From: Marinobacter sp. X15-166B
GTDB taxonomy: Bacteria > Pseudomonadota > Gammaproteobacteria > Pseudomonadales > Oleiphilaceae
Assembly (NCBI RefSeq): GCF_001752365.1
Contig: NZ_MEIY01000001.1
Location: forward strand, 2,986,820 to 3,050,819
Direction of reading: 5' to 3'
Length of the DNA stretch: 64,000 nt
This document shows, piece after piece, positions 1 to 64,000 of this stretch. A program made the position numbers and the translations under genes. Below the pieces are notes generated by a model, which made no database searches, was not told where the DNA came from, and saw only the letters and a program-made list of their open reading frames with translations. Numbering within the stretch: the stretch's first letter is position 1; each line of letters starts with the position of its first letter.

Positions 1-1083
1 CTGGTCGGTCAGCGCTTCGCTGGAGTCTTCCAGTTCATTAATCGCTTTCTGGTATTCCTCCATGTTCAGCTTGAACCAGAACAGGCGGTTGCCGTAGCCG
101 AACGGAAACTCGCGCTGGCCGGTGTGGTTGAACATGCGCGCCGCCTTCTCTCCGGCACTGCGGGCAATGACCAGATCGCCCTGGTACAGAAACTCTTTGG
201 TGAGCTGTTCGCCGTCTTCGCTCAGCAGCTCGCCGCGCTGCCAGGCGTCGTTCCAGTCGTTCTTTGACTTGCCCACTTGCGGAATGATGGCCGCGCCGAC
301 CTTCCAGCCCGCTGACCGCGCCGCCCTGGCAAACCGGCGGATGTAGCGCATGCCGGCGTCGTCGCCGTCCAGCGCCCATATAATTTTGGGCAGCATCGCG
401 CCCGCTTCGCTGCGCAGCTTTTTTAACGATGCCAGCAGTTTTGTTGGGTAGTTGTTGCAGCTGAACGCCGCCACGGCCGGTATGCCGGCGTGGTACAGGG
501 CGATGGCGTCGAAGATGCCCTCTACAATCCACAGCTCTGAGACTTGAGAAAGGTCCAGCCCGGGCGGTACCCACGCATCGCCCTTGAACTGCGCGCCCCG
601 GTTGAAGTGGGCCTTCATCTTGCCGAACCGTTCCGGCTTATCGATCAGGCGCTCCCAGTAGTCGCGCTCGTTGATCTGGAAGCGAACGGTGGTGCTGCTG
701 ATGTTGCGCTGGTAATCCCAGTAGGTTTCCTGGCTGTACCAACCGGCCACCTTGCCCAGATCAAAGCCCCGGCCGTGGCTCATGTAGGCGTCGGCCACTT
801 CGGTGCCGGACGGCTTTTGCCCGGGCTTCAGGTCGCGGGGGGCGTAGCGGTCGGTCCAGTTGTCGAACAGGTCCGGGAACAGCGTCTTCACGTGGTGCTG
901 GTCGCCGCATTTGGATTCCCGCCCGCATTTCAGCATCCAGGGGGCGTCCATCGAGGTGAACGCCTCCTTTTTGCCGCAGCTGGGGCACTGAATCCGGCGG
1001 ACGAACTTGGCGTCGGTGGATTCCCGGCCGCCAAAGTCGTTTTTGATGCGGAACAGAATGTCCGACCGTATTGAATCTTGCAT
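1..1083 (-). CDS. Phage TOPRIM primase/helicase, C-terminus off the window
   Basis: The frame is open from an ATG at 1083 to the window edge, giving at least 361 residues with no stop, so the gene is partial at its 3' end. Near the N-terminus lies a zinc-ribbon-like CPSCGKK with a second cysteine pair (C-G-R-E-S-K-C) typical of phage primases. Further on are a TOPRIM-type VEGIFDA and the acidic DGDDAG motif, which bind the metal used in primer synthesis. Primases of this type prime replication, and many continue into a helicase domain, which here would lie outside the window. It is the last gene of the leftward early block. TOPRIM primase is secure; helicase activity is inferred from the family only. 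Confidence 0.85.
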   Translation of the reverse strand, partial: MQDSIRSDILFRIKNDFGGRESTDAKFVRRIQCPSCGKKEAFTSMDAPWMLKCGRESKCGDQHHVKTLFPDLFDNWTDRYAPRDLKPGQKPSGTEVADAYMSHGRGFDLGKVAGWYSQETYWDYQRNISSTTVRFQINERDYWERLIDKPERFGKMKAHFNRGAQFKGDAWVPPGLDLSQVSELWIVEGIFDAIALYHAGIPAVAAFSCNNYPTKLLASLKKLRSEAGAMLPKIIWALDGDDAGMRYIRRFARAARSAGWKVGAAIIPQVGKSKNDWNDAWQRGELLSEDGEQLTKEFLYQGDLVIARSAGEKAARMFNHTGQREFPFGYGNRLFWFKLNMEEYQKAINELEDSSEALTDQ

Positions 1084-1095
1084 TAGGCGCTCCGG

Positions 1096-1434
1096 TCAGA
1101 CGGTGATGCGGGTAGCGTCAGCGGTGTCGCGCAGTTGCAACAGCTCATGAATCGAGAAAACAGAGGTACGACCGGTGGTGTCGTGAATGACCACGGTGTT
1201 GCCTGTAGTCAGGCTGACATCCACGTAAGCGGAACGCTGGCCAACAGCCTCAAGGTCAGCCCACGCACGGGTAACGATCAGCGCGGCACGGCGACGGCTG
1301 CAGTGAAACTCTTCCATAATGCTGTCAATGGTCATGCTGATGGCGGATTTGCGCCCAAAGTCGCGTTTGCGAAGAGCGATCAGCTGGCCGTATGCGGCGT
1401 TGAATGCTTTGTTGTCGGATGCGTTAGCGTTCAT
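1096..1434 (-). CDS. Hypothetical phage early protein, 112 aa
   Basis: A 112-residue soluble protein that I do not recognise. The N-terminal half is rich in Lys and Arg, with a helical stretch around EEFHCSRRRAALIVTRAW that could be a helix-turn-helix. The C-terminal half looks like alternating beta strands ending in a leucine-rich helix. Its start codon overlaps the stop of the Ogr-like gene by four bases (ATGA), so the two are probably translationally coupled. The primase gene starts 12 bases downstream. DNA binding is only a guess from composition and context. Confidence 0.65.
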   Translation of the reverse strand: MNANASDNKAFNAAYGQLIALRKRDFGRKSAISMTIDSIMEEFHCSRRRAALIVTRAWADLEAVGQRSAYVDVSLTTGNTVVIHDTTGRTSVFSIHELLQLRDTADATRITV

Positions 1435-1988
1435 TTTGTAATTCCTTTTTTTGGTTGGTATTTCTCGTAAGCCAGGTCAATTTCGAGCTGGCACTGCTCC
1501 CGCACATCGGGCGAAAGCGGTATCTCTCGCAGATTGCCTTCCAGGTCGAGCGAGAGGCGGTCGGTGTGGGTGATGAACACCACCCCCCGGTACCCGCAGT
1601 AATCGCCGCTCTGGCAGAACACGTACAGCTGGCGCTGCGCCGGGATCATCTGCACGCTGGTGCGCACCCGGCACACGCCGGTGCAGTGAGGGCACAGGAT
1701 GCGCAGAAAGCTGTTGCGCACGCCGGGCTGCAGCTTTGCCTGGCCGTCGACCTGGGCCCGGGGGATCTTGGCCCGGTGCACGGGCCCGTAAGAGACCTGC
1801 ACGCCGCCCCGGTAGCCGCACTCCAGGTTGCGGCACTGCACCAGGCCGTCCCATCCGCGCTCCTGTATTGAGCGGCTGGACTGAATGGAGCAAGCCTCCC
1901 CGCACGCCGGGCAGTTCAGATGCAGGAAGTTGCGCGTGATCCGGCTCATGGGCACCTTGCTACTTGCTTTCTCGCTTTTGTTTGACAT
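1431..1988 (-). CDS. Tandem Ogr/Delta-type zinc-finger late activator
   Basis: Ogr (P2) and Delta (P4) are small zinc-finger proteins that switch on phage late promoters by contacting the RNA polymerase alpha subunit. This 185-residue protein has two such fingers. The first is C26-X2-C29-X22-C52-X4-C57, exactly the Ogr pattern. The second is C99-X2-C102-X22-C125-X5-C131. Both end in the same CGYRG motif, so the protein is an internal duplication, as in P4 Delta, rather than a single finger as in P2 Ogr. It is the obvious candidate to act at the three TTGT-N13-ACAA dyads at the late-operon starts. Family call from the cysteine spacing is firm; its promoters are inferred. Confidence 0.85.
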   Translation of the reverse strand: MSNKSEKASSKVPMSRITRNFLHLNCPACGEACSIQSSRSIQERGWDGLVQCRNLECGYRGGVQVSYGPVHRAKIPRAQVDGQAKLQPGVRNSFLRILCPHCTGVCRVRTSVQMIPAQRQLYVFCQSGDYCGYRGVVFITHTDRLSLDLEGNLREIPLSPDVREQCQLEIDLAYEKYQPKKGITK

Positions 1989-1997
1989 CAGTCGCCC

Positions 1998-2192
1998 CTA
2001 GTGCCGCTGCTTACTGCCTGGATGAACCAGGTGAATGCGTTTGCCGGACTCCGAAACCCGCTTCAGTTGCTGCAGAATTTCCCGTATAGGTCGTCCGGAA
2101 GTGACTACGAAGGCGCTGATGCGCCACTTGGTGTCCGTTGTTTGCTTGTCGTACCAATCCATCAGCTCTCGCTCGGTGTTGCCCTGGTGCAT
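1998..2192 (-). CDS. Hypothetical small phage protein, 64 aa
   Basis: A 64-residue basic protein with no family I can name. It starts MHQGNTEREL and is preceded by a GAGG ribosome-binding sequence a few bases upstream. The middle (FVVTSGRPIREILQQLKRV) looks like a strand followed by a helix. It lies 9 bases upstream of the tandem Ogr gene in the same direction, so the two are probably cotranscribed. A minus-strand terminator at 2244-2271 separates it from the next gene upstream, so it may head its own transcript. Confidence 0.5.
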   Translation of the reverse strand: MHQGNTERELMDWYDKQTTDTKWRISAFVVTSGRPIREILQQLKRVSESGKRIHLVHPGSKQRH

Positions 2193-2243
2193 GAACCCCT
2201 CGTTTCTGTTCCGGGAATCTCTGGGGATTCCCTAAAAGCACTT

Positions 2244-2271
2244 AAAAAAGCCAGGGCGCAGGCACCCTGGC
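2244..2271 (-). terminator. Rho-independent terminator
   Basis: Read on the minus strand, GCCAGGG pairs with CCCTGGC across an 8-base loop, followed by six T residues. It lies just after the stop of the 108-residue gene (2280-2606). It would partly separate the immediate-early regulators from the Ogr/primase block. Confidence 0.75.
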
Positions 2272-2279
2272 ACTTCTAG

Positions 2280-2606
2280 TTACAGTGGGCGGTAGTCGTA
2301 CTTCCGCCGTATTTCCTCGGCATCGGGTATGCCTGCCTCATCCAGGAAGCGATCAATCGCTCGCCGCCGCGGCCCTGGCTTGCGGCTGGCCTTGATGATC
2401 TCTTCCGCCGAAGGCACCCCGGCCTGTTCCAGAAACTGCTGAATGGCATACCGCGCCGCTGCCGCCCGCCGGCGGGTGGCGTCGGTACCGCCATTGCGCG
2501 CCCACCACAGCAGGCGAATGTGGTCTTCCGAGCTCAGGCGAACAGAGAACTTATGCTCTCGGACCGTCCTGGGCGGCGTGTACTGCTTGTAATCGGCATC
2601 GGTCAT
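2280..2606 (-). CDS. Hypothetical phage early protein with internal repeat
   Basis: A 108-residue protein. The N-terminal third contains EHKFSVRLSSEDHIRLLWWA, resembling the strand and first helix of ribbon-helix-helix DNA-binding proteins. The rest carries two near-identical segments, FLEQAGVPSAEEIIK and FLDEAGIPDAEEIRR, an internal duplication separated by about 17 residues. It is downstream of another ribbon-helix-helix-like gene in the leftward early block and is followed by a terminator. A DNA-binding regulatory or copy-control role is plausible but not shown. Confidence 0.6.
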   Translation of the reverse strand: MTDADYKQYTPPRTVREHKFSVRLSSEDHIRLLWWARNGGTDATRRRAAAARYAIQQFLEQAGVPSAEEIIKASRKPGPRRRAIDRFLDEAGIPDAEEIRRKYDYRPL

Positions 2607-2645
2607 TGCGTTTCCTCGTTCGTTGCGAAGGCGTCGCGAATCCTG

Positions 2646-2876
2646 TTACACAGACGGCCGCTGTGAGGTCCGGGCAGAGTGGCTGCCCAGGTGTTCGCTA
2701 AGCCCTCTCAAGAAAAAGATGCGAGCCTGCGACGCCATGGATCGATCTTGCTCCAGGGCGATTTTTTCCAGGGTGGCGCGTTCTTCGGCCATCAATCGAA
2801 GGGCTACCGGCTTGGCGGTGAGCACACCCGCGGGGGCGCGGCTGTAGCCCGGGCTGGGTTTCTTTGAATCTGTCAT
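2646..2876 (-). CDS. Ribbon-helix-helix-like phage regulator, 76 aa
   Basis: A 76-residue protein whose centre (KPVALRLMAEERATLEKIA followed by SMASQARIFFLRGL) fits the strand-helix-helix layout of Arc/MetJ-type repressors. It is the first leftward gene, divergent from the LexA-like repressor, which is the position of Cox or Cro-type switch genes in P2-like phages. Its start lies next to the inverted repeat at 2886-2910, a likely operator. Fold assignment is by eye and moderate; the switch role is inferred from position. Confidence 0.6.
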   Translation of the reverse strand: MTDSKKPSPGYSRAPAGVLTAKPVALRLMAEERATLEKIALEQDRSMASQARIFFLRGLSEHLGSHSARTSQRPSV

Positions 2877-2885
2877 CGTGTATTC

Positions 2886-2910
2886 TCTGTGTAACGCTGA
2901 ATTACACAGA
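2886..2910. promoter_or_regulatory. Candidate repressor operator, perfect inverted repeat
   Basis: TCTGTGTAA and TTACACAGA form a perfect 9-bp inverted repeat around a 7-bp spacer. It sits between the divergent early gene (start 2876) and the repressor gene (start 2977), where a P2-like genetic switch keeps its operators. The arm heptamer GTGTAAC recurs at the far right end of the prophage. Binding by the neighbouring repressor is inferred. Confidence 0.6.
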
Positions 2911-2976
2911 ATGATAGACGCATGATTGGTTGCTTGTAAACAAAAATGCGATTGAATTTATCTATCGGGAATCAAA

Positions 2977-3645
2977 ATGGTTGCTGAAAAATACAATGGG
3001 TTGGAAATAGTAAACAGAATGAAAGAGCTCTTGGGCATGGAGCGAGACAAAGATATTGCGACTTACTTCGGTGTAAACCCTCAAATGATTTATAACTGGA
3101 AAGCGCGGGGCACAATCCCTCTGGACCAGTGTGTGCAACTCCGATTTGAGAAGGGGGTCAGCCTGGACTGGTTGCTGCTGGGCCTTGGCGAAGGCGAGGT
3201 TGATGAGGGTTACGCCTACGGGGTGGGCGACCGGGACTACACCGAAATTCCCGTATATGACGTTGAGGCCAGCGCTGGCAACGGAGCCTTCTTCGATCAT
3301 GAGCAGATCGTCAGCCACCTAAAGTTCCGAAACGACTGGCTAGCGCGCGAAGGGCTGCACGCCAAAGACCTGGCCGCCATTCGCGTGGCAGGGGACTCTA
3401 TGGACGGCTCACTATCTGACGGGGACACAGTGCTGATAAACCGAGCTCGCACAACGCCGGATGGCGTGTTCGCTATCAGGGTGGGCGACAGCCTGCGCAT
3501 TAAGCGGCTGCAGAAAATGACCGACGGATCACTACGGGTGTCGAGCGACAACGAAATCTACGCCCCGGAAGTGATCGCCAGGGAGAATCTGGACCAGGTG
3601 GACATCATCGGACATTGCCACTGGCGCAGCGGCCGGGTTTTTTAG
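2977..3645 (+). CDS. LexA-like phage repressor (HTH plus S24 peptidase)
   Basis: A 222-residue CI-type repressor that would hold the prophage silent. Residues 8-45 form a helix-turn-helix (DIATYFGVNPQMIYNWKARG). Residues 90-220 are an S24 peptidase/dimerisation domain. The expected self-cleavage site is Ala100-Gly101, with catalytic Ser141 in GDSMDGS and Lys176 in LRIKRL. All three parts are intact, so RecA-stimulated autocleavage and SOS induction are expected, unlike P2's own C protein, which is a small non-cleavable repressor. It is transcribed against the early block. Family is firm; inducibility is inferred. Confidence 0.9.
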   Translation: MVAEKYNGLEIVNRMKELLGMERDKDIATYFGVNPQMIYNWKARGTIPLDQCVQLRFEKGVSLDWLLLGLGEGEVDEGYAYGVGDRDYTEIPVYDVEASAGNGAFFDHEQIVSHLKFRNDWLAREGLHAKDLAAIRVAGDSMDGSLSDGDTVLINRARTTPDGVFAIRVGDSLRIKRLQKMTDGSLRVSSDNEIYAPEVIARENLDQVDIIGHCHWRSGRVF

Positions 3646-3706
3646 GCCTGATTAGTCTCAGACTAACAGGGGTTGTGTGAAGTTTCATCGAGCATGGAGA
3701 AGTACG

Positions 3707-4162
3707 ATGGGCTCAATTTCGTTTACCTATACAGACTCTCGCGGCAACACGGCTGAATGGGTCGTTGAACACTGGAAGGAATCCGGGCGTTACTTGCAGG
3801 GCGTGTGTGTTGTTGACGAGAAGTACCGGACGTTCCGCAAAGACCGGATTGATCGTTATCTTGGGGAAGGCGAGGCTACGGTTACCCAGCCGTATACGCC
3901 CCCGCCACCCAAAATAGAAACCCGCCCGGAAATTTGCTTCACCGGGTTTTCCAAGGCCACGCGAGCCAGCCTGGAAGAGCTTGCGACCCGGCGAGATATG
4001 TTGGTTAGAAAGAGCGTCACCAAAAGCCTGGCTTTCCTGTGTTGCGGCCCCAATGCCGGGCCGGTAAAGATACAAACGGCGCGAGACCAGGGGTGTTTTA
4101 TTCTGTCGCACGAAGCACTTTTGACAATGCTTGAGACCGGGGAGATACCCGACGAGTATTGA
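3707..4162 (+). CDS. WYL-like plus BRCT domain protein
   Basis: A 151-residue two-part protein. Residues 3-50 (ISFTYTDSRGN to RTFRKDRI) resemble the ligand-binding strand region of WYL proteins. Residues 75-145 resemble a BRCT domain: EICFTGF, then a Leu/Arg helix, VTKSLAFLCC and a GCFILS..L.ML end. The frame also opens at a GTG at 3677. I prefer the ATG at 3707 because GGAG lies 8 bases before it and the WYL-like part begins there. It lies between repressor and tail gene D, a place where P2-like phages often carry lysogenic cargo genes, and is convergent with D. Function unknown; a DNA-damage or nucleic-acid sensing role is possible. Confidence 0.7.
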   Translation: MGSISFTYTDSRGNTAEWVVEHWKESGRYLQGVCVVDEKYRTFRKDRIDRYLGEGEATVTQPYTPPPPKIETRPEICFTGFSKATRASLEELATRRDMLVRKSVTKSLAFLCCGPNAGPVKIQTARDQGCFILSHEALLTMLETGEIPDEY

Positions 4163-4179
4163 TCTATCCCGCCTCGCCC

Positions 4180-5166
4180 TCACTCGCTCATCGTTTCTGC
4201 GTTAAGGGTTGTTGTCAGCCCGCTGTCGTTCAGGCTGTGAGTGGCGCGGGTAATAACCCACTGCCGGCCTTCAATTTGCGGCTTCAGGCCGCTGACTTTC
4301 AGCCGCCACTCCGGGCCTATTTCGGGCCGACCCACGGCGAGGTTCATGCTGAATTCCGCGTCACCTCGGTTCAGTCGTCGCAGCTCTGCCCAGGCGGCGC
4401 TTTCGGCTTCTTCGCGGTTGGCGTAGGTGGCGCGCATGCGCTTGATGCGCTCGTCGGTACCGGCCAGCACTTGAACTTCGCGCCCTGCGTCCAGGTCGTT
4501 GTAATAGGCACCTACCCCGGTGTAACCGTCGCGATCGGTCTCGCGGTAGCTGTATTGGTCGCCATCGGCCGGGGTGAGGGTGATTTCAGGCAACTGGCCG
4601 CCACTGGCGGTGAGCGCCTTTCCCCGTGGCGTGAACAGCAGCCTGCCGGCCTTTACGGCGGCAATGGCGTCGTGCTTTTCGGCCAAGCGGCTCAATAGGT
4701 TGAGGTCGGACTCGTCGGTTTGGTCGATGTGCTCAACGGCAATGGCGGCGAGCGGTTCGGCCACCACGCTTTGCAGCTGGTTGTTGCCGGCGATGGTGCT
4801 GACGATTTCACCCAGGGTGGTCTGGTGCCAGCTTTTGGTTTTGCGCGCAGGCAGCTCGTTGCGCATGTTGGCGCTGCGGGCGGTGATAGACACTTGATCC
4901 GGTGGGCCGTTGAACGCGGCTTCATCAACAATGAACAGGCCTTTCTCGACCAGCGCGCCATCACGCCAACCGATGGCCAGTTCAATTTCGGCGCCCTTCG
5001 GGGGGATTTCTACGGCGCGATCGTGGTCGCTGATGGTCAGGCTGAGGGTGTCGGCTTCGTCTCCCGGGGTTTCGTCCAGGGTCAGGTCGATCAGCCGGCC
5101 GTTTACGCGGGGCGTGATGTTGGTGCCGTTGACCAGTAGCCGGTACGACGGGGCGCGATGCTTCAT
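4180..5166 (-). CDS. D: Phage late control protein D (baseplate hub)
   Basis: A 328-residue protein matching P2 gpD, the hub that joins tail tube and spike. Its N-terminus (SYRLLVNGTNITPRVNGRLIDLTLDE) and the IAGNNQLQSVV and IDQTDESDLNLLSRLAEKHDA segments are characteristic of the gpD family. It is the last gene of the leftward FI-FII-E-T-U-D operon and overlaps U by four bases. The name late control comes from early P2 genetics; the protein itself is structural. It looks complete. Confidence 0.92.
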   Translation of the reverse strand: MKHRAPSYRLLVNGTNITPRVNGRLIDLTLDETPGDEADTLSLTISDHDRAVEIPPKGAEIELAIGWRDGALVEKGLFIVDEAAFNGPPDQVSITARSANMRNELPARKTKSWHQTTLGEIVSTIAGNNQLQSVVAEPLAAIAVEHIDQTDESDLNLLSRLAEKHDAIAAVKAGRLLFTPRGKALTASGGQLPEITLTPADGDQYSYRETDRDGYTGVGAYYNDLDAGREVQVLAGTDERIKRMRATYANREEAESAAWAELRRLNRGDAEFSMNLAVGRPEIGPEWRLKVSGLKPQIEGRQWVITRATHSLNDSGLTTTLNAETMSE

Positions 5167-5642
5167 GCGATCAGCCCGCCGCCGTTACGTCTCGGGGTGT
5201 ACAGGCCCATGCCGATCGCCGCGTCACGGCTGGTGCCCGCCTGATTCTTAAAGGACTGGAAGTCGTCTTCGTCTACGCGCACCAGGTCAATGGTGAAATC
5301 GATTTTGCGTGGCACGCCGTCGGCAAAGAAGGTGGAGCTGGTTTCGTTCACGGCGGCAATGACCCAGAAGCCATAGACGCGGCCTGAGCCCTCAATCAGT
5401 GGCCAGGCTTTGCCCTCGTCGGCCATGATGCGGATGTCATCCAGGGTAACGCGCCCACCGGTGATCTCGGGGTACAGCGTGCCGCTCAGGTTGACGGTGT
5501 CTTCGCCTGGGCCCAAATACTGATACCCGGGTCGCTGGCCGACACGGTTCTGGCTGGCATGCCGCCATTGCGTGGCTCGTTGCAGCTGCTGGTAGGGCAG
5601 GGACTTCACTTCAAACACAAACATTCCCAGCGTCATCATCAT
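5163..5642 (-). CDS. U: Phage tail protein U
   Basis: A 159-residue protein of the P2 gpU family, which caps or completes the tail tube. Typical features are the N-terminal MTLGMFVFEV, the RPGYQYLGPGEDTVNLSG segment and the late GSGRVYGFWVI strand. It begins 5 bases after T and overlaps D at its stop. Length agrees with P2 gpU (159 aa). Confidence 0.92.
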   Translation of the reverse strand: MMMTLGMFVFEVKSLPYQQLQRATQWRHASQNRVGQRPGYQYLGPGEDTVNLSGTLYPEITGGRVTLDDIRIMADEGKAWPLIEGSGRVYGFWVIAAVNETSSTFFADGVPRKIDFTIDLVRVDEDDFQSFKNQAGTSRDAAIGMGLYTPRRNGGGLIA

Positions 5643-5647
5643 GGCGA

Positions 5648-7891
5648 TTAATCCCTGTCGTATAGTGCGCTGCGGGCACGGGTGGCATTGCGGCGGTCGC
5701 GATCCTGCAGGATCCGTTCTACCTGCGCGGCAATCTCTTGCGCGTCTTGCCCTGGTGCGCCGTAGACGTTGATGGTGACGCTGTCGCCGGCGGCTGCGCT
5801 GGCCGACGCGGTGGGCGACCCTATGGGCGCACGGCTGTCGAACTGAATGCCGTCGGCCGCTGCGGGCAGGGCAGCTGCACCGATGGCAATGCCCGCACCG
5901 GCCTGGCGCACGCGCTTGCCGAAACCGGTTACCTGTTTGAGGGTGTCGGGCTCTTGCTGCTCCAGCCCCTTGCGGTAGCCTTCCAGGGTGTCGTGCCCGG
6001 CGCCCATGAACACCCGCGACGGGGATTTAATGCCCAGGGTTTCTTTGAACCAGCCGATGGCTTTGGCGCCCGCACCGGTGATGGTGTCTTTCACTTTATT
6101 CAGGCCGCCCAAAATGCCGTTGACCAGGCCGTCAAGAATCTGCTTGCCAAACCCGGTAAAGGATTCGGGCAGATCGACGCCAAACCAGCCCATGACGCCG
6201 CTGAAGGCTTTGTAGAATAAACCCAGCGGTGACCAGTTCAGGATGAGTTTACCGATACCGCCAATGCCGGCGCTGAACGCTGCTGTTACCTGGCCCCATA
6301 GCCCGCTGAAGAATCCCGCTATGCCGTCCCAGTTTTTGTAGATCAGGTAGCCGGCGCCTGCGATCGCGGAAATCAGCAGTCCGATGGGGTTGGCAGTGAT
6401 GGCCAGGCCAACGGCCTTGATGCCTGCGGCTATCATCGGCAAGCCGCCGGCCAACCCAATGATGGCGGTGGTTGCGGTGAAGATGGCTTTGCCGAAGGCG
6501 AGAATGGCGAAGATGGGCTTCATCGCAAAGATGAACGCGAGAATCATGCCCAGGTTATCGAACCCACCGACCAGGCCGGCCACGCGGCTGGTCATCATGG
6601 CGAGGTTCTTGGCGGTTGACGCAACGCCGGTACCGATATCGCGGATGATCGGCAGGGCATTTTTCAGCCGGTCGCCGAACTCGCGGGCGAACTGCTTGAC
6701 CTGGTCGCGGTTCTCACCCATCCAGGATGAAAGGTCGCCCATCAGTTCGGTGACCGCGGGCATGAGCTCTGCGCCAATGGTGTTCTTCATGCCGGCCATG
6801 CTCAATTGCGTATCCAGCAGGGCGTCTTTAAAGGTTTCAGCGTCGCGCGCAGTTTTCTCGCTGAGCACATAGCCGGTGCGCTGAGCATCGGCGCGCAGTT
6901 GTTGCAGGCCCGCACTGCCGTCTTTCAGCAAATTGAGCATGGCCGCGCCGCCCTGGGTGCCAAACAGCTGGCTGGCAATGTCCACCTTCTGGTTGTGGTT
7001 GGTGACGCTGCTCAGGCGGTCAGCCACGACAGCCAGGGCCTCATCCGACTGCATGTTTGCCAGATCTTCAGCCGAAAGCCCCAATGCTTCGTACGCCTGC
7101 TGGGCGGCGCCCGCACCGCGAACGGCTTCTCCGGTGCGCTTTACGAACCGCTGCATGTTGCCGTCCATCGCGTTTTGGCTGATGCCGGAGCGTTCGCCGG
7201 CGTAGGACAGCTCTTGGTAGGCCGCTGTGGTTAGTTTCAGCTTGTCCGCAGTCTTTGCAGCGTGGTCACCCAGCCCTGCCGTTGAGTTGGCAATGCCAAA
7301 GATGCCCGCGGCCACGCCGGTGGTGGCGACCAGGGCGCGCTTGCCAAATCGGGTCACTTCGCTGGTCATGTTGTTGAACTTGCCGCCTACGTCGGCCTTG
7401 CCCAGCCGGTCCAGGTACTGGCGCTGGCGCTGGATGCGCTCGTTGGCGACCTTCATCTGATCGGCCAGCTTGCGCTCGGCGTCGGCCAGGTTGTGGGTAC
7501 TCACGCCGGCCTCTTGCAGGCGCTTGCGCACCGCGCCCAATTCTTTGCGTTGCTTCTGGCCCCGGCTGGTGAATTGCTCCACCTCTTTGCGGGCCCGGTT
7601 GTATTCGTTACGGAGCTTGGCGGTGGGCTTGGCGGTGGATGTCAGCTCTTTGCCCAGCTGGCGCACCCGCTCCTGCGATGCGGAGAGGGCAGCGGAGTTG
7701 TCTTTCAGGGCCTTGTCGGCCTTGCGGTACGATGAAATATCGCGCTGGGTGGATTGCAGTTTGCGGGTTTCCGCCTGGGCCTGTTTGAGCGCCTGGGCGG
7801 TACCGCTGGATGTGGCGTTGATTTTCTTCAGTGGCCCGGTGATCTTGTCACGTGCGGCCAGTATTACCTGAAGATCCAGACTCTTTGACAT
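5648..7891 (-). CDS. T: Tail tape-measure protein T
   Basis: A 747-residue tape-measure protein that sets tail length and fills the tube lumen. I use the ATG at 7891 (MSKSLDLQVILAARDKI), which overlaps the E' stop as TAATG, rather than the longer open frame. Residues 1-190 are a long coiled-coil rich in Lys, Gln and Arg. About residues 430-560 contain several hydrophobic helices. The C-terminal part has the ETLGIKSPSRVFMGAGHDTLEGYRKG motif found in P2-like gpT. It follows E/E' and precedes U. Confidence 0.93.
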   Translation of the reverse strand: MSKSLDLQVILAARDKITGPLKKINATSSGTAQALKQAQAETRKLQSTQRDISSYRKADKALKDNSAALSASQERVRQLGKELTSTAKPTAKLRNEYNRARKEVEQFTSRGQKQRKELGAVRKRLQEAGVSTHNLADAERKLADQMKVANERIQRQRQYLDRLGKADVGGKFNNMTSEVTRFGKRALVATTGVAAGIFGIANSTAGLGDHAAKTADKLKLTTAAYQELSYAGERSGISQNAMDGNMQRFVKRTGEAVRGAGAAQQAYEALGLSAEDLANMQSDEALAVVADRLSSVTNHNQKVDIASQLFGTQGGAAMLNLLKDGSAGLQQLRADAQRTGYVLSEKTARDAETFKDALLDTQLSMAGMKNTIGAELMPAVTELMGDLSSWMGENRDQVKQFAREFGDRLKNALPIIRDIGTGVASTAKNLAMMTSRVAGLVGGFDNLGMILAFIFAMKPIFAILAFGKAIFTATTAIIGLAGGLPMIAAGIKAVGLAITANPIGLLISAIAGAGYLIYKNWDGIAGFFSGLWGQVTAAFSAGIGGIGKLILNWSPLGLFYKAFSGVMGWFGVDLPESFTGFGKQILDGLVNGILGGLNKVKDTITGAGAKAIGWFKETLGIKSPSRVFMGAGHDTLEGYRKGLEQQEPDTLKQVTGFGKRVRQAGAGIAIGAAALPAAADGIQFDSRAPIGSPTASASAAAGDSVTINVYGAPGQDAQEIAAQVERILQDRDRRNATRARSALYDRD

Positions 7892-8055
7892 TATTCCTCC
7901 GGCTGGCTGCGCTTGCGGGCGTGTTCCCGCCACTCCATCAATTCAGTTACGGTCATGTCGGCCATGTCTGCGGGCCGCCAGTGAAATATGGCGGCCACAT
8001 CAGCCATGGCGTCATCAACGCGCCGGGGGATTACCCCTTGTACTGCTTCTGCAAC
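7891..8055 (-). CDS. E': E' extension of tail protein E, made by -1 frameshift
   Basis: This is the part of the E+E' product read in the -1 frame after the slip at 8055-8061. It contains the GpE signature (MADVAAIFHWRPADMADMTVTELMEWR). Continuing from residue 87 of E gives a 141-residue fusion, against 142 in P2. It has no convincing ribosome-binding site of its own upstream. The stop overlaps the T start. E and E+E' are tail assembly chaperones that coat the tape measure. Confidence 0.85.
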   Translation of the reverse strand, partial: VAEAVQGVIPRRVDDAMADVAAIFHWRPADMADMTVTELMEWREHARKRSQPEE

Positions 8056-8315
8056 AAAAAACCGGCAATCTCCTTGCCACACTCCACCAGGTCGGCGGGG
8101 TCCATGTTGCGCACTTCGTGCTCGCTGATGCTGGGGTTGCTGATGCGGGGGATCAGCTTGGTGATGCTGTCTGCGTCCAGGTTCATCACTTCGGCCAGAC
8201 TCAGGCCGCGCAGCTCGCCGGACAGCGGCTTGCGCAGTGCGATCTTGTCGACTTTCTCGCCCTCGCGGGCGATTGGGGTGTCCAGTGTTACGGTTACGGT
8301 TACCGGCTTGCTCAT
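8031..8315 (-). CDS. E: Tail assembly chaperone E
   Basis: A 94-residue protein of the P2 gpE family (VTVTLDTPIAREGEKVDKIALRKP, then LRGLSLAEVMNLDADSITKLIPRIS). Tail chaperones of long-tailed phages are made in a short form and a frameshifted long form. This is the short form, ending at TAA 8031-8033. The heptamer T-TTT-TTG at codons 85-87 lies in the right phase for a -1 slip into E'. Confidence 0.9.
   Translation of the reverse strand: MSKPVTVTVTLDTPIAREGEKVDKIALRKPLSGELRGLSLAEVMNLDADSITKLIPRISNPSISEHEVRNMDPADLVECGKEIAGFLLQKQYKG
8055..8061 (-). promoter_or_regulatory. Programmed -1 ribosomal frameshift heptamer
   Basis: On the minus strand the sequence is T TTT TTG, in phase with the E reading frame (GGT TTT TTG). 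It is the same heptamer as in P2 E/E'. A slip here continues through E' without a stop to 7891. Confidence 0.85.
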
Positions 8316-8327
8316 CAGTCAGGGTCC

Positions 8328-8837
8328 TTATAGGCCTATGTTCTGGCGGTGTTGCTCCAGGCGATCAACGCCACGTACTTTCTCGATCATTCCGAGTACG
8401 TCGATCTCGACCACTTCTTCACCGTTAATGGTTAGCTTGTAGTAGCTGACGGTGGTGGTGATGCTTTGGGTGTTGTCGCTGCCAGACTCGGCGTCGCCCA
8501 TGGCGATTTCGCGGTGGCGCCCGCGCACGACGATTTCAACGGGTACGGTTTCGGCGGTGTCGTCACGCTGGTAGCTGCCGGCAAAGCGCAACATGTCTTT
8601 GTCCAGCTGGCTGGTGCCGAAGTTGTCGAAGATGCCCGGGATCAGCCCTGCAGGCGTCCACTGGAATTCCAGCTTCTCCATGCCCATGTCGATATCAACG
8701 GGCATGTTCATACCGCCACCGCGGTACTCTTCCATTTGCCGAACCAGCGGCGGCAATGTCAGCGAGGCGATTTGCCCCTGCCAGTTGTCGCCGTTGCCGA
8801 ACAGGTTGAAGTGCTTGAGCTTTTTAGGTAATGCCAT
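8328..8837 (-). CDS. FII: Major tail tube protein FII
   Basis: A 169-residue protein of the P2 gpFII family, which polymerises into the inner tail tube. Typical segments are MALPKKLKHFNLFGNGDNWQGQ, then LTLPPLVRQMEEYRGGGMN and MPVDIDMGMEKLEF. It lies 12 bases after the sheath gene and just before E, the conserved order. Length is close to P2 FII (172 aa). Confidence 0.94.
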   Translation of the reverse strand: MALPKKLKHFNLFGNGDNWQGQIASLTLPPLVRQMEEYRGGGMNMPVDIDMGMEKLEFQWTPAGLIPGIFDNFGTSQLDKDMLRFAGSYQRDDTAETVPVEIVVRGRHREIAMGDAESGSDNTQSITTTVSYYKLTINGEEVVEIDVLGMIEKVRGVDRLEQHRQNIGL

Positions 8838-8849
8838 GATTCATTGCTC

Positions 8850-10364
8850 CTATGCGTTGACACTTCTGGCGAAGTCGACCAGGTATTGGTCAGTGATGCG
8901 CTGACGCAGCATCAGGCTTTCCAGCGGTGGCACGGGCGTGTAGTCGTAATCGATGTACAGCTTGCCGGCCTTGAGGGTGTCTTTGGTGTTGATGTTTTCA
9001 TCGAACCAGGCCGTCGCGTCAATGATCAGGCCGAGGTTCTTCATCTCGCGGAACTTGGCGTTGATGCCTTCGATGATGTCTTTGGCCAGTGATGGGTGCA
9101 TGGGTTTGTCGACGGCCCACAGGTGCGCCTCGGCGATGGTGTCTGCCAGTATTTGCGCGGTGCGGGTGTAGTTCTCGAACTGGAACAGCGGGTCGGCACT
9201 GCAGGTGCGGGAGCCCCAAAAGCGGAAGCCTTCGCGCTGGATCAGCGTGGTGATGTCGTTGGCGTTGAGCAGCCCGGCGTCGGTGTTGGGGTCTTGCAGA
9301 TCCCAGTGCACGTCTTTATCAATGCCGGTAACGCCATTCACGGCCACGTTGGACAGGGTTTTGTGCCAGCCGACCTGTTGGTCGATCTTGGCGCGCATGC
9401 CCATGGCGCGTGCTACGGCGTGGGCCGTGTCGGCCGATGCGGTGTTGACGTTGAAGGAGACGAAGTCTGGCCAGATCAGCATCAGCTCACGGGCGCCAAA
9501 GCCGTTGCGGTACATGATGGCTTCTTCCAGGGTTTCACTGCCGTAGCAGCTGGCGTACGCAAAGGCGCGCAGCTTCTGGGCAATGCTGACCGTCTCAGCG
9601 GTGACGTTTTCGGTGTCCAGCCCTGGTACGCCGATAATGCGGGGCTTCACACCCAGATTCTGTTCAGCAGCCAGCAGCGCTTTCAGGCCGGTCTTTTTGC
9701 CCTGGGCGGTAACGGTGCCGATGACGTTGGCTTCGGTGGCTGGCTCGTCCACACCTTCGGCGACGCGCACCACCACTACCGGTGGGTTGGCCTGATCGGC
9801 AATGGCGTCAAGCGCGGCGGGCAGGGTTCCGGTGGTGCCTGCAGCGCCGATTGCATCCATCAGGTTGGTGACGAGCACGGGGGTATCTAGCGGGAAGGCT
9901 TCGTTTTCTCCGCCGGTCAAAGTCTGCCAGTCGGCTGCATTAACCAGGCCGGTGCCATCGTTGCCGGTGTCCAGCGCTACGGTGACAAGGGCGGCTGCTT
10001 CGGTCTTGGCTTCGACGGCGGTGATCACATCGCTTGCGGTGCTGGTGACCTCAGAGCTGACACCGGTGGCCAGGCTGACGGTGATGTCGTTGCCCGATAC
10101 GGAAACAGCCAGGGCCTCAGATACGGTACCGGGGTTTACATAACGTACGCGGATTTTGTTACCGGCAGTGCCGACGACTTTGGCGGTGAATACTACATCG
10201 CCGTTGCTGGCGATAGACCGCAGAGTTGCCTCAGCGGCTAAGCCGGCCGAGGCATCGGGAGCCGTGGCTACCAGCCCGATAACGGCGGTGGCAACGGTGC
10301 GGATGGTTCGGGTACCCTCGTTGATCTCGAGCACTCGAACGCCGTGGTGGTATTGGTCGGGCAT
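8850..10364 (-). CDS. FI: Tail sheath protein FI with an inserted domain
   Basis: The contractile sheath protein. Conserved parts include [20 protein letters not shown] at the start, [26 protein letters not shown] and the C-terminal [13 protein letters not shown]-type strand that links neighbouring subunits. It is 504 residues against 396 in P2. The extra length is an insertion at about residues 40-150, beta-rich, with [15 protein letters not shown] and a DWQTLTGG end. Comparable surface insertions occur in other phage sheaths. It heads the FI-FII-E-T-U-D operon, with a candidate activator dyad 78-95 bases upstream of its start. Confidence 0.92.
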
Positions 10365-10441
10365 GACGCCTCCTGGTCATCTGTATGGCAGTGGTTAACT
10401 GCCATGATGAACGCTGGGCGCAGGGGTGCCAGATTTTCAGT

Positions 10442-10462
10442 TTGTGGGGTGGCGCGAAACAA
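10442..10462 (-). promoter_or_regulatory. Late-promoter activator dyad upstream of FI
   Basis: TTGT-N13-ACAA on either strand, centred about 88 bases before the FI start codon. The same dyad occurs before V and between O and P. P2 Ogr sites are short TGT..ACA dyads centred near -55, which would place the FI start point near 10397. Confidence 0.7.
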
Positions 10463-10465
10463 ATA

Positions 10466-10483
10466 CGGGCGCGATAGAGCCCG
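10466..10483 (-). other. GC hairpin just downstream of the Mtd-like gene
   Basis: CGGGC and GCCCG pair around an 8-base loop, starting 13 bases after the stop of the lectin-type gene on the minus strand and followed by a T-rich run. It could be a weak terminator. In known diversity-generating systems a hairpin close after the variable region promotes homing, so it is recorded with that alternative. Confidence 0.45.
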
Positions 10484-10495
10484 GTCCGTAATAGA

Positions 10496-11515
10496 TCACA
10501 GAGAATCGCAGACGCCACGCAGGCCAACATACGCGCTCACATCCCACGGAACGCTGTTCAGGGCCACGCTGCGGGAGCCGGCCTCGCCGGCGTCGTACCA
10601 GCCGGCGCCGAATAATGCAGTGCGGAATTGGCCGCCGTACCACTGGCCGTGGTTGTTGGCGCCGTCCTTGCCGGTATTGAGATCATCTTTCCAGCCTACT
10701 CCGGTGTCTCGGTCGTAAAAAAGAGAGCTTTGCTGATAAAGGTTGCCGCTGGGCTGGTCCACGTTCAGGCAGCTGACGCACTCAAAGCCATAGCCCGCGT
10801 GGCCGCCCGTGCTTTGCCTTCCGCTGGCACCGGTAGTGCCCTGCGGCACGCCATAGGCGAACATCATAAACTCGCTGTAATCCGGAAGTCGCTTACCAGC
10901 ATTGCGAACCAAACGGCTGTAATCCAGTCGGGAATAGCCTTCTGTTCCGGTTAGCGGTGTGGCGTTATGCACTGATATGGGCACGGTATTTGGCCAGGGC
11001 GTGCTGTCTTCAGATGCCAAGTAGATATCTACCCACAGCTGCCCTGGGATCACTTCTACCATGCCGCTGGGGTCGCATTTTGGGCGGTGTTTCAGATCCC
11101 AGCAGCTGTTCGGAATGATCTGAGTCGGCAACGCGGCGGCGGCGTTGTAGGCGTCGGCCAACGGGCGCACTTTACCGAAATGGAAGCCCCCGATTTTGCG
11201 GCTGTTGTCGGCGGTGTAGCCGGTAGGGACGGTGCTGTTTTTGGATGCGATCCATTGCGCGATGCCGCTGGCATCCTGCACTGCGTAGATGTACACGTCG
11301 TCGCCCAGGGCCAGACTAGCAAAACTGCCATCGCTGTTGGTCACGGGGTCCCAGTTGCCGGTGTTTTCCAGCAGGTAGCCCTTGCTGTTGCCGCCGATGT
11401 TGACCATGCCTTCGGGCAGGTTCAGGGTGTCGCCGGTGCCTTTTTCAATGCGCCCGAAGATACTGACAAATCCGGCTGCCATCGCCGGAATGATGATGCG
11501 ATCGCCAGTGGCCAT
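10496..11515 (-). CDS. Mtd-like receptor-binding protein with C-type-lectin variable fold
   Basis: A 339-residue tail-tip protein that resembles Bordetella phage Mtd (major tropism determinant). Residues 100-200 hold NSCWDLKHRP and GQLWVDIYLAS, as in Mtd-type lectin domains. The C-terminus (FRTALFGAGW, then EAGSRS, then VGLRGVCDSL) follows the scaffold of diversity-generating-retroelement target proteins, with differences at the positions that vary in Mtd. It sits where P2 has the end of the tail-fibre genes. No reverse transcriptase or template repeat is seen in the window, so it may be an orphan target or a fixed receptor-binding protein. Fold and role are well supported; present-day diversification is not. 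Confidence 0.8.
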   Translation of the reverse strand: MATGDRIIIPAMAAGFVSIFGRIEKGTGDTLNLPEGMVNIGGNSKGYLLENTGNWDPVTNSDGSFASLALGDDVYIYAVQDASGIAQWIASKNSTVPTGYTADNSRKIGGFHFGKVRPLADAYNAAAALPTQIIPNSCWDLKHRPKCDPSGMVEVIPGQLWVDIYLASEDSTPWPNTVPISVHNATPLTGTEGYSRLDYSRLVRNAGKRLPDYSEFMMFAYGVPQGTTGASGRQSTGGHAGYGFECVSCLNVDQPSGNLYQQSSLFYDRDTGVGWKDDLNTGKDGANNHGQWYGGQFRTALFGAGWYDAGEAGSRSVALNSVPWDVSAYVGLRGVCDSL

Positions 11516-11850
11516 TATCGCGCTCCTTCAATGGTGTCGATGAGTTGCTGCACTTCGGCTTGGGTAAAGCCGAGCTGGTGGATACGTGCCGTGGGGTTAT
11601 CCTCGAGGACGAACTGCTCGCGCGCTCCGTCGTCGGTGGTCAGCACGCGGTATTGCGGCTCGTTGCCGGATGGTTGCTCGTTTTCAGCCAGTGTGCGGTC
11701 AAATACGTAACGGCTGGTGTTGTCGCGCAGGCCGCGCAGGAACGCCAGACCGCGCTGAACGTTTTCTTCCGTGGCCCACTTTGAGCCCATATAACCCGCC
11801 AGATATTCCACATCGGCGCGGGTTTTGATGATTTTGGGGTAGCCGTACAT
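11515..11850 (-). CDS. Hypothetical tail-fibre-region protein, 111 aa
   Basis: A 111-residue soluble protein between the tail fibre H and the Mtd-like protein, overlapping each by one base. It begins MYGYPKIIKTRADVEYL and contains GLAFLRGLRDNTSRYVFDR and a C-terminal FTQAEVQQLIDTIEGAR helix. I do not recognise the family. From position, where P2 has the fibre chaperone G, an assembly or adaptor role for the receptor-binding protein is possible. Confidence 0.6.
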   Translation of the reverse strand: MYGYPKIIKTRADVEYLAGYMGSKWATEENVQRGLAFLRGLRDNTSRYVFDRTLAENEQPSGNEPQYRVLTTDDGAREQFVLEDNPTARIHQLGFTQAEVQQLIDTIEGAR

Positions 11851-12560
11851 CAGATTTCCTCCAGGGCCGGAGAGCCGTTAACAATGACGAGTTTGTGAGA
11901 GGTGATCGGCAGGCGCGCATCCAGGGCCTGTTTGACCCCTTTCGGCGTAGCGGCTCGATCGGCCCGCTCGCCGGCCAGATGCTCGGTCTGGTCTGCAAAT
12001 TCGACCATGCCCTGGGCGGTAGTCGTCGCCGCTGGGTGTGCGCGGCCTTCTTCGTGATTCTGCAAAGATTGGGCAGCACTGTCGCCCACGGATTGCGCAA
12101 GATTATCGGCATAGCCCCGCGTGGCCAAAACCACTGTTGGGTCAACTTTTAAGGTGACGGCGGCGGTATCTGACACTTCCATCACAAAGCGGATGGTTTG
12201 AGTGCGGCTGGAGCCTTCTGTCAGCAGGGGTTTGTAGGTTTCGGGGTAATTGCCGTAGCCAATCAGGTCGCCATCGGCGTCAATCACGCCTATTTCACGG
12301 ATCGTCCAGCCGCCAACGTCCGGTGGCAGCACCTGTTCAACCACGATCCAGTTGGGGTTCTGGGCATCAACTTCGCTCCGGTTGATGGGCGCGCGCCGTA
12401 CTTCGTTGACCAGGGCGGTGCGGTCAGAGGTCGGCGCTGGCAGGGTGCCATTGCCATCACCTACGGCTAATTGGGCGATAATGACGGTTTGTCCCAGTGC
12501 AATTGCGTTTGCCAACTTGGCCTGGCCAATGTCGGTCAGTAGGGTGTAAAAACTTGCCAT
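11850..12560 (-). CDS. H: Short tail fibre protein H
   Basis: A 236-residue tail-fibre protein. Residues 1-150 are the conserved N-terminal attachment domain of P2 gpH-like fibres (FYTLLTDIGQAKLANAIALG, then VGDGNGTLPAP and GWTIREIGVIDADGDLI). The rest is a short repeat-type region (AQGMVEFADQTEHLAGERADRAATPKGV). P2 gpH is 669 residues, so the distal receptor-binding part is missing. That job has probably passed to the Mtd-like protein two genes downstream. Confidence 0.85.
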   Translation of the reverse strand: MASFYTLLTDIGQAKLANAIALGQTVIIAQLAVGDGNGTLPAPTSDRTALVNEVRRAPINRSEVDAQNPNWIVVEQVLPPDVGGWTIREIGVIDADGDLIGYGNYPETYKPLLTEGSSRTQTIRFVMEVSDTAAVTLKVDPTVVLATRGYADNLAQSVGDSAAQSLQNHEEGRAHPAATTTAQGMVEFADQTEHLAGERADRAATPKGVKQALDARLPITSHKLVIVNGSPALEEI

Positions 12561-12568
12561 GCATGCTC

Positions 12569-13195
12569 CTATTGCGGGTAGACGGTCGCTAAATCAGTGC
12601 TATCGGTTGCCATGCCAATAAAAAACGGTCCGGTGGCTGACATAATCCCAGGCTGGTAGGGCATCACATCGGTAACGTCGCCGTCATAACAGGCCATTCC
12701 GGCGTAAAACACCCCAGAGCTCTCGCCCACCAGGTCCAGTCCGGTGATGTGGCGGCTGACAGGTTTGGCGTCGTCGATCAGCCGCTCCAATTCCTGGTAC
12801 ATAGCGTCGGTGATGCCGATATCGAGAACGCCGATCTTGAGAGCGAAGGTACCCGGGGTGCCCATGGGCGTTGTTTGCCACCATTCGTTAACTTCCAACA
12901 GGTAACCAAGGGGCTCGACTACGCGGCGCAGGGCGCTGATTGTTCCTTTCTTCCTGTGCACGTAGAACGATGTCGCAATAACTTCGCGCTTGGCTTTGTC
13001 TGTCCACGCCGGGTCCCATCTATCTACACTGAACGCCCAGGCCAAATAGGGCAGCAGTAACGCCGGGCATGTGTAGGGGTTCCAAAGCGTTTGCAGGGAA
13101 ACAGGCACTCGCTGAATTTCCGCCAGGGCTTCTGCGGCAGCTCGCTCCAAGGGGGTGGTGTTATTGGGGAGCAGCGGCGCTCTATCGTTACTCAT
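12569..13195 (-). CDS. I: Baseplate protein I
   Basis: A 208-residue protein of the P2 gpI family, which forms the baseplate wedge and anchors fibres. Typical are LLPNNTTPLERAAAEAL near the start, LLPYLAWAFSVDRWD, and HRKKGTISALRRVVEPLG. It overlaps J by eight bases and precedes H, the conserved order. Confidence 0.92.
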   Translation of the reverse strand: MSNDRAPLLPNNTTPLERAAAEALAEIQRVPVSLQTLWNPYTCPALLLPYLAWAFSVDRWDPAWTDKAKREVIATSFYVHRKKGTISALRRVVEPLGYLLEVNEWWQTTPMGTPGTFALKIGVLDIGITDAMYQELERLIDDAKPVSRHITGLDLVGESSGVFYAGMACYDGDVTDVMPYQPGIMSATGPFFIGMATDSTDLATVYPQ

Positions 13196-14099
13196 CGCTG
13201 CCGCCGATAACGGCCGTGGCGGCGGTGCAATAGGCGGCCTCCGTTTCAGACAGAATCACGTCGGCTACCGGTTGCGCCAGCTCCACGCGCTGAACGCCTT
13301 CAACGTGCAACGCTGCATGGATCGCAGAGATACGAATGTCCCGGCCGATCCGGCGTTGCGTGCCGATGTATTGCTGCAGAGATGCCTGGGCGGCCTGAAG
13401 AATCGGTTCCTGAGCCGGGCCCGGGTAGACATACAGAGTTGCGTCTACCTGATAATTGACGATGGTTACTGATTGCACCGTGAGGCGGTCACCCACCGGC
13501 CGTGTATCTTCGCCGGAAAGCGCCGCCTCTACCTGGTCGATAATGTCTTGACTGGCTGTTCCATCGCCTTCACTGGATAGCAATGTGACGGTTACATGCG
13601 CGGGGGAAGGGCTGGTCGCTTTTGCGTCGGATACGCGACCGTCTGCTGACAGCGCTTGGTATTCATAGGCTCCGCGGGGGCCGGCAACGCTCAGTCCCTC
13701 CCAAGCCTGCTGGGCGCGCAAGCGCATATCGTCATCGGATTCGTAAGTAGGTGGTACCGGTGGCGTGGCATTCATGTCGCCCTGGTCAATCACAAGGCGC
13801 TCGACATCGAAGTTGGCCGCCAGGTTGTCCAGGTCTTCATCGCTGGAATAGGCCAGCATGACGGCCTTCGCGGCTTCGTTAACGCGCTGGCGCCATTGGA
13901 TCTCCCGGTAGGCGTTCTCCTGAAGGAGCTTGGTCAGCGGCTCGCTCTCAATCTGCAGCGTGGCCTCGACTTCTGGGCGCTCTTTGTCGCTGAGCAGCGC
14001 TAACAGCGCTTGTTTTCGCTCTTCCAGGATAGTTTCGAAATCGAGTGTTTCAACGAGTTTCGGGGCCGGTAGTTGGGCAAGATTGATAGTTCCAGTCAT
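13188..14099 (-). CDS. J: Baseplate wedge protein J
   Basis: A 303-residue protein of the P2 gpJ family. It shows the early LPAPKLVETLDFETILEERK, the NAAAKAVMLAYSSDEDLDNLAA-like segment and the domain with PPTYESDDDMRLRAQQAWEGLS and GPRGAYEYQALSADGRVSDA. It starts one base into the end of W. Length is the same as P2 J (302). Confidence 0.93.
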   Translation of the reverse strand: MTGTINLAQLPAPKLVETLDFETILEERKQALLALLSDKERPEVEATLQIESEPLTKLLQENAYREIQWRQRVNEAAKAVMLAYSSDEDLDNLAANFDVERLVIDQGDMNATPPVPPTYESDDDMRLRAQQAWEGLSVAGPRGAYEYQALSADGRVSDAKATSPSPAHVTVTLLSSEGDGTASQDIIDQVEAALSGEDTRPVGDRLTVQSVTIVNYQVDATLYVYPGPAQEPILQAAQASLQQYIGTQRRIGRDIRISAIHAALHVEGVQRVELAQPVADVILSETEAAYCTAATAVIGGSDE

Positions 14100-14461
14100 C
14101 AGATCGCGCCTCCATTACTGATCGAAACAGCGATGCGCTGGGCCGTTGCTGTCGTTCCGCTGACGTGTACAACGTCCATTTCCAATAAGGCGGTACCGGG
14201 TTTATCCGAATTCACCAGCTTAACGATGCGTTCCAGGCGGATCCGCGGCTCCCATTCATTGATGGCAACCACTACAGCAGAGTAGGCGCGCAACAAAGTA
14301 GCGCCGTTCAAGGGCTGGTCGATCAGCGAGGGGAGCAGGGACCCGTATTCACGGCGCATGACCCGGCTACCTAACGGCGTGGTGAGAATGTCGGTGATGC
14401 TCTGCTTGATATGGTCCATGCCGGTGAGAGCTTTACCGGTGGAGACGTTCATTCCTGACAT
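14099..14461 (-). CDS. W: Baseplate protein W (gp25-like)
   Basis: A 120-residue protein of the gpW/T4 gp25 family of baseplate wedges. The DHIKQSITDILTTPLGSRVMRREYGS segment is diagnostic, including the EPR-type motif seen here as WEPRIRLERI. It is followed directly by J. Confidence 0.93.
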   Translation of the reverse strand: MSGMNVSTGKALTGMDHIKQSITDILTTPLGSRVMRREYGSLLPSLIDQPLNGATLLRAYSAVVVAINEWEPRIRLERIVKLVNSDKPGTALLEMDVVHVSGTTATAQRIAVSISNGGAI

Positions 14462-14468
14462 AAGATCC

Positions 14469-14666
14469 TCACGTTACCGGCCATGTGCCAGCGCTACTGC
14501 CACCTGATACGTTGGTGGTCGCATTGGCTTGAATTTCATCCACAACCGCATTGGCGATCGCCTCGGCCATTCGCTCAACCCAGCTGTGCTTGCCAGCGGG
14601 CTCAGCGCCCAGGGCTGTCATCTCCGATACGATTCGGCCTTTCAGTGCCGACTTGCTCAGTGCCAT
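14469..14666 (-). CDS. Small hypothetical protein between V and W
   Basis: A 65-residue protein, MALSKSALKGRIVSEMTALG, with a helical N-terminal half and a Gly/Ser-rich tail. It lies 3 bases after V and 7 before W in the same direction. A similar small gene is not part of P2's own V-W pair. The function is unknown; by position it may be a minor baseplate or chaperone protein. Confidence 0.6.
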   Translation of the reverse strand: MALSKSALKGRIVSEMTALGAEPAGKHSWVERMAEAIANAVVDEIQANATTNVSGGSSAGTWPVT

Positions 14667-14669
14667 GGT

Positions 14670-15230
14670 TTATTTCCCCGCGGTTACAGTGGCAGAACCG
14701 TCGCTGTGAGGGGTTCCGGTGAAGTGGCAGATGTGCGCCATGGTGACCACGCCCATTCCGTCGTTGTGGTGGATCTTTGTCGCGTTGACCTTGCAGGTGC
14801 CTGCAACGGCCGTGACCGCATCGCCGCCGACGTTGATGGTGGCGTCGCCGGTGATGTTGATGTTGACCTTGTCGACGAAGCTGGCGACCAGTTCTTTTTT
14901 AACGTGGTCGTAAGCGATCTCGGTGCCGTCCGGGTACACCCGTTTGTGCTCGTCTTCGCTTTCAGAGGGTGCGTTCTGGGTGAACAGGCCGGTGAGGATC
15001 ACAGCCTGGGCCAAATCGCCGGCCGGCGAAAACAGAATGACCTGCTCGCCGACGGTGGGCGGGCTCCACTCAACCGTGGTGCCCGCGCGGGGGCTTATCC
15101 AGGGCTGCCATCCAGTCAGGTTGTCGCCGGCCTGGACTCTGGCGCGGGCGCGAACCGTGTCCACCTCGGCGATGGTGCCGATGCGAATCAGGTTGTTGAG
15201 CGAGCGAAAAGCTTCAGAGAGTGTGTTCAT
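14670..15230 (-). CDS. V: Baseplate spike protein V
   Basis: The membrane-piercing spike of P2 type, 186 residues from MNTLSEAFRSLNNLIRIG. I choose this ATG, which matches the start of P2 V, although a GTG two codons upstream is also open. After an OB-fold region (VGEQVILFSPAGDLAQAVIL) comes a repetitive beta-helix stretch (VNINITGDATINVGGDAV). The end has an HICHFTGTPHSDGSATV motif; the His-X-X-His/His-X-His pattern at spike tips binds iron. It heads the V-W-J-I-H operon, preceded by the TTGT-N13-ACAA dyad. Confidence 0.92.
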   Translation of the reverse strand: MNTLSEAFRSLNNLIRIGTIAEVDTVRARARVQAGDNLTGWQPWISPRAGTTVEWSPPTVGEQVILFSPAGDLAQAVILTGLFTQNAPSESEDEHKRVYPDGTEIAYDHVKKELVASFVDKVNINITGDATINVGGDAVTAVAGTCKVNATKIHHNDGMGVVTMAHICHFTGTPHSDGSATVTAGK

Positions 15231-15276
15231 GCCCACAGTTTGGGCGCTAGCGCGCGCGCAGGTGAAGCGCGCGGGG

Positions 15277-15297
15277 TTGTCTGGCTGGTCGGTACAA
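15277..15297 (-). promoter_or_regulatory. Late-promoter activator dyad upstream of V
   Basis: TTGT-N13-ACAA, centred about 57 bases before the V start. It matches the dyads before FI and between O and P in both arms and spacer length. If the start point is about 55 bases from the centre, the V message would have almost no leader. Confidence 0.7.
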
Positions 15298-15303
15298 AAT
15301 CGC

Positions 15304-15759
15304 CTACAGGGTTACGTGCTCCAGGACTTTGTCGGCGATCATGTCCAGGTCTTCGCGGCTGATGCCCAGCAAGCGCCGCTGGGGGTAGTCATAATCCGGG
15401 CCATCTCGGTCTACTCTTGCGCGCAAGCCGTGATGGTGGATGGCGGCGATTCTTCCGGCGATGCCGACGAACGACAGGCCGGCCACGTCTGGCGTGGTTC
15501 GGATCTTCAGGTGCTTGGCGGTGCGGATTTTGGTGAACATCGCTTTTTTGCGGATGCCGCCGCTTTTGCCCCTGAGCTTTCTTGCTTTTCTGGGTTGCCA
15601 CTTCTGGCCGTCCGGGCTCTCCTGTTTTTTCATCCTCTCCTGGTTAGACTTTCGCAAGTCCCTGGATATGGATTTCATCAGGTTGCGGCGTTCGTAGGGC
15701 TCCATTTTTTTCAGCAGGGGCTCTACCCAGCCGGCCAGCACGTCGATGTCGTCAGTCAT
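15304..15759 (-). CDS. S: Tail completion protein S
   Basis: A 151-residue protein of the gpS/virion morphogenesis family, needed to finish tails before joining heads. The basic centre with SPDGQKWQPRKARK and the IHHHGLRARVDRDGPDYDYPQRRLLG segment are typical. It overlaps R by eight bases. Confidence 0.9.
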   Translation of the reverse strand: MTDDIDVLAGWVEPLLKKMEPYERRNLMKSISRDLRKSNQERMKKQESPDGQKWQPRKARKLRGKSGGIRKKAMFTKIRTAKHLKIRTTPDVAGLSFVGIAGRIAAIHHHGLRARVDRDGPDYDYPQRRLLGISREDLDMIADKVLEHVTL

Positions 15760-16213
15760 CGGATTCTACGCCGTCATAAAAGCCATGCAGGTCCATGATG
15801 ATTTCCCATTCGGTGGCGTCCATTTCCATCGGCGGCTTGGGTAGTACGTGCTCGATGTCCAGACCGTCGGCGGTGGCTGTAACGATTACCCGCTCGGTGA
15901 TGTTGACGGTGATGGCAATGTCGTAGCTGTTGTTGTTCAGCAGCTCGGCTTCAAAGCGCACAGTGTTCATCGGGTCGAGCCCCGGCTCGCGCACCTTGAG
16001 CCATGACAAGACGGGTATCACGATGTCGTCAACCGATCCGGCGTAGTCGGTGACGATGAGCTGAATCGGGATTGCGTAGGAGTGGCTCAGGTTGGGGCCC
16101 TGCCAGAACTCAATGTTGCCATCTTCGATAAAGGTCAACAGCTTGTCCGGATTGCGCTTCAGCTTGGGCACGTTGGCCAGCACGTGCCGGCGTAAGTCTT
16201 CCAGCTTTCTCAT
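15752..16213 (-). CDS. R: Tail completion protein R
   Basis: A 153-residue protein of the P2 gpR family, starting MRKLEDLRRHVLANVPKLKRNPDKL. I use the ATG at 16213, whose ATGA overlaps the upstream Rz1 stop, rather than the longer open frame. Typical late segments are IPIQLIVTDYAGSVDDIVIPVLSWL and EFWQGPNLS. It works with S in tail completion. Confidence 0.9.
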   Translation of the reverse strand: MRKLEDLRRHVLANVPKLKRNPDKLLTFIEDGNIEFWQGPNLSHSYAIPIQLIVTDYAGSVDDIVIPVLSWLKVREPGLDPMNTVRFEAELLNNNSYDIAITVNITERVIVTATADGLDIEHVLPKPPMEMDATEWEIIMDLHGFYDGVESDD

Positions 16214-16509
16214 TGTTGCTCCTGGGTGCTTAGTGCCCGGGCTTGCGCCTCGCAATCATCCACTTCTGATGCAATTTCGGCCATGCGGGCGTTGAGGGTG
16301 TTCAGTTTAACCGCGTACTGGTCAATCAGATCCAGCAGGTTGTCGTTCTTTTTCAAGGACGCCCGACTGGGGTGCCGCTCGGGAATTGCCAGCGGTTTCA
16401 CGTTCCCGCACACCAGGTAATCGGTGGCCTGTATATAGCGGGCTTTCCCGGAGCATGCGGACAACAGCGCCAGGCAAGTCAGTGCCAGCCCAATTCCGAT
16501 AGATTTCAT
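16210..16509 (-). CDS. Rz1-like outer-membrane spanin lipoprotein
   Basis: A 99-residue lipoprotein with a signal peptide and lipobox (LALLSACSGK). It overlaps the Rz-like gene in another frame for about 190 bases, the classic Rz/Rz1 (LysB/LysC) arrangement. Spanins fuse inner and outer membranes in the last step of lysis. The C-terminal half is helical (LLDLIDQYAVKLNTLNARMAEI), as expected for a partner of Rz. Confidence 0.85.
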   Translation of the reverse strand: MKSIGIGLALTCLALLSACSGKARYIQATDYLVCGNVKPLAIPERHPSRASLKKNDNLLDLIDQYAVKLNTLNARMAEIASEVDDCEAQARALSTQEQQ

Positions 16510-16792
16510 TCTCTTTCTCCAGAGTCGCCCGCTTTGCCCTTTCGGCGTCCAGCTTGGCTTCGAGGTCGGCTTCTACGCTTTCAATGTGCCAAATACGATC
16601 GGCCAGGCGATCGCGGGCCGCCACGACTTCAAAGAGTTTGTCTTTGGTGGCTTTGTGTTCCTGCTCTTTTCGATTCAGGGCGTCGGATGCGGACGCCAGT
16701 TCGGCGCTGGTTTTCATGTTGCGCTCGACGCTGCGCCAAAGTGCGCCGCTGAGTGCGATGACTACCAGGGCAATGACTAGATAGGCCTTCAT
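16322..16792 (-). CDS. Rz-like inner-membrane spanin
   Basis: A 156-residue protein with one N-terminal membrane segment (MKAYLVIALVVIALSGALW) and a long periplasmic coiled-coil, the LysB/Rz layout. I use the ATG at 16792, which overlaps the holin stop, because the longer frame upstream is only a shadow of holin and endolysin. Its 3' part contains the Rz1 start in another frame. It acts with Rz1 in outer-membrane disruption. Confidence 0.85.
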   Translation of the reverse strand: MKAYLVIALVVIALSGALWRSVERNMKTSAELASASDALNRKEQEHKATKDKLFEVVAARDRLADRIWHIESVEADLEAKLDAERAKRATLEKENEIYRNWAGTDLPGAVVRMLRESPLYTGHRLPGVRERETAGNSRAAPQSGVLEKERQPAGSD

Positions 16793-16998
16793 TCCTGCTT
16801 TCTCCCGCTGTTCACGTAGAAGCCAAACCAGGCGGCTGCGGCGGTCCAGATGACGTTGGCGTAAAACTGCTGCGTGGTGGTCGGGTCGGGCAAGGCGGTG
16901 TACCAGTGGTGGGTGTCGTAACAGATCCACCCATAGAGGATGACCAGCAGCCTCGGCACCACGCGCCAGGCGTCCAGCTTCTCGGGGGTCAGTTTCAC
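16789..16998 (-). CDS. Probable holin, small membrane protein
   Basis: A 69-residue protein with a GTG start at 16998. It has two hydrophobic segments (VVPRLLVILYGWICY and FYANVIWTAAAAWFGFYVN) joined by a polar turn, and a charged tail. It lies between endolysin and Rz and overlaps both by a few bases. That context suggests a class II-type holin that releases the endolysin. The sequence family itself I do not recognise. Confidence 0.7.
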   Translation of the reverse strand: MKLTPEKLDAWRVVPRLLVILYGWICYDTHHWYTALPDPTTTQQFYANVIWTAAAAWFGFYVNSGRKQE

Positions 16999-17798
16999 GC
17001 GGCACGCCTCAATTCGCTGTGGCGCTCGTATGCCAGCGCCATTTTCAGATCGTACTGATTGCGGCGGTAGGCAGGGCCGTTGTAACGGCGGGCAAATTCT
17101 TGCCAGTCACGGTTTTTCAGTGCGGCATGCAAGGCTTTATCTGACTTGATAAACCGGACGAAGGCGTCCATCTGGTGGCCCTCGCTGCGGTGCATCTGGT
17201 GGTAAAAATACAGTGCAGATTCATAGCCCAGCGCCTTCCAGTGGAAGCCCATAATCTGAAAAAGCCCCCAGCTTGCCGACTCGATCGCGGTGTCTTCGTG
17301 GATGGAGCAGGCGCGCCGTAGTCGGCGCCACTCGCCCTCGCCACCCAGATAGCCGCCGGGCTTCTGATTGACAAGCTGGGGGAAGTGTTCTTGGTTGTGC
17401 GCGCGCTCTGACGGCTGCAGGCGGCGGTACATTACGTGACGCTCAAACAAAATGACGGGCCGGCCGGATGGCAAAAACCCAGCGGCGCGGCTTTCCACTT
17501 CGGTCACGGCCTTGATTGCGGCCATTTGCACGCCCAGCTTACGGGCCGCGGCCCTGATGTCGGCTTCGGTGAGCGCTTTGCGGCCGATCTCGGAAGGCGT
17601 ACGGGGGTTTAGCGCGGCCAGAGTGGCGGGCCCGGCAATGCCGTCAACGAATATGCCGGCCTTTTTCTGGAAGCGAAGGACCGCTTGCTCGGTTTTATCG
17701 CCGAACCAGCCGTCAACTTCAACCGGGAACCCCTCGGCGGAAAGAAGCGATTGCAGCGATGCAACCGGCTGGCCTACATCTCCATTTTTCAAGATCAT
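16995..17798 (-). CDS. Endolysin: peptidoglycan-binding plus N-acetylmuramidase
   Basis: A 267-residue lysin. Residues 4-65 are a PG_binding_1 domain (GDVGQPVASLQSLL, then GWFGDKTEQAVLRFQ and GIAGPATLAAL). Residues 80-265 are an N-acetylmuramidase of the DUF3380 type, with the catalytic Glu in AVTEVES (E100 or E102), then ASWGLFQIMGFHW and RDWQEFARRYNGPAY. It has no signal peptide, so it needs a holin. It differs from P2 gpK in fold but fills the same place in the lysis cassette. Confidence 0.92.
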   Translation of the reverse strand: MILKNGDVGQPVASLQSLLSAEGFPVEVDGWFGDKTEQAVLRFQKKAGIFVDGIAGPATLAALNPRTPSEIGRKALTEADIRAAARKLGVQMAAIKAVTEVESRAAGFLPSGRPVILFERHVMYRRLQPSERAHNQEHFPQLVNQKPGGYLGGEGEWRRLRRACSIHEDTAIESASWGLFQIMGFHWKALGYESALYFYHQMHRSEGHQMDAFVRFIKSDKALHAALKNRDWQEFARRYNGPAYRRNQYDLKMALAYERHSELRRAA

Positions 17799-18214
17799 GC
17801 TGAGCCCTCAATCAATATTCCAACCAGGTGAAGCACCTCTGTCCGATAAACCAAAACAACACTGCTGATGCCCAGCAGCACCCAAATGGCCCCGGCGGCG
17901 AATGCGATTTTCCGGGACACGCTTTCCAGTCGCCCACCCAGAACCCGGATGGCCCCGGCGGTATCCTCGGCGGTCTTGTTCAGGGCGTCCACGGTGGATC
18001 GATTGTCGTCGTCCATGCGCTTGCGGAACGAATTCAGAGCTTCGTGGGTTTCACGGTGCGCGGTTTGTTGCTCTGTCCGGGCCTCCCTGAAATCACTGCG
18101 AATTTCTGTCACAGCGTGCTCCAGGCTTTGAACCCTGGGCTGCAGTCGCTCCAGATCGCGCAGCCTGGCCGCCCAATCTTGCGCGACCATGTCAACAAAG
18201 CGCTCGTCTTTCAT
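17795..18214 (-). CDS. Coiled-coil protein with C-terminal membrane anchor, lysis cassette
   Basis: A 139-residue protein starting MKDERFVDMVAQDW; a GGAGG lies just upstream, so I prefer the ATG at 18214 over an open Met seven codons earlier. Residues 15-100 are a long coiled-coil, followed by one hydrophobic segment (IAFAAGAIWVLLGISSVVLVY). This is a haemolysin XhlA-like layout. It overlaps the endolysin by four bases and occupies the place of the P2 holin Y, so it may be a holin, an antiholin or a lysis regulator. Confidence 0.65.
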   Translation of the reverse strand: MKDERFVDMVAQDWAARLRDLERLQPRVQSLEHAVTEIRSDFREARTEQQTAHRETHEALNSFRKRMDDDNRSTVDALNKTAEDTAGAIRVLGGRLESVSRKIAFAAGAIWVLLGISSVVLVYRTEVLHLVGILIEGSA

Positions 18215-18225
18215 GCTGCCTCCGG

Positions 18226-18432
18226 TCAGTCCCATAGTTGAACGCTGGTTTTCGTGGGTTGCGCGGCCACTTCTGGCAAGTGCACCCTGGTGCCCATGGG
18301 CAGTACTGGCCCGTGTTTGGCCAGGCCTGGGTTCGCCTCCAGCACCACTTCGGTGACGCCGTCGGTGTAGCCGTAATGCCGGTAGCAGATCAGGTCCACG
18401 GTGTCGCCCTGCAAGGCTCGGGTCTCACGCAT
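18226..18432 (-). CDS. X: Tail protein X (LysM-like)
   Basis: A 68-residue protein of the P2 gpX family, essentially one LysM-like domain (LQGDTVDLICYRHYG, then VLEANPGLAKHGPVLPMGTRVHLP). It is required for tail assembly. It is adjacent to L with a one-base overlap, the conserved order. Confidence 0.93.
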   Translation of the reverse strand: MRETRALQGDTVDLICYRHYGYTDGVTEVVLEANPGLAKHGPVLPMGTRVHLPEVAAQPTKTSVQLWD

Positions 18433-18896
18433 CAGATCAGCTCCACAACCGTGCGGCGGGTGCCGGTAAGATCGGCAATAGCCCAGCTGGCGTCGCGGCG
18501 GTAATCGTCGGCGATGGGTTCCATCGAATCGGCTTTGCCGTGACCTGCGTTGGTGCTGTCATAATCGCGGTACCGCTCAACCAGGTTGGCCTTGGCCATG
18601 CTCCACACCGCCCGCAAGTACAGGCGACTGAACGCGCCACTTGGTTGCCAGGGCGGAACAGGTACACCCTCAAGATTGGCAATGCCATCGGCGATCAGCG
18701 TTTGGCTCCAACCGGAAAGCTGGGAATTCACGTCGAAAACCGCCACTTCCAGGGCGTGCAGCGCCCGTTCATCGGTGACCGTGCTGTCCAGGCGCATGGC
18801 GTCTCGGAATTCACCCAGATTGATATCGGGAAAGAAGGGGGCGTTGGGTACAACAGCGGTATTTTCTGTTGCGCCGCCTGCGGCAATTAAACTCAT
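18432..18896 (-). CDS. L: Head completion protein L
   Basis: A 154-residue protein of the P2 gpL family, which plugs and completes DNA-filled heads. Typical parts are FFPDINLGEFRDAMRLD near the start, LYLRAVWSMAKANLVERYRDYD, and DDYRRDASWAIADLTG. It follows M after a 102-base gap that contains a large hairpin. Confidence 0.92.
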   Translation of the reverse strand: MSLIAAGGATENTAVVPNAPFFPDINLGEFRDAMRLDSTVTDERALHALEVAVFDVNSQLSGWSQTLIADGIANLEGVPVPPWQPSGAFSRLYLRAVWSMAKANLVERYRDYDSTNAGHGKADSMEPIADDYRRDASWAIADLTGTRRTVVELI

Positions 18897-18920
18897 ACTG
18901 CCTCCGGTGGAAGGCGGTGG

Positions 18921-18965
18921 ACGGGGCCGAAGAAAGAGCGCTATAAGCGCCGATCATGGCCCCGT
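18921..18965 (-). other. Long hairpin in the M-L gap
   Basis: ACGGGGCC (18921-18928) pairs perfectly with GGCCCCGT (18958-18965), and the loop itself carries a smaller palindrome around GCGCTATAAGCGC. It lies between M and L, where there is no other gap in the operon. There is no T run, so it is more likely an RNA processing or stability element than a terminator. Confidence 0.5.
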
Positions 18966-18998
18966 GCCGCCTGACGTCGGGGTGCGACTCGGGTCCGG

Positions 18999-19661
18999 CT
19001 ACTCGCCGGAATCTTTCAATTTTCGCTCAATGGTTTGAATGTCTTTTTTAACACCCACCCGCTCGTTCAGCTCAAGTGCCCGCTGCAGCGCCGTTAGCGC
19101 GTCAGCATCGTTGCCCTGATGGCGCAACAGATAGCCGTGGGCCTTGAACAGCTTGGCCTTTACCTGGTCTTGCATATCGGCGTCGGCGAACAGCTCAATC
19201 GCTCGGCAGATATGCTCTTGCAGGTCGTCGCTGGGGCTTTCATCGCTCAGTTGGCGCAAGGCGTATTCGGCGACTTCCTCAGCGGCCAGTGTGGCCGTGG
19301 TGCGGGCGTATTTGTCGGGTGTTTCAATGCCGTGCTGGATTGCGTACTCGGCAATGTCCAGGCCGGTTTTGAGGTCGCCGATATCCAGGTACCACACCAT
19401 CAGCGTTACCAGCACGTCATCCTGCTGGCCGGTGCCGGCCTCCAGAACGCCCTGAACATAGCTTTCGTACCTCGGCAGCATGTCGCGCTTCGCTTCAATC
19501 TTGCGCTCGATGCTTTGGATGTCGTGCAGGGCGCGAACATCCTCCACCAGGGAAATGCGGTGCAATTCGTGGGACTGCCCCTGAGGGCGGTCCGGCGTAG
19601 CCGTTGCCGCCTCGCGGGCGGCTCGGACACGCAAGAAGTGTTTTCTTGCTGGGTTGGTCAT
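18999..19661 (-). CDS. M: Terminase small subunit M
   Basis: A 220-residue protein of the P2 gpM family, which recognises cos and starts packaging. I start at MTNPARKHFLRVRAA (ATG 19661), with GGAGGC a few bases before it, rather than at the longer open frame. Other typical segments are MLPRYESYVQGVLEAGTGQQDDVLVTLMVWYLDIGD-like in order. It lies between N and L. Confidence 0.92.
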   Translation of the reverse strand: MTNPARKHFLRVRAAREAATATPDRPQGQSHELHRISLVEDVRALHDIQSIERKIEAKRDMLPRYESYVQGVLEAGTGQQDDVLVTLMVWYLDIGDLKTGLDIAEYAIQHGIETPDKYARTTATLAAEEVAEYALRQLSDESPSDDLQEHICRAIELFADADMQDQVKAKLFKAHGYLLRHQGNDADALTALQRALELNERVGVKKDIQTIERKLKDSGE

Positions 19662-19671
19662 GATGCCTCCG

Positions 19672-20676
19672 TTACACCGGCTTGATGTTTTCAATCACGC
19701 AGCCGGCACCGAAATCTTCAACCACGTAGGCTTCGTTGGAAGACTCGAAGTTTTCAATGCGGTTACGGCGTGGATTGTCGATCACCTGGCGGCGGCGCGA
19801 TCCGGTCTGGTAATAAATGGACAGGTTGTCACGGGGGGTGATCATGATAGTTCCGGCAGGGATGAATGGCACGGATACCGCCTGGAGCCCGCCCATGCGC
19901 TTCTGAGAAACAATCAGGTCGGCTGCTGCCTTTTCGCTTGGCGTCTGGTTCTCGTTAATCAACGGGAAGTACTTGTCTTCAAGCAGAGTGCGGCCGATCA
20001 GCACGACCAGGTCCGGGCTCTCACGGTGCCAAGGGTCGATCAGGTTGTTGACCGCGTTGTAAACCAGGGCGTCCAGGTTCTTATAGTCGCCGGCTGCGCC
20101 GACCGTCACTTCGCCCGATGCGCCAACGACTTCGGCCATGACCCGCTCGGGCGCGGTGGTGCGGTAATGCTCCAGCCAGCCGATGTTCACATCCTGCAGA
20201 AACGGGTTGGTGGTGCGGTTGGTTTCGGCCGCGGCACTGGTGCCGTTAAAGCCAATCATGATGCGGTCAAGCGCCTGCTGGCGAATAATGGCATCACGCA
20301 CCAGGGCTTGAAAGTTGGGGAACTTCGCCCAGGCGTCAATTTTGGAGTAGGGCAGCGCGGTGTCAAACTCGGTCAGGAAGCACTCATACCCGTTGCTGCC
20401 CAGGTCGCTGACATCGCGGGGCGTACGGTCTTTAGACGATACGTCGGTACGGCCGGCAATGCTGCCAACGCCCAGGCCGATTTTCTCGCCCTTGATCTCA
20501 TCCACGCCAACCAGGTTGATGCTCTGTAGGAAAGCGCTGGACTCTTGGATGCGGTTTTCAAGCGTTTGCTGTACGGACGGGGTAACCGCGAAGGCTTCCG
20601 CCGGGTTGTCAACGCCGTTCAGTTGTGCAATCTGCTGCCGCAGTTGGTTAAACAATACTCGTGATTCAGTGCGCAT
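19672..20676 (-). CDS. N: Major capsid protein N
   Basis: A 334-residue HK97-fold capsid protein of the P2 gpN family. It shows the N-terminal helix cleaved in P2 (TESRVLFNQLRQQIAQLNGV), the MIGFNGTSAAAETNR segment, DALVYNAVNNLIDPWHR and the C-terminal IENFESSNEAYVVEDFG. Length is close to P2 N (357). It follows the scaffold gene O. Confidence 0.94.
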   Translation of the reverse strand: MRTESRVLFNQLRQQIAQLNGVDNPAEAFAVTPSVQQTLENRIQESSAFLQSINLVGVDEIKGEKIGLGVGSIAGRTDVSSKDRTPRDVSDLGSNGYECFLTEFDTALPYSKIDAWAKFPNFQALVRDAIIRQQALDRIMIGFNGTSAAAETNRTTNPFLQDVNIGWLEHYRTTAPERVMAEVVGASGEVTVGAAGDYKNLDALVYNAVNNLIDPWHRESPDLVVLIGRTLLEDKYFPLINENQTPSEKAAADLIVSQKRMGGLQAVSVPFIPAGTIMITPRDNLSIYYQTGSRRRQVIDNPRRNRIENFESSNEAYVVEDFGAGCVIENIKPV

Positions 20677-20689
20677 GATGGTGCGTTCC

Positions 20690-21505
20690 TCAGCAGTCGG
20701 TCAGGATGGTGTTATCGCCGCCGGACGCCGGTTGGCGTTGGCTGTGATCGTGGGGGCTGGTTTCCAGTTCGGCCTGCAAGCTGTCAAAGCTTTGCTTCAG
20801 GGCGTCGTGCGCCTGCTTCAGCTGGCTGTACTCGCTTTGCATTTCATCCATCGAGCTGCGCAGCTGCTGCCCGTCGGTCACGAACAATTCGAGGGTTTTC
20901 TCCAAGTCGGCGCGAAAGTCACCGAACTTGGCGGCGCTGGTGTCGCGGTGCTTGGTGAACAGGGCCTTCACTTTGGTGAACAGCGTGTCAGCTCCGGCGT
21001 CGTCGGCAGGAGCTTCAGCGAAGTCCAGCTCGGCTTCCAGCGCTTCAGAGAACAGGTTTTCAGGACGCTGCTTGCGGGCGGTCAGCGGGCTGTTCGCAGC
21101 GGCGCTGCTGAACTGCAGCATCTCGGTGCCCAGCGATGCGGGCGAGTCGGTGACAGCCAGGCCAACCATGTAGGCTTCGCCGGAAGAGGCAAAATCGGGG
21201 TCAACTTCAATCGAGGTGTAGATCTTCTGGCGATCTTTCGACATCTGAATCAGATCGTCGGTGGGATCGATCTCTGCGTAGAGCTCCAGCTTTCCGTCCG
21301 CATTTTCGCGGGCTTCCAGCGCGGTAACATCGCCGAACGCCTTGAACGGGCCGTCTGGCAACATGCCGCGAAAGTGCTCAAGCCAGATACGGGCGCCGTA
21401 CGTTGCGGGGTTGAAATTGGCAGCCATCTGCTCAATCCACACCCGGCTGATGGCGCGACCATCGGTTGTTGCTCCCTCTGTCGCGACTCGGAATTTCTTT
21501 TTCAT
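20690..21505 (-). CDS. O: Capsid scaffold and protease O
   Basis: A 271-residue protein of the P2 gpO family, both head protease and scaffold. The N-terminal protease part contains ARIWLEHFRG (His) and YTSIEVDPDFASSGEAYMVGLAVTDSPASLGTE (Ser), matching the P2 catalytic triad region. The C-terminal part is a coiled-coil scaffold (EYSQLKQAHDALKQSFDSLQ). It is the first gene of the leftward O-N-M-L-X-lysis-R-S operon, divergent from P. Confidence 0.93.
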   Translation of the reverse strand: MKKKFRVATEGATTDGRAISRVWIEQMAANFNPATYGARIWLEHFRGMLPDGPFKAFGDVTALEARENADGKLELYAEIDPTDDLIQMSKDRQKIYTSIEVDPDFASSGEAYMVGLAVTDSPASLGTEMLQFSSAAANSPLTARKQRPENLFSEALEAELDFAEAPADDAGADTLFTKVKALFTKHRDTSAAKFGDFRADLEKTLELFVTDGQQLRSSMDEMQSEYSQLKQAHDALKQSFDSLQAELETSPHDHSQRQPASGGDNTILTDC

Positions 21506-21597
21506 CTTGCCACTCCCGTGCTTTGTGGGCGATTCTGTAGGTTCTCTTCAGTGGCACCAGATTCACGCCCCAGCCGCCCAATGCCAACAATCGGCAG

Positions 21598-21618
21598 TTG
21601 TGCCGTCGCTCCCCACAA
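21598..21618. promoter_or_regulatory. Late-promoter activator dyad between O and P
   Basis: TTGT-N13-ACAA in the divergent O-P gap, centred 103 bases from the O start and 56 from the P start. It is the only such dyad in the gap, so it may serve both directions, whereas P2 has separate O and P promoters. Confidence 0.7.
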
Positions 21619-21663
21619 AACAAACCACGCCTTTGCCGCGCGCGTAGCCATTACGCTGGCTGC

Positions 21664-23427
21664 ATGGATAAAACAGTCGAGTCGGATTACAGAGAACATT
21701 TCGTCGAGGCTCGCACCCTGTACTGGATGGGGTGGCGAGCCGTGCGCATTTGTGAGCGCCTGGGGATCAGCACCCAGCTGTTCCACGCGTGGAAAAAGCG
21801 GTTTAACTGGGACGACGCCGGGCCCATTCAGCGGGTGGAAAGCTCCCTTGAAGCGCGCATGGTGCGGCTCATCTTCAAGGATGAGAAAGAGGGCAAGGAC
21901 TTCAAAGAGATTGATCTGCTGGGGCGCCAGATTGAACGCCTGGCCAGGGTGCACAAGTACAGCGACACCGGCCGCGAGTCTGACCTGAACCCGAACATCA
22001 TCGAGCGCAACAAAGCGCCTCGCAAAGCGAAGAACGACATTGGTGAAGAAGGTCTGGAGCTGATCACCAGCGCGTTTGAAGAGTCCCTGTTCGATTACCA
22101 GCACGCGTGGAAAGTGGCGGGACTGACCCATCGCATCAGGAACATTCTGAAAAGCCGGCAGATCGGTGCCACCTGGTACTTTGCCCGCGAAGCGATTGTC
22201 GATGCCTTTCACACTGGCAAAAACAAAATCTTTCTCAGTGCGTCCAAGGCCCAGGCGCATATTTTCCGGCAGTACATCGTGCAGTTCATCAAAGACACTT
22301 GCGACGTGGAGCTGAAAGGCGACCCGCTCGTTTTGCCCAACGGTGCCACTTTGTATTTCCTCGGCACCAACGCCCGCACGGCGCAGGGTTACCACGGCGA
22401 TTTGTACATGGATGAGTATTTCTGGATCCACGACTTCCAGCAGTTCCGGAAAGTGGCGTCTGGAATGGCCATGCACAAGAAGTGGAGCCAGACCTACTTT
22501 TCGACGCCATCGGCCATCACCCACGATGCGCACCCGTTCTGGACCGGCGACCTGTTCAACCGGCGGCGGGCAAAAGACAAGCGGATCATCGTGGACACCT
22601 CGCACGCGGCATTGGCCGGGGGCCTGGCATGTGAGGATGGCCAGTGGCGTCAAATCGTCACGATTGAAGACGCGATGGCCGGCGGGTGCGACCTGTTCGA
22701 CATTGACCAGCTACGGCTGGAATTCTCCGATGATGAGTTTGCCAACCTGCTGATGTGCCAGTTTGTTGACGACACCCATGCCGTGTTCCCCTTGGTGAAA
22801 CTGCAGCAGTGCATGGTCGACAGCTGGATTGCATGGCGCGACCTGAAGCCGTATACCGACCGGCCGCTGGGCAATAGCCCGGTGTGGATCGGTTATGACC
22901 CGTCTGGATCCGGCGAGAATAGCGACGGCGCGGGACTCGCGGTGATATCGCCTTCCAAGTCAGTCGCCAAGCCGCATCGCGTTATCGAAAAGATACGCCT
23001 GCGTGGGCTGGACTATGAGCAGCAGGCCGAAGAGATTCGCAAACTGACGCACCGCTATAACGTCGAGTTTATCGGCATCGACTCGACAGGCCTGGGTGAG
23101 GCGGTCGCTGAGCTCGTCGAGAAGTTCTTCCCGGCCGTTACTCGGTTTCACTATTCGCTGGACGTGAAAGCGCGGCTGGTACTAAAAACCCAGAACCTGA
23201 TTGATCGTGGCCGACTGCAGTTTGATTCGGGCGACACCGATATTGCGCAAAGCTTCATGGCGATCCGGCGCGTGATGACGGACTCCCAAAAGAATATAAC
23301 CTACGCCGCCGGGCGCGGTGGCGATGTTGGTCACTCCGATATTGCCTGGGCAATTATGCACGCCCTGGCGAATGAACCCCTAGAAGGCCCGACGCAACAC
23401 GGCGGCAGCATGATGGAGATTTACTGA
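21664..23427 (+). CDS. P: Terminase large subunit P
   Basis: The 587-residue packaging motor and nuclease of P2 gpP type. I start at MDKTVESDYREHF (ATG 21664). A helix-turn-helix (RAVRICERLGISTQLFHAW) is at residues 26-45. The ATPase has a deviant Walker A (SRQIGATW, 164-171) and Walker B (LYMDE, 247-251). The C-terminal nuclease has the acidic GYDPSGSGENSDGAG and IDSTGLGEAV motifs. It overlaps Q as TGATG. Confidence 0.94.
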   Translation: MDKTVESDYREHFVEARTLYWMGWRAVRICERLGISTQLFHAWKKRFNWDDAGPIQRVESSLEARMVRLIFKDEKEGKDFKEIDLLGRQIERLARVHKYSDTGRESDLNPNIIERNKAPRKAKNDIGEEGLELITSAFEESLFDYQHAWKVAGLTHRIRNILKSRQIGATWYFAREAIVDAFHTGKNKIFLSASKAQAHIFRQYIVQFIKDTCDVELKGDPLVLPNGATLYFLGTNARTAQGYHGDLYMDEYFWIHDFQQFRKVASGMAMHKKWSQTYFSTPSAITHDAHPFWTGDLFNRRRAKDKRIIVDTSHAALAGGLACEDGQWRQIVTIEDAMAGGCDLFDIDQLRLEFSDDEFANLLMCQFVDDTHAVFPLVKLQQCMVDSWIAWRDLKPYTDRPLGNSPVWIGYDPSGSGENSDGAGLAVISPSKSVAKPHRVIEKIRLRGLDYEQQAEEIRKLTHRYNVEFIGIDSTGLGEAVAELVEKFFPAVTRFHYSLDVKARLVLKTQNLIDRGRLQFDSGDTDIAQSFMAIRRVMTDSQKNITYAAGRGGDVGHSDIAWAIMHALANEPLEGPTQHGGSMMEIY

Positions 23428-24416
23428 TGAGCAATGGCAGTTTTGAAGCGTTCACCTTTGGCGAGCCGACCCCGGTGATGGACCGGTACGAAATGCTGTA
23501 TACCGGCTGCTGGATGGCTGGGCAGGATTACTACGAACCGCCGATCGACCTGGGGGCCCTGTCCAAATCTTACCGGGCAACCGCGCACCACGGCAGCGCA
23601 TTGCAGGTGAAGCGCAACATATTGGTGAAAACATTCCAACCCACCAAGTACCTGAGCCGGCAAGACTTCTCCCGCATGGCGCTGGACTACCTGGTGTTCG
23701 GCAACCTGTACGGGGAAATGCTGGAAAATAGAATGGGCGGGCTGGTGAAGATCAAGCCAGTGCTGGCCAAGTACTGTCGGCGCGGACTGAAAGAGGGCTC
23801 CTACTGGTGGGTGCACAACTGGCTGCAGCCAGAAGAGTTTAAAGCCGGAAGCATCATCCACCTGATGGAGCCCGATCTTGACCAGGAGCTGTATGGCGTT
23901 CCCGATTATCTCGGCTCTTTGCAAAGCACCTGGCTGAACGAAAGCGCCACCCTGTTCAGAAGAAGGTACTATCAGAACGGCAGCCATGCAGGCTTCATCA
24001 TGTACATGACCGATGCGGCCCAGCAGCAAGGCGACATCGATGAGCTGCGCACCGCGCTGCGAAACAGCAAGGGCCCGGGCAACTTCAAGAACCTGTTCAT
24101 GTACGCGCCGAATGGCAAAAAGGATGGGCTGCAGGTAATACCGGTCAGCGAGGTAGCCGCCAAAGATGATTTCTGGAACATCAAAAACGCCACCCGTGAC
24201 GACCAGCTGGCCGGACATCGAGTGCCGCCACAGTTGATGGGTATCATCCCCACCAACTCCAGCGGGTTCGGAGATGCAGAGAAAGCGGCGCGAGTGTTTG
24301 CCGCCAACGAGCTGGAGCCCCTGCAAGAACGAATGCTGGAAATGAACGACATCGCGGGACGGGAAGTCCTGAAGTTTAAACCCTACACCCTAGGTGAGAA
24401 TCTGCCAGGGTCGTGA
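23427..24416 (+). CDS. Q: Portal protein Q
   Basis: A 329-residue portal of the P2 gpQ family, the dodecameric ring through which DNA enters the head. Typical segments are MLYTGCWMAGQDYYEPPID, the SYRATAHHGSALQVKRN stretch, DYLVFGNLYGE and RVPPQLMGIIPTNSSGFGDAEKAA. It ends the rightward P-Q operon and is followed by a strong terminator. Confidence 0.94.
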   Translation: MSNGSFEAFTFGEPTPVMDRYEMLYTGCWMAGQDYYEPPIDLGALSKSYRATAHHGSALQVKRNILVKTFQPTKYLSRQDFSRMALDYLVFGNLYGEMLENRMGGLVKIKPVLAKYCRRGLKEGSYWWVHNWLQPEEFKAGSIIHLMEPDLDQELYGVPDYLGSLQSTWLNESATLFRRRYYQNGSHAGFIMYMTDAAQQQGDIDELRTALRNSKGPGNFKNLFMYAPNGKKDGLQVIPVSEVAAKDDFWNIKNATRDDQLAGHRVPPQLMGIIPTNSSGFGDAEKAARVFAANELEPLQERMLEMNDIAGREVLKFKPYTLGENLPGS

Positions 24417-24438
24417 CCACCGAATAGCGTCAGCCTTT

Positions 24439-24461
24439 GCCCGCCCAGTGCGGGCTTTTTT
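24439..24461 (+). terminator. Terminator after P-Q
   Basis: GCCCGC and GCGGGC form a 6-bp GC stem around a 5-base loop, followed by six T residues, 22 bases after the Q stop. Confidence 0.85.
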
Positions 24462-25253
24462 GTGCCTGCAGATCCTGCAGTCCGGCCAGGGCAGCGGAGC
24501 ACCACGGCGCGAAATCCCCCCCGCCTCCGGATCGTTTCTATAGGTCTGCCTTTATCAACACATGATTTAAACGCGGAAAACTGCCCGAAAGCTCGTAAGT
24601 CATTGATATTTGCTCGGGGCCGGTCTGTAGCTGCGGGGGGTGCTCGGAAAAGTGCAACAACTGCAACACGAGGAAAAAAGCCTCTGTAGGCCCCGCCATT
24701 GCTGGGTTTGCCTGTTACAGTCAAAGTGTAACGAGCAGTAACAGAAACGTCACATCGTTGATTTTAAAGGGATTTTATAAATGAATATGTTACTTTTAAA
24801 ACTGTAACAGCGTTACACATTAGTTACACATTACTTGCCGATACTAACGATTATAAGAGCATGATTTATATAGATTTATTATTTACTGTTACGCTTGTTA
24901 CACTTGTTACACTTTTCCGAGCCCCCCTCACATTCTGAGCCAGCCCCCTAACGCACCCGCACACACGCGTATATACACACGCAAATACAGTCACACTCAT
25001 ATCAACAGTAATGGCTGAGTTCACTCCACGTTAAAACCTCTGTGGTTGCCGTGGCTTTGCTGCGGTTATGGCAGGCATGCTGAGGCATTAGAGGGGATCT
25101 GGCAGGGCTTAGGGCGGGAATTAATGCCGACATCGCTATCGTATCTTATTGATAGTAAAGGGCTGGCGAGTGCGACTATGAGCGGTGACCCGCTGTGATT
25201 AAAATGGGTAAGTGTTTGATGTGCAAGGGTAATGATGCTGCGGTGAAGGCGTC
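24462..25253. other. Prophage right-end non-coding region with GTTACAC repeats
   Basis: About 800 bases between Q and the attachment remnant with no gene I would accept. The left part is GC-rich and holds the cos-like sequence. From about 24714 to 24912 it is AT-rich and carries about ten copies of TGTTAC/GTAACA-type hexamers. Five are exact GTTACAC/GTGTAAC heptamers (24726, 24812, 24823, 24897, 24906). The last two are part of a tandem CTTGTTACA repeat. The same heptamer is in the arms of the early operator at 2886-2910. Confidence 0.6.
24506..24530 (-). other. Candidate cos site
   Basis: On the minus strand this reads GGAGGCGGGGGG followed by an AT-rich step, resembling the conserved GGCGAGGCGGGG of the P2 cohesive end. 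It lies just beyond Q, where P2-like genomes keep cos. The match is partial and the strand relation is uncertain. Confidence 0.35.
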
Positions 25254-25297
25254 CTGCAACTCCGTGTACGCCGGTTCGATTCCGGCCCGCGCCTCCA
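25254..25297 (+). repeat. att site: 3' fragment of tRNA-Cys
   Basis: The sequence matches tRNA-Cys from the GCA anticodon loop to the CCA end. It has a GCCGG/CCGGC T stem around TTCGATT, an acceptor strand CCGCGCC, the U73 discriminator typical of tRNA-Cys, and encoded CCA. The 5' half is absent: upstream bases neither pair with the anticodon stem nor the acceptor. This is what phage integration into a tRNA leaves at one end; the intact gene should be at the other end, left of the window. Confidence 0.8.
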
Positions 25298-26023
25298 ATT
25301 TCCTCTTGTATTCCCTTCGCTTAAGAATCGACTCCATAGTCGGCGTTTTGATGGCGACAACGATTGAGTGTTTCAGCATTCCTTCCGCTCGTGACTGCTT
25401 TTGCTATTACTCCCCTCCTGTGACAGACATTCATCAGTCAGACCCTTTTCGCGCAAATCGCGTAGCCTGAGCATTTCGGTATCGGATGACCTTCCGCGAC
25501 GTCAATCCGGCAATGTCGGCGTAACCTGTTTCGTAGCCCCTACCAAAACAGGCGCCGCCGGTGGTAAAGCTTTCACTCGTGCGATCAGTTCTTCCGCTGT
25601 CATCGTTCGGTCTCCCGCGTTATTCATTATCCAGCACTATCGGTGGGTGAGTCGACTCATACCGAGCAGTGCATGCACTCGCGTTAACCATCCGGGTCTT
25701 ACATCCGAGATACTCTCTATAATATTGCATGAACGTAACCAAATTTTTTATTGACAGCTCTCCGATTCGATGTGGCAAACCCACGCACTCCGAGAATTCT
25801 CAGAAGCTTAGCAGGTTCACGAGCCAGGCAAACGAGACACCCGATGTTGGGTTGATTGCATCAAGCCACGTTTGGCGGGCGTACCTGCCTTGCTCTTGGG
25901 TTTATCCCATTGCTTACGTTGGCGTTGCCTTTTTTAGAACACAAAAGGTTTTTTGTTGTGGTTCTTATTAATGGTTAATTTGCCAGAATGAACCTGAAAA
26001 TAAATATAAAAAACGGGGCAGGC
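25298..26023. other. Gene-poor stretch right of the prophage
   Basis: More than 700 bases with no secure gene. Base composition turns AT-rich towards the right. Apart from one short frame with a good ribosome-binding site (25502-25603) I see no recognisable protein, RNA gene or insertion sequence. Open frames across the tRNA fragment are artefacts of the tRNA sequence. Confidence 0.5.
25502..25603 (-). CDS. Possible small ORF, 33 aa
   Basis: A 33-residue frame, MTAEELIARVKALPP followed by a short Val/Ala/Pro segment and VTPTLPD. GGGAG lies 8 bases before its ATG, a good ribosome-binding site. It may be the start of a decayed gene, since similar composition continues past the stop in other frames. 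No family recognised. Confidence 0.25.
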   Translation of the reverse strand: MTAEELIARVKALPPAAPVLVGATKQVTPTLPD

Positions 26024-26902
26024 ATGACTAAAAAAACTGTAGGTATCGTCGGGCTAGGCCGTATGGGCAACGGTATGGCTCAGTCTTTACTCCGCAAAGG
26101 TTTTAACGTGGTCGGCACGGACATAGGAGAAGCACCACGCCAAGCCGCCAGAGAAATCGGCGTGAATGTCGTTGTGGATATCAACGCTCTGTGTGCTGAA
26201 GCCGGTGTCATCATTCTCTCTTTGCCAATGGCAAAGCATGTCCAGGCAGTTGTCAAAGGCGAAGGTGGCATTATTGACCACGCTCAGCCTAACACCCTGA
26301 TTATTGACACTTCTACCTCAGAACCAGAGGTAACCCGGGCACTCTCGATAGAACTTGGTCAGTTAGGCCACCAGCTGTTGGACTGCCCTGTCAGTGGCGG
26401 CCCGGCGGGTGCTGCAGCCGGTACTATGGTGATGGTTGTTGGAGGTAAACGTAGCTCCCTTGAGCGTGCGCAGTTGTATCTGGACGCCTTGAGTTCAGAC
26501 GTGGTCTACATGGGGAAGTCTGGCAACGGTCATGCGGCAAAACTGATAAACAACCTGCTATGTGCTGCACATCTAGTGAGCACCGCCGAAGCAGTCGCTC
26601 TGGGCACCAAGGCAGGGCTCGATCCTGCCGACCTTATTGCCGGATTGAACGCGGGTTCAGGTCGTAGTGCGGTCAGTGAAGTTAACTTCCCTCGTTGGAT
26701 TCTCAATAAAGGCTTTGATTCCGGTTTCACTATGCAGCTGATGCGTAAAGATGTGCGTTTGGCACAAAATATGATCAGTGAGATGGGGTTGGAGTTGCCT
26801 TTGGCAGAACAGGTAGCCGAAATCTGGTCGCAGAGCGAAGAAAGCATACCTGACCAGGCTGATTTTAATTGCATTGTTAAGCATGCCGGCTTGGGAGAAT
26901 AG
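26024..26902 (+). CDS. 3-hydroxyisobutyrate dehydrogenase-family oxidoreductase
   Basis: A 292-residue NAD(P)-dependent beta-hydroxyacid dehydrogenase. The Rossmann motif is GIVGLGRMGNGMA at the N-terminus. The substrate loop is DCPVSGGPAGAAAGT, and the catalytic Lys is in GNGHAAKLINN. I use the ATG at 26024 (MTKKTVGIVG) after GGGGCAGG, though a frame 12 codons longer exists. It is 3 bases before an aldehyde dehydrogenase gene. The two could convert a hydroxyacid to semialdehyde and then to acid, but the substrate is not visible. Codon use is AT-richer than the flanks. Confidence 0.88.
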   Translation: MTKKTVGIVGLGRMGNGMAQSLLRKGFNVVGTDIGEAPRQAAREIGVNVVVDINALCAEAGVIILSLPMAKHVQAVVKGEGGIIDHAQPNTLIIDTSTSEPEVTRALSIELGQLGHQLLDCPVSGGPAGAAAGTMVMVVGGKRSSLERAQLYLDALSSDVVYMGKSGNGHAAKLINNLLCAAHLVSTAEAVALGTKAGLDPADLIAGLNAGSGRSAVSEVNFPRWILNKGFDSGFTMQLMRKDVRLAQNMISEMGLELPLAEQVAEIWSQSEESIPDQADFNCIVKHAGLGE

Positions 26903-26905
26903 GTT

Positions 26906-28444
26906 ATGGGTTTTGAAGTGGAAGGAAATGGGGAGCAGCAAGTTGCAATATTACTTAATGAACTGCTGGGTACGTCAGAGTTTGGCAGCTTGATTGATGG
27001 CGAACTGGTTGCCGGTAATGGAGACGATGTCGAGCTGATTAACCCAGCGACCGGTCAGGTATTTTTGACCTATCGTGATGCGGGGGAAGGCATCGTTGCT
27101 GCAGCGGCAGATGCGGCTGTAAATGCTCAGAAAGTGTGGTGGTCCATGACCGCCACTGCAAGAGGTCAATTGATGTGGAAGTGCGGCATGGAAATACGTG
27201 CAGCCGCGGAGTCTTTGGCACGTCTTGAATGTATATCTGCAGGTAAGCCGATTCGCGATTGCCGGGTTGAGGTGGCAAAAGTTGCTGATATGTTTGCATA
27301 TTATGCCGGCTGGTGTGACAAAATTATGGGACAAGTGATTCCCATACCAACAAGTCATTTAAACTACACTCGTCATGAGCCTTATGGCGTGGTGACCCAG
27401 ATCACGCCCTGGAATGCACCTGTATTTACCGGAGGCTGGCAGATCGCGCCGGCCATTTGTGCAGGCAATGCAGTCTTACTGAAGCCCTCTGAATTAACCC
27501 CACTCAGTTCAACCGTGCTCGCTAAACTTCTGGAGCAAGCAGGTATCCCGCGTGGTTTGGTGAATGTAATAAATGGGCTGGGGCACACGACAGGTACTGC
27601 CGCAATTACTCATCCGGCTACTAAAAAAGTGGTTTTTGTAGGTTCACCCCAGACCGGTGCTGTCATTGCTTCCTTATCTGCACAACGGGTAATCCCTTGC
27701 GTATTAGAGTTGGGTGGAAAGTCAGCCAATATTATTTTTCCTGATGCTGACCTTGATCGTGCGGTAGTGGGTGCGCAGGCTGCTGTTTTTTCTGCTGCTG
27801 GACAGAGTTGCGTATCGGGTGCCCGTTTATTGGTTCATCGTGATATCTATAAAGAAGTAGTGGAGCGTGTTGCCTCGGCCGCCCGTAAGTTGCCCGTTGG
27901 ATTGCCATGGAATGAAAGCGTGATGGTGGGGCCGATTAATAACCAGAAACAGTTTAATCACGTGCGCTCGTTAGTTTCTGACGGTATTGCTGAAGGTGCA
28001 GTTGTTGCCGCAGGCGGAAAGCCCGCTGAAATTGGTGGAGGAGAACATGGCTACTTTTATCTGCCAACAGTATTGGCCAATGTGAAAAATAATACGCGAG
28101 TAGCACAGGAAGAAATCTTTGGCCCCGTTGTTTCTGTCATTTCATTCAGTGATGAAGAAGAAGCTGTGGCATTAGCCAATGACAGCCGGTTTGGTTTGGC
28201 GGGCGCTGTTTGGACTGCAGATGTAGGCCGTGCTCATCGGATGGCCGCTCAAATAAATGCGGGAACCTTCTGGGTGAATAGCTACAAGGCAATCAATGTA
28301 ATGTCGCCGTTTGGTGGCTTTGGTGAGAGCGGCTATGGCCGGTCCAGTGGCTACCAAGGTTTACTCGAATATACACAGACTAAAAGTGTATGGATCGAAA
28401 CAGCAAAAAATCCTGCTATTCAGTTTGGTTATTCAATCCAGTAA
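26906..28444 (+). CDS. NAD(P)-dependent aldehyde dehydrogenase
   Basis: A 512-residue enzyme of the ALDH superfamily. The catalytic Cys is C302 in GQSCVSGAR, and the general base is E268 in LELGGKSANIIF. The TPWNAPVF and KPSELTPLSS segments form the active-site and cofactor pockets, and PFGGFGESGYGR is the usual end motif. The closest look is to betaine- or benzaldehyde-type ALDHs. It forms a pair with the upstream dehydrogenase. Substrate unknown; AT-rich codon use like its neighbours. Confidence 0.9.
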   Translation: MGFEVEGNGEQQVAILLNELLGTSEFGSLIDGELVAGNGDDVELINPATGQVFLTYRDAGEGIVAAAADAAVNAQKVWWSMTATARGQLMWKCGMEIRAAAESLARLECISAGKPIRDCRVEVAKVADMFAYYAGWCDKIMGQVIPIPTSHLNYTRHEPYGVVTQITPWNAPVFTGGWQIAPAICAGNAVLLKPSELTPLSSTVLAKLLEQAGIPRGLVNVINGLGHTTGTAAITHPATKKVVFVGSPQTGAVIASLSAQRVIPCVLELGGKSANIIFPDADLDRAVVGAQAAVFSAAGQSCVSGARLLVHRDIYKEVVERVASAARKLPVGLPWNESVMVGPINNQKQFNHVRSLVSDGIAEGAVVAAGGKPAEIGGGEHGYFYLPTVLANVKNNTRVAQEEIFGPVVSVISFSDEEEAVALANDSRFGLAGAVWTADVGRAHRMAAQINAGTFWVNSYKAINVMSPFGGFGESGYGRSSGYQGLLEYTQTKSVWIETAKNPAIQFGYSIQ

Positions 28445-28647
28445 TACCTTTGGTTAAGAGAGTTTAAAGGTTGAGTATTAGGCCTTTTTAACTAGATGAC
28501 TAACAGTGCTTTTTTATAACTTTATATATCTTGTTTGGGTGGTTGGTTTAAGTTTTTAAGCTATTGGTTTATGTTTACGGGTTGAAATGTGAAAAGAATA
28601 GGTCGGTATGTCACTGTGCTACCCGTTTATGTCAAAGGAGAAAGTAA

Positions 28648-29802
28648 GTGTTAATAAGTCAAGAACTGTTAGCAGACGTCACAGAGTGGCGTAAGCTAAT
28701 ACACAGTCAGCCTGAGCTTGGATTCAATGAATTTAAAACCTCGGCATTTATTGTCCAGAAGCTTGAGTCCTTCGGTATCGACGTGCATAAAGGCCTGGGC
28801 GGCACCGGGGTGGTCGGCACTCTCAGAAATGGCGAAGGGCCTACTATCGGATTACGGGCTGATATGGACGCCCTGCCAATAGAAGAACAGAACAATTTTG
28901 CGCATAAATCTACACATGCCAATTGCATGCATGCCTGTGGTCATGATGGCCATACCTCAATCATGCTGGGGGTGGCGAAACACCTGAGCGAAAACAGGAA
29001 TTTCAATGGCACTGTCCACTTTATCTTTCAGCCCGCAGAAGAAATGTTAGGCGGTGCAAAAGAGATGATCGATGATGGGCTATTCGAGAAATTTCCGATG
29101 GACGAAGTTTATGGGCTGCATAACTGGCCAGGACTTCCACTGGGCGAGATTGCTGTCAACAACGGTCCCATGATGGCATCTTTTGATACATTTGAAATTA
29201 CTTTGACGGGCAAAGGCACGCACGCTGCCATGCCGCACCTTGGGGCCGATCCTATAGCCGCTGGGGCGGCTTTGATCACCAATATTCAGTCCATTGTCTC
29301 GCGCCGAATATCCCCGCTGCGCCCTGGTGTGATTAGCGTCACTCAGATGAATAGCGGTGACGCGACGAACGTCATCCCCGAGCGCGCTATTCTGAAAGGC
29401 ACAGTTCGCAGCTTTGATATGGATGTTCGCCAATCCATGCAGGACATGTTGACCGAGATGGTAACCTCCTTGCCGCCTCTCTACGGCGTCTCCGGTGAGA
29501 TTGATTATCAGCTAGGCTACCCTGTCACCACTAATGATCAGCAAGCTTATCAGGCCATTAAGGGTGCGGCTGTCAAGGCGCTGGGTGCAGATAAAGTCAA
29601 TACTGATGTCGAGCCTTCCATGGCATCTGAAGACTTTTCGTTTATGAGTCAGAAGACTAAAGGGGCTTACTTTTGGCTTGGCGTTGATGAACAGACCCCT
29701 TCAAAGCCTTTACATAATGCCCGTTATGACTTCAATGACAGTGCGATTGAGGTCGGTATTAAAGTGTGGGTGTCCTTGGTGGAATCACAGCTTCCAAAAT
29801 AG
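28648..29802 (+). CDS. M20 family amidohydrolase (hippurate/N-acyl-amino-acid type)
   Basis: A 384-residue metallopeptidase-family hydrolase that removes acyl groups from amino acids or similar amides. The metal ligands lie in HACGHDGHTSIML and the acidic EEMLGGAKEMI motif. The lid domain is at about residues 185-300, and the C-terminal His is in the PLHNARYDFND segment. The start is a GTG at 28648 with AAAGGAG seven bases before it. It is 200 bases after the ALDH gene, with its own likely promoter. A weak hairpin (29810-29832) follows. Confidence 0.9.
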   Translation: MLISQELLADVTEWRKLIHSQPELGFNEFKTSAFIVQKLESFGIDVHKGLGGTGVVGTLRNGEGPTIGLRADMDALPIEEQNNFAHKSTHANCMHACGHDGHTSIMLGVAKHLSENRNFNGTVHFIFQPAEEMLGGAKEMIDDGLFEKFPMDEVYGLHNWPGLPLGEIAVNNGPMMASFDTFEITLTGKGTHAAMPHLGADPIAAGAALITNIQSIVSRRISPLRPGVISVTQMNSGDATNVIPERAILKGTVRSFDMDVRQSMQDMLTEMVTSLPPLYGVSGEIDYQLGYPVTTNDQQAYQAIKGAAVKALGADKVNTDVEPSMASEDFSFMSQKTKGAYFWLGVDEQTPSKPLHNARYDFNDSAIEVGIKVWVSLVESQLPK

Positions 29803-29844
29803 CCCCAGGCGCCATATGAAAGTATGGTGGCGTAATTGTAGTGT

Positions 29845-30475
29845 TTAAAATAATAAGGAATATCGCCGTGAATACAACAGATACAATGAATACAACAAGC
29901 ACAATGCCTGCTGTGACTTTTACATTGACCTGGCAAAACGCGCATCACTCGACAAAGTGGTTATGGTCGACCCGAACATCCGGCAAAGTTTCATCCGGGA
30001 TGTTGACCGCTACCGGACACGGTTAGACAGCTTGCTTGCAGCCTGCGACATTCTGAAAGTTTCCGACGAAGATCTGGACTGGATTGTGCCAGGGCCTCTT
30101 TCACTGATAGAAAAGGCCAAGGAGCTGCGCCTTAAAGGTCCGGAAATGGTTATCCTGACGCGCGGTAAAGACGGGGCAACTGCCATATTTGGAAAAGAAG
30201 AGCTGGTTGCCGTGCCCGCATACAAGGCCCATGTGGTGGACACAGTTGGGGCAGGTGATACGTTCAATGCCGGGGTGCTCGCGGCGCTGTCAGGTGCCGG
30301 TGTGCTCAGCAAAGCAGGCATCGAAAACGTCACTGCAAGTGTCGTGGAAGGTGTTCTGAAATTTGGGGCTCAGGTAGCGTCCATAAATGTCTCCAGATCC
30401 GGTGCCAATCCGCCATGGGCACATGAATTGTCCGAAATGACACCGCCGTCGCCAAACGGGAAGCATACTTATTGA
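29845..30475 (+). pseudogene. Truncated PfkB-family sugar kinase
   Basis: Only the C-terminal half of a PfkB (ribokinase family) kinase remains. The frame contains VVMVDPNIRQSFIRD, the ILKVSDEDLDWI segment, VILTRGKDGA and the catalytic DTVGAGDTFNAGVLAAL with its Asp base. KDG kinases and fructokinases are about 300 residues, so some 130 N-terminal residues are missing. The frame is open upstream to a stop near 29843 without a plausible start. An imperfect 18-bp tandem repeat (GAATACAACA... twice, about 29868-29904) marks the junction. The remaining frame could start at GTG 29957 but would lack the sugar site. Confidence 0.75.
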
Positions 30476-30671
30476 TGGCGCAGGGGAGGCTCAGCCCGAC
30501 CTTTAAACTCCGAACTGGATTCCGGGGAACGCGGTTAACGTGAAACCTGTGGTGGGTGCCTTTGAACCCCTAAGGTGTGGGCCACTGTCAGGATTAGACT
30601 GTCGGATTTTGCGATAGGTTCTATACTGGGTCGTAAAGCTGGCCCCGCTAATTATTATAAGAAAGGTACTT

Positions 30672-32159
30672 ATGCCTCACCGTGCTCCCCCCGCCAATCA
30701 GGTACGGCAATCCCAGGCCGACAGGCCCGCCGCCGCACCAATAAACCGCCGCCTTGAATTCCTCAACCAGCCGGTCACTCTGGATCTGGTATTTCAGATT
30801 CTGGAAGCAATGACAGATGGCGTCTGGGTGTGCGATGCCAATGAGACGCTGGTCTGGGTCAATTCAGCCTGTGAACAGTTGAACGACATACAGCGTCATC
30901 TGGTATGCGGAAAAACCGTTGATCAATTGCTCGGGCAGGGCAATTACGATCGCGACGTTACCCATCAGGTACTGAGAACTCGCAAACCCAGTGCGATTAT
31001 ACAGAAAGTGCGCTCCGGTCGGACGCTGCTGGTTCATGGCGTACCCGTGTTTGACGACCGTGGTGAAGTCAGCCTGGTCGTTGGCACTGAGCGTGATTTG
31101 ACCGAACTGAACGCGTTGCGGGAGCAGATTTATCGCGCGAGGAGCATTCAGGAAAAATTCCAGTCGGAACTCACCGCGTTATCCATTGAGCGATGTGGCA
31201 GCGACAACCTTGTCGCGAACAGCGGCCCGATGCAGCGGGTACTGGATACGTGTTTGCGGGTGGCCAATTTCGACTCCACGGTTTTGCTGACCGGTGAGAC
31301 CGGAACCGGAAAAAGCATGATTGCCGGGTTTATTCACAAATCTTCGGATCGCAAGAACAAGCCTTTCCTGTCGCTTAACTGCGGTGCAATACCGGCAGGA
31401 TTGCTCGAAGCGGAACTGTTCGGGTACGCCGACGGTGCCTTCAGCGGTGCAAAAGCAGGCGGAAAGCCTGGATTGATCGAGGCCGCAGACGGTGGAACCT
31501 TGCTGCTGGACGAAGTTGATTCGTTCAGCATGGATTTACAGGTGAAATTGCTCACGTTTCTCGATACCCAAAGTTTTATCCGGGTGGGGGACACCAAGGT
31601 GCGTGAGGTCAACGTGCGTTTGATTGTGGCCACCAACCAGGACCTGCACGAACAGGTACGCCGGAAGGCGTTTCGTGAGGATCTGTTGTTTCGTCTAAAT
31701 GTGCTGCCGATAGCCCTGCCACCCCTGCGGGACCGTCTCGAGGATCTGCCTGCTCTTGCCCGGTTGAGCCTCAAACGCTTGTCCGACCGCTACGGGCTTA
31801 GTCGCACGCTGTCCAGTGACGCGCTCGACGTACTATGCCGCTACCACTACCCCGGAAATATTCGAGAGTTGGAAAATATACTGGAGCGGGTGTTTGTCCT
31901 GGCGACCAGGGCGTGCATTCAGGTCAGTGATCTGCCGGGCCAGGTTACCGAAGGGCTGATCCTGTCTCATGAGGCGGCCCCTATACAACCGTTTGAGATT
32001 GCACTGAAACAATTTGAATACCAATACCTCAAATCGGCGTGTCTCCAATACACCCGGCAGGTGGACATTGCCAAGGCGCTGGGAGTGTCCCAATCCACGG
32101 TGGCGCGGATGCTTAGAAGACACGGATTGAAGGTTGGCAGCCCGGATATTCCGAACTGA
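30672..32159 (+). CDS. PAS-domain sigma54 enhancer-binding regulator
   Basis: A 495-residue sigma54 activator. Residues 35-145 are a PAS sensor (ILEAMTDGVWVCDANETLVWVN). Residues 175-410 are the AAA+ domain, with Walker A GETGTGKS (208-215), the sigma54-contact loop as GAFSGA (255-260) in place of GAFTGA, and Walker B LLLDEVD. The C-terminus has a TyrR/Fis-like helix-turn-helix (VDIAKALGVSQSTVARML). A ribosome site AAGAAAGG precedes the ATG. It lies directly before a consensus sigma54 promoter and an ABC importer operon, and probably controls it in response to a ligand bound by PAS. Confidence 0.92.
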   Translation: MPHRAPPANQVRQSQADRPAAAPINRRLEFLNQPVTLDLVFQILEAMTDGVWVCDANETLVWVNSACEQLNDIQRHLVCGKTVDQLLGQGNYDRDVTHQVLRTRKPSAIIQKVRSGRTLLVHGVPVFDDRGEVSLVVGTERDLTELNALREQIYRARSIQEKFQSELTALSIERCGSDNLVANSGPMQRVLDTCLRVANFDSTVLLTGETGTGKSMIAGFIHKSSDRKNKPFLSLNCGAIPAGLLEAELFGYADGAFSGAKAGGKPGLIEAADGGTLLLDEVDSFSMDLQVKLLTFLDTQSFIRVGDTKVREVNVRLIVATNQDLHEQVRRKAFREDLLFRLNVLPIALPPLRDRLEDLPALARLSLKRLSDRYGLSRTLSSDALDVLCRYHYPGNIRELENILERVFVLATRACIQVSDLPGQVTEGLILSHEAAPIQPFEIALKQFEYQYLKSACLQYTRQVDIAKALGVSQSTVARMLRRHGLKVGSPDIPN

Positions 32160-32173
32160 ATGGATTTTCCTGA

Positions 32174-32191
32174 TTATTCAGACCTGAATAA
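32174..32191. promoter_or_regulatory. Candidate upstream activator site, 18-bp palindrome
   Basis: TTATTCAG-AC-CTGAATAA is a perfect dyad, 65 bases upstream of the -24 element. That is the normal place for an enhancer-binding protein. The adjacent regulator is the likely ligand. Confidence 0.65.
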
Positions 32192-32255
32192 AACGACGGA
32201 TATCTGATTTGATTTAACTTGTTGTATTTTAATTGAAAAAATCCCCAATGCTCGC

Positions 32256-32270
32256 TGGCACGACCCTTGC
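32256..32270 (+). promoter_or_regulatory. Sigma54 (-24/-12) promoter of the importer operon
   Basis: TGGCACGACCCTTGC matches the sigma54 consensus TGGCAC-N5-TTGC at every defined base. It lies about 86 bases before the binding-protein gene and downstream of a sigma54 activator gene. Confidence 0.9.
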
Positions 32271-32355
32271 TGCAGTCGGAGTATTACGGGGGCTCGGCGA
32301 TCCATCCGCATTAACCGAAGCCTGTTGCTCAGAATAAAAAACCGGAGAACCCGCT

Positions 32356-33885
32356 ATGAGAGCCTGCCAAATCCTGTTGTTGGGATTAATCCTGAGTCTG
32401 TCGTTCACAGTAACCCAGGCCCGCACACTTACCTATGCCATGTATGGCGACATCAAGGATTGGGATCCGGCAATTGCATTCTCGCTGGAGGTCTTGATGC
32501 TGGCAAACGTGTACGAACCACTGCTGTGGTACAACCCAAATGCTCAAGAGGGCCAGTTCACGCCGGCATTGGCCACTGAATGGACGGTTTCCGATGACGG
32601 CCTGCGCTGGACTTTCCAACTGCGCGACGGAGTGAGGTTTCACGATGGCACGCCGTTCACTGCGGAAGCGGCAAAAGCGTCGCTGGACCGCACCCGAGCG
32701 ATGAAACAGGGGGCCTGGTACATCTGGGAGAGTGTCCAGACGATTGAAGCGCCGGCTCCCTTGGAGCTGGTGATCACCACCAAAACGCCTCAGCCCATCG
32801 ATCTGATTGCCTCCTCGCAATACGGTTCCTATATCTACTCACCCACGGCCGCTGCAAAAGGAAGCGAATGGTTTAACCGGGGAAATGCGGTTGGCACGGG
32901 CCCCTATGAAGTCCGCCAATGGTCACAAAACCAACAAGTTGTACTGGAAGCCAATGAGCACTACTGGCGAGGCTGGGACGCCAACCAATACGACCGGGTG
33001 ATCCTGCGGGTGGTTACCGAGAACGCCACCCAGGTGCAGATGTTATTGTCCGGTGAAGCCGATTTCATATCCCTGGTTCCGGCGGACATCGTTAAACGGG
33101 TAAACGCAGAAGAGGGTCTCAGCGCTTACGCTGTGCCTTCCTGGAAAAACTCCCAGTTTCTGATCAACACTCAGAAATATCCCACTGATAACAAACAATT
33201 CCGTCAGGCGCTCACCCACCTCTGGGATTATGAAACCGTGGTCAATCAAGTGTATGACGGCTACGCTTCGGTTGCTGTGGGCCCGATTCCAAAAACCATG
33301 TGGGGTCATAACAATGACCTGGGCACCGTCGCATTTGATCCTCTGCGCGCGGCCGAGTTGTTGCAGGCGTCCGGGGTGCCAAAATCCGACTGGAAAGTGA
33401 GCATGGCGTACATTGGCACCGACGAGGCCTACAAAAATGCGGCGCTGCTGTTCCAGGCCCACGCCGCACAAATTGGCCTTGAGGTTGAACTGTTGCCGGG
33501 CGAATGGGGGGTGATCTGGAACCGCGCCAAAAACTTGAATACGGCTCCGAACCTGCAATCCATGACCTGGTGGCCAACCTATCCCACACCCAGCGACTGG
33601 CTGATCGGGATGTTCCGAACTGAACAAAATACGCTGTTCAATTTGTCGCACTACACCAACCCGGAGTATGACCGGCTGGTCACCAAAGGCGCAGCGCTGG
33701 AAGGGGTGGACCGGGAAGCAGCCATCGAAAACTACAAACAGGCCCAGCGCATTCTCACGGAAGATGCGGTGGCAATTTTTTACGCTGACATTCAATCACG
33801 GATTGCCCGCGCCTCCAAGGTGGGCGGGGTAACCGAAAATCCGGCCTACAACGCGGTGTTCTTTTATGACCTCTACGAGCAATGA
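32356..33885 (+). CDS. ABC importer substrate-binding protein (SBP_bac_5)
   Basis: A 509-residue periplasmic binding protein of the dipeptide/oligopeptide/nickel family. Residues 1-22 are a signal peptide ending in VTQA. The mature part begins RTLTYAMYGDIKDWDPA and includes the family motifs FHDGTPFTAEAAKASLDR and GTGPYEVRQW. The ligand could be a peptide, opine, amide or glutathione-like molecule. It opens the importer operon. A 10-bp-stem hairpin after its stop may stabilise this part of the message. Confidence 0.92.
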   Translation: MRACQILLLGLILSLSFTVTQARTLTYAMYGDIKDWDPAIAFSLEVLMLANVYEPLLWYNPNAQEGQFTPALATEWTVSDDGLRWTFQLRDGVRFHDGTPFTAEAAKASLDRTRAMKQGAWYIWESVQTIEAPAPLELVITTKTPQPIDLIASSQYGSYIYSPTAAAKGSEWFNRGNAVGTGPYEVRQWSQNQQVVLEANEHYWRGWDANQYDRVILRVVTENATQVQMLLSGEADFISLVPADIVKRVNAEEGLSAYAVPSWKNSQFLINTQKYPTDNKQFRQALTHLWDYETVVNQVYDGYASVAVGPIPKTMWGHNNDLGTVAFDPLRAAELLQASGVPKSDWKVSMAYIGTDEAYKNAALLFQAHAAQIGLEVELLPGEWGVIWNRAKNLNTAPNLQSMTWWPTYPTPSDWLIGMFRTEQNTLFNLSHYTNPEYDRLVTKGAALEGVDREAAIENYKQAQRILTEDAVAIFYADIQSRIARASKVGGVTENPAYNAVFFYDLYEQ

Positions 33886-33891
33886 TCCCTG

Positions 33892-33926
33892 ACCGGTGAG
33901 GAGACACCGGGGTGACCCTCACCGGT
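33892..33926 (+). other. Intra-operon hairpin after the binding-protein gene
   Basis: ACCGGTGAGG and CCTCACCGGT are perfect complements separated by 15 bases, 7 bases after the binding-protein stop. No T run follows. Such hairpins protect binding-protein mRNA and reduce expression of downstream permeases. Confidence 0.6.
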
Positions 33927-33972
33927 GTTTCGCAGAACCGCTTGATCCGAACCTTGCTAGCAGGAAAACGTC

Positions 33973-34989
33973 ATGAAAATCTATCTGATTCAGCGTTTGG
34001 CCCAGATGCTGGTCATTTTGCTGGGCGTATTGATGCTGACCTTTGTGCTCAGCCGCATCCTGCCCGGTTCGCCGGTCGAGATGATGCTTGGGCACCGCCC
34101 GTCGCCGGAGCAGATTGAAGCGGTGCGGACCGAACTTGGTCTGGATAAACCCATAGCGATGCAGTTTATGGTTTACCTGAAAGGGCTGGCTCAGGGGGAT
34201 TTGGGAACCAGTCTCCATACCGGACAGCCCGTCACCAGTGACCTGTTCAATCGTTTTGGCGCAACTTTTGAGCTGACCACAATTGCCCTGCTTCTGGTGG
34301 TCGTTATGGGCATTCCTCTGGGGGTGGTGTCAGCGGTGCGCCAGAACACCTTGTCGGATCATTTGGTGCGTTCGGGCTCCATCGCCGGCATGGCATTGCC
34401 GGTATTTCTGATCGCCATGCTGTTGCAAATGCTGTTTTATGGGCAACTTGGTTGGTTTCCCTTGCAGGGGCGGATCAATGCCGAGATTGCGCTGGACTAC
34501 CCCTTTGCCCAGCGTACCGGGCTTTATCTGGTGGACACTCTGTTGGCGGGACAGTGGCCTGCCTTCAAAAGCGCAGTTCTGCATCTGGTCCTGCCGGTGT
34601 TCACGCTGGTGATGGCGTCGATCGCGGTGGTGACCCGCATCACGCGCAACACCATGGTCGAAGTTCTCCAGCAGGACCACATTCGCACCTTGCAGGCCTA
34701 TGGCGTCAGCCGTCGCAGGATCTATTACAGGTACGCGCTCAAAGCGACCCTTATTCCACTATTAACCGTAATCGGTCTTGCCTATGGCTACATGCTGGGC
34801 GGCTCAGTGGTGGTTGAGTTCATCTTTGACTGGCCCGGAATGGGGGGGTATGCAGTGGGCGGTATCACCCGCAACGATTTTCCGGCGGTCATGGGCGTGA
34901 CCCTGCTGCTGGCAGTGATTTACCTGTCCATGAATCTTGTGATCGACCTGCTGTATCACCTGGTTGACCCACGGCTGGAACTGCCATGA
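33973..34989 (+). CDS. ABC importer permease, DppB type
   Basis: A 338-residue inner-membrane permease with six membrane segments. It starts MKIYLIQRLAQMLVILLGVLM, typical of DppB/OppB, with LPGSPVEMMLG after the first segment. The EAA loop is EVLQQDHIRTLQAYGVSRRRIYYRYALK-like, which docks the ATPase. It overlaps the next permease gene by four bases. It works with the DppC-type partner to form the channel. Confidence 0.93.
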   Translation: MKIYLIQRLAQMLVILLGVLMLTFVLSRILPGSPVEMMLGHRPSPEQIEAVRTELGLDKPIAMQFMVYLKGLAQGDLGTSLHTGQPVTSDLFNRFGATFELTTIALLLVVVMGIPLGVVSAVRQNTLSDHLVRSGSIAGMALPVFLIAMLLQMLFYGQLGWFPLQGRINAEIALDYPFAQRTGLYLVDTLLAGQWPAFKSAVLHLVLPVFTLVMASIAVVTRITRNTMVEVLQQDHIRTLQAYGVSRRRIYYRYALKATLIPLLTVIGLAYGYMLGGSVVVEFIFDWPGMGGYAVGGITRNDFPAVMGVTLLLAVIYLSMNLVIDLLYHLVDPRLELP

Positions 34990-35921
34990 ACACACCAAAC
35001 ACAGCCGGCGAATCCAGGCCACCAGGCGCCACCAGCCTCGGTATGAGCAGATCGGCCCCAGTTAATCTGCCCAGCGCACCAACCCGTGGAGCATTGGCGG
35101 TCGGGTTCTCGGTCCGCAACAAGCTTTTTGTGTTCGGTGCGGGGCTGTTCGGCCTCATTCTACTGACTGCCTTGTTCGCCCCCTGGCTGGCCCCCTACGA
35201 CCCAAATGCCATCAATTTCGCGGTGAAACTGGATCCCCCCAGTTGGACTCACTGGATGGGCACGGACGATCTCGGCCGGGACATTTTGTCGCGGGTGATT
35301 TATGGCGCACGCACGTCGCTGATCATCGGCTTTAATGTGATCCTCATCGCCATGGCCATTGGCGTGCCCATCGGCCTGTTGTCAGGCTATTTTGGTGGCC
35401 GGCTGGATATGGTGCTGATGCGCGTGACCGATGTGTTCCTGGCCTTCCCGCCGCTGTTGCTACCCATTGCCATCACTGCTGCCCTGGGGCCGAGTCTGGT
35501 CAACGCCATGCTGGCTCTGGCGATATCCTGGTTTCCCTGGTATGCCCGCATCATGCGCGGCGCGGTCATGTCGATTCGATCCCAGCTGTTTGTCAGTGCG
35601 GCCAGAACCATGCGCATCAGCCAGCTGAAGATCCTGGTGCGGCATATTTTGCCCAACGCCTGGACGCCGGCGCTTGTTCAGGCATCGATGGATTTTGGTT
35701 ACACCATTCTGGCGGCCGCTTCGCTCAGCTTTATCGGCATCGGTGCCAAACCGCCGACCATCGAGTGGGGTTTGATGGTGGCGTTGTCCCGGTCCAAATT
35801 TCTCGACTTCTGGTGGACGGCCGCCTTTCCGGGGTTGGCGATCTTTATCACAGTGCTGGCGGTTAACCTGATTGGCGACGGACTGCGCGACATTCTCGAT
35901 CCCAGGGCACGGGGGGTATAA
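34986..35921 (+). CDS. ABC importer permease, DppC type
   Basis: A 311-residue permease of the DppC/OppC type. A 45-residue polar N-terminus precedes the first membrane segment. PYDPNAINF and MGTDDLGRDILSRVIYGARTSL are diagnostic of the family. The EAA loop is near VSAARTMRISQLKILVRHILPN. It pairs with the upstream permease and is followed two bases later by the first ATPase gene. Confidence 0.93.
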   Translation: MNTPNTAGESRPPGATSLGMSRSAPVNLPSAPTRGALAVGFSVRNKLFVFGAGLFGLILLTALFAPWLAPYDPNAINFAVKLDPPSWTHWMGTDDLGRDILSRVIYGARTSLIIGFNVILIAMAIGVPIGLLSGYFGGRLDMVLMRVTDVFLAFPPLLLPIAITAALGPSLVNAMLALAISWFPWYARIMRGAVMSIRSQLFVSAARTMRISQLKILVRHILPNAWTPALVQASMDFGYTILAAASLSFIGIGAKPPTIEWGLMVALSRSKFLDFWWTAAFPGLAIFITVLAVNLIGDGLRDILDPRARGV

Positions 35922-35923
35922 AA

Positions 35924-36898
35924 ATGCAGCTACTGGCAGTTTCCGCGCTCCACGTCCGCCTCCCGTCGATTCACCGAACCGTGCACGCGGTGCGGAATGT
36001 GTCTTGGTCGCTGAACGAAGGTGAAATACTGGCGCTCGTTGGGGAATCGGGTTGCGGTAAGACGATGACCGCCATGGCCATATTGGGGTTGCTGCCAGAT
36101 TCCGCTCAGGTAACTGGGCATTGCAGTTGGCAGGGGCAGCAGCGATCAGTTCGAACCAGCGGCACTCGTGACCCGCTGGCAGCAGAGCACGCGGCGGTCA
36201 TCTTTCAAAACCCACAGACGGCTCTGAATCCGTTCTTCACCATCAGTCAGCAAATGGGCGACGTCGCTCTGGCCAGTGGCCGGGTAACGCGCAAATCGTT
36301 ACCCGGCGTATTGGTTGAAAACCTGGCGCGGGTGCAATTGCCCGACCCATCCGCGGTGTTGAAGAAGTATCCGCATCAATTATCCGGCGGCCAGCTGCAG
36401 AGAGTGATGATCGCCATGGCGCTGGTGTGCCGGCCACAAGTGTTGATCGCCGATGAGCCGACAACAGCGCTGGATGTCATCGTACAGGCCGAAATTCTTG
36501 AGTTACTGCGCACATTGGCGCTTGAAGATGGGTTGGCCGTATTGCTGATCACCCACGATCTGGGTGTGGTGGCATCACTCTGCGATCGGGTGATGGTGAT
36601 GTACGCGGGGGAGATTGTGGAACAGGGAGCAGTAAAGGAGGTACTGCGCTCACCGGCCCACCCCTATACCCGAAAACTTCTGGCTACGGTGCCGGATATC
36701 GACGGGAGTCGCACTGCGCTTGAGTACATTCCCGGACGGGTACCTGATCTCAGTCAGCCTATGCACGGGTGCGCCTTCAAAGAGCGGTGCGCGCATCGCC
36801 ACGGAGCCTGCGATCGGGTACCGATCGAGCGCGTTCTCAAAGGGGGGCAAAGTTACCGGTGCCACCTGAACGACCCATATGAGGTGACGCAACCGTGA
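35924..36898 (+). CDS. ABC importer ATPase, DppD type
   Basis: A 324-residue ATPase. Walker A is GESGCGKT, the signature is LSGGQLQRV, Walker B is LIADEPT, and the H-loop is THDLG. The C-terminal oligopeptide extension (PGRVPDLSQPMHGCAFKERC...) with clustered Cys is typical of DppD/OppD and often binds an iron-sulfur cluster. The segment between Walker A and Q-loop is short and lacks the usual RG-rich part. It overlaps the next ATPase gene by four bases. Confidence 0.93.
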   Translation: MQLLAVSALHVRLPSIHRTVHAVRNVSWSLNEGEILALVGESGCGKTMTAMAILGLLPDSAQVTGHCSWQGQQRSVRTSGTRDPLAAEHAAVIFQNPQTALNPFFTISQQMGDVALASGRVTRKSLPGVLVENLARVQLPDPSAVLKKYPHQLSGGQLQRVMIAMALVCRPQVLIADEPTTALDVIVQAEILELLRTLALEDGLAVLLITHDLGVVASLCDRVMVMYAGEIVEQGAVKEVLRSPAHPYTRKLLATVPDIDGSRTALEYIPGRVPDLSQPMHGCAFKERCAHRHGACDRVPIERVLKGGQSYRCHLNDPYEVTQP

Positions 36899-37890
36899 CC
36901 AAACCCGTAACCAACCACACGCTGAAAGTCCGTGAGTTGGAGAAAGTTTATCACACCAGAATGGGGCCTTTTATTGCCGTCAACAAGGTGAGCCTGGACA
37001 TTGCCGATGGCGAGGTGCTGGCGATTGTCGGTGAAAGCGGTTGCGGTAAAAGTACCTTGTCCCGGCTGTTGATCGGGCTGGATCAGGCCGATGGAGGGGA
37101 AATCCGTTTTAACGACCGGGTGCTTTATCGGGCCAGTGACGCCCACGCATCACACCGTAACGACGGCATCGCGATTGTGTTCCAGGACCCTTTTTCATCC
37201 TTGAATCCCAAGATGAGGGTGGTTGATCTGGTGGCCGAAGCCTTTCGTCCGACTAAGCTGTCCGCGATCAAGGGGTGGCGCGGCCGTCGGGTCACACGGC
37301 GAAAGCGCGTGGTGGAGTACCTCAACCTTGTTGGCCTGGATGAGACGCACCTCGACCGTTTTCCGCATGAATTCTCAGGAGGGCAGTTGCAACGCATAGC
37401 GCTTGCCCGTGCGCTGGCGCAGGAGCCTGGCCTGTTGATTCTGGATGAGCCCACTGCGGCGCTCGATGTATCGGTTCAGGCCCAGATTCTTATGTTATTG
37501 AAGGAACTCCAACAGCGGCTTGCCCTGAGCATGGTGTTCATCTCCCATAATCTTGGCTCTGTGGCATTCATTGCGGATCGAATCATGGTCATGTATCTCG
37601 GTCACCGGGTTGAAGCCGGGCCAACACGCAAGGTGCTCGATCATACCCGTCATCATTACACCAGGGCGTTGATCGAGGCAGTACCCAGCATCAACCCACA
37701 CAGAAAGCGCCGCGTATCGACCCTGGTGCCCCGGGGATCGATTTTACGACCGGCATCACGGAGCTGTGTTTTCGCCGACCGCTGTCCGGCAGCCACCGAT
37801 GACTGTCGCCAGCATGCCCCCTCTTTTACCGAGGGACCAGGCGGCCACGGTTTCGCCTGTTTCCATCCGTTATCGGAGACGCAACCATGA
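36895..37890 (+). CDS. ABC importer ATPase, DppF type
   Basis: A 331-residue ATPase, the second of the pair. Walker A is GESGCGKS, the Q-loop FQDPFSSLNPKM, the signature FSGGQLQRIA and Walker B LILDEPTAALDVSVQAQ. The C-terminal Cys-rich extension has SRSCVFADRCPAATDDC. It starts with a GTG and overlaps both neighbours by four bases, so the operon is tightly coupled. Confidence 0.93.
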   Translation: MTKPVTNHTLKVRELEKVYHTRMGPFIAVNKVSLDIADGEVLAIVGESGCGKSTLSRLLIGLDQADGGEIRFNDRVLYRASDAHASHRNDGIAIVFQDPFSSLNPKMRVVDLVAEAFRPTKLSAIKGWRGRRVTRRKRVVEYLNLVGLDETHLDRFPHEFSGGQLQRIALARALAQEPGLLILDEPTAALDVSVQAQILMLLKELQQRLALSMVFISHNLGSVAFIADRIMVMYLGHRVEAGPTRKVLDHTRHHYTRALIEAVPSINPHRKRRVSTLVPRGSILRPASRSCVFADRCPAATDDCRQHAPSFTEGPGGHGFACFHPLSETQP

Positions 37891-38729
37891 CGCAATTTGC
37901 CATTGCCGGCGTCCAGCTCAATGCTGCCGCGGGCGACAATCTTGAAGCGATCAGACGGGTGGTGACCGCTGCCAAGCGCCGCTTTCCCTGGGTGGATATG
38001 GTGGTACTCGGAGAGCTGGCTGCCAAAGGGGGCTCGGTCGCCGCCGCTGAGCCACTGCCAGGTCCGACTGAGGAGTATTTCTGTACCCTGGCCCGGAAGC
38101 TGAACCTGTGGATGGTCAATGGGTCACTGTACGAATTGCATCAGGGCGAGGTTTACAACACCGCCTCGGTTATCAATCCGCACGGGGAGGTGGTGGTCCG
38201 CCACCGAAAACTCTACCCATTTCTACCCTACGAGCAGGGGGTGTCCGCCGGTAATCAGCACACGATCTTCGATATCCAGGGGGTGGGTCGCTTCGGCGTG
38301 TCCATCTGTTATGACATGTGGTTTCCCGAAACCACCCGCGCTATGTGCTCCATGGGCGCCGAAGTGATTCTTCATCCGACGCTGACGAACACCGCCGACC
38401 GCGACCTTGAGCTGGCGATCGCCCGGACCAGTGCCGGCGTCAATCAGTGTTATTTCTTTGATGTGAACAGTTGCGGTGAGCTGGGCAATGGTCGATCAAT
38501 CATCGTGGGCCCTGACGGGGACGTATTGCGCCAGGCGGGGGAGTGCCAGGACGTGATGACCACCGTGGTGGATTTTAATCGTGTCCGCCGCAGCCGGGAG
38601 CGGGGCGTTCTGGCGTTGGGGCAGCCGCTGAAAAGTTTCCGGGATTCCACGGTGCAGTACCCGCAATATTCGACGCCGTCGAAGTATCTGAGCACCCTGG
38701 GACCTCTGGTGGTGCCCGGGAAACTTTAG
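37887..38729 (+). CDS. Nitrilase-superfamily amidase (CN hydrolase)
   Basis: A 280-residue C-N hydrolase. The catalytic triad is E43 (VVLGELAAKGG), K108 (RHRKLYPF) and C141 (GVSICYDMWFPE). Members hydrolyse amides, N-carbamyl compounds or omega-amides rather than nitriles. It is the last gene of the sigma54-driven importer operon, overlapping the ATPase by four bases. It therefore probably hydrolyses the imported compound in the cytoplasm and releases ammonia. The exact substrate cannot be told. Confidence 0.9.
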   Translation: MTQFAIAGVQLNAAAGDNLEAIRRVVTAAKRRFPWVDMVVLGELAAKGGSVAAAEPLPGPTEEYFCTLARKLNLWMVNGSLYELHQGEVYNTASVINPHGEVVVRHRKLYPFLPYEQGVSAGNQHTIFDIQGVGRFGVSICYDMWFPETTRAMCSMGAEVILHPTLTNTADRDLELAIARTSAGVNQCYFFDVNSCGELGNGRSIIVGPDGDVLRQAGECQDVMTTVVDFNRVRRSRERGVLALGQPLKSFRDSTVQYPQYSTPSKYLSTLGPLVVPGKL

Positions 38730-39137
38730 CCCCTCAGGGACCATTCACATGTTCCGGTTGGCGCGGTGCATCTGCGGTTCATCATGTTTCTGATACCGTG
38801 TGTCGAAGCAACGACCAGTTTATCGGCGGTAATTTTTCCAGGTCAAACCACGCGCTGTTTTCCAGGACGTCGAACAATTGCGTAAACACGTCGAAGACTG
38901 CGCAATGGTCTTAAAAGCCGGTAAAGGGGGTGTTGTGCTGATCTCTTTGAAGCCTAAGCTGGTGCTTGAAGAGGGGGCGGCCAGCCCGGGCCTGACCAGC
39001 GCGTGTTTTTAAGCGGGATTTAACCTCTTTCGGCTGGCAGGGTTCCGCAGGTAACGGCTATGTTACTACTGTGGCACGGGGGGAACAGACCGGGTACTCC
39101 CGGTGCCCGCAACCCATGAATGCTGGGAGGAGCTGTT
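38730..39137. other. Intergenic region between amidase and metallothionein
   Basis: About 400 bases. It contains a 59-codon open stretch that looks like a gene remnant (38833-39012) and otherwise nothing recognisable. I see no strong terminator after the amidase gene and no full promoter consensus before the metallothionein gene. Confidence 0.5.
38833..39012 (+). pseudogene. Possible gene fragment
   Basis: A stop-bounded frame encodes a protein-like segment (VFQDVEQLRKHVEDCAMVLKAG then GGVVLISLKPKLVLEEG) ending at TAA 39010. The only in-frame ATG is at 38905, with no good ribosome site. The composition is coding-like, but I do not recognise the parent family. Confidence 0.3.
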
Positions 39138-39317
39138 ATGGCTGATGTAAGCGCTGATGGTACCTATCAATGTGACCATGAAGGTTGCAGTTGCAGGGTG
39201 GCCGATGACGAAACCCACTTCAAGACGTCCACCGGTATATTCTGTTGCCGTGAGTGTTCGGAAGGCAAAGGGTGCAATCACCAAGGTTGCGAATGTGCGT
39301 CTAACGCCCGACACTGA
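39138..39317 (+). CDS. Bacterial metallothionein
   Basis: A 59-residue Cys-rich metal-binding protein of the SmtA/BmtA family. It has nine Cys and several His, with CDHEGCSC, GIFCCRECSEGKGC and HQGCEC. The zinc-finger-like core around residues 10-40 binds zinc or cadmium clusters. The ATG at 39138 follows GGGAGGAG at good spacing. It probably stores or detoxifies Zn and Cd in the cytoplasm. Confidence 0.93.
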   Translation: MADVSADGTYQCDHEGCSCRVADDETHFKTSTGIFCCRECSEGKGCNHQGCECASNARH

Positions 39318-39482
39318 CGGTTGAGTGTGTTGGAGGGGTAAAACGGGCACGGTTACTGTTGCCGCAAACTGGTGTGCGTCTGCGTCGTTGGAAGGGGCGG
39401 ATTTGGTCGTTCGTCGTTTGCGGTGCGCATCTTGCTTGCCCAAGCGTGGGGGCAGAAACATCACCGTTAGGGAGGCGACCCC

Positions 39483-40002
39483 ATGAATGATCGCAATGCC
39501 GTATTGGGAGAACATTATTCCCACAAAGTGAGCGCGGAGTTCGACAGTCAAACGGCTGCGGACCGTGCAAAGGAATCTCTGGAACGTGCCGGGATCCCTG
39601 AGCAGCAAATCCGGATCATCAAGCCCGACGACCCGGCCATGGCCCGCAAAATTGAGCCCGAATCCACGGGAATCGCGCGGTCGATGGTCAAGGCCCATGT
39701 GAAGTTTGGGGTGGTGGGCCTGGTGGCCGGACTGGTGATCGCGGCCGTGCTGGTTGCAGTGGGGCCGGCTTTTGCCCGCACCAGCCCGGTACTGACGTTT
39801 ATCGCTCTGGGCTTTTTTGGGGGCGGTATTGTCGTTGCTGTTCGCAGGCGCAGTGGCGTTGCGCCCGGACCACGATCTGCTGATCGAAAAAACCCGTAAG
39901 GCCACGAAAACCGGGCATTGGACAGTCGTTGTCCATTGCGACAGCACGAAGCAGCAGGAACTGGCAAAGAACACGATGGATTCCAGCGCACAATCGTTAT
40001 AG
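39483..40002 (+). pseudogene. Membrane stress-type protein with a homopolymer frameshift
   Basis: The first frame (from ATG 39483) gives a soluble ferredoxin-like part (SAEFDSQTAADRAKESLERAGIPEQQIRII) and a membrane segment, then runs into a non-family tail after 39823. The frame one base over continues with a second membrane segment and a conserved-looking tail (VALRPDHDLLIEKTRKATKTGHWTVVVH) to TAG at 40000-40002. Removing one base in the T6-G5 run at 39813-39823 joins them into a natural protein of about 172 residues. So the gene is either recently inactivated or carries a sequence error. Ends GGAGGCG before the ATG. Confidence 0.75.
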
Positions 40003-40344
40003 AAACCGGTCAGCCAGTGCCGGATCCAACGGGCCAGAGTGTTTTGTAGAAGTTACAGGTTGCCTGGTCAAATTTACCCGACCTGGCGCTTTTCCGGGCA
40101 TATCCATGCCCCGATGTTTACCATTCTGTAAGGAAGCGGGGTCTGGCAGCCTTTATCGGGCGTCGTGGGGCTAAAACCTACTACAGTATGAGTGTAGGCA
40201 CCCGGCTCTTGACCCGGGAAGCGGGAGCCGTGCTGATAATTTGCCGATGGTGACACCCTCTGTAAAACCGCAACGGTAAGTGTCTGTTGCCTAAACACTC
40301 ACCTGATGCTGTTCCGTTCAGGCTGACAACCCAAGGTAAAACCT
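40003..40344. other. Intergenic region before the NtrC-family gene
   Basis: About 340 bases without a recognisable gene. Several short GC hairpins are possible (for example CCCCG/CGGGG around 40115-40143 and CGGCTC/GAGCCG around 40203-40232). No riboswitch or promoter consensus is clear. Confidence 0.4.
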
Positions 40345-41697
40345 GTGCCCCATGCTTTGTTGGTGGATAATAACCCGAAAAGTCTTACCCCCGTCCGTGA
40401 GATCTGTGAAACCTTGGGTTTTTCTGTTGAATCAGTGAGCAGCACGGAGGAAGCCCGGGACACAATTCTCAGGGCACGACCTGAAGTCTTGTTGATTAAC
40501 CTGGACGGTGACGACATCGGCCTGCGGACCACGCTGCTGAACTTCCTGACTCAGGCCAATATTGCCGACGTTACCCAGATCTTTCTTATGAGCAGATCGC
40601 CTTCTTACCTTCAGGCTGCTGAGGGATTGCGGGTCGGCGCCAGGGACATCTTTGAATACCCGAGTCAATTGACCAGATTGGCGGAAGCGTTGGGCCAGTA
40701 CAAAAGCGAAATGAAGTGCGACCAAAGCGGTGAGAAGGCCGTGCATAAGAGTGGGCGGGGGTTGTTGATTGGCGAATCCCCACCCATGTTGCAGCTGTAC
40801 AAAACCATCCGGAAAGTGGCCCCGAGCGACATTGCGGTGTTTGTGAGCGGAGAAAGCGGTACCGGCAAAGATCTGGTCGCTCGCACCATTCACGCGTTGT
40901 CGCACCGCAGTCATTGTCCTTATGTGGCAGTCAATTGCGGTGCCATTGCGGCCGAGCTGGCCGAAAGCGAGCTGTTTGGTCATGTGAAAGGCGCATTTAC
41001 CGGGGCGGCGGGTGCCCGCAAAGGGCTGTTCGAGCAAGCGGAAGGCGGTACTCTGTTTCTTGATGAATTGACAGAAATGAAGCCAGACCTGCAGGTTAAG
41101 TTGCTAAGGGTGCTGGAGTCGCATACGTTTCAGCCGGTGGGTGCTGAGCGGGTGCAGCCCTGCAACGTCCGCATCATCGCGTCCAGCAACCGTGAGTTGG
41201 CCGAAGCGGTCGCCGAGGGCCAGTTACGCAAGGATCTGTATTACCGCGTCGCGCAGTTTGCAATGGAGATCCCCCCGTTGCGTCAGCGAGGGGAGGATGT
41301 GGTCCCGCTCGCCAAAGCGTTTCTTGCGGACCACTGCCGGTTTTACAAGATCAGCAAAGAGTTTTCAGAAGATGCCCTGGAAGTGCTGCGCATCTATCAC
41401 TGGCCGGGGAACGTCAGGGAATTGCGCAATGTGGTGGCGCGGGCCTTTTTGCTGGCGGACACAGAAATTATGGTGGAGGATTTGCCTGCCAATCTTCTCG
41501 CCCGCCCGCCCATCGCGTCGGATTATCTCCGCCTGCCCGCGGGACAGACGCTCGGGGATGTAGAGCGCCAGGTTATCCTGACCACTTTGCACAACCATAA
41601 AGGTAACAAGACCACTGCGGCCAAAGAGCTGGGGATCAGTTTGAAAACGTTGTACAACCGGCTTAAAGAATACGAAATGAAACACCTGTCGTCGTAA
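40345..41697 (+). CDS. NtrC-family sigma54 activator with degenerate receiver
   Basis: A 450-residue regulator with a receiver-like domain (1-120), an AAA+ domain (140-370) and a Fis-type helix-turn-helix ([19 protein letters not shown]). Walker A is GESGTGKD, the sigma54 loop is an intact GAFTGA, and Walker B is LFLDEL. The receiver lacks the normal phosphorylation site: N52 stands where Asp is expected, the acidic pair is D8-N9, and the conserved Lys is replaced in IFEYPSQL. It probably works without phosphotransfer. It starts with a GTG. Likely targets are sigma54 promoters beside the PRC-barrel and CsbD genes. Confidence 0.9.
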
Positions 41698-41734
41698 ACA
41701 CGGCTGTAAATCCCGGATCATGGCCGCACGGTAT

Positions 41735-41750
41735 TGGCGCAAAAACTGCT
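41735..41750 (+). promoter_or_regulatory. Candidate sigma54 promoter before the PRC-barrel gene
   Basis: TGGCGC-N5-CTGCT keeps the GG and GC doublets at the correct 10-base spacing, with two departures from TGGCAC-N5-TTGCT. It lies 70 bases before the PRC-barrel start and just after a sigma54 activator gene. Confidence 0.5.
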
Positions 41751-41819
41751 TAAGATTTGGTTGGATCACAGACACGGCAGAGGCACTGAAACGGTGCCTG
41801 GAATGAGGGCAAAGGTGTT

Positions 41820-42101
41820 ATGCCGCACAGACACGCACGGATTGAATTGAGCCGGTTACTCAACAGTTCCGTCAAGGGCCGCGATGGCGAGATCCTGGGA
41901 TACATTCACGATATTGTGCTCAACCCCCACAACGGACGTATCGAATACGTGGAAATGACCCTGGATGCTGACCAGTTCGATGCCCAGACTTCGTCAGTAT
42001 CGATTCCCTGGAGTCAGTTCAAACTGGTCAATATTGCAACGGATATTGAACTCGACATCAGTCGCAAGGTGTTAAGAATGTGCGCCACCCGCAGCTCGTG
42101 A
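41820..42101 (+). CDS. PRC-barrel domain protein
   Basis: A 93-residue single PRC-barrel domain (LLNSSVKGRDGEILGYIHDIVLNPHNGRIEYVEM, then SIPWSQFKL). Such small soluble proteins occur in photosynthetic reaction centres, RimM and many stress-induced genes of unknown role. It follows the NtrC-family regulator and a sigma54-like promoter. The specific function is unknown. Confidence 0.88.
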   Translation: MPHRHARIELSRLLNSSVKGRDGEILGYIHDIVLNPHNGRIEYVEMTLDADQFDAQTSSVSIPWSQFKLVNIATDIELDISRKVLRMCATRSS

Positions 42102-42292
42102 TACCCGACCGGTCAGCACCGACTCCGCCCACACCCAGCCGTGCCTCGGTAACCCGATATCGCTGGCGCGCTACTTATCCGGGCCCGAGGTGTTTCGGGA
42201 TGTGGCCAAGAACGCCCTGGCGGCGGCCGGGCGGGGCTGGCGGACCTGAATCGCGGTCACTTGTCGGTAAGTGATTGAAGCGCAGGTGGGTG

Positions 42293-43651
42293 TCAGCTGT
42301 CAGCGGCCATCAAGGCACCCACCGACCCCAGAAATACGTCCACCTGCCGAAATCCCTGCCGCAACAGTACCGATGCGGCGATGGTGGCACGGGCTCCGCT
42401 GCCACACATCAGGGTGTAGTGTTTAGCAGGGTCCAGAGAGTCTGTGTAGTCGGGTAGCAGGCCAACATAATAGTGCACGGCCTGGTCTACGGGGTTGGCG
42501 TCCACCTCGCCTTTGCCGCGCACGTCCAGCAAGACCCAGTCCGTTGGCGGGTTGTCCCGGCGCGACTTGAACTCGATAAGATCAATAACGTCTACAGAAA
42601 CGAACGGCTCTGCGCCGGCGGCCCATTTGGATAGATCGGTCGCCAGATACCCCAACACCCGATCAAAACCGATGCGCGCCAGGTGACGGGAGGCGAGGGC
42701 CGCTTGTTGTGCACTGGCCGCCACCAAGGCTACAGGATCGTCTGGCTGCAGATACCAGCCGGCGAACGCGGGAATCATGGCGCTAGGCAGGGACAGGCTG
42801 TCGGGAATATGGCCGCCCAGAAAGCTGCTGACGGTGCGCACGTCCACGATGACCGTGTCCTTGGACAGCTCTTTGAATTGGCGGGGCGACAAAGCGGTGG
42901 GGGTCAGAACCCGGGGCACGGCGCTGCCCCCTGCCGAGTTCAGGCGTTCCATCTCGCGGAAATAGGGCGGCTGGTAGTGGTGTTCGCGCAACTTGCGCTG
43001 TATGAATGCCTCACGGGAAGACACTTGCAACATGGGATTGTTGCGGCGTTCGTACCCGATACTGGAAAACTCCCGGTCCGCCATATTGTCCCCGCACACG
43101 GACCCGGCCCCATGAGCGGGGTAGATCAGAGTCTGGTCACCGAGCTGCAGCAATTTTTGCAAACTGCCGTACAACAACCCGGCGACTTCCTCGGCGCGCT
43201 CGGGGTAGAAATCGGTACGGCCCACATCGCCGACAAACAGAGCGTCACCGGTGAACACCGCCACAGCGTCGTCGCCAAAATCAGTGTCGTACAACACCAG
43301 AGAGAGGCTGTCATCGGTATGGCCTGGCGTTTCCAGTACCCGTAGTTTCAGGTTGCCTAATTCGAAGGCTTCGTCTTCCCTGACGGTTTCGGCGTATTGC
43401 ACCTCGTCCCCGGCATTGGGACCGTGGTAAACCCGGGCGCCGGTGAGTTCCTCCAGAATGGGAGCACCTGAAATCAGGTCTTCGTTACGGTGGGTTTCAA
43501 AGATGTGGGTGATACGACACCCCCTGTCGGCGGCCACTTCCGCATAGATTTCGCAGTCCCGGCGCGGGTCGATCACTGCGGCCTGCCCGCTATTGCCCAC
43601 CAGATATGACAGGTGAGACAAACCTTCGGCTTTGAATGTCTGAATGAACAT
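42293..43651 (-). CDS. Metallo-beta-lactamase fold plus double rhodanese sulfur enzyme
   Basis: A 452-residue protein. Residues 1-240 are a metallo-beta-lactamase fold close to persulfide dioxygenases. The usual HxHxDH is replaced by THRNEDLISG, as in a known subfamily. Other ligands are in ETPGHTDDSLS and GDALFVGDVGRTD, with IYPAHGAGS. Residues 255-350 and 360-452 are two rhodanese domains. The second has an active Cys (LMCGSGARA); the first has no Cys at that position. A role in sulfide, persulfide or glutathione sulfur metabolism is likely; metal content of the variant site is uncertain. Confidence 0.85.
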   Translation of the reverse strand: MFIQTFKAEGLSHLSYLVGNSGQAAVIDPRRDCEIYAEVAADRGCRITHIFETHRNEDLISGAPILEELTGARVYHGPNAGDEVQYAETVREDEAFELGNLKLRVLETPGHTDDSLSLVLYDTDFGDDAVAVFTGDALFVGDVGRTDFYPERAEEVAGLLYGSLQKLLQLGDQTLIYPAHGAGSVCGDNMADREFSSIGYERRNNPMLQVSSREAFIQRKLREHHYQPPYFREMERLNSAGGSAVPRVLTPTALSPRQFKELSKDTVIVDVRTVSSFLGGHIPDSLSLPSAMIPAFAGWYLQPDDPVALVAASAQQAALASRHLARIGFDRVLGYLATDLSKWAAGAEPFVSVDVIDLIEFKSRRDNPPTDWVLLDVRGKGEVDANPVDQAVHYYVGLLPDYTDSLDPAKHYTLMCGSGARATIAASVLLRQGFRQVDVFLGSVGALMAADS

Positions 43652-43658
43652 GAGGCCT

Positions 43659-43763
43659 CCGTTATGCTAAGCCGGTGCCGACCGAGAGATCATGTCGCTT
43701 GCAGTTTAGTGTCCTGGTGGTGTCGTGGTCCTCAGCGAGAAGCTCAATCGCATTCTTTGTCAT
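43659..43763 (-). pseudogene. Remnant of a haemerythrin-like (HHE) gene
   Basis: A 34-codon frame begins MTKNAIELLAEDHDTTRTL, the usual N-terminus of HHE haemerythrin-like proteins, with GGGAG 8 bases before the ATG. It then leaves the family sequence and stops, so about 100 or more residues are missing. It ends 7 bases before the start of the MBL-rhodanese gene and may now act only as its leader. Confidence 0.5.
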
Positions 43764-43885
43764 GGCGTTTGCTCCCTTTGTACGTTGGCACCTATGGGTA
43801 TCCGGTCATACAGAGGAGCTGGAAGTCGGGTGACACTGCGTGAATCAAATTTTCTGCAAATGTCACCCATAGCGGCGGCTGGAGA

Positions 43886-44086
43886 TCAGATATCGCTGTC
43901 CCGAAATCTGTCAAATTCCTGCTCCGCCTCTTCTTTGGTTTGTCCGTAGCGTTCCTGCATCACGCCGGCAAACTCTTCCCGGTTGCCTTCGATCCGGTCC
44001 AGATCGTCATCGGTAAGTTTGCCCCATTTTTGTTGGATTTTACCTTTCATCTGCTTCCATTTGCCTTCGGCGATATCTTTGTTCAT
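43886..44086 (-). CDS. CsbD-like stress protein
   Basis: A 66-residue CsbD family protein (MNKDIAEGKWKQMKGKIQQKWGKLTDDDLDRIEGNREEFAGVMQ-type layout). I use the ATG at 44086, preceded by AAAGGAGAG, rather than the longer open frame. CsbD proteins are small, acidic, general-stress-induced proteins of unknown biochemistry. A sigma54-like promoter lies about 65 bases upstream. Confidence 0.93.
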   Translation of the reverse strand: MNKDIAEGKWKQMKGKIQQKWGKLTDDDLDRIEGNREEFAGVMQERYGQTKEEAEQEFDRFRDSDI

Positions 44087-44150
44087 GTTGCTCTCCTTTC
44101 TGATCATGACACCTTGCGGGCATAGAGTGCCGGCCGGTGCCATATAGCGC

Positions 44151-44166
44151 AGCATCTCCCATGCCA
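44151..44166 (-). promoter_or_regulatory. Candidate sigma54 promoter before csbD
   Basis: On the minus strand TGGCAT-N5-ATGCT, with GG and GC at the correct spacing and two departures from consensus. It lies 65 bases upstream of the CsbD start and 2.5 kb from the NtrC-family gene. Confidence 0.45.
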
Positions 44167-44341
44167 ATTTGCGCAGGAGAGTCAGGCAAAGGTCGTCATC
44201 TGCCGGCAGTAGCGGCGTGCAGGGACGGGAATTCGATGGCGACGGGTTGCCACAGCGAGGGGGTTGCCGGGTCACCGTGTAAATTTTACAAGTGCGGCAA
44301 GTAAGGACGGGATGGCTGGAAGCGGCGGTCGACCCTCGATG

Positions 44342-44860
44342 TCAGGCCGCCGGTACGTTCAGGGCCTGTTGGTACAATTTCAGGTCGTCATCGGAGAAAC
44401 AGCAGAAAATAACCTCCGTGAGCGCTGGCTGTGACCGCACGAAAGTCCGCACGGTGTTAACCGCAATCTGCGCCGCCTTTCCGGCCGGGAAACCGTACAC
44501 CCCGGTACTGATGCACGGGAATGCAATGGATTCCAGACCGGCATCAGCGGCTAACAGAAGACTCTGGCGGTAACACGAGGCCAGCAACCCGGCCTCCTGC
44601 TGATCACCGCCGTGCCACACCGGGCCGACTGTGTGAATCACGTGTCTGGCTGGCAGACGGTAGCCCCCGGTCATTCTGGCTTCCCCGGTAGGGCAGCCAT
44701 GCAGGGTGCGGCACTCCTTCAGCAAGTCGGGCCCGGCGGCGCGGTGGATGGCACCGTCCACACCACCGCCACCCAGCAGAGAGGTATTCGCCGCGTTCAC
44801 AATCGCGTCCACAGACAATGAGGTAATGTCGCCACGAATGGCATGCACTCTAGTGGTCAT
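44342..44860 (-). CDS. Macrodomain O-acetyl-ADP-ribose deacetylase (YmdB type)
   Basis: A 172-residue macrodomain starting [15 protein letters not shown]. The ADP-ribose site is formed by [22 protein letters not shown], the GDI motif, and [12 protein letters not shown]. The family removes acetyl or ADP-ribose groups and can regulate RNase III. I choose the ATG at 44860 because the GTG four codons upstream has no spacing for the GGAG. It lies alone between CsbD and an alpha/beta hydrolase on the same strand. Confidence 0.93.
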
Positions 44861-44939
44861 GTCGCTATCCACTCCGTTCAGGTCATCAGAAGATTGGCCA
44901 CTGAGCAGTTAACTGTGGCCCGTGCTCGCTAGCGACCGG

Positions 44940-45719
44940 TTAATCAAGAAACCCTTTCAGCGCGGCTAAAACTTCCTCAGGTTGTTCACGGTGGGGCATA
45001 TGTCCGCAATTGTCCAGCAGCACCGCGGTTGCCGGGCCTCCGGCATGCTCGGCAATAAACTCGGGAAACGCCGCAGACCCGTACTCATCGCCATCCCCGT
45101 GCAGGGCAAGTACCGGGCACTGCACTTTCCGGAGGGCGGGTTCCAGACTCCATTGGGCAAACTCGGGTGACAACCAGATGTCCGTCCACGCGCGCAGAAC
45201 CCAGCAGGCCTTGTCCCCGTGCCACTTTTTCAAGCGGTCGAGTTGTCCGGGTTGCGCGAACATCTGCCTGGCGTCCTCGATTCCCTGACGTGTCAGATGC
45301 TCCACAAATGCCTGGGCCGCCACCGTGACGACCGCCTGGCAATCCGGATCTTCCGCGGCAATGTGGATCGCCATGCCACCCCCGACGCTGTGGCCAAGCA
45401 GCACATACTGCTCAATACCCAATTGGTGTTTAAGGACGGGGAAGTAGACGCTGGCTTCTTCGTCGATGAACCTGACCGACGGCAAAGTGTCCCGGGCAGC
45501 CGAGTGCCCATACCCTAACCGGTCATACGCGATCACGCAGCGGGCTAAGGTTTTCGCCAGTAGGGCAGGGAAATCCCGCCACAACCCGACGCTGCCCAGG
45601 GAATCGTGCAGCAGAATGAGGGGCGGCTTGCCCGAATCCGTCTCAGGTGTCCATTTTTTTGCGAAGACCTGCCCACCGGGAACGTCAATGCTGAATTGTT
45701 CAATGGAAGTGCTGCTCAT
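44940..45719 (-). CDS. Alpha/beta hydrolase
   Basis: A 259-residue alpha/beta hydrolase starting MSSTSIEQFSIDVPGG. The oxyanion region is LLHDSLGSVGLWRDFP, the nucleophile elbow is GHSVGGG, and the acid and His are in LHGDGDEYG and CGHMPHREQPEEV. Length suits esterases, haloperoxidase-like or MhpC-like hydrolases. Longer upstream frames are not protein-like, so the ATG at 45719 is preferred. Substrate unknown. Confidence 0.88.
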   Translation of the reverse strand: MSSTSIEQFSIDVPGGQVFAKKWTPETDSGKPPLILLHDSLGSVGLWRDFPALLAKTLARCVIAYDRLGYGHSAARDTLPSVRFIDEEASVYFPVLKHQLGIEQYVLLGHSVGGGMAIHIAAEDPDCQAVVTVAAQAFVEHLTRQGIEDARQMFAQPGQLDRLKKWHGDKACWVLRAWTDIWLSPEFAQWSLEPALRKVQCPVLALHGDGDEYGSAAFPEFIAEHAGGPATAVLLDNCGHMPHREQPEEVLAALKGFLD

Positions 45720-46120
45720 ATTTTTTATTGCCTTACCGTCGAAAGAAGCTGCAACCCGGCTGGGCCCGCCAAACCAAGGCCCTGGGGTTCGCCACGGGTT
45801 TTGTCCCATGAACCAGGCGCTGATACTGAATGGTACGTGCGCGGCCAGTTTATGCAAAATGAGCCTCACATTGCAGCCTTGGCCCCATGGCCTGCTCATT
45901 GTCAGTCGGCCGATGGCGCCCGCTAAGCCTCGCCTTGGATATCTGTCGTTACGCATCCGGCCCGCGCCTTGAGTGGGGCCCGCCCCAAACGGTCGCAGTC
46001 AGACAGTATGAATTCGCGCAGAGAGGTTCACAATGCCGGATCGGGGACTATATTGAGATCAAATACAGGGACGTGGGTGATCGCGAACCACGGTGCCATC
46101 TTTTTAACCAGGGCAGTTCT
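45720..46120. other. Divergent intergenic region
   Basis: About 400 bases between the minus-strand hydrolase and the plus-strand dehydrogenase. Open frames crossing it give no recognisable protein. It must hold the promoters of both genes, but no hexamer pair stands out. Confidence 0.45.
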
Positions 46121-47059
46121 ATGAATGATAACAAGACTCAGCGTATTGGTATGATCGGCATCGGTTTGATGGGCCAGGGTATTGCCGGCAACATTTTACA
46201 CCACGGATGGACGGTCGGGTTTCTCGAGCACCCCGGCAACCAGCCCACGGACCACCTGGTGGCCGAAGGGGCCATTGCTTATGCCAGCGGCAGCGAATTG
46301 GCCACTGCCAGCGACGTGATCATCCTGTGTGTGACCGGCACCCCCCAGGTAGAAGATGCGCTGTTGCGTGCAGACGGAGTGCTGAGCGGCCTGCGGCCGG
46401 GAACGGTAATTATCGATTGCTCCACCGCTATTCCCGGATCCACGGTGAAGCTTGCACAAACAGTCGCGGCAGCGGGGGGCGCCTTTCTGGATGCGCCTAT
46501 GACGCGCACCCCCAAAGAGGCGGCTGAGGGGCGGCTGAACCTGATTGTCGGAGGGGACCGGGCCCTGTTTGACGAGCAGTTACCGCTGCTGGAAAGTTTT
46601 TCCGAAAACATCACCTACGCAGGACCGGTGGGTTCTGGCCACACCCTGAAACTGCTCCACAATTTTGTATCTCTGGGGTTTTCTACGGTACTGGCTGAAG
46701 CCGCGGCCTGTGCCGAGAAGGGTGGCATTGAGCCCGGCGTCCTTGTGGAGGTGCTCGCCGCGGGCGGGGGTGCTGGCGCGATCCTGCAGCGCTTGCAACC
46801 CTATATCCTGGCCCGCGACAGCTCCGGGTTTAAATTCAGTATCGCTAACGCCCATAAAGACATCGGGTACTATGTGGCGATGGCCGAGTCGCTGGAGGCT
46901 GAAGACCGTGCCGCCCGGGGTATCTTTGCCGTGCTGAGCGGGGCGCTGGAATCCGGCTTCGACCAGGCCAGTATTCCGGAACTGATGGCGGTATTGAACG
47001 GGCAGCCGCTCAGTACAGCAGATCAACCAGTCCCAGGGAGATCCACGGAAGATAGGTAA
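46121..47059 (+). CDS. Beta-hydroxyacid dehydrogenase (3-HIBADH/GarR family)
   Basis: A 312-residue NAD-binding dehydrogenase. Rossmann motif GMIGIGLMGQGIA, then DCSTAIPGSTVKLA, substrate loop DAPMTRTPKEAAEGRLN and catalytic Lys in GSGHTLKLLHNF. The usual SGG loop is replaced by MTR, so its substrate differs from classic tartronate semialdehyde reductases. I use the ATG at 46121 (MNDNKTQRIG). It is convergent with the TRAP-transporter operon and overlaps dctM by 50 bases. It may serve a neighbouring hydroxyacid pathway, but this is inference. Confidence 0.85.
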   Translation: MNDNKTQRIGMIGIGLMGQGIAGNILHHGWTVGFLEHPGNQPTDHLVAEGAIAYASGSELATASDVIILCVTGTPQVEDALLRADGVLSGLRPGTVIIDCSTAIPGSTVKLAQTVAAAGGAFLDAPMTRTPKEAAEGRLNLIVGGDRALFDEQLPLLESFSENITYAGPVGSGHTLKLLHNFVSLGFSTVLAEAAACAEKGGIEPGVLVEVLAAGGGAGAILQRLQPYILARDSSGFKFSIANAHKDIGYYVAMAESLEAEDRAARGIFAVLSGALESGFDQASIPELMAVLNGQPLSTADQPVPGRSTEDR

Positions 47060-48284
47060 TCGCCATCAGGCAGGCCAAAACCACCAGCACGAACGGCATC
47101 AGCCAGGGGATGAGTTTGTCGACCGACAGTTTGGCCACCGCGCAGGCGGCGAACAGATTGACGCCGAGGGGCGGAGTAAACATACCGAGGGCCAGATTCA
47201 CCACCACGATCAGCCCGAAGTGCACCGGATCGATGCCGTATTGCACGGCAATCGGGGTGAAAATGGGCGCCAGCACCAGAATTGCCGCCGAGGTTTCAAT
47301 GAACATGCCCACGATCAGGAGCATGACATTGACCGCCAGAAGAAAGGAGATGGGGTTGTCGAAGACCACGGTCACCCAGGCCGCGACTTGCGTGGGCAAG
47401 CCGGAACGGCTGATGAGGAAGCTGAACAGGGCCGCGGCAGCGATGATCAGCATGACCGCCGCGGTTGAAATCACACTGTGGCGCAGAATTGGCCAGAGTT
47501 CCGCCAGACTGAGTTCACGATAGATAAATCCGCCAACGATGACCGCATACACCACCGCCACCGCCGACGCCTCGGTTGGCGTGAAGATGCCGCCGTAAAT
47601 GCCACCAATCACGACAACCGGCATGAGCATGGCGATCCAGGCCCGCTGCAACGCAATGGGGAAGCTCTGACGGTCCTCATGATCGCGCAAACCGTAACCC
47701 CGCAGCTTGCAGAACAGGTAGAGGTACAACAGCAATGCACTGCCGATCAACAAGCCGGGGCCAATGCCGGCGATGAACAGTTTACCGATGGAAGTGTCGG
47801 TGCTGACGCCAAACAGGATCAACGGTATGGACGGCGGGATGAGGACCCCCAGTTCTGCCGACGACGCCTGTATGGAAGCGGCCAGCGGGCGCGGGTAACC
47901 GTGTTTCGCCATAGCCGGGATCAGGATCGAACCGATGGCAAACGTGGTGGCTACACTTGAGCCCGAGACGGCGGCAAACATCATGCACGTGAGCACGCAG
48001 GTCATGGCCAGGCCTCCCTGAAGGCCGCCCACCATGGACTTGGCGAGATCGACCAGCCGGCGGGAGATGCCACCCGCTGCCATCAGATTGCCCGCCAGAA
48101 TAAAAAACGGAATGGCCATCAGGGGGAAGTTGTCGATACCCACAAACATCTGTTGCGGGACCAGCAACAGGGGCAGACGGGAGAAAAACTCGATACCGAT
48201 AATGGAGGCCAACACGATGGCCACGGCGATGGGTACGCCGAGGCTGAACAGAATGATCAGCGCAATTCCGATGGCCGCATTCAT
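47010..48284 (-). CDS. TRAP transporter large permease (DctM type)
   Basis: A 424-residue membrane protein with about 12 membrane segments, the DctM family. It has LFSLGVPIAVAIVLASI at the start, LPLLLVPQQMFVGIDNFPLMAIPFFILAGNLM-type ordering, and PPSIPLILFGVSTDTSIGKLF. It uses the Na+ gradient to import organic acids handed over by the binding protein. It is the last gene of the acid-sugar operon and overlaps DctQ by four bases. Confidence 0.94.
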   Translation of the reverse strand: MNAAIGIALIILFSLGVPIAVAIVLASIIGIEFFSRLPLLLVPQQMFVGIDNFPLMAIPFFILAGNLMAAGGISRRLVDLAKSMVGGLQGGLAMTCVLTCMMFAAVSGSSVATTFAIGSILIPAMAKHGYPRPLAASIQASSAELGVLIPPSIPLILFGVSTDTSIGKLFIAGIGPGLLIGSALLLYLYLFCKLRGYGLRDHEDRQSFPIALQRAWIAMLMPVVVIGGIYGGIFTPTEASAVAVVYAVIVGGFIYRELSLAELWPILRHSVISTAAVMLIIAAAALFSFLISRSGLPTQVAAWVTVVFDNPISFLLAVNVMLLIVGMFIETSAAILVLAPIFTPIAVQYGIDPVHFGLIVVVNLALGMFTPPLGVNLFAACAVAKLSVDKLIPWLMPFVLVVLACLMAITYLPWISLGLVDLLY

Positions 48285-48868
48285 GAGTTCACCCCCTCGT
48301 TATAAGTGGACGGAACCGGGGTGGCGCGTCGTTCAACCATGGGTGACGAAACCTGGGGAACATCGGTTTCGCTCTCCGTCGGGCCGATGCTTTCGCGGCC
48401 GGTGGTCTGTGCCAGCAGGCGGGCTACCACGGCGATCAGGGCAAACACCGCACCGGTCGGCATGGCCACATAAGCCCAGGCGATGGAGACCCCGAGACCG
48501 GAGAGCATCTGGTTACGTACCCGCCAGGTCATGGCACCGCCATAATAAATCAGCACCAGCAAAACAACGACACAGCAGAGTGCAATCACCCATTCGAGCC
48601 AGACCAGTGTGCGGGCCGGCAACAATCTGTAAACGACCTCCACCGACATCATGAACCCCCCACGGAAACCCGCCGCAGCGCCCATAAATACGCACCAGAT
48701 CATCGCCGAACGGGATATGACTTCCGACCAGGTAGAGGGGGCGTCAAGGAGAAACCGGGTGATGACCTGATAAAACCCGAGCGACACCGAGATGATCAGC
48801 ATGGCCACCGCGACGCCGAGGGCCAGCCGGGTGGTCCATTGCTCGAAACGTAAAAACAGCTTAACCAT
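48281..48868 (-). CDS. TRAP transporter small permease (DctQ type)
   Basis: A 195-residue protein with four membrane segments, the DctQ family (LGVAVAMLIISVSLGFYQVITRFLLDAPSTWSEVISRSAMIW). A proline- and threonine-rich tail follows. I prefer the ATG at 48868 (MVKLFLRFEQW) after AGGGG. It lies between the binding protein and DctM genes. Confidence 0.92.
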   Translation of the reverse strand: MVKLFLRFEQWTTRLALGVAVAMLIISVSLGFYQVITRFLLDAPSTWSEVISRSAMIWCVFMGAAAGFRGGFMMSVEVVYRLLPARTLVWLEWVIALCCVVVLLVLIYYGGAMTWRVRNQMLSGLGVSIAWAYVAMPTGAVFALIAVVARLLAQTTGRESIGPTESETDVPQVSSPMVERRATPVPSTYNEGVNS

Positions 48869-48931
48869 GACGGTCACCCCTGGATCTTGACGGCCCGATG
48901 CCGCTGACATCGGGCCTGCGCGACAAACGGA

Positions 48932-49930
48932 TCAGCAGTCACTGTCGCGGATGAGGTCAAGCATCTCGCTGCCATACTGATCGGTATAGATCTTGTAGGC
49001 GGGCTTCACGGCTTCCTGGAACGGTGCCTTGTCGATGTCTGTTTTAACGGTCATGCCATTCTCACGGAGCAGTGCCACGCCGTCTGTTTCCAGGCGGGAT
49101 ACTTCTTCACGGGTCGCTTCTACCGACGCGGCTGCCGCTTCCTGAAACCAGCCCCGTTGTTCCTCGTTGAGGCCATCAAGCAGAACAGGGGAGCCGAGCA
49201 CGGCCGCCGGTGAGTAGACGTGGCCAGTCAGCGACAGGTGATCCTGCACTTCCCAGAACTTGGTGGCGACGATGACCGTAATGGGATTCTCCTGACCATC
49301 GACCGTGCCTTGCTGCAGAGCGGTAAACACCTCCGGGAAGGCCATCGGGGTCGGGTGCACGCCCATCTGTTTGAAGGCTTCCATGTGTACCTTGTTCTCC
49401 ATGGTGCGCACTTTCAGACCCTTGGCGTCCGACGGCGCCTCGATCGCTTGTTTGCTGTTGGTCATGTGGCGGAAGCCGTTTTCCGACCAGGCCAGCCCCA
49501 CCAGACCGTGGTTGCCCATCTTGTCGAGAAGTTGCTGGCCGATGTCACCATCCAGTACGCAACGGGCTTGCTCGTAGTCCTTGAACAGGAACGGCAGGTC
49601 GAGCACGTAGGTTTCGGGCACAAAATTACCCAGTGGCCCGGTGGAGGTAATCACCACATCCACGGTGCCGATCTGTAATCCTTCTATCATGGCGCGCTCG
49701 CCGCCGAGGGCACCCGAGGCATGTTCGACGACCTTGAATTCGCCATCGCTGAGGCGCTCCAGGGTTTCTTTGAAAGCGTCGGCGCCGACCGAGTAATGGG
49801 AGGTGTCCGACAGGGTATGCCCGAGGTTGACGGTTTGCGCCGCCTGGGCGCTTGCGCCGAGCATGGCCAACGCCACTGTAATACCACCCATGGACATGGC
49901 GAGCCGACGAGGTGCGAATGTGTTTGTCAT
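48932..49930 (-). CDS. TRAP transporter substrate-binding protein (DctP type)
   Basis: A 332-residue periplasmic binding protein. The signal peptide covers residues 1-32 (ending ASAQA). The Arg that grips a carboxylate is in GLKVRTMENKVHMEAFKQMGVHPTPMAFPEVFTALQQG-type context. Start at MTNTFAPRRLAM (ATG 49930). It follows denD by 52 bases. From context the ligand is erythronate, threonate or a similar four-carbon acid. Confidence 0.93.
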   Translation of the reverse strand: MTNTFAPRRLAMSMGGITVALAMLGASAQAAQTVNLGHTLSDTSHYSVGADAFKETLERLSDGEFKVVEHASGALGGERAMIEGLQIGTVDVVITSTGPLGNFVPETYVLDLPFLFKDYEQARCVLDGDIGQQLLDKMGNHGLVGLAWSENGFRHMTNSKQAIEAPSDAKGLKVRTMENKVHMEAFKQMGVHPTPMAFPEVFTALQQGTVDGQENPITVIVATKFWEVQDHLSLTGHVYSPAAVLGSPVLLDGLNEEQRGWFQEAAAASVEATREEVSRLETDGVALLRENGMTVKTDIDKAPFQEAVKPAYKIYTDQYGSEMLDLIRDSDC

Positions 49931-49982
49931 TGTTGTTCTCTCAATTTGCAGTGACACAGTTGTGGATCTCTCTGTCCATCGG

Positions 49983-50954
49983 TCAGAGAGGCTTGGCACG
50001 GTCGTCGAGAAACGCCTCGACGATTTCCCCGAAATTGTTATCGCTTTTAAAACCCAGCTGCTGCGCCCGCCGGGTATCGAAGCGGGCTGGCCAGCTGGCC
50101 ACGATCGCCTCGATCCTGGGGTCGGGCTGATGCTTGACGCGGGCCAGGGCTTCGTCGCCGCCCAGTGTGCGCAGGCTGTCCAGCATTCCGGCGACGCTGA
50201 CGGTAATGCCGGGCAACATCAGACTGCGCCACGGACCGAAGGCGTGCTCCGGAATCCCGGCCCCGTGTAACAGGGCTTCAATGACCTTGCCGGGCGACAT
50301 CACAAATAATTCGAGGTCCGTGGGCACCGGGCACACGGCCTCTTCATGGTTGAGTGGCTCCCGCAAGATGCTGGACGCAAAGCTGGAAGCCGCTGCATTG
50401 GGGCGACCGGGTCGGATAACGATGGTAGGCAACCGCAGCACACGGCCGTCCACCAGACCTCGGCGGCTGTAATCGTTGACCAGCAGTTCACTCATGGCTT
50501 TTTGTGTGCCGTAGGAGCTTTGCGGGGTGACCGCGGTCATATCGTCGAGGACCGGGGGCAAATCACCACCGTAGGTGGCGACCGAGCTGGCCATGATCAG
50601 ACGGGTATCAGAGAGGCCCCGGGCGCGGCAAGCTTCCAGAAGGGTGCGGGTAACATCAAAGTTTACCGCCATGCCGAGGTCAAGGTCGGCTTCGGCCGCG
50701 GAACTGACCACCGCGGCCAGATGAAACACCACATCAGGACGGTCATCCAGGGCCGCATCCAGTGCTCCGGGGGCAGTCAGGTCGGTGGCGCGAGCGGTGA
50801 CTTTGCAGGGCATACCGGCGGGCGTAGCGGGCGTTACCTGATCAAGTAGAATCAGGTGCGCAAGTGGCTGGCCGCCGAGTGTGCCGCGTTGCGCGAGGGC
50901 CCGGATCAGGCGTTGACCCAGAAATCCGGCGGCACCGGTGATAAGAATGCGCAT
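49983..50954 (-). CDS. denD: D-erythronate dehydrogenase
   Basis: A 323-residue SDR-type enzyme. Cofactor motif TGAAGFLGQRL and the catalytic Ser-Tyr-Lys as MASSVATYGG and SYGTQKAMSE. FHLAAVVSSAAEADLDLGM and the LPTIVIRPGRPNAAAS segment are typical of DenD. It oxidises D-erythronate to 3-oxo-D-erythronate. All other enzymes of the route are in the same operon upstream, which supports the name. Confidence 0.9.
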   Translation of the reverse strand: MRILITGAAGFLGQRLIRALAQRGTLGGQPLAHLILLDQVTPATPAGMPCKVTARATDLTAPGALDAALDDRPDVVFHLAAVVSSAAEADLDLGMAVNFDVTRTLLEACRARGLSDTRLIMASSVATYGGDLPPVLDDMTAVTPQSSYGTQKAMSELLVNDYSRRGLVDGRVLRLPTIVIRPGRPNAAASSFASSILREPLNHEEAVCPVPTDLELFVMSPGKVIEALLHGAGIPEHAFGPWRSLMLPGITVSVAGMLDSLRTLGGDEALARVKHQPDPRIEAIVASWPARFDTRRAQQLGFKSDNNFGEIVEAFLDDRAKPL

Positions 50955-51012
50955 GACAAAGCCCCTGTGGTTATTGAAGTACGGTGTTCAGCTGCAACGG
51001 GGCCTGACTTGT

Positions 51013-51807
51013 TCAGGGAGTCAGGCCGTAAGCGTGCCCCCAGCCAAGACCGGCCCAGGTGTCCCCCTGCGGGCGATACTCACACCCCACCCAGCCCCGA
51101 TAACCCAGCGTGTCCAGCCGGTCCAGGATTGCCGGGTAGTAGAGTTCTCCGCGATCGGGTTCGTGCCTTTCGGGTACGCCGGCAATCTGCACGTGGCCAA
51201 TGTAGGGAAACTGGGTTTCCAGATTGCGGATCAGATCACCTTCAACGATCTGGCAATGATAGGCGTCGAACTGCACCCGGAGGTTGGCTGCGCCCACCCG
51301 CGTCACAATGTCCCTTGCCTGGGCCTGGCGCTGAAGAAAAAAACCCGGCATGTCGCGGCCATTAATGGGTTCGATAAGCAGGGTTTTACCCACCTTGGCG
51401 AGTTCCCCCGCAGCAAATTGCAGGTTGCGCACATAGGTGTCCAGATGGGCGCGGCGAACATCCGCATCGGCGTCGTCGGGCAGCAGACCCGCCATGGCAT
51501 GCAGCCGGGTGCAACCGAGCACCTCGGCGTAGCGGAGGGCCATGCTGACCGACTCCTTGAATTCCTGCTCCCGGCCGGGGAGGCTGGTCAGCCCCCGGTC
51601 GCCCGCTTCCCAGTCGCCCGGCGGCAGATTGAACAATACTTGCGTAAGGTTGTGGGCGTCGAGGGCAGCGCGCAACTCTTCAGGCTCGTAGGCGTACGGG
51701 AACAGATACTCGACGCCGCGAAAACCCGCCTTTGCCGCGGCTGGAAACCGGCCGAGAAAGTCATGCTCCGTGAACAGCATACTCAGATTGGCGGCCAGTC
51801 GAATCAT
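51013..51807 (-). CDS. otnI: 2-oxo-tetronate isomerase
   Basis: A 264-residue TIM-barrel enzyme of the hydroxypyruvate isomerase-like family. It has [34 protein letters not shown] at the start, a Glu ligand in [16 protein letters not shown], and QFDAYHCQ and [15 protein letters not shown] further on. OtnI interconverts 2-oxo- and 3-oxo-tetronates so that both stereo-series enter the OtnK/OtnC route. It lies between otnC and denD. Confidence 0.9.
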
Positions 51808-51838
51808 GGGTTGTCCCTTGTGTCATCAAGCATCGGTA

Positions 51839-52480
51839 TCAGTCGCGCGGAAAACGCGCCTCCAGTTCCGCCACCTGCTCGGCACTCAGGCAGCGAGGGT
51901 TTTGACCGCGTAACAGCAAAAACAGTTTGGCGGTTTCTTCCAGTTCCTCGGTGGCATAGACCGCGGCGTCCAGAGTTTTACCCGCCACCACCGGGCCGTG
52001 GTTCGCGAGCAGCACGGCACTGTGTGCGCCTGCCAGCCCTTTGACCGCATCGCCCAGCGAAGGGTCACCGGGGATGTGGTAGGGCACCAGTGGCAACTTG
52101 CCAACCCGCATCACGTAGTAAGCCGTCAACGGCGGAATACAGTTGTGCGGATCGATTTCGGGGAGGCAGGACACCGCCACCGAATGGGTGGAATGCAAGT
52201 GCACGATGGCCCCGGACTGTGGGCGTTCACCATACATGGCCTGGTGCAGGAAGCTTTCCTTGGTGGGCTGATCGCCATCCATCAGATGGCCGTTGCGGTC
52301 CAGACGGGAGATACGGGCGGGATCAAGGCGGCCCAGGCACGCGTTGGTGGGGGTCATCAGCCAACCCCCGTCCTCCAGGCGGACACTGATATTGCCGCTG
52401 GACCCCATGGTCAGCCCACGATCAAACAGCGATTGGCCGTGCAGGGCAATTTGTTCCCGTAACCGGTTGATGGAATTCAT
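51839..52480 (-). CDS. otnC: 3-oxo-tetronate 4-phosphate decarboxylase
   Basis: A 213-residue class II aldolase-fold enzyme. Metal ligands are in VHLHSTHSVAVS and the later His of LLANHGPVV. GLTMGSSGNISVRLEDG near the start is typical. OtnC decarboxylates 3-oxo-tetronate 4-phosphate to dihydroxyacetone phosphate. It overlaps otnK by four bases. Confidence 0.92.
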   Translation of the reverse strand: MNSINRLREQIALHGQSLFDRGLTMGSSGNISVRLEDGGWLMTPTNACLGRLDPARISRLDRNGHLMDGDQPTKESFLHQAMYGERPQSGAIVHLHSTHSVAVSCLPEIDPHNCIPPLTAYYVMRVGKLPLVPYHIPGDPSLGDAVKGLAGAHSAVLLANHGPVVAGKTLDAAVYATEELEETAKLFLLLRGQNPRCLSAEQVAELEARFPRD

Positions 52481-53757
52481 GCCAGTACCTCGAAGGCCCG
52501 CGAGAAAAAATCGACACCACCAAAATTGCCGGATTTCAGGGCCACCGACAACGGTGCCTGGTGGCCCGGCAGTTGCGTCTGGGTCCAGGGGACGCCGGGG
52601 TCGATCTGTGACCCGATGCGCAATTGGCGGATGCCGAGCGCAGACACCACCGCGCCCGAGGTTTCTCCGCCTGCCACCAATAACTTGCCTACGCCTTCGG
52701 AAACCAATGCTTTCGCCAGTGTGGCCAGTGCGCGCTCGACCCGCTCGCCGGCGGCGGCCGCCCCCAGTTGATCCTGCGCGTGTTTGACCTGGTCGGGCGT
52801 GGCTGAAGCGTAAATCAGTACCGGGTCCGTGTTGTTCAGACGATCACGGGCAAACGCCAGCGCTTTGTCGAGTTGCTCATCGCTGGCGGCCAACGCTATG
52901 GGATCCAGAGCAAACCCTTCATAGCGGGAAAGGAAATGTTCAATTTGTGACAGGGTCGCCCGGGAACAGCTGCCGGAGAGTATCAGCGACGTGCCGCTGG
53001 CCGGTGCCAGCTGGCCGGCGTTGTCTACCTCTTTCAGCCAGCCGAGCCGGCGGTATTCGGCAGGTAAAGCCTGCCCCAGCCCCGACCCCCCGGTGACCAG
53101 TGGGCACTCGGCCACGGTCGCCGCCAGCACCCTGAGATCGGCCTCATCAAGGGTGTCACAAATGACCTGGCGGACGCCCTGCGATACCAGTTTGTTGAGG
53201 TGTGCCCGTGCCTGCGCCGCACCCGCCGTCAGAGTGGCATGGGCCAGCAGCCCAACGGGGTGGGGGGTCTGGCGGGACAGGGTGCGCACCAGATCAGCAT
53301 CCCGCATCGGGTTGAGCGGGTGGTGCTCCATGCCGCTGTCGTTGAGCAGCCGGTCGCCGACAAACAAGTGGCCCTGGTAGACGGTGCGGCCATTGGCGGG
53401 AAACGCCGGTACCATGACGGTCTGCCGGGCACCGAGCTGGTCCAGCAGGGCATCCGTAACCGGGCCAATATTGCCGTCGTCGGTGGAGTCAAAGGTGGAG
53501 CAGTATTTGAAAAAGATCTGCCGCGCTCCCTGACCACCAAGCCAATTCAGCGCCGCCAGAGAATCACTGACGGCCTCTTGCACAGGGCATGATCGGGACT
53601 TAAGCGCCACCACTACCGCATCTGTATCTGCGAGATCCAGCGCCACCCGGGGGACGCCGATCACCTGCAGGGTGCGCATCCCGGCGCGGACCAGATTGTT
53701 GGCCAGATCGGTGGCGCCGGTAAAATCGTCTGCGACTGCTCCGAGTACTATCCCCAT
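52477..53757 (-). CDS. otnK: 3-oxo-tetronate 4-kinase
   Basis: A 426-residue four-carbon acid sugar kinase (formerly DUF1537). N-terminal domain with LGAVADDFTGATDLANNLVRAGMRT and FFKYCSTFDSTDDGNIGP; C-terminal domain with LLVAGGETSGAVVSALG and the IDPGVPWTQT segment. It phosphorylates 3-oxo-tetronate at C4. It starts on the last base of the ltnD stop (TAATG). Confidence 0.93.
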   Translation of the reverse strand: MGIVLGAVADDFTGATDLANNLVRAGMRTLQVIGVPRVALDLADTDAVVVALKSRSCPVQEAVSDSLAALNWLGGQGARQIFFKYCSTFDSTDDGNIGPVTDALLDQLGARQTVMVPAFPANGRTVYQGHLFVGDRLLNDSGMEHHPLNPMRDADLVRTLSRQTPHPVGLLAHATLTAGAAQARAHLNKLVSQGVRQVICDTLDEADLRVLAATVAECPLVTGGSGLGQALPAEYRRLGWLKEVDNAGQLAPASGTSLILSGSCSRATLSQIEHFLSRYEGFALDPIALAASDEQLDKALAFARDRLNNTDPVLIYASATPDQVKHAQDQLGAAAAGERVERALATLAKALVSEGVGKLLVAGGETSGAVVSALGIRQLRIGSQIDPGVPWTQTQLPGHQAPLSVALKSGNFGGVDFFSRAFEVLA

Positions 53758-54692
53758 TATTCAGACTCCTGACCGGCTGGGTCGTTGGCTGCCGGCAACG
53801 CAAACCCGGAGAGTCGCTGGTACACCTTGATCACGGCTGAGTCGTCTTCACGGCCCAGACCGGCCCCGCTGGCGGCGGTGAATTGTTGCAACGCGCTGGC
53901 TGCTACGGGCATGGCGAGGGCCAGCTCCCGTCCGGTCTGGTGCACGATGTTCAGGTCTTTGACAAAAATATCGACAGCGGACAGCGGGGTGTAGTCGCCA
54001 CTGAGGATATGAGGCACCCGGTTTTCAAACATCCAGGAATTGCCCGCTGAATGGGTTATCACGTCATATAGGGTTTCCGGGTCCAGTCCCATGCGAATCC
54101 CCAGGGCCATGGCCTCGGCGGCGGCAGCGATATGGACGCCCGCCAGGTGTTGATTGACCAGTTTCACGCTGGAACCGGGCCCCGGCGCATCGCCCAGTCG
54201 GTAGACGGTGGCGGCCATAGCGTCTAATACCGCTTGCCCCCTGGTGTAGGCTGACGGTTCGCCGGAAGACATGATCGACAACTGCCCGGTGGCGGCCTTG
54301 GCCGCACCACCGCTGACGGGGGCATCGAGCATGAGTAACCCTGCTTCAGACAGCCGCACGCCAAGGGTTCTGGCGTAACTGGGTGCTACTGTCGCACACT
54401 GCACTATGAGGCTGCCCGGTGCCAGTCGGGCGGCGAGGCCGTCGATACCGAAAAGCACCGATTCCACCTGATCGGCATTGACCACCAACAGCACCACAAC
54501 GTTGCATTGGTCCGCGAGATCTGCGGGTGTGGCAACGCAGCGACCGCCCCGGGTGATGAATGCCTCACGGGCAAGCGAGGAGACATCGCAGCCTATTACA
54601 GACAACCCCGCGTTGAGTATCGCCGTTGCAGAGCCCAGCCCCATTGCACCCAGACCGACGACACCGACAACCGGCTCACGTTGTTTAGTCAC
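53757..54692 (-). CDS. ltnD: L-threonate dehydrogenase
   Basis: A 311-residue beta-hydroxyacid dehydrogenase. GVVGLGAMGLGSA binds NAD, DAPVSGGAAKAATG is the substrate loop, and GSSVKLVNQHLAGVH holds the catalytic Lys. I prefer the GTG at 54692 (MTKQREPVVG), which has GGAGAG seven bases before it; the ATG at 54728 has none. LtnD oxidises L-threonate to 2-oxo-tetronate, which OtnI then isomerises. It is the first gene of the operon. Confidence 0.88.
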   Translation of the reverse strand: MTKQREPVVGVVGLGAMGLGSATAILNAGLSVIGCDVSSLAREAFITRGGRCVATPADLADQCNVVVLLVVNADQVESVLFGIDGLAARLAPGSLIVQCATVAPSYARTLGVRLSEAGLLMLDAPVSGGAAKAATGQLSIMSSGEPSAYTRGQAVLDAMAATVYRLGDAPGPGSSVKLVNQHLAGVHIAAAAEAMALGIRMGLDPETLYDVITHSAGNSWMFENRVPHILSGDYTPLSAVDIFVKDLNIVHQTGRELALAMPVAASALQQFTAASGAGLGREDDSAVIKVYQRLSGFALPAANDPAGQESE

Positions 54693-54871
54693 TGGCTTAC
54701 TCTCCACGCTGAGAACAGGTACCTCCATAAAAATAGAAGTAGAAGCAGAAAAGCGCTAGCGTATTGAAAGTTTTTTTAAATTTATTAAGCAGTTCCGAGC
54801 ATGACCGACGTTAATCCTGTGTTGTTTCCGCGCCGCGATCCGGCCGCTTTCCGGGTGTGTGGTTGGGCATT

Positions 54872-55162
54872 TCACGACCTCGGCTCGTAAACTTCCAGCA
54901 TCGACACCTCCGGCGGCGCGGTGACAATGGCTTCGAGCTGGGGCATTACCTTTTCCCGAATTGACTCGGCCGCTGCTTCAGCGTCTTTCCTGGTTTGCCA
55001 GACGGTGAAGGACCCATACTCGGTTTCATCCTCCGATACCGTGTAAGTGGCACTGACAAAACCCTGCAAAGATTTGGTATAGCCATAGATGTCGTCCGCT
55101 ATTTTTTCAACCGATGGTCTGTTGTCTGCAGTAGATTTGAATGTGAAATGACGGGCATACAT
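54872..55162 (-). CDS. Antibiotic biosynthesis monooxygenase-like small protein
   Basis: A 96-residue dimeric alpha-beta barrel type protein (MYARHFTFKSTADNRPSVEKIADDIYG, then GFVSATYTVSEDETEYGSFTVWQTRKDAEAA). Family members are small oxygenases, heme-degrading enzymes or stress proteins. No cofactor ligand can be singled out. It stands alone on the minus strand. Confidence 0.7.
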   Translation of the reverse strand: MYARHFTFKSTADNRPSVEKIADDIYGYTKSLQGFVSATYTVSEDETEYGSFTVWQTRKDAEAAAESIREKVMPQLEAIVTAPPEVSMLEVYEPRS

Positions 55163-55240
55163 GTCCGGGTCCCCCTGCCTGGCTCAGAATGAGCGAGTGC
55201 TCGTAGCGTCCGGGGCACAGCAGAATCCCCACGTAAAAGC

Positions 55241-55960
55241 TTAGTTGAAGGATCCGGGGGCTGCTGCGTAATCCGTTATCTGCCCGTCCACCAGATTGAT
55301 GGTGCGGTCACAGGTCGCTGACAAACGCGGGTCATGGGTGACCAGCAGCACCGCACAGCCGCGCTCCCGATTGAAATGGCGGAACAGCTCAAACACTTCG
55401 CTCGCGGTCTGGGTGTCTAGGTTGCCGGTGGGTTCATCGGCCAGCAACAGGGCGGGCTCGGTGATCAGCGCCCGGGCAATGGCCACACGCTGCTGCTGGC
55501 CGCCCGACAGTTGATTGGGTTTGCTGGCGGCAAATTTTTCCAGCCCCACCCCGGCGAGCAGCTCCCGGGCCCGCTGCAACGCTGCCTTGTCGGGCTTGCC
55601 ATGGGCAAGCATCAGCGGCATGAGCACGTTGTCGAGGGCGGTGAAGGCCTGAATCAGGTGGTGAAACTGGAACACAAAGCCAATGGCGTGGCCGCGCAGG
55701 GCGGTGCGACCGGCATCGTCCATCCCGCTGGTGGCCTGACCGAGGAGATACAGTTCGCCACTGCTGGGCGTGTCCAGCAGGCCGATCAGGTTCAGCAGCG
55801 TGCTTTTCCCTGATCCGGACGGGCCGATCAGCGCGGCAAAGTCAGTGCGACCGATACTCAAGTTGATTCCGTGCAACACCTCGATTTCATTGGGCAAGCC
55901 TGGGTTGTAGGATTTACGCAGCGCTTCCAGACGCAGCACCGGATTAGCGGGATCAGACAT
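55241..55960 (-). CDS. ABC exporter ATPase (MacB/LolD type)
   Basis: A 239-residue ATPase. Walker [10 protein letters not shown]-loop [18 protein letters not shown], signature [15 protein letters not shown], Walker [14 protein letters not shown]-loop VTHD. The FQFHHL and PTGNLDT motifs place it with MacB/LolD mechanotransmission systems. The ATG at 55960 overlaps the permease stop by eight bases. It works with the permease and membrane fusion protein upstream in the same operon. Confidence 0.93.
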
Positions 55961-57176
55961 AGCGGATGGCCACCACCGGGTCGAGGCCGGCGGCGCGCCG
56001 CGAAGGCACCGCAGCCGCCAGCACCCCCGTCCCGGTGGCCAGCAGGATCGCCAGCAGCACCAGAATCGGGGGGACCGGTATATAGAACAAACCCGGTCCA
56101 AAGGTGTTGAACGCCCACACCAGCCCGTAACTGATGGCGATTCCGGCGTTTGAGCCCAGCAAACTGACCAAAGCGCCCTGGATCAGGAACACCCGCAAGA
56201 TCTGCTGACGCGTGGCGCCGGTGGCCCGTAATATGCCGATTTCCCGGGTGCGTTGCACCACACTGACCGACAGCACACTGGCAATACCGAAGGCCACCGA
56301 TATGGCGACAAACACCATGATCATGTTGGTAGACAGGCTTTGTGCGGTGAGGGCATTCATCAGTTGCGCGTTGGTTTCGATCCAGCTTTCCGCGTTCAGC
56401 GAGGTGAGGCGTTCAATCTGCGCGGCCAGGGTGTCGGCCGCAAAGATATCCGTGACCGTGAGATCGATGACCGTGACCCCGCCGGGGAGCTCCAGCAACG
56501 ACTGCGCCTGTTTCAGATCCAGATAGACGTAGCGCGCATCGAGTTCGCGTACGCCCAGCTCGAAGATTCCGGCGATGTTCACCACGGTGCTGTTCTGCTG
56601 ACCGGTATCGAGCCGCAACTTGCTGCCTGCCCGCACCCCCAGATCAGCGGCCAGTATGGTGCCGACCAGAGCGTCACCGGCGCCCACGCGCAGTTGCCCG
56701 CTGACCAGGTAACGGGCCAGCGGAATGATCCGCAGATAACGGTCCGGATCGATGCCTACCAGCGCCACCGACTCCAGGGCTTCGCCACGCCGGACAAAGG
56801 CCGGTCCGGACACCACCGGCGAGACAGCGGTCAGCAGGGGCTGTTGATCCAGCGTCGCGATGATCTGTTGCCAGTTGTTGATCGAGCGGAGCCGCTGGGC
56901 CCGCTGGTCTTCCTGCACCAAGTGCACCGTACCCGAGGGCACCGGCAGCAGCACATTGGTTTCATCGGGTGACAACAAGCGGATGTGAGCCTGGGTCCCC
57001 AAGGTGCGTTCGATGATGTTGGCCTGCAGTCCCTGGATCAGGGCGCTGATAAACACAATCACCGCCACCCCCACGGCTACGCCCACCGTAATCATCAACG
57101 ACTGGGTACGTCCCTCACGCAGAAAACCCGCTGCGAGGGTCCACTCGATCCACAGACTGCGCAACGGGCGCCTCAA
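55953..57176 (-). CDS. ABC exporter permease, FtsX/MacB type
   Basis: A 407-residue permease with one N-terminal membrane segment (MITVGVAVGVAVIVFISALIQGL), a periplasmic MacB-like domain, and three C-terminal segments with VVQRTREIGILRATGATRQQILRVFLIQGALVSLLGS-type coupling helix. It overlaps both neighbours, so fusion protein, permease and ATPase form one operon. Substrate unknown. Confidence 0.93.
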   Translation of the reverse strand: MRRPLRSLWIEWTLAAGFLREGRTQSLMITVGVAVGVAVIVFISALIQGLQANIIERTLGTQAHIRLLSPDETNVLLPVPSGTVHLVQEDQRAQRLRSINNWQQIIATLDQQPLLTAVSPVVSGPAFVRRGEALESVALVGIDPDRYLRIIPLARYLVSGQLRVGAGDALVGTILAADLGVRAGSKLRLDTGQQNSTVVNIAGIFELGVRELDARYVYLDLKQAQSLLELPGGVTVIDLTVTDIFAADTLAAQIERLTSLNAESWIETNAQLMNALTAQSLSTNMIMVFVAISVAFGIASVLSVSVVQRTREIGILRATGATRQQILRVFLIQGALVSLLGSNAGIAISYGLVWAFNTFGPGLFYIPVPPILVLLAILLATGTGVLAAAVPSRRAAGLDPVVAIRYV

Positions 57177-58435
57177 TTGAAGTTCACCGGCAATTCATTG
57201 CGGGTGGCGGTGTCGCCGGACTCGCGGCTGACCGGCGCCTTGCGTTCCCTGAACCGTACCCGCGTGCCGTCGGCCAGCGGAGCCGTGCCGTCTGCCAGCA
57301 CCGCATCGCCAGCGCTCAGACCGGCGACGATTTCGGTCATGGCCAGACCGCGCAGGCCCAGGGTTACCTCCTGTTGATGCACCTTGCCATTGCGAAGCAG
57401 CAGTACCTGGGCCTGATCGTTGTACACACGGTCGAGCGCATCATTGGGTACGGCCAGCGCCCGCGGACGGTGCCCGGTTTCGACATTCACCGACGCGGTC
57501 ATGTCCTGGCGCAGGAAATCGGGTACCGGATCGACGGTCAAGCGCACCTCCACGGTGCCCCGTTGCGGATCGATACTGGGGGCGATAAAGGTGATTCGGG
57601 CGGGAAACGGTTGGCCCGGGTAGGCATCGGTGACGACCATGGCCGTCTGGTGCAAGGTCAGACGCGACAAATTGCGCTCATCGAAGGGTACCCGAATTTC
57701 GGTACCCCCTTCGCGGGCAATGGTGAACAATACGCGGCCGGGCTGAACCAGATCGCCGGGTTCGACATTGCGGGTCAGCACGGTACCGGCCACACCGGCC
57801 CGCACCAGAGTTTTGGCGACTTGCGCCTTGAGAGCTGCAACCCGCTGCTGTAGCAGCACTTCCTCCGCGTTGCCGGGAGCCAGCGCCGCGGCGCGCAGGC
57901 GGGCGGTGTCGTACGCGCTGCGCGCCAGGATTTCCGCCTGCACGGCCTGCTCCAGCGCTTCATTGGACAGCAGCGCCCGGTCGGCCAGATCCCGTCGCCG
58001 CGTCGTCTCTCGTTGCGCCTGTGCCAGCAACGACTCCGCGCGCCTGAGCGCCACCTCGGCTTGAGGACGCCGGCTGGTGGCCAGCTCGGCCAGAGCCGCC
58101 TCGGCCTGACGCAACTGGGCGGCGAGGTCATCGGCCCGTAACACCAGAAGCGTGTCGCCTCGCAGCACCTTGTCACCTTCCTGTACCAGGCGTTCCTTTA
58201 CAACCGCGGTAATTTCGCTGCCGATCTGTGTGCGGGACTCGGTCATCACCCGGCCGGTGCCCACCACGGTCTGTACCAGCGGAACTGCCTGGATCACATA
58301 GCCTTGCACCTCGGGCCCTTGCCACCAGCGGAGCGCGCCGTATGCCAGCGCGACCAGAAGCAGGGTGGGAATAAACAGAGCGGAGTAGCGGGCCGGGCGC
58401 ACGTTAAAACTCCAGTGTCGGGGTGCAGAGATCAC
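57173..58435 (-). CDS. Membrane fusion protein of an ABC efflux system
   Basis: A 420-residue HlyD/MacA-family adaptor. A membrane anchor lies near residues 17-35, then lipoyl and coiled-coil regions (QLRQAEAALAELATSRRPQAEVALRRAESLLAQAQ), then beta-barrel and membrane-proximal domains (VEPGDLVQPGRVLFTIAREG). It links inner-membrane transport to an outer-membrane channel, which is not encoded here. Substrate unknown. Confidence 0.9.
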   Translation of the reverse strand: MISAPRHWSFNVRPARYSALFIPTLLLVALAYGALRWWQGPEVQGYVIQAVPLVQTVVGTGRVMTESRTQIGSEITAVVKERLVQEGDKVLRGDTLLVLRADDLAAQLRQAEAALAELATSRRPQAEVALRRAESLLAQAQRETTRRRDLADRALLSNEALEQAVQAEILARSAYDTARLRAAALAPGNAEEVLLQQRVAALKAQVAKTLVRAGVAGTVLTRNVEPGDLVQPGRVLFTIAREGGTEIRVPFDERNLSRLTLHQTAMVVTDAYPGQPFPARITFIAPSIDPQRGTVEVRLTVDPVPDFLRQDMTASVNVETGHRPRALAVPNDALDRVYNDQAQVLLLRNGKVHQQEVTLGLRGLAMTEIVAGLSAGDAVLADGTAPLADGTRVRFRERKAPVSRESGDTATRNELPVNFN

Positions 58436-58649
58436 GGGGTCGGGTTCACCGGCAGACCTGTCGATTTATCTGAAAAGCTTAGCCGAGGGTCAGCGTTACC
58501 GCCACGTGCTCACCCCACGCCGAGGTGTGGTTCATGCAATGGGTAAACGAGGGCAGATCAGCCGGGATTTGGCGAAGCCGGGGAAAGCCCTGCCTGTGTG
58601 CACCCGGTGAACCCGGGACCCAGGGAAGGCTTATCACCAAAAGCAAGGT

Positions 58650-58961
58650 TTAGTTGGGATTGCTGGACAGGAAAGCGGACAGATTAGCGATGTCGTCGTC
58701 GCTGAGATCACGTGCATTCGGAATCATCAGGAGAGAGTTGGGCCCGACTTTTTCGCCCGCACGGTAGGTTTCCAGCCGCGCAGTGATGTAGTCGGCGTCT
58801 CGCCCGGTCAGCTTGGGAAAGCTGGCCATGCCCTTGGCGGTTGGTCCGTGGCACTGGGCACAGTTACTGGCATAGAGGGTCTTGCCCGCTTCCGGATTTG
58901 CCGCCTGGGCCTGGGACAGGCCCAGAGCAATGGTCATCGCAAACAGCACTGTTCGTTTCAT
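58650..58961 (-). CDS. Periplasmic c-type cytochrome
   Basis: A 103-residue class I cytochrome c. The signal peptide ends SQAQA. The heme site is CAQCH, and the axial Met is in SLLMIPNARDLSDDD. I use the ATG at 58961 (MKRTVLFAM). It follows the PQQ sugar dehydrogenase by about 60 bases on the same strand and probably takes its electrons. Confidence 0.92.
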   Translation of the reverse strand: MKRTVLFAMTIALGLSQAQAANPEAGKTLYASNCAQCHGPTAKGMASFPKLTGRDADYITARLETYRAGEKVGPNSLLMIPNARDLSDDDIANLSAFLSSNPN

Positions 58962-59024
58962 AAGGTCTACTTCCAATTCCGGTGGGTAGTGCACTGCCCG
59001 AGGGCAGTGCAGTCAGTCAGCCAA

Positions 59025-60302
59025 TCACTCAGCAGTGAACCGGTGGACCTGGCCTTCGTCCACGGCGACATAAAGCGCGCCATCCGGCCCCGTCACCAGC
59101 CCACGGAAGCGGGCGGACCCCTCCGGCATGGGCATTTCAGCGATGTCGTTAATGGTGGGCCCGTCGGCCGCCAGATCAATCACGTTGATGCGCTGACCTA
59201 CCGGGGTACCACCAAACCCGATGCCCATGAAACTGACCACCAGACGGCCGTCCCAGTCACCCCATTGTTCGCCTTCCAGGAAGGCGGCACTGCTGATGCC
59301 CTGGGAATAACCGTCGTTGGTCCACAGTGGTTGCATGGCGTCCGGGTAGGTTTCCAGGTCGGTCATTGACATGTATGCCGCGCGCTCCTTGCGATCCATT
59401 CCCTCGTTCTGGTTGGGCTGGTATCCGCAGTAGTCGTCCGGGCAATCGCCCCGGCCGGCCATGTTCGGGCGCGGGTCCCATCCGCTGTTGGCTCCGGGCA
59501 CCAGTGCGTTTACTTCATCGGTATGCCAGGGGCCGTGTTCGGTGATGATTGGCTGGTGGCTTTCCGGGTGGAAGGCGATGCCCTGAACGTTGCGGTGTCC
59601 GTAGGTAAAGATGCGCGGGTCGAACCCGTCCGGGGTGGCCTCAGTGTTGCCGGGCGCGGCTTCGCCATTGCCGTCAATGCGCAACACCTTGCCACCCAGG
59701 TTGTCCCCAAATTGCGGCAGGCTGCTGTTGTGGTTATCACCGGTGGTGACGTACAGGAAACCATCATCCGGACTGAAGCGGATGCGTCCGCCGTTGTGGG
59801 CTCCGGAGCCCCCGAAAGGGTGGTCACTGGGGGCTTGTTTGAACGGAATGTCAGTGACGATGTCGGTGCGCTCCGACACGCTTGTCAGGTCGTCGCTGAC
59901 ATTCAGACGCAACACCCGGTTGACTGCGGGGTTGTCGCCGGTACGGGAGGCGGAATAGACGTAGATGGTGTGGTTGTCCGCGAAGTCCGGATCCAGCGTG
60001 ACCCCGTTCATGCCGGCCTGACCGTCACAAAACAGGTCTTCGCCGTTCATGGAATAGCCGTCGGTGTCACCCATGCCCAGCAGGTTGTTCACCGTGCCAT
60101 CGGGTAGCCGGACCGAAAGGCCTTTGCACTTTTCGGTGAAGAACATGGTGCCGTCGGGCATGAAGGCCAGATCCCAGGGGCTTTCCAGCCCATCCATATA
60201 CACCGACTGGCTGATCTGGGGCGCTTTGGCCTGTACGGCCAGCGGCAAACCCGCCAGAGCAACTGCAACACAAAGCGAACGAAGGGAAGGTTTTTTTCTC
60301 AT
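59025..60302 (-). CDS. PQQ-dependent sugar (aldose) dehydrogenase
   Basis: A 425-residue soluble beta-propeller enzyme of the glucose/sorbosone dehydrogenase family. The signal peptide ends AVQA. Family motifs include GLESPWDLAFMPDGTMFFTEK, GGSGAHNGGRIRFSPDDGFLYVTTGDNHN, FTYGHRNVQGIAFHP and TEHGPWHTDEVN with the expected catalytic His. It would oxidise aldoses in the periplasm with PQQ. A sigma70-like promoter lies upstream. Confidence 0.92.
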   Translation of the reverse strand: MRKKPSLRSLCVAVALAGLPLAVQAKAPQISQSVYMDGLESPWDLAFMPDGTMFFTEKCKGLSVRLPDGTVNNLLGMGDTDGYSMNGEDLFCDGQAGMNGVTLDPDFADNHTIYVYSASRTGDNPAVNRVLRLNVSDDLTSVSERTDIVTDIPFKQAPSDHPFGGSGAHNGGRIRFSPDDGFLYVTTGDNHNSSLPQFGDNLGGKVLRIDGNGEAAPGNTEATPDGFDPRIFTYGHRNVQGIAFHPESHQPIITEHGPWHTDEVNALVPGANSGWDPRPNMAGRGDCPDDYCGYQPNQNEGMDRKERAAYMSMTDLETYPDAMQPLWTNDGYSQGISSAAFLEGEQWGDWDGRLVVSFMGIGFGGTPVGQRINVIDLAADGPTINDIAEMPMPEGSARFRGLVTGPDGALYVAVDEGQVHRFTAE

Positions 60303-60359
60303 GATTATTGATCCTTTGTGTAAGTCATTGTTGTTCTTGCTCGATACGACTATGTGACA

Positions 60360-60387
60360 AGTGTATCTATACTTACCGTATGGTCAA
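60360..60387 (-). promoter_or_regulatory. Candidate sigma70 promoter of the sugar dehydrogenase
   Basis: On the minus strand TTGACC (60382-60387), a 16-base spacer and TACACT (60360-60365). It lies 58 bases before the start codon. Confidence 0.5.
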
Positions 60388-60480
60388 ATTGCAGTCTGCC
60401 ACTGGCGACCTGCAGGCACCCTGTAATCGAGGTTAGCAGCCGGGGTGGGCCGCCGCCACTCCGGCCGGAACACTGCAACA

Positions 60481-60798
60481 CTAGCTTATACCCGGGTACT
60501 GCTCCCACACTTGCCACAGGTAAGCGTATTCAATTGAAAGAAGCAGGATGGGCACCACCATTCCGGCAGCGAATGAAGCAGAGCGGGTTGTTTTCCGGGA
60601 AAAGACAAACAGGAAATTCAGCAGGGCTGTCACCAACACGGCGATGGGGAAGGCGACGAGGACACCAATGGCGCGGAACCCGATCGATGAACCTTGACCG
60701 TCGGTCGTCGCAATGACCAGAAAGTAGCCGGCGGTCATGGCGCACAAGGGTAAAATTATCGAGAACAGCCAGCGTTCTTTGCGCGACAGAGGTGTCAT
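60481..60798 (-). CDS. Small membrane protein, 105 aa
   Basis: A 105-residue protein with three membrane segments (LFSIILPLCAMTAGYFLVIA, IGVLVAFPIAVLVTALLNFLFVF, FAAGMVVPILLLSIEYAYLW). No family recognised. It starts 9 bases after the P-loop gene, so the two are probably cotranscribed. Confidence 0.7.
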   Translation of the reverse strand: MTPLSRKERWLFSIILPLCAMTAGYFLVIATTDGQGSSIGFRAIGVLVAFPIAVLVTALLNFLFVFSRKTTRSASFAAGMVVPILLLSIEYAYLWQVWEQYPGIS

Positions 60799-60807
60799 GG
60801 CTGTGGC

Positions 60808-61315
60808 TCACACGCCGGCTGCATGGATTTGCCGGGCTGCATCGGGCACCACGCTTGTGAATTCAACTTTGTTACCCGGGAAGGCGTCAAACAAACGCCG
60901 GTGTTGTTGCAAGCCATATTCGTCCCTTCGTTGTTCGTACGCACACACCCAGTCTATCAAGTTTGCCAGATTCTGCTCCTGCTCTGCTCGCGAACCGAAT
61001 TTTTTCCGGCTCCCACGGACGCTTACGGCAATGGTCAATGCAGGCATGCAGACCTGGATTGAGAAACACCAGTGTTTCGCAATGCGCAAGAATCGGTTCG
61101 ATAATATCGGCGTAGCAACCCTCTATGATCCAGTTGTCATTGGCTGCTATGAAGTCCAACACGGCCTTTATGCTATCAGCCAGTGGCCGACGGTGGACGC
61201 CGGCAGTAAACGCCACCTGATCCAGAGACAGGCACGGGATATCACGACCGGCGGCCAGTTTTCGGGACAAGGTTGTTTTGCCCGCCCCGGCATTGCCCAT
61301 CAGTACGAGTTTCAT
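60808..61315 (-). pseudogene. P-loop nucleoside/adenylate-kinase-like gene with frameshift
   Basis: The first frame starts MKLVLMGNAGAGKTTLSRKLA (Walker A GNAGAGKTT) and runs through NWIIEGCYADIIEPIL and FLNPGLHACIDHCRKRPWEPEKI. After the A6 run at 61000-61005 the conserved continuation (AEQEQNLANLIDWV, then QHRRLFDAFPGNKVEFTSV) lies in the next frame, to a stop at 60808. Removing one A would restore one protein of about 168 residues, the usual length of this AAA-18-like kinase family. Either recent inactivation or a sequence error. Confidence 0.8.
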
Positions 61316-61361
61316 CTTGGGGCCCTTTTGGTAACGTCGGGACCGGAGACTGGTGACGGTT

Positions 61362-61859
61362 TCAAGAGTTCCGATCCTCCAGGCCTAATCGGCGGTGCCA
61401 AGCGGCAAGCGATTCGCGTGGGTACTCATCTACCATCGTGTCGTGTGGGGCCGTCTGCACATTGACCCAGCTGGCTTTTGATTCCAGCATCATATGAGTC
61501 CGCTCGGGGGGCACGGGTAAATCGGTGTCGATGGCGGAGGCAAACGGATGCACCAACTCCGGCCATCTCGGATCCCACAGCCACAGTGCACTCCCACACT
61601 GTTTGCAGAAGTGCCGTTGCCCGGGGCTTTGCTGAGGTTCTCCGGTGTTGGCATTCGGGATCACGGCCTGGTAAACACTTATGAACTTCTCGCCTTCAAC
61701 CGCCAGAGTTGCGTAGTCTCCGCCCAGATTGATCGCAAAGCCGCCACCGCCTGCCGTTTTCCGGCAAATCGAGCAGTAGCACAGGTTGAACGGGTAGGGG
61801 TGGGGGGAGTCAAGGGTGAAACGGACGCTGCCACAGTGACACGAACCTGCAAGTTGCAT
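61362..61859 (-). CDS. GFA-family zinc protein (CENP-V/GFA domain)
   Basis: A 165-residue protein with the GFA fold. Zinc ligands are CHCGSVRF, CYCSICRK and FCKQCGSALW. Members include glutathione-dependent formaldehyde-activating enzymes, but most are of unknown substrate. It is a standalone gene upstream of the P-loop kinase on the same strand. Confidence 0.9.
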   Translation of the reverse strand: MQLAGSCHCGSVRFTLDSPHPYPFNLCYCSICRKTAGGGGFAINLGGDYATLAVEGEKFISVYQAVIPNANTGEPQQSPGQRHFCKQCGSALWLWDPRWPELVHPFASAIDTDLPVPPERTHMMLESKASWVNVQTAPHDTMVDEYPRESLAAWHRRLGLEDRNS

Positions 61860-61902
61860 GAGCTACCCTCCATCGGGCGACGCGTGAGCGGATATTGTCA
61901 GG

Positions 61903-62793
61903 CTACAGGCGCGCCAGAGTGAGCGCCAGGGTTTCAGTGATGCGGGCGTTGAGCTTCAGGTCGGCCAGACCGTCTGCGCGGGTATGGCCCAGGTTCAAGG
62001 TGGCCATCGGTATCCCCCAGTCCGCTGCGTGGCGGCAGAACCGGAATCCGGAGAACACCATCAGCGAAGAGCCGACCACCAGCAGGGCATCGCTGGACTG
62101 CAGGGCCGCCAGGGCTGCAGCCAGCCGGGGTTTGGGCACATTGGCACCGAAAAACACCACATCCGGCTTGAGGATGCCACCACACTGATGGCAATCGGGG
62201 GTGCGGAATTCGCTGAAATCGAGTTCCAGGTCAGCGTCCCCATCCGGTGCAGCCTGGGCGGTAAAGTGGCGAAAATCCGGGTTGAGTTGCCAGCAGCGCT
62301 GGTGCACCTGACATCGGGCCATGCGCTCGCCACAACCCATGCACACCACCTCATCGGCGCGACCGTGCAGATCAATCACTTGGTGGCTGCCTGCTCGCTG
62401 ATGCAGGCGATCGACGTTCTGGGTGACCACCTGGCCTATGTAGTCGCGGCGTTCCAGTTCGGCCAGGTGCCGATGGGCACTGTTGGGTTGGGCGTCGCGG
62501 ACGACTGGCCAGCCGATCAGACTGCGGCCCCAATACCGCTGGCGTACCTGGAGATGCGCCATGAAGTCCTGATGCTGCACCGGTGGTCGTCGTTTCCAGG
62601 CGCCGTTGCGGTCGCGATAATCCGGGATGCCGGAATCGGTGCTCAGGCCAGCGCCGGTCAGCACAAACGTGCGAGGGTGACGGTCCAGAAAATTCGCGAG
62701 TCGATCCGCGGCCTCATCCAGAGTATGGGTCGGCAGGGGTGCGCTGGAGGCGGGAGGCGGTCGCGCGCCGATCGGATCTTTGGCGAGGCTCAT
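61903..62793 (-). CDS. Sir2-family NAD-dependent protein deacetylase
   Basis: A 296-residue sirtuin of the bacterial class II type. GAGLSTDSGIPDYRDRNGAW binds NAD, QNVDRLHQRAG and the catalytic His in DLHGRADEVVC follow, and CMGCGERMAR with CHQCGGILKPDVVFFG bind zinc. Class II sirtuins may act as delipoamidases or ADP-ribosyltransferases as well as deacetylases. Confidence 0.93.
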   Translation of the reverse strand: MSLAKDPIGARPPPASSAPLPTHTLDEAADRLANFLDRHPRTFVLTGAGLSTDSGIPDYRDRNGAWKRRPPVQHQDFMAHLQVRQRYWGRSLIGWPVVRDAQPNSAHRHLAELERRDYIGQVVTQNVDRLHQRAGSHQVIDLHGRADEVVCMGCGERMARCQVHQRCWQLNPDFRHFTAQAAPDGDADLELDFSEFRTPDCHQCGGILKPDVVFFGANVPKPRLAAALAALQSSDALLVVGSSLMVFSGFRFCRHAADWGIPMATLNLGHTRADGLADLKLNARITETLALTLARL

Positions 62794-62877
62794 AACTCGG
62801 TCCTTCTACACAGAAAACGGCCATTTTTTTCAATTTCTACCGACGGGCCGCGCCGACCTGGGCGGTCCGGACATGCG

Positions 62878-63318
62878 TCATGTGATTTTTTTACAAAACT
62901 CGACTATTCGAAAAGTCTCTTTAAAACCAACCGCATGAAAAAACTTTTGCGCGTCGAGATTGTCCAGCTCTGTGTCGGTTGCCAGTTCAGTAAAACCGTT
63001 TTGTTTGCACCAGTCCAGTATGGATTTGATAAGCTTTTTGCCCAGACCCCGGCCGCGATATTGCTCTTCGATATATAACCCTTCGATATAGGCCACGGGG
63101 CTGCTCAAACAGCCATCCACCACGTTTCGAGATGATAATTCAACCAAGCCAATAATGTGATGGTTTTCGTCTGCAATGAAATGGCAAAACCATTCGTTAT
63201 CCTGGTAGATTCGCTCCATTTCCATGCTATGGAATTCGTCGGACACGGAGTTGTAAACCGCATTCCGGTATTTTTTCCATAGCGAAAATTTGTTTTTTTC
63301 GATTTTGGTTAACTGCAT
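62878..63318 (-). CDS. GNAT-family N-acetyltransferase
   Basis: A 146-residue acetyltransferase. The acetyl-CoA loop is QYRGRGLGKKLIKSILDWC, preceded by the VAYIEGLYIEEQ strand, with an aminoglycoside-acetyltransferase-like C-terminal FFHAVGFKET. Target unknown. It is AT-richer than the adjacent sirtuin gene. Confidence 0.9.
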   Translation of the reverse strand: MQLTKIEKNKFSLWKKYRNAVYNSVSDEFHSMEMERIYQDNEWFCHFIADENHHIIGLVELSSRNVVDGCLSSPVAYIEGLYIEEQYRGRGLGKKLIKSILDWCKQNGFTELATDTELDNLDAQKFFHAVGFKETFRIVEFCKKIT

Positions 63319-63517
63319 AGGGTCACCAATCCGTAGTGCTGATGTATAAAATAGCGCAAGGGGCCCCGGTCCAAAGCTGCACGCAGGCGCCAGTGCCAGT
63401 CGAGCTTACGCCATCCGCGATCGCGCTCGGGCCCAAGCGACTGGCCGGCTGGCCCCGAAACTGCCGAATGCGCTCCAGCCACAGGATAGACGGCTGCCGG
63501 CAGGACTGTTTCGTCGC

Positions 63518-64000
63518 TCACTGGTGAGGCGTAAGCCGCAGCAGGCGACCGTCGGGCTTGTCTTCCAATACCCACAGAGCGCCGTGAGGCCCCAGCTCCA
63601 CCTCGCGGATGCGTTCACCCATGGCAAAGCGCTCTGCTTCTTCGGCCTGATGACCTTCGATGCTGATTCGTAACAGCGACTCCGACCTGAGTCCGCCAAT
63701 AAAGGCCTGGCCCTGCCAGTCGGGAAACATGGCGCCGTAATAAATGGCCAGACCTGAAGGGGCCACAGTCGGCACCCAGTAAACTTCCGGGGCATGGAAT
63801 TCCGGTCGCCGGTCGTGATCGGGAATGGGAAAGCCGGAGTACTGATCCCCCCAGGAGACCACCGGCCAACCGTAGTTCTCGCCCGCTATGGTCAGGTTAA
63901 ATTCGTCGCCGTGTCTGGGGCCCATTTCATGGGTCCACAGCTGCCCCTGTCGGTCGAACGCTATACCCAGCGGATTGCGATGGCCGAGTGACCAGAAGGT
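63518..64000 (-). CDS. Second PQQ-dependent sugar dehydrogenase, 5' end off the window
   Basis: The frame is open from the right edge to a stop at 63518-63520, giving 160 residues. It shows [30 protein letters not shown] and [17 protein letters not shown], typical of YliI/Asd-type soluble aldose dehydrogenases. The N-terminal half lies outside the window. It differs from the complete enzyme at 59025-60302. Confidence 0.88.

Follow-up and report, generated by a model that had tools for sequence, protein, structure and literature searches.

Results

An intact mtd-like gene in the tail-fibre module of a P2-like prophage

The window, by which we mean the whole 64,000-nucleotide stretch of Marinobacter DNA that was analysed, carries a P2-like prophage with matches to PF05125, PF05929, PF05944, PF05926, PF06891, PF09684, PF06995 and PF04606. 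Pfam names genes for capsid, scaffold, terminases, portal, gpL, gpR, a gpS-type protein, gpV, gpW, gpJ, gpI, gpH, sheath, tube, gpU, gpD, a CI-type repressor and an Ogr/Delta-type late-gene activator (1431-1988, minus strand). An integrase-like gene to the left of the window matches PF22022 weakly (E 0.001, below the cut-off). Close to the right end of the prophage, as reckoned from the range of the IMG/VR contig, lies a 44-nt inverted repeat (24632-24675 and 24889-24932) that is 80% complementary.

The genes of interest follow the order of a tail-fibre module, and all of their frames are open. On the minus strand they are gpJ (Baseplate_J, 13188-14099), gpI (Tail_P2_I, 12569-13195), gpH (N-terminal domain of a tail-collar fibre protein, 11850-12560), a gene for a 111-aa protein (11515-11850), the mtd-like gene (10496-11515) and an FI-like tail sheath gene (8850-10364), with gpJ, gpI, gpH and the sheath assigned by Pfam. 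The 111-aa protein matches no Pfam or PHROG family. It precedes mtd in several phages, among them L013 (7663-7995) and the Mu-like phage YPCBV-1 (L018, 5630-5974), and is perhaps an adaptor or chaperone of Mtd.

The mtd-like gene begins with ATG and encodes an intact protein of 339 aa. An earlier note on this DNA, made from the sequence alone, had called the product an Mtd-like receptor-binding protein of the C-type-lectin kind, and the comparisons confirm this. Residues 31-140 match Pfam mtd_2nd (PF21916; E 1e-23, 84.2 bits against a cut-off of 24.6), the whole protein matches PHROG 11262, "tail protein" (1.1e-56), and phmmer aligns residues 64-339 with the Mtd structure 1yu3 (7.4e-25). The likeness to Mtd is not due to chance. 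An AlphaFold model built from a 29-row alignment (pLDDT 85, pTM 0.85) has Mtd as each of its five best Foldseek matches (1yu0, E 2.7e-20), and VIA-align superposes the model on five Mtd structures with Z 30.4 and an rmsd of 2.4 Å over 297 residues (model residues 9/10-339), so that the C-terminal domain has the C-type-lectin fold in the model. The structural alignment begins at residue 50 of the Mtd chain, and model residues 1-8 have a pLDDT below 50. Other structural matches include formylglycine-generating enzymes, EgtB-type enzymes and further DGR variable proteins. The C-terminus reads ALFGAGW...GSR...VGLRGVCDSL and contains the motifs (ALFG..W, GSR, VGLRGVCD) that had been taken as the scaffold of a DGR target. 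Homology, together with the place of the gene between the tail-fibre and sheath genes, points to a receptor binder at the phage tail.

No DGR components were found in the host genome

The earlier note had described the gene as an orphan, with neither a reverse transcriptase (RT) nor a template repeat (TR) in the window. A genome-wide search for both confirmed this and extended it to the whole genome (3.49 Mb in 4 contigs, 99.94% complete). The RVT_1 model, which recovers the RTs of L014, YPCBV-1, vir525 and BPP-1, has no match in the genome, and the bAvd model (PF22296), which recovers the Avd of L014 and of L051, has none at E<=1. When the last 151 bases of the gene were searched against the genome, the next best match covered 16 bases (E 0.46, chance level), and a pattern search within the window also found no template repeat. 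The genome contains no second Mtd.

Within the genus, 1 of 124 genomes has an mtd gene at E<=1e-5, and this is the genome of the window itself; within the order, 4 of 390 drawn genomes have Mtd at E<=1e-10, the same genome included. The search for a second strain of this prophage found none: L010, which shares 17 kb of identical sequence, probably represents the same isolate.

Close relatives carry a DGR cassette between mtd and the sheath gene

Some related loci in IMG/VR carry what is missing here. L011 and L012 share Mtd and the genes from gpJ to the 111-aa protein with the window at 77-82% identity, and L013 shares Mtd at 66% and the 111-aa protein at 54%. In L014 (IMG/VR contig 3300032392_000024), a 79% identical Mtd is followed by bAvd, then by a template repeat and an RVT_1 protein, and last by a sheath gene that is only 39% identical to the sheath in the window. 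The decisive relative is L051 (IMG/VR contig 3300033553_000263), found among the best 80 of 144 matches in a search with the sheath gene, because it matches the window on both flanks and holds the cassette between them. Upstream of the cassette, L051 is identical to the window at 67% in gpW, 71% in gpJ, 80% in gpI, 81% in gpH, 78% in the 111-aa protein and 79% in Mtd; downstream, at 78% in the sheath, 86% in FII and 83% in U. A small protein at 8031-8315 (63%) and a 761-aa protein at 5648-7933 (57%) are also shared, and 8 of the 11 genes compared, on both sides of the junction, are 71-86% identical. Between Mtd and the sheath, L051 has avd (bAvd), TR and RT (RVT_1) in about 1.68 kb, compared with 131 bp in the window (10365-10495, minus strand). 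RT and adenine-specific variation are both present in close relatives, and the lectin fold is matched, so neither of the outcomes that the earlier note named as refuting its reading was obtained.

The 131-bp spacer contains a TTTGT-N13-ACAAA box (10441-10463, minus strand), a candidate Ogr-activated late promoter element of the sheath operon. A TTGT-N12-14-ACA box about 71-80 nt before the sheath start occurs in 23 of 23 relatives with enough upstream sequence, the window itself being left out for length, and in 1.5% of shuffles. A terminator-like hairpin with a 5-bp stem, an 8-nt loop and a T-rich tail (10466-10483, minus strand) is a consensus match only. After the mtd stop codon, likeness to L014 and L051 stops at about 8 bases. 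The last part of the spacer aligns with the RT-sheath spacer of L051 (score 29, against a best of 15 in 2000 shuffles); once the 45 nt adjoining the sheath gene are removed, this match loses its significance (p=0.19). The cassette-less phages L045 and L041 match the spacer at least as well as L051 does (45 for L045, 39.5 for L051). Derivation of the post-stop sequence from the post-TR region of L014 was considered and rejected (the best alignment scored 11, whereas 200 shuffles reached up to 15).

The variable region differs from a relative's template at adenines

The variable region (VR) was compared with the template of another phage, L014. The VR core starts at codon 303 (10509-10609, minus strand), and 13 of its 17 mismatches to the L014 template repeat fall on template adenines. 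It thus differs at 13 of 23 adenines and at 4 of 78 other positions (Fisher p=2.1e-7), and by none of the 17 differences has the VR gained an A. As a control, the remainder of the gene (609 nt) differs at 42 of 157 adenines vs 101 of 452 other positions (p=0.16). With the template of L051 a weaker excess is seen (13 of 22 A, 17 of 79 non-A, p=0.0011), and the same test on the VR of L012 is not significant (p=0.12 and 0.095). In VR-to-VR controls there is some excess at A between the window and L014 (p=0.0033), with p=0.15 for L051. The mismatches between the own VR and TR of these two phages in the 101-nt core are all at template adenines (11 of 11 in L014, 12 of 12 in L051).

At the ten AAY codons of the L014 template the third base is kept in all ten and the residue is changed in nine. 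Nine of these ten codons line up with AAC in the template of BPP-1, always offset by 39 residues and in an ungapped stretch, which bears out the claim that the protein differs at the positions variable in phage Mtd. By codon position, mismatches number 10, 5 and 2 in the VR and 29, 21 and 93 in the body (p=2.9e-5).

Silent sites and selection

Third codon positions of the window and L011 differ in 2 of 35 codons in the VR and in 126 of 302 in the body. The resulting VR/body silent ratio of 0.14 is the lowest of 45 pairs in the family, the next being 0.34; ratios below 1 are general (42 of the 45 pairs), so the low value is a matter of degree. Along the gene, third-position differences per 20-codon step drop from 10 to none at codon 301, close to where the template match has its 5' end. 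L011 Mtd equals L014 Mtd over the shared part of the tree columns (zero branch lengths). We read the low silent divergence as the probable trace of the last template that wrote the VR, which would have been L014-like; writing of the VR in trans is another possible reading.

The body has a dN/dS near 0.09 against L011 and L166, a rough value because dS is above 1. In the VR, dN is 0.22 and dS 0.09 against L011. From these two comparisons, the Mtd-like protein has probably stayed in use, and the VR shows an excess of replacements.

A CTG-heptad array follows the VR in relatives and is broken in the window

In BPP-1, efficient homing depends on a GC-rich hairpin after the VR, as shown by Guo et al. 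(2011; PMC3240598), who also report that hairpins of phage DGRs have 4-nt GRNA loops. We found GRNA-loop hairpins (stem of at least 5) in BPP-1 and in 12 of the 13 YPCBV-1-type Mtd loci tested, in none of 13 L014/L051-type loci and, at the same stem length, none in the window. As L014 and L051 have cassettes and also lack the hairpin, it does not define all DGRs.

Many L014/L051-type loci have the pattern CTG-N4-CTG-N4-CTG-N5-CTG, often followed by T's, after the VR. This CTG-heptad array passes the set criterion after 17 of 68 non-redundant VRs and after none of the 68 TRs, against a background of 0.3% in random windows and 0.06% in shuffles. The pattern was first seen in 29 loci; among 55 representatives outside that discovery list, 7 pass, compared with 57 of 21805 stop-triplet-anchored windows (0.26%). 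Of the 68 VR/TR pairs, 51 lack the array, 36 have neither the array nor a hairpin with a stem of at least 6, and two have both. We considered whether array and GRNA hairpin are mutually exclusive, and the two loci with both leave exclusivity unsupported (Fisher p=0.13). Arrays are also found in L172, L184, L210, L213, L263, L265, L266, L272, L274, L283, L126, L147, L152 and L085.

The array scores 12/12 in L014 (718-746), in L051 (4209-4237) and in L215, a locus with an RT fragment. At the corresponding place in the window (10473-10501, minus strand), where the likeness to relatives ends, 7 of the 12 pattern bases are present, which is the background level. Alongside the known hairpin, the array may represent another class of DGR target-site element. 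Its position at the VR suggests a role in target recognition; alternatively, it may act in avd translation.

Cassette state varies across the Mtd family

A scan of genome contigs with the single protein gave no relative. Profile searches were taken to the best 80 of 328 loci (viral) and, with profile A2, the best 80 of 100 (genome contigs). We examined 86 Mtd loci, comprising the profile matches, earlier loci and three genome loci, with three repeated contigs dropped and close relatives kept. Of these, 51 are complete at the 3' end and are followed by 1.7 kb or more of sequence; an RT match is present in 41 (in L218 a fragment only) and absent from 10, the window's own contig L010 included. 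A template repeat was found in 49 Mtd loci, and 510 of 553 VR/TR mismatches lie on adenines, in an A-tolerant scan that itself favours pairs with adenine mismatches and from which L177 (repeat 1.2 kb upstream) was left out. The contig of L177 has no RVT_1 match and carries a second VR-like copy 1.2 kb upstream of the end of Mtd (about 5845-5949; A-tolerant matches at 99 of 105 positions), which may mark a tandem pair of Mtd genes. The T7 records LR745708 and LR745707 were dropped as Mtd matches; the former is an engineered T7 phage with a T7/BPP-1 Mtd chimaeric fibre by its record note.

Two loci carry remnants of RT. In L215 an RT fragment (RVT_1 positions 119-205 only) begins at 6927, 19 bases after the last Mtd codon; in L218/L262 (Halanaerobium salsuginis) a tblastn fragment begins at 6987, 80 bases after it. 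Judged by sequence, both look like intermediate deletions.

A tree built from 42 Mtd bodies, with the VR left out, places the window in a supported set of six rows, of which three are DGR-bearing, two are unlabelled and none other is cassette-less. Across the tree the label (DGR, or none or fragment) changes six times. As the root was not inferred, these changes do not separate gain from loss; the presence of the cassette in the deeper nodes is the simpler reading. A supported clade of Mtd genes with no RT, Avd or TR nearby consists of L198, L199, L200, L204, L207, L211 (unlabelled, short flank) and L257-L259 from Thalassospira; L257 and L259 share post-stop sequence with L198 and L207, and of the three Thalassospira genomes two lack an RVT_1 match, the third having a weak one. 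Mtd loci with no RT nearby may have one elsewhere in the genome: some RVT_1 match, its type (DGR or other) not assigned, is present in 4 of 9 genomes of RT-less loci, a tenth genome, L249, being a cassette-bearing control. In genome G252 of L162 the match is about 110 kb from its Mtd.

Discussion

We propose that the mtd-like gene encodes the receptor-binding protein of a P2-like prophage and was once a DGR target. By the fingerprint at template adenines, a cDNA of a template repeat, mutated at its adenines, would have replaced the last ~100 bases of the gene and altered residues of the C-type lectin. The avd gene, template repeat and RT, which lie between mtd and sheath in relatives, would then have been lost in this lineage; by comparison with them, the missing stretch would start about 8 bases past the stop codon and end at or before the sheath promoter. 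The protein, still intact, would now change by ordinary mutation only and so be frozen in the last version that the DGR wrote; because the DGR machinery is gone, the receptor binder seems locked in that version. We put the probability of this reading, a DGR target that lost its cassette in this lineage and is now fixed, at roughly 0.58. That the VR was written by a DGR, and that no DGR now acts from this genome, is very probable whatever the route, and we favour loss in this lineage over partial acquisition. The earlier note had left three options: diversification in trans, a relic, or a fixed receptor binder on a diversifiable fold. The second and third fit best when taken together, and the first finds no supporting element in the host genome, with co-infection as the route still available to it.

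There are other possibilities for how a DGR-written VR came to stand without a DGR. The module from gpJ to mtd may have entered a DGR-free P2-like phage by recombination at the 3' end of mtd; the VR would then have been written in the donor, no cassette would ever have stood in cis, and the state reached is the same. The junction of tail fibre and sheath resembles a swap point, several phages that share a similar sheath gene (L041-L045, L047 and L049) show no DGR RT match upstream of it, and the best match to the spacer is the cassette-less L045, which outscores L051. Against this stands L051, with the cassette between flanks that both match the window, and we consider partial acquisition rather unlikely. 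Continued diversification of the VR in trans, with Avd, RT and template RNA supplied by a co-infecting or superinfecting L014-like relative, has a precedent in BPP-1, where homing takes place when a separate donor plasmid supplies avd, brt and TR (PMC3240598). The silent sites of the VR fit an L014-like template far better than those of the surrounding gene do, as if a foreign template had written last, and at its 3' end the VR has kept its match to the template. Yet the genome has no RT, Avd or TR of its own, and the post-VR array is broken in the window, so that, should the array be required, the site would be inactive in cis too; ongoing diversification in trans therefore seems improbable to us.

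Receptor-binding tips often evolve fast, and no RT lies at the locus, so an ordinary Mtd-like lectin that was never a DGR target, with codon differences left by normal host-driven selection, has also to be weighed. The mismatches are adenine-specific with conserved third bases, the template codons fall on the variable positions of BPP-1, and DGR-bearing relatives surround the window in the tree. We regard this last explanation as scarcely credible. A broader proposal joins the two parts of the analysis: phage DGRs would have a second target element, the CTG array, and the cassette of the window would have been lost by a break inside it, locking the binder in cis and in trans. We advance this only tentatively, as somewhat more doubtful than the loss itself.

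The protein is a known kind in a little-described state, a DGR-written Mtd without a cassette. The BPP-1 system (mtd-bbp7-TR-brt) has a homologous protein of matching predicted fold with a C-terminal VR and nine of ten AAY codons at the same sites. The window protein differs in being only 32% identical, with a shorter N-terminal part, and in belonging to a P2-like prophage, and its locus differs in lacking avd, TR, RT and a GRNA-loop hairpin after the VR. L051 and L014 are closer (Mtd 79% identical in both, with the same neighbours on both sides in L051) and differ in having a complete avd-TR-RT. Chromohalobacter phage YPCBV-1 (OP380511), Mu-like according to its authors (PMC9769972), has a 49% identical Mtd preceded by a homologue of the 111-aa protein, but also Avd, RT, TR and the GRNA-loop hairpin. 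Marinomonas phage P12026 and Synechococcus phages S-CBS1 and S-CBS3 resemble the window in having an Mtd-like gene and no RVT_1 match in the record, at 26-29% identity to the window protein. In Pseudogulbenkiania sp. NH8B, DiGReF (PMC3521204) describes distal target ORFs beside a strongly mutated RT. These targets have likewise lost their local RT, but there another DGR RT remains and is thought to serve them, whereas none was found in the genome of the window. DiGReF also reports paralogues without a VR, DGR activity is treated by Roux et al. (2021; PMC8144416), and a P2-like Burkholderia phage has an RT that, according to its authors, is unlikely to function as Brt does (PMC3091744). In the open-licence literature searched, we met no cassette-less Mtd described as here. 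DGR searches such as DiGReF start from the RT, and targets that outlive it are therefore likely to be missed.

An orphan DGR target can be recognised through its cassette-bearing relatives. Across the Mtd family the presence of the cassette changes repeatedly, with six label changes on the tree and two loci with RT fragments, so that the point at which a phage gives up diversifying its receptor binder can be studied by comparison. The array, if functional, would help to explain how DGRs without a hairpin find their targets, and would aid DGR detection and engineering. If the broader proposal is correct, frozen Mtd proteins would be evolutionary end points that DGR phages reach repeatedly, with silent sites that preserve a record of the lost template.
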